From the NCBI GenBank assembly GCA_003452695.1, contig DMNP01000111.1, forward strand, positions 1 through 7,512: a stretch of 7,512 bases of DNA, written 5' to 3'. Shown in pieces: positions 1 through 7,512 of this stretch (position 1 is its first letter; every line of letters begins with the position of its first letter). Made by a program: the position numbers and the translations under genes. The notes beneath the pieces were generated by a model. It had not been told where the DNA came from. It saw only the letters and a program-made list of their open reading frames with translations, and searched no databases. The DNA comes from Eggerthellaceae bacterium. Its GTDB lineage: Bacteria > Actinomycetota > Coriobacteriia > Coriobacteriales > Eggerthellaceae.

Positions 1-1750
1 CGCGCATGGGCTCGTTCTGCTCGTACACCTCCACGCGTCCGCCAGCGGCCTTCAGCTTGGCCGCAACATCGTATGCCGCGTCCAGATGACGGTCGGCGAT
101 GGGCAAGATGACAGCCTGTACGGGCGACAGCCATAACGGCAAGGCCCCGGCGTAATGCTCGATGAGGATTCCCAGGAAACGCTCGATCGACCCGAACAGC
201 GCGCGGTGCAGCATGAACGGCCGCGCCTCGGCGTTGTCGGCCGTGCGGTACGTAATGCCGAAGCGCTCGGGCAGGTTGAAATCCACCTGCACCGTCGAGC
301 ACTGCCAGGTGCGACCGATGGCGTCCTTCACCTTGATGTCGATCTTCGGGCCATAGAAGGCGCCGTCGCCGGCGTTTATCTCGTATTTCAGGCCACGACG
401 CGTGATGGCTTCCTTCAGCGCGCTTTCCGCGAACTCCCACATGGCATCCGTGCCAATGGACTTCTCGGGGCGCGTGGATATCTCGGCCTCGTATTCGAAG
501 CCGAACTGCGTCATTATGTAGTCGGCCATGTCCAAGATGTCCACGACCTCGTCGACCACCTGGTCCTCGCGGCAGAAGATGTGCGCGTCGTCCTGCGTGA
601 ACCCGCGGGCGCGCATAAGGCCGTGCACCACGCCGCTCATCTCGTGGCGATACACCGTGCCGAACTCGAAGAAACGCACCGGCAGGTCGCGGTAGGAATG
701 CACGTCGTTGCGGTACAGCATGACGTGCCCCGGGCAGTTCATGGGCTTCACGCCGTATTCGCTGTAGCGCGGCTGCTCGTCGGTGCCTTCGTTTATGTTG
801 AAGAAGTACATGTTCTCGTGATAGAAGTCGTAGTGCCCGCTCGTCTTCCACACGTCGGCCTTGTAGATATGCGGGGTGATGACTTCCTCGTAGCCGCGAC
901 GGTACAGCTCTTTGCGCAGCCATTCCTGCATCGTGCGGATGATGCGGCCGCCCTTGGGAAGGTACAGCGGCAGGCCCACGCCCGCCAGCTCGTCCATCAT
1001 GAACACGCCCAGTTCGCGGCCAAGCTTGCGATGGTCGCGTTTCTCGGCCTCGGCCAGGTTGTGCAGGTGCTGGTCCAGTTCCTTCTGCTTGAAGAACGCC
1101 GTGCCGTACAGGCGCTGCAGCTGGTCGCGCTCGGCATCGCCGCGCCAATAGGCGCCGGCGATCTTCTGCAGCTTGAACGCGGGAACCTTGCCCGTGTTCG
1201 GCAGGTGCGGGCCGCGGCACAAGTCCGTGAAACTGCCGATGGTATAGGTGGTGATAACTTCGTCTTCGGGCATTTCGCTTATCAGCTCGACCTTGAAGGG
1301 CTGGTCGGCAAACATCTTCAGCGCTTCATCGCGCGAGACGGCCTTGCGCTCGAACGGCTCGGCGGCCTCCACGATTTCGGCCATGCGCGCCTCGATTGCC
1401 TCGAAATCGTCCGTGGAAAGCGTGCGGTCCAGCTTCACGTCGTAGTAGAAGCCGTTTTCGATGGCCGGCCCCACGCCGAACTTCACGTCGCCGTACAGAT
1501 CCACGAGCGCAGCTGCCATGACGTGCGCAGTTGAATGCCGCAGCAGCTCGAGCGCCTCTGGGCTCTTGTTGGTGAGGATGGATACCCGGTCGCCGTCGGC
1601 CACTTCGCGGGCAAGGTCGACCATCTTGCCGTTCACGACGCCGCCGAGCGCCGCCTTGGCAAGTCCCGCGCCAATCGATGCGGCCACATCGGCCACGGTG
1701 GCGCCTTCCTGCAGTTCCTTCTGGGAACCGTCGGGCAGTACAATGTTCAT
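1..1750 (-). CDS. thrS: Threonyl-tRNA synthetase, 3' end cut by window edge
   Basis: Charges tRNA-Thr with threonine in the cytoplasm. The reverse strand translates from ATG at 1750-1748 (MNIVLPDGSQ...) into 583 codons without a stop. E. coli ThrRS is 642 residues, so about 50-60 C-terminal residues are missing. Visible domains: TGS at about 1-60; editing domain with HSTAH (H72, H76) plus C178 and H182 in LCRGPH; class II catalytic core from about 240, with C339 (PMNCPGH), H390 (DDAH) and H515 (FMLHRALFG) at the places of the three zinc ligands; motif 2 around FGTVYRHEMSG (363-373); motif 3 around 517-540; start of the anticodon-binding domain from about 545 (VQAVILPIADRHLDAAYDV). All key residues are intact. 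The start is supported by a purine-rich Shine-Dalgarno stretch (complement of 1756-1769, with AAGGAG and AGGAAG). The gene is divergent from ybaB and has a long structured leader that probably regulates it. Confidence 0.97.
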   Translation of the reverse strand, partial: MNIVLPDGSQKELQEGATVADVAASIGAGLAKAALGGVVNGKMVDLAREVADGDRVSILTNKSPEALELLRHSTAHVMAAALVDLYGDVKFGVGPAIENGFYYDVKLDRTLSTDDFEAIEARMAEIVEAAEPFERKAVSRDEALKMFADQPFKVELISEMPEDEVITTYTIGSFTDLCRGPHLPNTGKVPAFKLQKIAGAYWRGDAERDQLQRLYGTAFFKQKELDQHLHNLAEAEKRDHRKLGRELGVFMMDELAGVGLPLYLPKGGRIIRTMQEWLRKELYRRGYEEVITPHIYKADVWKTSGHYDFYHENMYFFNINEGTDEQPRYSEYGVKPMNCPGHVMLYRNDVHSYRDLPVRFFEFGTVYRHEMSGVVHGLMRARGFTQDDAHIFCREDQVVDEVVDILDMADYIMTQFGFEYEAEISTRPEKSIGTDAMWEFAESALKEAITRRGLKYEINAGDGAFYGPKIDIKVKDAIGRTWQCSTVQVDFNLPERFGITYRTADNAEARPFMLHRALFGSIERFLGILIEHYAGALPLWLSPVQAVILPIADRHLDAAYDVAAKLKAAGGRVEVYEQNEPMR

Positions 1751-1778
1751 CCGTGCTTCCTTTCTCCTTGTTCGGCCG

Positions 1779-1795
1779 GGCGCACACAAAGCGCC
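1779..1795 (-). promoter_or_regulatory. tRNA-Thr anticodon-arm mimic in thrS leader, UGU copy
   Basis: Read on the minus strand, GGCGC (1795-1791), loop UUUGUGU (1790-1784) and GCGCC (1783-1779) form a perfect 5-bp stem with a 7-nt loop, the geometry of a tRNA anticodon arm. Loop positions 32-38 read U-U-U-G-U-G-U. This gives U33, threonine anticodon UGU at 34-36 and a purine at 37. It lies 28 nt from the thrS start codon, directly before the Shine-Dalgarno region. By analogy with the E. coli thrS operator, ThrRS bound here could block ribosome loading. The structure is seen in the sequence; ThrRS binding is inferred. Confidence 0.7.
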
Positions 1796-1807
1796 TGCTA
1801 TAAGCCG

Positions 1808-1824
1808 GGTGCATACCAAGCACC
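1808..1824 (-). promoter_or_regulatory. tRNA-Thr anticodon-arm mimic in thrS leader, GGU copy
   Basis: On the minus strand GGUGC (1824-1820), loop UUGGUAU (1819-1813) and GCACC (1812-1808) form a 5-bp stem and a 7-nt loop. Positions 32-38 read U-U-G-G-U-A-U, which has U33, the threonine anticodon GGU at 34-36 and A37, matching a tRNA-Thr(GGU) anticodon loop at these positions. Compared with the neighbouring UGU hairpin, the middle stem pair changes from U-A to C-G. This compensatory change keeps the stem and argues for selection on RNA structure. A 12-nt linker (1807-1796) separates the two hairpins. Confidence 0.7.
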
Positions 1825-1828
1825 TGCT

Positions 1829-1987
1829 CTGGATGGTTGTGGCGGCACATCTGCCCTTCAGGCCCCTCCCGCGCTCGCACACGGCGCGAAGGCCGCTTAG
1901 CTCGCGCGATCGGGCCCTTCAGGGCAGCTGCACTCGCCACAACCATCCAGCCGAAGGCGGTCGTGGCGGCACATCTGCCCTTCAGGG
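1829..1987 (-). repeat. Three mutually complementary segments in the thrS leader
   Basis: In transcript order (minus strand) the segments are C (1987-1958), B (1950-1911) and A (1866-1829). A and C share an exact 24-nt direct repeat (plus-strand 1839-1862 and 1963-1986). B contains a perfect 16-nt inverted match to A (1935-1950 against 1829-1844), and the pairing continues imperfectly to about 1911 and 1866. B also pairs with C over its CGCCAC, CAG, AGGG and CCCT blocks. So B can fold either with C across a short GCCUUCGGC-containing loop, or with A across a loop of about 45 nt, directly before the anticodon mimics. GCCCTTCAGG occurs three times (1853, 1914 and 1978). It could be a leader switch, or a dispersed repetitive element that has landed in the leader. 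No canonical T-box sequence is visible. Confidence 0.7.
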
Positions 1988-2013
1988 TAATGGGCTGATA
2001 ACCGCATCGGGCC

Positions 2014-2019
2014 ATTATA
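2014..2019 (-). promoter_or_regulatory. Putative -10 box of the thrS promoter
   Basis: The complement of 2014-2019 reads TATAAT, a perfect sigma70-type -10 hexamer. At the usual spacing only a poor -35 match is seen. Transcription would start near 2007, giving a leader of about 257 nt that includes all the repeat segments and both anticodon-like hairpins. Confidence 0.6.
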
Positions 2020-2041
2020 CCGAAACGGCGTTTGGCTGGTG

Positions 2042-2047
2042 TATCAT
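2042..2047 (+). promoter_or_regulatory. Possible -10 box of the ybaB-recR promoter
   Basis: TATCAT matches TATAAT at five of six positions and lies 45 nt before the ybaB start. No convincing -35 hexamer is seen. If real, it is only 22 nt from the divergent thrS -10 box, so the two RNA polymerase footprints would overlap. Confidence 0.35.
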
Positions 2048-2092
2048 TCCCCTAACGCACAACTATCACGCACGCCGGAGAAAGGGGGCGCC

Positions 2093-2407
2093 ATGGAAAT
2101 GGATATGAACGCGATGTTGCAGCAGGCCCAGATGATGCAGCAGGAGCTTGCGCGGGCGCAGGAGGAGATTCAGCAGATTACCTATACCGCCACATCGGGT
2201 GGCGGCATGGTGAAGGCGACGGCGCTCGGCGACGGAACGATTCGCGAAATCGTCATCGATCCCGAAGCGGTCGACCCCGACGACGTGGAAATGCTTCAGG
2301 ACATGATCCTCGTAGCCGTGAACGAGGCCCTGCGCGAGGTGGCGGCAGCTGGCGAACAGCGCATGAGCTCGGTCACGGGCGGCCTCGGCATTCCGGGGCT
2401 GTTCTAG
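2093..2407 (+). CDS. ybaB: YbaB/EbfC family nucleoid-associated protein
   Basis: Predicted 104-residue DNA-binding protein of the YbaB/EbfC family, whose members bind DNA as dimers and are usually encoded directly before recR. The sequence begins MEMDMNAMLQQAQMMQQELA, a Met/Gln-rich N-terminal helix. It continues with the family's central strands (TATSGGGMVKATALGDGTIREIVIDPEAVDP, split here as TATSGGGMVKAT and REIVIDPEAVDP) and a C-terminal helix (MLQDMILVAVNEALREV) before a flexible Gly-rich tail ending in PGLF. The ATG at 2093 is chosen over an upstream GTG at 2039 because AAAGGGGG lies just before it and the protein then starts where the family normally does. The next gene, recR, starts 9 nt after the stop. 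The usual dnaX upstream partner is absent; a divergent thrS takes its place. Confidence 0.93.
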   Translation: MEMDMNAMLQQAQMMQQELARAQEEIQQITYTATSGGGMVKATALGDGTIREIVIDPEAVDPDDVEMLQDMILVAVNEALREVAAAGEQRMSSVTGGLGIPGLF

Positions 2408-2416
2408 GCGGCAACC

Positions 2417-3013
2417 ATGCAATCGGCACCCGCGCTGCAAAAGCTGCTGGACGAACTGGAACGCCTGCCCGGCATCGGCGCCAAATCGGCCCAACGCATT
2501 GCCTACTGGATGATGAATACCGACAGCGCCACGGTCCTGCGCCTGGCAGACGCGATTACCGAGGTGAAGAGCACGGTGCATTTCTGCAGCCGCTGCTTCA
2601 ACTATTCCTCGGAAGACCTGTGCGACATCTGCCGCTCGGCCGAGCGGGACGGCGGCACCCTATGCGTGGTCGGCGAGCCGCGCGACATCGCCGCCATCGA
2701 GCGCACGGGGGCCTTTTCGGGCATGTACCACGTTCTCGGCGGCGAACTGGCCCCCATGGACGGCATCGGCCCAGACGACCTGCATATCGCCGACCTTATG
2801 AAGCGCCTGGCGTCCGAAGACGTGCGCGAGATTATCCTGGCCACCAACCCCAACGTGGAAGGCGAGACCACGGCCGCCTACATCGCGCGCCTCGTGCGCC
2901 CCTTCGACGTGAAGATAACGCGCCTGGCCAGCGGCATGCCCGTCGGCGGCGAGCTGGATTACGTGGATGAAGTAACGCTGTCGCGCGCCATCGAGGCCCG
3001 TCGCGAGCTGTAG
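2417..3013 (+). CDS. recR: Recombination mediator protein RecR
   Basis: RecR acts with RecF/RecO to load RecA on gapped DNA during recombinational repair. The 198-residue product has the usual family length. It shows an N-terminal helix-hairpin-helix (LPGIGAKSAQR, 17-27), a four-cysteine zinc site (C57, C60, C69, C72 in CSRC and CDIC), then a Toprim domain with VGEPRD (E87) and TNPNVEGETTAAYI (143-156), and the conserved C-terminal block ASGMPVGGELDYVDEVTL (171-188). All landmark residues are intact. It is probably co-transcribed with ybaB (9-nt gap). The Shine-Dalgarno sequence is weak (GGCGG at 2407-2411), so translation may be coupled to ybaB termination. A strong hairpin begins in the stop codon. 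Confidence 0.97.
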   Translation: MQSAPALQKLLDELERLPGIGAKSAQRIAYWMMNTDSATVLRLADAITEVKSTVHFCSRCFNYSSEDLCDICRSAERDGGTLCVVGEPRDIAAIERTGAFSGMYHVLGGELAPMDGIGPDDLHIADLMKRLASEDVREIILATNPNVEGETTAAYIARLVRPFDVKITRLASGMPVGGELDYVDEVTLSRAIEARREL

Positions 3014-3046
3014 AGAGAACGGTGTTTGCAAGCACCGTTCTCTCTA
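3011..3046 (+). terminator. Perfect hairpin ending the ybaB-recR unit
   Basis: A perfect 14-bp stem, 3011-3024 (TAGAGAGAACGGTG) with 3033-3046, closes an 8-nt loop. The recR stop codon TAG forms the first three bases of the stem. There is no T-tract; the stem is followed by CCCC. It probably acts as a terminator or 3'-end stabiliser, but a classical Rho-independent mechanism is not supported by the flanks. Confidence 0.7.
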
Positions 3047-3090
3047 CCCCACCCGCCGGACCGCAGCCTGTAGCTGAGGGTCGGCACTTT

Positions 3091-3123
3091 CGCGTCTCGC
3101 CCCAACGGCTGGAGCGAGACGCG
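3091..3123. repeat. 10-bp inverted repeat (stem-loop)
   Basis: CGCGTCTCGC (3091-3100) is exactly complementary to 3114-3123, with a 13-nt spacer. It directly abuts the left arm of the foldback element. A related sequence in opposite orientation (3352-3365) flanks the right arm, so it may belong to the same element. No T-tract follows. Confidence 0.6.
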
Positions 3124-3125
3124 GG

Positions 3126-3336
3126 TTGCGGGTGGATCGGCCCATCAAATCGGGGTTTTCCGGTCCTTTGCTGCGCAAGGGCGGTGTTGCGGGTGGATTT
3201 CCCGCTTCCCGGGAGGCCCCCGGCGGCATTTTCCCAGTTCGCTGTCGGAAAGCAACTTGCAATTCCACCCGCAACCCCCGCCTCGTACCCGCAAAAGGGC
3301 CGAAATCGGCGTTCTCGTGGCCCCATCCACCCGCAA
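3126..3336. repeat. Imperfect foldback element with about 75-bp inverted arms
   Basis: The left arm (3126-3200) and the reverse complement of the right arm (3261-3336) align along their whole length, roughly 70% identical by eye. Each arm begins with TTGCGGGTGGAT or its near copy and ends with a second copy. These are at 3126-3137 and 3187-3198 on plus, and 3264-3274 and 3325-3336 on minus. A 60-nt centre separates the arms. Flanking similarity (about 3088-3125 against 3352-3365) suggests a larger element. All open frames here are low-complexity Arg/Pro/Gly-rich shadows without start signals or recognisable domains, so I see no protein gene. It is probably a non-coding intergenic repeat or MITE/REP-like element; neither transposase nor clear target-site duplications are seen. 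Confidence 0.65.
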
Positions 3337-3371
3337 GTCCCCACTCGTTTCCGCGAGGCGCGAATTTGCTG

Positions 3372-3410
3372 GCGGATGCGGCAAAGGGTCTCGCCCTTTT
3401 CCACATCCGC
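3372..3410. repeat. 17-bp near-perfect stem-loop
   Basis: Bases 3372-3388 (GCGGATGCGGCAAAGGG) pair with 3394-3410 at 15 of 17 positions around a 5-nt loop. It lies between the foldback element and the B12-operon promoter. On the plus strand it has no T-tract. It may be part of the repetitive intergenic region or a backup terminator. Confidence 0.6.
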
Positions 3411-3485
3411 ACGCTGGCAGAGTCGCGGGCGGAAACCGCGGAAACCCAATTATCTGCGACCCCGATGCAATGTGGCATTACGGCG

Positions 3486-3515
3486 TTGACATGCTGGTTT
3501 TGTTTGAACTATCCT
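3486..3515 (+). promoter_or_regulatory. Promoter of the cobalamin-controlled operon
   Basis: A perfect -35 hexamer TTGACA (3486-3491) is followed after 18 nt by TATCCT (3510-3515), which matches the -10 consensus at four of six positions. The predicted start near 3522 lies exactly at the 5' border of the riboswitch. The local drop in GC content supports the call. Confidence 0.65.
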
Positions 3516-3522
3516 GAACATG

Positions 3523-3820
3523 CACCTGCACGAGCGGGTGCACGCCGCTGTGGCTTGGCAATCTGCACGTTGCGTTCCCGAGGGGTGTGCAGCGGGCAGT
3601 TTGCGCGGGCTGAACAAGGGAACCGGGTGAGAATCCCGGGCGGGGACCGACACTGTATGCGTGGGCCCGCATCCGTCGGCTGAAGGGCCGGTCATTGGGG
3701 GTGGCTCCCCGAGAAGGCAGGATGTGGGCGGCAGACAGCGCGAGGAAGCGGTGCATCCAACCAGGTTGGCTGCATCGTTTCACGGCAGTCTGCGACTACG
3801 CGAGCCAGGAGACCTACAGG
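3523..3820 (+). ncRNA. Cobalamin (AdoCbl-type) riboswitch aptamer
   Basis: The conserved blocks of the Cobalamin riboswitch family occur in order: 5' GGGTGC box (3536-3541); GGGAA (3618-3622); GGTG with GAATCC (3626-3636); ACTGT (3652-3656); the B12-box equivalent GTCATTGG (3691-3698; consensus CCACTGG); GAGAAGG (3711-3717); and the closing GAGCCAGGAGACCT (3802-3815). A short P1 (CCTG 3525-3528 with CAGG 3817-3820) is possible. Between GAGAAGG and the closing box sits an unusually long arm: GCAGAC (3731-3736) pairs with GTCTGC (3788-3793), and inside it 3749-3755 pairs with 3771-3777, followed by a CCAAC/GTTGG helix. The RNA lies between a promoter and an intrinsic terminator. Ligand class is inferred from the full set of peripheral elements. 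Confidence 0.88.
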
Positions 3821-3839
3821 AAGGCGAGCATACCGGGCA

Positions 3840-3910
3840 TGTCGGCCAAAAGGACAGCCGACACTGCGGAGGTGGATTGTGTCGCCTCCCCAGTGTCGGC
3901 TGTCCTTTTT
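3840..3910 (+). terminator. Rho-independent terminator, riboswitch expression platform
   Basis: A 19-bp perfect stem, 3848-3866 with 3891-3909, closes a 24-nt loop that contains an additional GGAGG/CCTCC helix. The stem ends in a T-run (3906-3910). A competing antiterminator hairpin is visible: TGTCGGC (3840-3846) pairs with GCCGACA (3857-3863), which occupies the left terminator arm. An aptamer segment (GTCGGCTG, 3675-3682) is also complementary to 3855-3862. Cobalamin binding would be expected to favour termination and switch the downstream operon off. Confidence 0.9.
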
Positions 3911-4001
3911 GTAGATGGTGCAGCGCGTTTACGTACGGGGAACGGACGCTGGCCGGGCGCAACGAGCGTCTGGCGCAGGGCCGGGGAAAGGCGAGGGCGT
4001 G

Positions 4002-4685
4002 ATGAGCGGACGAGAACTGCGCAGAAGCGCAGCAAACGATATCGACAACGGGAACCGTGGCCTACCGGCGCGAAGCGGTGCAGGCGCGAGCGCGCGAGCG
4101 GTGCAGGCGGTAACGCTCCGGGTTGCACGGGCTTCGCGGGCCGCGCTCGCCCTGGCTGCCGCGCTTGTGCTGGCATGCGCGTTGGCGTTTGCCGGCTGCG
4201 GATCGGACGCGCTTACCACCACGAAGCAGTCTGACAGCGCCAGCGCCTCGGCCAGTGCGTCGTCCAGCGCCGCTGCATCCGGTGAATCCGCCAACGGCGT
4301 GCGCTCGGTCGCGCCCGATGCCGTTCCGGGCGAAAACGAGGTGCTCGTCGTGTTCGACACCTCCAAGGCGCATGCCTACAACGACAAGTTCCCCGAGAGC
4401 GTCGGGGCGTTCATGGTCCCGTTCGAAGAGGGCCTGACGGCGTTCGACACGCTTCAGGCGACCGGCGTGGACTACGCGCTGCGCGGCAAGGACTACGTGA
4501 AGTCCATCGCCGGCATCGAGGAGAAGGTCTGCGGCCCCAACAGCGGCTGGCTGTACCTGGTTGACGGCGCCCAGTCCTCCAAGAACGCGATGGACTACAA
4601 GCTGAGCGGTGGCCAGACGCTGGTTTGGGGATATACGGTTGAAGAAGGCGATTTCGGGCAGACAATGCCCAAGGACGCGGCGTAG
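4002..4685 (+). CDS. DUF4430 (transcobalamin beta-domain-like) lipoprotein
   Basis: Predicted 227-residue exported lipoprotein, likely a surface cobalamin/corrinoid-binding or accessory protein. It has a long basic N-terminus, a hydrophobic segment (48-62) and lipobox LAFAGC with C66 as lipidation site; Phe at -3 is slightly atypical. A Ser/Ala-rich linker (79-98) leads to a C-terminal DUF4430 domain (about 112-213) with VLVVFDTSKA, a helix around GLTAFDTLQATG, and the diagnostic block SGWLYLVDG (181-189)...LVWGYT. DUF4430 resembles the beta domain of human intrinsic factor and transcobalamin. The ATG at 4002 is preceded by GGGGAAAGGCGAGGG. Starts at 3915 (directly after the terminator) or GTG 3999 are possible. 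First gene after the B12 riboswitch, 49 nt before the next gene with no clear terminator. Family assignment is firm; cobalamin binding is inferred from family and riboswitch. Confidence 0.85.
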   Translation: MSGRELRRSAANDIDNGNRGLPARSGAGASARAVQAVTLRVARASRAALALAAALVLACALAFAGCGSDALTTTKQSDSASASASASSSAAASGESANGVRSVAPDAVPGENEVLVVFDTSKAHAYNDKFPESVGAFMVPFEEGLTAFDTLQATGVDYALRGKDYVKSIAGIEEKVCGPNSGWLYLVDGAQSSKNAMDYKLSGGQTLVWGYTVEEGDFGQTMPKDAA

Positions 4686-4734
4686 GAGCCGATAGGTTGG
4701 GTTCTGGCACCCAGGCGCGAAGACGGCAGGCGGA

Positions 4735-7029
4735 ATGAAGAACGAGAGCACGAAATACGCATTGATTGGCGCGGCCCTGCTGGCCCTGCTGGCGGCGCTG
4801 GTGGCCTTCGTCGCCCTGGGCGCGCGGCCAGACCTGCCCGCCCGCGACATTCCCACGCCAGCCCCCGCCTTCGCCGCCGAAACCATGTACGTGGCGCCCG
4901 GCGAGACGGGCAGCCCCCAGGGCGGCGAAGACCAATCCGAAGACACCGAGGCGCAGAACAGCGACACGCGGCAAAAGGAAAAGCCCGACGAGACGACCGA
5001 CCAGCGCGACCAGAGCCCCTTCGCGGTGGAGCGCTTCGGCACCCGCGACGACGGCGGCGACGGCGGCCAGAGCGGCGAAGGCGCCGGAGGCGATGGCGAT
5101 TCCAGCGGCGCAGCCTCGCCGGCCGCCCAACCAAAGCCCCCCGCCAGATCCGACCCGGACCCCTCCAGCGGCTCTCCCGACCCGGATCCCTCCAGCGGCT
5201 CCCCCGACCCCGACCCGTCGGAGATACCCAATCCCTATACGAACTTGGTCTACTTCCAGAATGTCGAGTCTGGAAAAACGCAGAAGCCCGATGCCGGCGC
5301 TGCCACGCTCGACGGCAAATCGGGATTCGATCCGGCACGCGGGCAGCTGCATTTCTACGCCTATCCCGAAAACCATACGCCGGGCTATTCGGTGCGCGCG
5401 GAATACGTGAGCAAGGCGACGGGCGGAAGCAAGTCCGAGCTGAAAGGCCTCGGGGGCGATATGTATGCGGTGCCCCTGGTCACGGAAGATGGAGAAGTTA
5501 CAACCGTTACGTTGACCATCCTGGATTCGAACGGCAACGTAACGGTTCCCGAATCCAAGAGAACCTATGACATAAAATACAATGCCCCCGACTCCTCGAG
5601 CTCGTCGGCCTCATCCGACCCCTCGGAACGCAAAGCCCCCACCATCGATTTGAACATCGCCGAAGGCCAGCGCTTCGAGACATCGCCCGCCACGCTGGAT
5701 GTAGCCGCAAAGGATGCCGATGGCGAGGCCATCTATTCCAGTAAGATTGTGGTAACGGTGTCGGGTGCCGGCGGCACGTTCACTCCAGACTCGCCCGCCG
5801 AAAGCGCGCGCCCATCCTATGCGCTGAAATTCGACGAGTACCGCCCCGACGGCGATGAAGCCACGTTCACCATAAGCGTAACGGCAACGGACAACGTCGA
5901 CCCCAACCTGAAGACCACCGAGACGCGCACCGTCATCTACGCGCACAGCTCGTATGGCGAAGAGGTGGGCAAGGTGACGGTCGTCATCGACGCCACCACG
6001 GTCGGCCTTGGCATCGTGGACGAGTTCGAAGCGACCCTGCACCAGGGCTTTCCCTTCCCGCAGGACTTGGAGAGCGCCATGAAGGACCGCGGCCTGAGGC
6101 CAAATTCCTCGGGCAAGTACGATAGCTCGTTCTTCCTGAACGGCATAACGTCGGGCGGTCTGTTCAGAGGGCAGGAAATTCCCGAAACCCTGAAGCACAA
6201 GGTGGACCAGGACAAGATTACCTATAGCGGAAAGCACAGCAACGATTCGCTGTCGCAGTACGACTGGACGGCCGAATCGGGCTGGATGTACACGTTGAAC
6301 AGCGGCACGTATCCGAACAGCAGCCTTGATTCGTGCCATCCGCTGCCCGGCGACACGGTGTATCTGATATTCACGCTGGCCGGCGGCAAGGACGTGGGCG
6401 GCACGGGGTCGAGTGGCGCGCTTTCCAGCTATTGCGGCATATGGCGTAACGGCGGCTACGAGGAACTGCACAATCTGGCCGACTACGTGGTGGTGGAAGA
6501 ACCCACGTGCGAAAAGCCGGGACGTGCGCGCCACGTGTGCAACGTGCCCGGATGCGGCGCCTGGGGATCGCAGCCCGGCACGCATGCGGACGGCGTCGAA
6601 ATCCAGCTTCCGGCAACGGGCAACCACACGTGGGTGGTGGACGAGATGAACACCGAGGCGCCCGAGGATGGCTACGACGGCGTGTACGCCTACGTGTGCT
6701 CGGTGTGCGGCGCTACCCGCACCGAAGTGTGGCCGTGGGAAGGCGGGTCGTCTTCCAGTTCCGCTGCGTCTTCATCGTCATCGTCGGGCAAATCGTCTTC
6801 CAGCGCATCGTCGAGCAAGTCCTCGTCGAAGGCGAAGCAGTCCGCGGTCGCGGGTGCAGTTGCGGGCGATGCTGCTGGTGTGGGCGACCTGCATCTTCTG
6901 GGTGGTGACGACCGCATTGCCGATTCGCCCCTGCGCCTGATGGGCCGCATGGTCTACAACGCCGTCGTGCGCGAAACCGTCCGCCAGTTCCTGCACGCCT
7001 TCGCGCTTCCAGGAGGCGTGCTGCGATGA
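4735..7029 (+). CDS. Large modular surface protein with DUF4430 domain
   Basis: Predicted 764-residue exported protein. Modules in order: N-terminal hydrophobic segment (8-29), either signal anchor or signal peptide; acidic, disordered linker (50-165) with PDPDPSSGS repeats; a beta-rich region (about 200-283); a second Ig-like beta region (302-402) after a Ser-rich hinge; a DUF4430 domain (about 412-548) with V-TVVIDATT and the hallmark SGWMYTLNSG (515-524)...GDTVYLIFT; then a Cys module with C592, C602, C607 and C655-x2-C658, like the CxxCG/HTW repeats of Gram-positive surface proteins; a Ser/Lys-rich run (672-701); and a tail ending without transmembrane anchor. Likely presents a transcobalamin-like beta domain away from the membrane. 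Weak Shine-Dalgarno (GGCAGG, 4726-4730 region). Its stop overlaps the next start as ATGA, implying translational coupling. Ligand unknown; corrinoid is inferred from the riboswitch and neighbours. Confidence 0.85.
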   Translation: MKNESTKYALIGAALLALLAALVAFVALGARPDLPARDIPTPAPAFAAETMYVAPGETGSPQGGEDQSEDTEAQNSDTRQKEKPDETTDQRDQSPFAVERFGTRDDGGDGGQSGEGAGGDGDSSGAASPAAQPKPPARSDPDPSSGSPDPDPSSGSPDPDPSEIPNPYTNLVYFQNVESGKTQKPDAGAATLDGKSGFDPARGQLHFYAYPENHTPGYSVRAEYVSKATGGSKSELKGLGGDMYAVPLVTEDGEVTTVTLTILDSNGNVTVPESKRTYDIKYNAPDSSSSSASSDPSERKAPTIDLNIAEGQRFETSPATLDVAAKDADGEAIYSSKIVVTVSGAGGTFTPDSPAESARPSYALKFDEYRPDGDEATFTISVTATDNVDPNLKTTETRTVIYAHSSYGEEVGKVTVVIDATTVGLGIVDEFEATLHQGFPFPQDLESAMKDRGLRPNSSGKYDSSFFLNGITSGGLFRGQEIPETLKHKVDQDKITYSGKHSNDSLSQYDWTAESGWMYTLNSGTYPNSSLDSCHPLPGDTVYLIFTLAGGKDVGGTGSSGALSSYCGIWRNGGYEELHNLADYVVVEEPTCEKPGRARHVCNVPGCGAWGSQPGTHADGVEIQLPATGNHTWVVDEMNTEAPEDGYDGVYAYVCSVCGATRTEVWPWEGGSSSSSAASSSSSSGKSSSSASSSKSSSKAKQSAVAGAVAGDAAGVGDLHLLGGDDRIADSPLRLMGRMVYNAVVRETVRQFLHAFALPGGVLR
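5149..5220 (+). repeat. 27-bp tandem repeat encoding PDPDPSSGS
   Basis: Two complete 27-bp units (5149-5175 and 5176-5202) and an 18-bp partial unit (5203-5220) encode (S/P)DPDPSSGS, (P)DPDPSSGS and PDPDPS. The units differ mostly at third codon positions. This is a flexible Pro/Asp/Ser spacer in the surface protein and a likely site of length variation between strains. Confidence 0.9.
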
Positions 7030-7512
7030 AGCGCGGAATAGCGGAGCTGAAGGGGCGCTCGGGCAAGGGCGTGGCGGCAGCGCCGATTTGGCCCCTCCGA
7101 CGCCTGCTGGTCGTATGCCTTGCCCTGTTGCTGGCGTGCGGCCAGGTTGCAGTTCCCGGAAATGCGGCTTTCGCCGACGACCCTCCAACATCCAGCGCTT
7201 CCGCCGGCCCAAGCGCATCCGACCGTGTGCAAGCCGCCATAGCCGCGTGCGTCCGGGGCCTGTTCGCAGGCTGGGACGTTGCCGATGCCCCCGCTTTCTA
7301 TGCCAGCGACGAGCTGGTCGTGGGCGACAGCTCCTGCGAATGGCTGGCCTACGACGTGTACCGTGCGGGGGCGACGGAAGGCGCAAGTGCCTTCCTGGAG
7401 CGCATGGAAGCCCACGTGAGCGAATCCTATGCGTCGCCTGCCGGCGGCCTGGACGCCAATTCGCCCACCACGTGGGCGCGTGCGGCCATCGTCGTGGCGG
7501 GCCTGGGCGCCG
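7026..7512 (+). CDS. Exported alpha/alpha-barrel (transcobalamin alpha-domain-like) protein, partial
   Basis: The reading frame from ATG 7026 stays open to the window end (162 codons), so the 3' part is missing. The start is well supported: AGGAGG at 7011-7016, 9 nt spacing, and a 4-bp ATGA overlap with the preceding stop. The N-terminus has a basic region (RR at 25-26), a hydrophobic core (27-37) and a likely signal-peptidase site after AAFA (50). LLAC at 35-38 is an alternative, weaker lipobox. After a Ser/Ala linker, helices carry SSCEWLAYDVYRAGA (102-116), an FLERMEAHVSESY helix (123-135), and GGLDANSPTTWARAAIVVAGLG (140-161). This spacing of a Trp helix, a mid helix and TTWARAA..ALG resembles the prenyltransferase/squalene-cyclase-like alpha/alpha barrels that pair with DUF4430 in bacterial and vertebrate cobalamin carriers. 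The assignment is by pattern recognition and moderately sure. Third gene of the riboswitch operon. Confidence 0.75.
   Translation, partial: MKRGIAELKGRSGKGVAAAPIWPLRRLLVVCLALLLACGQVAVPGNAAFADDPPTSSASAGPSASDRVQAAIAACVRGLFAGWDVADAPAFYASDELVVGDSSCEWLAYDVYRAGATEGASAFLERMEAHVSESYASPAGGLDANSPTTWARAAIVVAGLGA

Follow-up and report, generated by a model that had tools for sequence, protein, structure and literature searches.

The window, i.e. the whole stretch of 7,512 nucleotides that was analysed, carries thrS, the gene of threonyl-tRNA synthetase (ThrRS), on its minus strand (1..1750). The gene starts with an ATG at 1750-1748 and runs beyond the window edge. Its assignment is certain, with a product that scores 658 bits against TIGR00418 (cut-off 383.65) and has matches to ThrRS chains of known structure, among them 1qf6, and to the sequence group holding 1kog. 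Divergently from thrS, ybaB/ebfC (2093) and recR (2417) are encoded on the plus strand. The 342-nt gap upstream of thrS harbors, in order towards the gene, a TATAAT motif, a long hairpin, two 29-nt units, and a Shine-Dalgarno (SD) region. TATAAT, read from the sequence at 2014..2019 (minus strand), is a candidate -10 element of the thrS promoter and is also seen by eye upstream of the arms described below in leaders L001-L005; a promoter scan of the window returned no full sigma-70 site, and it is TATAAT by which the promoter is placed. As a -10 element at this position, it would put the arms within the transcript. The long hairpin (1831..1948, minus strand) was predicted by folding and spans 118 nt with 13 perfect basal pairs; a partial copy of its right half is visible by eye at ~1954-1987. 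Among eight genomes searched for this hairpin, that of L003 holds a counterpart 90% identical over most of its length, that of L004 one 81% identical over 52 nt, and that of L029 two matches of ~30 nt; the other five gave no match. A mobile repeat is not supported by this search.

The two units (1828-1771) lie just before the SD-like region AAGGAGAAAGGAA (1757..1769, minus strand, read from the sequence), which ends 6 nt before the start codon. On the minus strand, unit 1828-1800 reads AGCA GGTGC TTGGTAT GCACC CGGCTTAT and unit 1799-1771 reads AGCA GGCGC TTTGTGT GCGCC CGGCCGAA. In the RNA, arm 1 with its flanks (1804..1828, minus strand) consists of AGCA, the stem strand GGUGC (1824-1820), the loop UUGGUAU (1819-1813), the stem strand GCACC (1812-1808), and CGGC, and arm 2 (1775..1799, minus strand) of AGCA, GGCGC (1795-1791), UUUGUGU (1790-1784), GCGCC (1783-1779), and CGGC. 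In tRNA numbering, both loops have U33, followed by a threonine anticodon (GGU in arm 1, UGU in arm 2) and A or G at position 37; arms 1 and 2 differ in their third stem pair, U-A and C-G, respectively. The sequence-only reading had described all of this, i.e. tandem 29-nt units with a 5-bp stem and a 7-nt loop, U33, threonine triplets, a purine at 37, a compensatory pair change, and a place just before the SD of thrS, and its coordinates and letters proved exact.

It had also held that such a match is hard to explain by chance, which was borne out. When an arm was defined by five Watson-Crick pairs, a 7-nt loop, a pyrimidine at 33, and GU at 35-36, dinucleotide-preserving shuffles of the 342-nt intergenic region contained at least one arm in 39/5000 cases and two arms in 0/5000, vs two in the real sequence; relatives keep the arm as well. 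Both arms are called on sequence, helix probability, and homologues. Within the 95 nt before the start codon, helix probabilities reach 0.97 for arm 1 and 0.88 for arm 2, and both arms form in a 286-nt fold of the leader. Folded alone, the 96-nt arm stretch is not unusually stable (z -0.71), with arm 2 broken in the minimum-energy fold, and in the 95-nt folds of the leaders with flank-defined GU arms 15/75 arms have a helix probability <0.5, several of them near 0.

Stem covariation, fixed G35-U36, and tRNA-like flanks

Relatives of ThrRS were found at 38 loci in one scan, and the upstream regions of 33 of them were taken. A search of 296 Coriobacteriia genomes detected ThrRS in 289, and 110 further upstream regions were chosen among the matches listed, with a bias to window-like ThrRS. 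Together with the window this yielded 144 upstream regions, or 130 once near-identical ones were removed. The last 130 nt of these 130 thrS upstreams were searched for GCA N17 CGG, a pattern built on the flanks in which the loop is not a criterion. The search returned 81 matches in 67 loci, and 75 of them carry G35-U36, each with 5/5 stem pairs; many arm-bearing leaders are related, so that arm counts do not represent independent events. Four of the 81 matches have one of five pairs and are due to chance. The remaining two, L138 (G290) and L139 (G146), keep the flanks (GCA...CGGC) ~40 nt before the thrS start and form 4 and 5 stem pairs, respectively, with UGC at 34-36 and hence GC at 35-36; the ThrRS of both genomes is 55% identical to that of the window. 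Leaders with intact stems and non-threonine triplets, which the sequence-only reading had named as evidence against itself, thus do occur, namely these two, with GU in the other 75 arms.

Base counts in the 76 arms with five pairs (the 75 with GU plus L139) are 72 U and 4 G for position 34; 61 U, 14 C, and 1 A for position 33; and 38 G, 31 A, 6 C, and 1 U for position 37. The fixed loop bases are therefore 35-36, and position 37 varies. ThrRS reads these two bases of tRNA-Thr as identity elements. The proposed coverage of both threonine anticodon families applies to the window with its GGU and UGU; with U at position 34 in 72/76 arms, it is not general. In the 62 leaders with flank-defined GU arms, the last arm begins 34-48 nt ahead of the start codon.

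The stems covary, as the sequence-only reading had expected from related leaders. In a set of 39 arms (34 distinct rows), changes on both sides occur at all five pairs, and 100% of the cells pair. The covariation score is 0.845, vs 0.222 for shuffled and <=0.181 for slid pairings; since the 39 arms were preselected for pairing and GU, the slid pairings are the fairer control. The flank-only search, which retained G35-U36, is free of such choice.

The likeness to tRNA continues into the flanks. A tRNA finder was run on 18 of 30 loci, and the tRNA-Thr genes it printed carry GCA at positions 24-26 and GG at 45-46, including UGU, CGU, and GGU genes of the arm-bearing genomes G001, G003, G036, and G213. 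The arm flanks GCA and CGG match these positions. GCA and GG are common at the same positions of other tRNAs, and the tRNA-Thr genes of G104 and G185 share them though the Atopobiaceae-type arm of these genomes is without such flanks; the flank match is thus a likeness to tRNA and not specific to threonine.

Pairing also extends outwards. Of 68 distinct arms, all 68 have a C25-G46 pair and 66 pair G24 with the next base, both pairs being nearly invariant. The next two positions outward pair in 53 and 44 of 68 arms, vs 37.3 and 22.9 in shuffles, none of which was as high (0/2000); at the two positions further out, 24 and 22 arms pair, a level also reached by 388 and 626 of the 2000 shuffles and thus no better than these. 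When pairings are slid, the covarying outer positions reach up to 49 (first) and 33 (second), the value of 49 arising because the slid partner is an invariant G. Judging from these patterns, the arm appears to sit on a short outer helix, separated from it by an A/C-G internal loop at the site equivalent to tRNA positions 26/44-45, and the simple 5-bp arms of the sequence-only reading give way to this composite form. The tRNA-like flanks and the covarying outer helix suggest that the mimic extends below the anticodon stem.

Number of arms, arm types, and link to thrS

Leaders with flank-defined GU arms contain two arms in 13/62 cases and one in 49/62; the pair noted for the window is real and not the rule. 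The argument that two arms suit the ThrRS dimer is consequently not general. Eleven of the 13 two-arm leaders space their arms by 29 nt, L012 by 35 nt, and L013 by 32 nt. L002 and L008, in which the first arm is by eye shortened to 4 pairs and has GU, were left out of the two-arm count. A second type of hairpin accompanies many single arms. Selected by its loop alone (A[ACG]UCAA[ACG], 50-90 nt before the start codon), it was found in 22/130 leaders, namely in 22/49 single-arm, 0/13 two-arm, and 0/68 other leaders. Each of these hairpins has a stem in which at least 7 of the 8 positions are paired and compensatory changes are numerous, and the 7-nt loop is closed by C-A (9), U-G (8), A-C (3), or C-G (2). 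This loop is not a threonine anticodon and begins 26-29 nt before the arm and 63-76 nt before the thrS start (L055 and 21 others). As a guess by analogy, the UCAA hairpin may be the counterpart of domain 4 of the Escherichia coli thrS operator.

The 64 leaders lacking the flank form were scanned for strict hairpins. At -20 to -80, GU is present in 18/37 hairpins (15 leaders), vs 9/73 further upstream; at least three of the 18 (one each in L020, L104, and L110) are unlike the main arm of their leader. No strict GU hairpin was found at -20 to -80 in 49/64 of these leaders, so that the element is not found throughout the class. Among the remainder of the 18 are arms with CUCGG, CCCGG, or CACGG stems (L011, L014, L016, L019, L020, L085) and an Atopobiaceae type, CGGCC[AUYGURN]GGCCG. 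An arm with one bulged U is visible by eye in L086 and in L104. The pattern CGGCCATYGTRAGGCCG occurs in 7/10 genomes and lies at thrS in all seven; one extra Atopobiaceae-type match in G104 falls inside a long reading frame and was taken as chance, not as a second regulated gene. Further upstream than the usual arms, at -87, L135 (G101) has a 6-bp hairpin with the loop UCGGUAG (GGU at 34-36), which may be either chance or a displaced arm.

A covariance model, R1, was built from 29 arms. In eight genomes, its best matches lie at thrS in the five arm-bearing ones (E 4.5e-8 to 3.4e-7), where nothing besides thrS fell below E 0.1. In the 296 Coriobacteriia genomes (E<=0.01), 70 matches were obtained, 56 of them at thrS in 50 genomes, in line with the outcome foreseen for such a search. 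One further match (G202) is located at a contig end, with thrS cut off on another contig, and the 13 found elsewhere than at thrS score <=28.7 bits, whereas those at thrS score >=28.9 bits except for the bulged arm of L086 in G124 (26.6). A dispersed repeat is ruled out, as the strong R1 matches are thrS sites, and a plasmid search gave no match. The 130 nt before the guessed starts of hisS and valS in ten genomes contain GU in 0/6 and 0/10 hairpins, respectively, and no cognate triplet was seen by eye in these hairpins; this argues against a general habit of synthetase leaders. One genome also has, at L271 (G134 C1:2238547-2239815), a divergent additional hisS-like reading frame that contains an internal TAG.

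In a 35-row ThrRS tree, the window groups with other arm-bearing rows in a clade of 11 (98/98), and the CNCGG and GCA arm types nest in one six-row clade (100/97); separate origins of these two types are therefore not supported. Mapping every arm label on the tree takes 7 changes, where 3 would be the minimum. A distant set comprised 24 usable leaders of 30 loci in 100 genomes of the phylum, with ThrRS identities <=57% and a guessed start codon for five matches that begin 6-18 residues into the protein. GU was present in 0/15 hairpins of these 24 leaders, which hints at an origin separate from that of the E. coli operator, a case weakened by the fact that the class of these genomes is not given. 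At one of 19 distant loci searched against Rfam (L233, 3255-3487, minus strand), a T-box (RF00230, 94 bits) lies just upstream of thrS, and the phylum thus likely has at least two ways of controlling this gene.

A putative ThrRS-binding operator and its alternatives

The arms recall the thrS operator of E. coli, a textbook case of tRNA-mimicking mRNA and, to our knowledge, the one well-documented bacterial mRNA in which tRNA imitation serves to bind the synthetase. In the E. coli K-12 leader, GUGAUCU[UUCGUGU]GGGUCAC is located at -42 and accompanied by an outer helix and a 1x3 internal loop; the SD comes next. E. coli ThrRS is described to bind domains II and IV of this leader via their likeness to the tRNA-Thr anticodon loop and to block 30S binding, and exchange of the anticodon-like triplet for that of tRNA-Met brings the leader under the control of MetRS (PMC11088916, PMC9976931, PMC3858243, PMC7373986). 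Both systems concern the same gene and place a mimic with a threonine anticodon next to the SD; the operator loop UUCGUGU and the window loop UUUGUGU are both 7 nt long with U33 and NGU, and both upper stems rest on an asymmetric internal loop and an outer helix. The window even shares the presence of two arms (domains 2 and 4 in E. coli). The layouts differ: the arms here are nearly identical repeats placed at a 29-nt interval and divided by a short spacer, vs domains 2 and 4 joined by the linker domain 3 in E. coli, and the four-domain arrangement does not recur in the Coriobacteriia leaders. Their upper stem has 5 bp instead of 7, the GCA/CGG flanks set them apart, and many leaders, which belong to another phylum, possess a single arm that is often joined by a UCAA-loop hairpin. 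Anticodon mimics are also reported for the yeast AspRS and HisRS mRNAs (PMC6542539, PMC9976931); these likewise place an anticodon-arm mimic in the mRNA of the synthetase itself, but they are eukaryotic, involve other synthetases, and differ in mechanistic details.

It is very probable that the tandem hairpins copy the anticodon arm of tRNA-Thr and that ThrRS binds them and represses its own translation. At ThrRS levels exceeding those of free tRNA-Thr, the dimer would take up the arms with its anticodon-binding domains, in two-arm leaders presumably one per subunit, and the body of the bound enzyme would block entry of the 30S subunit at the adjacent SD. tRNA-Thr would in turn compete the repressor off the leader. 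In one-arm leaders, the second hairpin may, speculatively, hold the other ThrRS subunit. A broader proposal, tentative and in our estimate somewhat more doubtful than plausible, is that Coriobacteriia reinvented an operator of the E. coli kind in modular form, combining an SD-adjacent mimic that copies tRNA-Thr beyond its anticodon arm (A26, the 44-46 corner, and a D-stem-like helix) with a dimer-bridging partner at fixed spacing, either a second arm or a ThrRS-bound UCAA hairpin.

Other explanations have to be weighed against ThrRS autorepression. The stem halves are also inverted repeats at the DNA level, and the stem is fairly conserved among 29 aligned GCA-type arms, as might be expected of dyads recognized by a transcription factor controlling thrS. 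We consider this very unlikely, given that the fixed bases G35 and U36 are located in an asymmetric loop, the stem bases change in pairs, the arm stays beside the SD at a near-constant distance to the start codon, and the strong model matches lie at thrS. An RNA-level role without ThrRS as the repressor is improbable too, if slightly less so. The arms could be recognized by another reader of tRNA-Thr anticodon arms, e.g. the machinery modifying position 37 to t6A, or act as stability/ribosome-standby hairpins; the ThrRS link is drawn from sequence, and thrS leaders hold further conserved hairpins. However, the t6A machinery needs A at position 37, which is not kept as such in the 76 arms, a plain structural role does not require G35-U36, and it is ThrRS that reads these two bases and whose own gene follows the element.

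Control of thrS by leader RNA linked to tRNA-Thr is also the principle of the T-box (RF00230), described for Firmicutes thrS (PMC2494555) and represented among the distant loci by L233. A T-box binds tRNA via a codon, whereas the mRNA considered here imitates the tRNA and carries the anticodon, not a threonine specifier codon, in its loop. T-box matches were absent both from the window (E<=5) and from L009 (E<=2), and this explanation was rejected, its remaining probability being close to nil. Rfam gave no match at the window arms, in L009, or in the E. coli thrS leader itself, and none at E<=0.5 in 20 further leaders (L055 with a GU arm, L138, L139, and 17 without a GU arm).

An E. coli-like operator of ThrRS autorepression, in another phylum and with a new layout, is the best reading of these sequences. 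No title on a thrS operator in Coriobacteriia was among the matches listed for the open-licence literature, and a term search of an Actinobacteria RNA survey (PMC1262725) did not find thrS named. New here are the tRNA-like flanks with the outer helix, the UCAA hairpin of one-arm leaders, and the likeness to E. coli with a hinted separate origin. If true, a counterpart kept in dozens of genomes of another phylum would open to comparison what has been one isolated case. The number of arms, the stems, and anticodon base 34 vary naturally among these leaders, and the tRNA features needed by ThrRS, as well as the way its dimer handles one or two arms, could then be worked out from this variation. 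The element is a candidate for a new Rfam family.

A different leader RNA lies elsewhere in the window: a cobalamin riboswitch (RF00174, 41.4 bits) at 3617-3815 on the plus strand. It is followed by a long near-perfect hairpin with a T run (3848-3910, by eye), located upstream of the gene of a DUF4430 protein (3915-4685).
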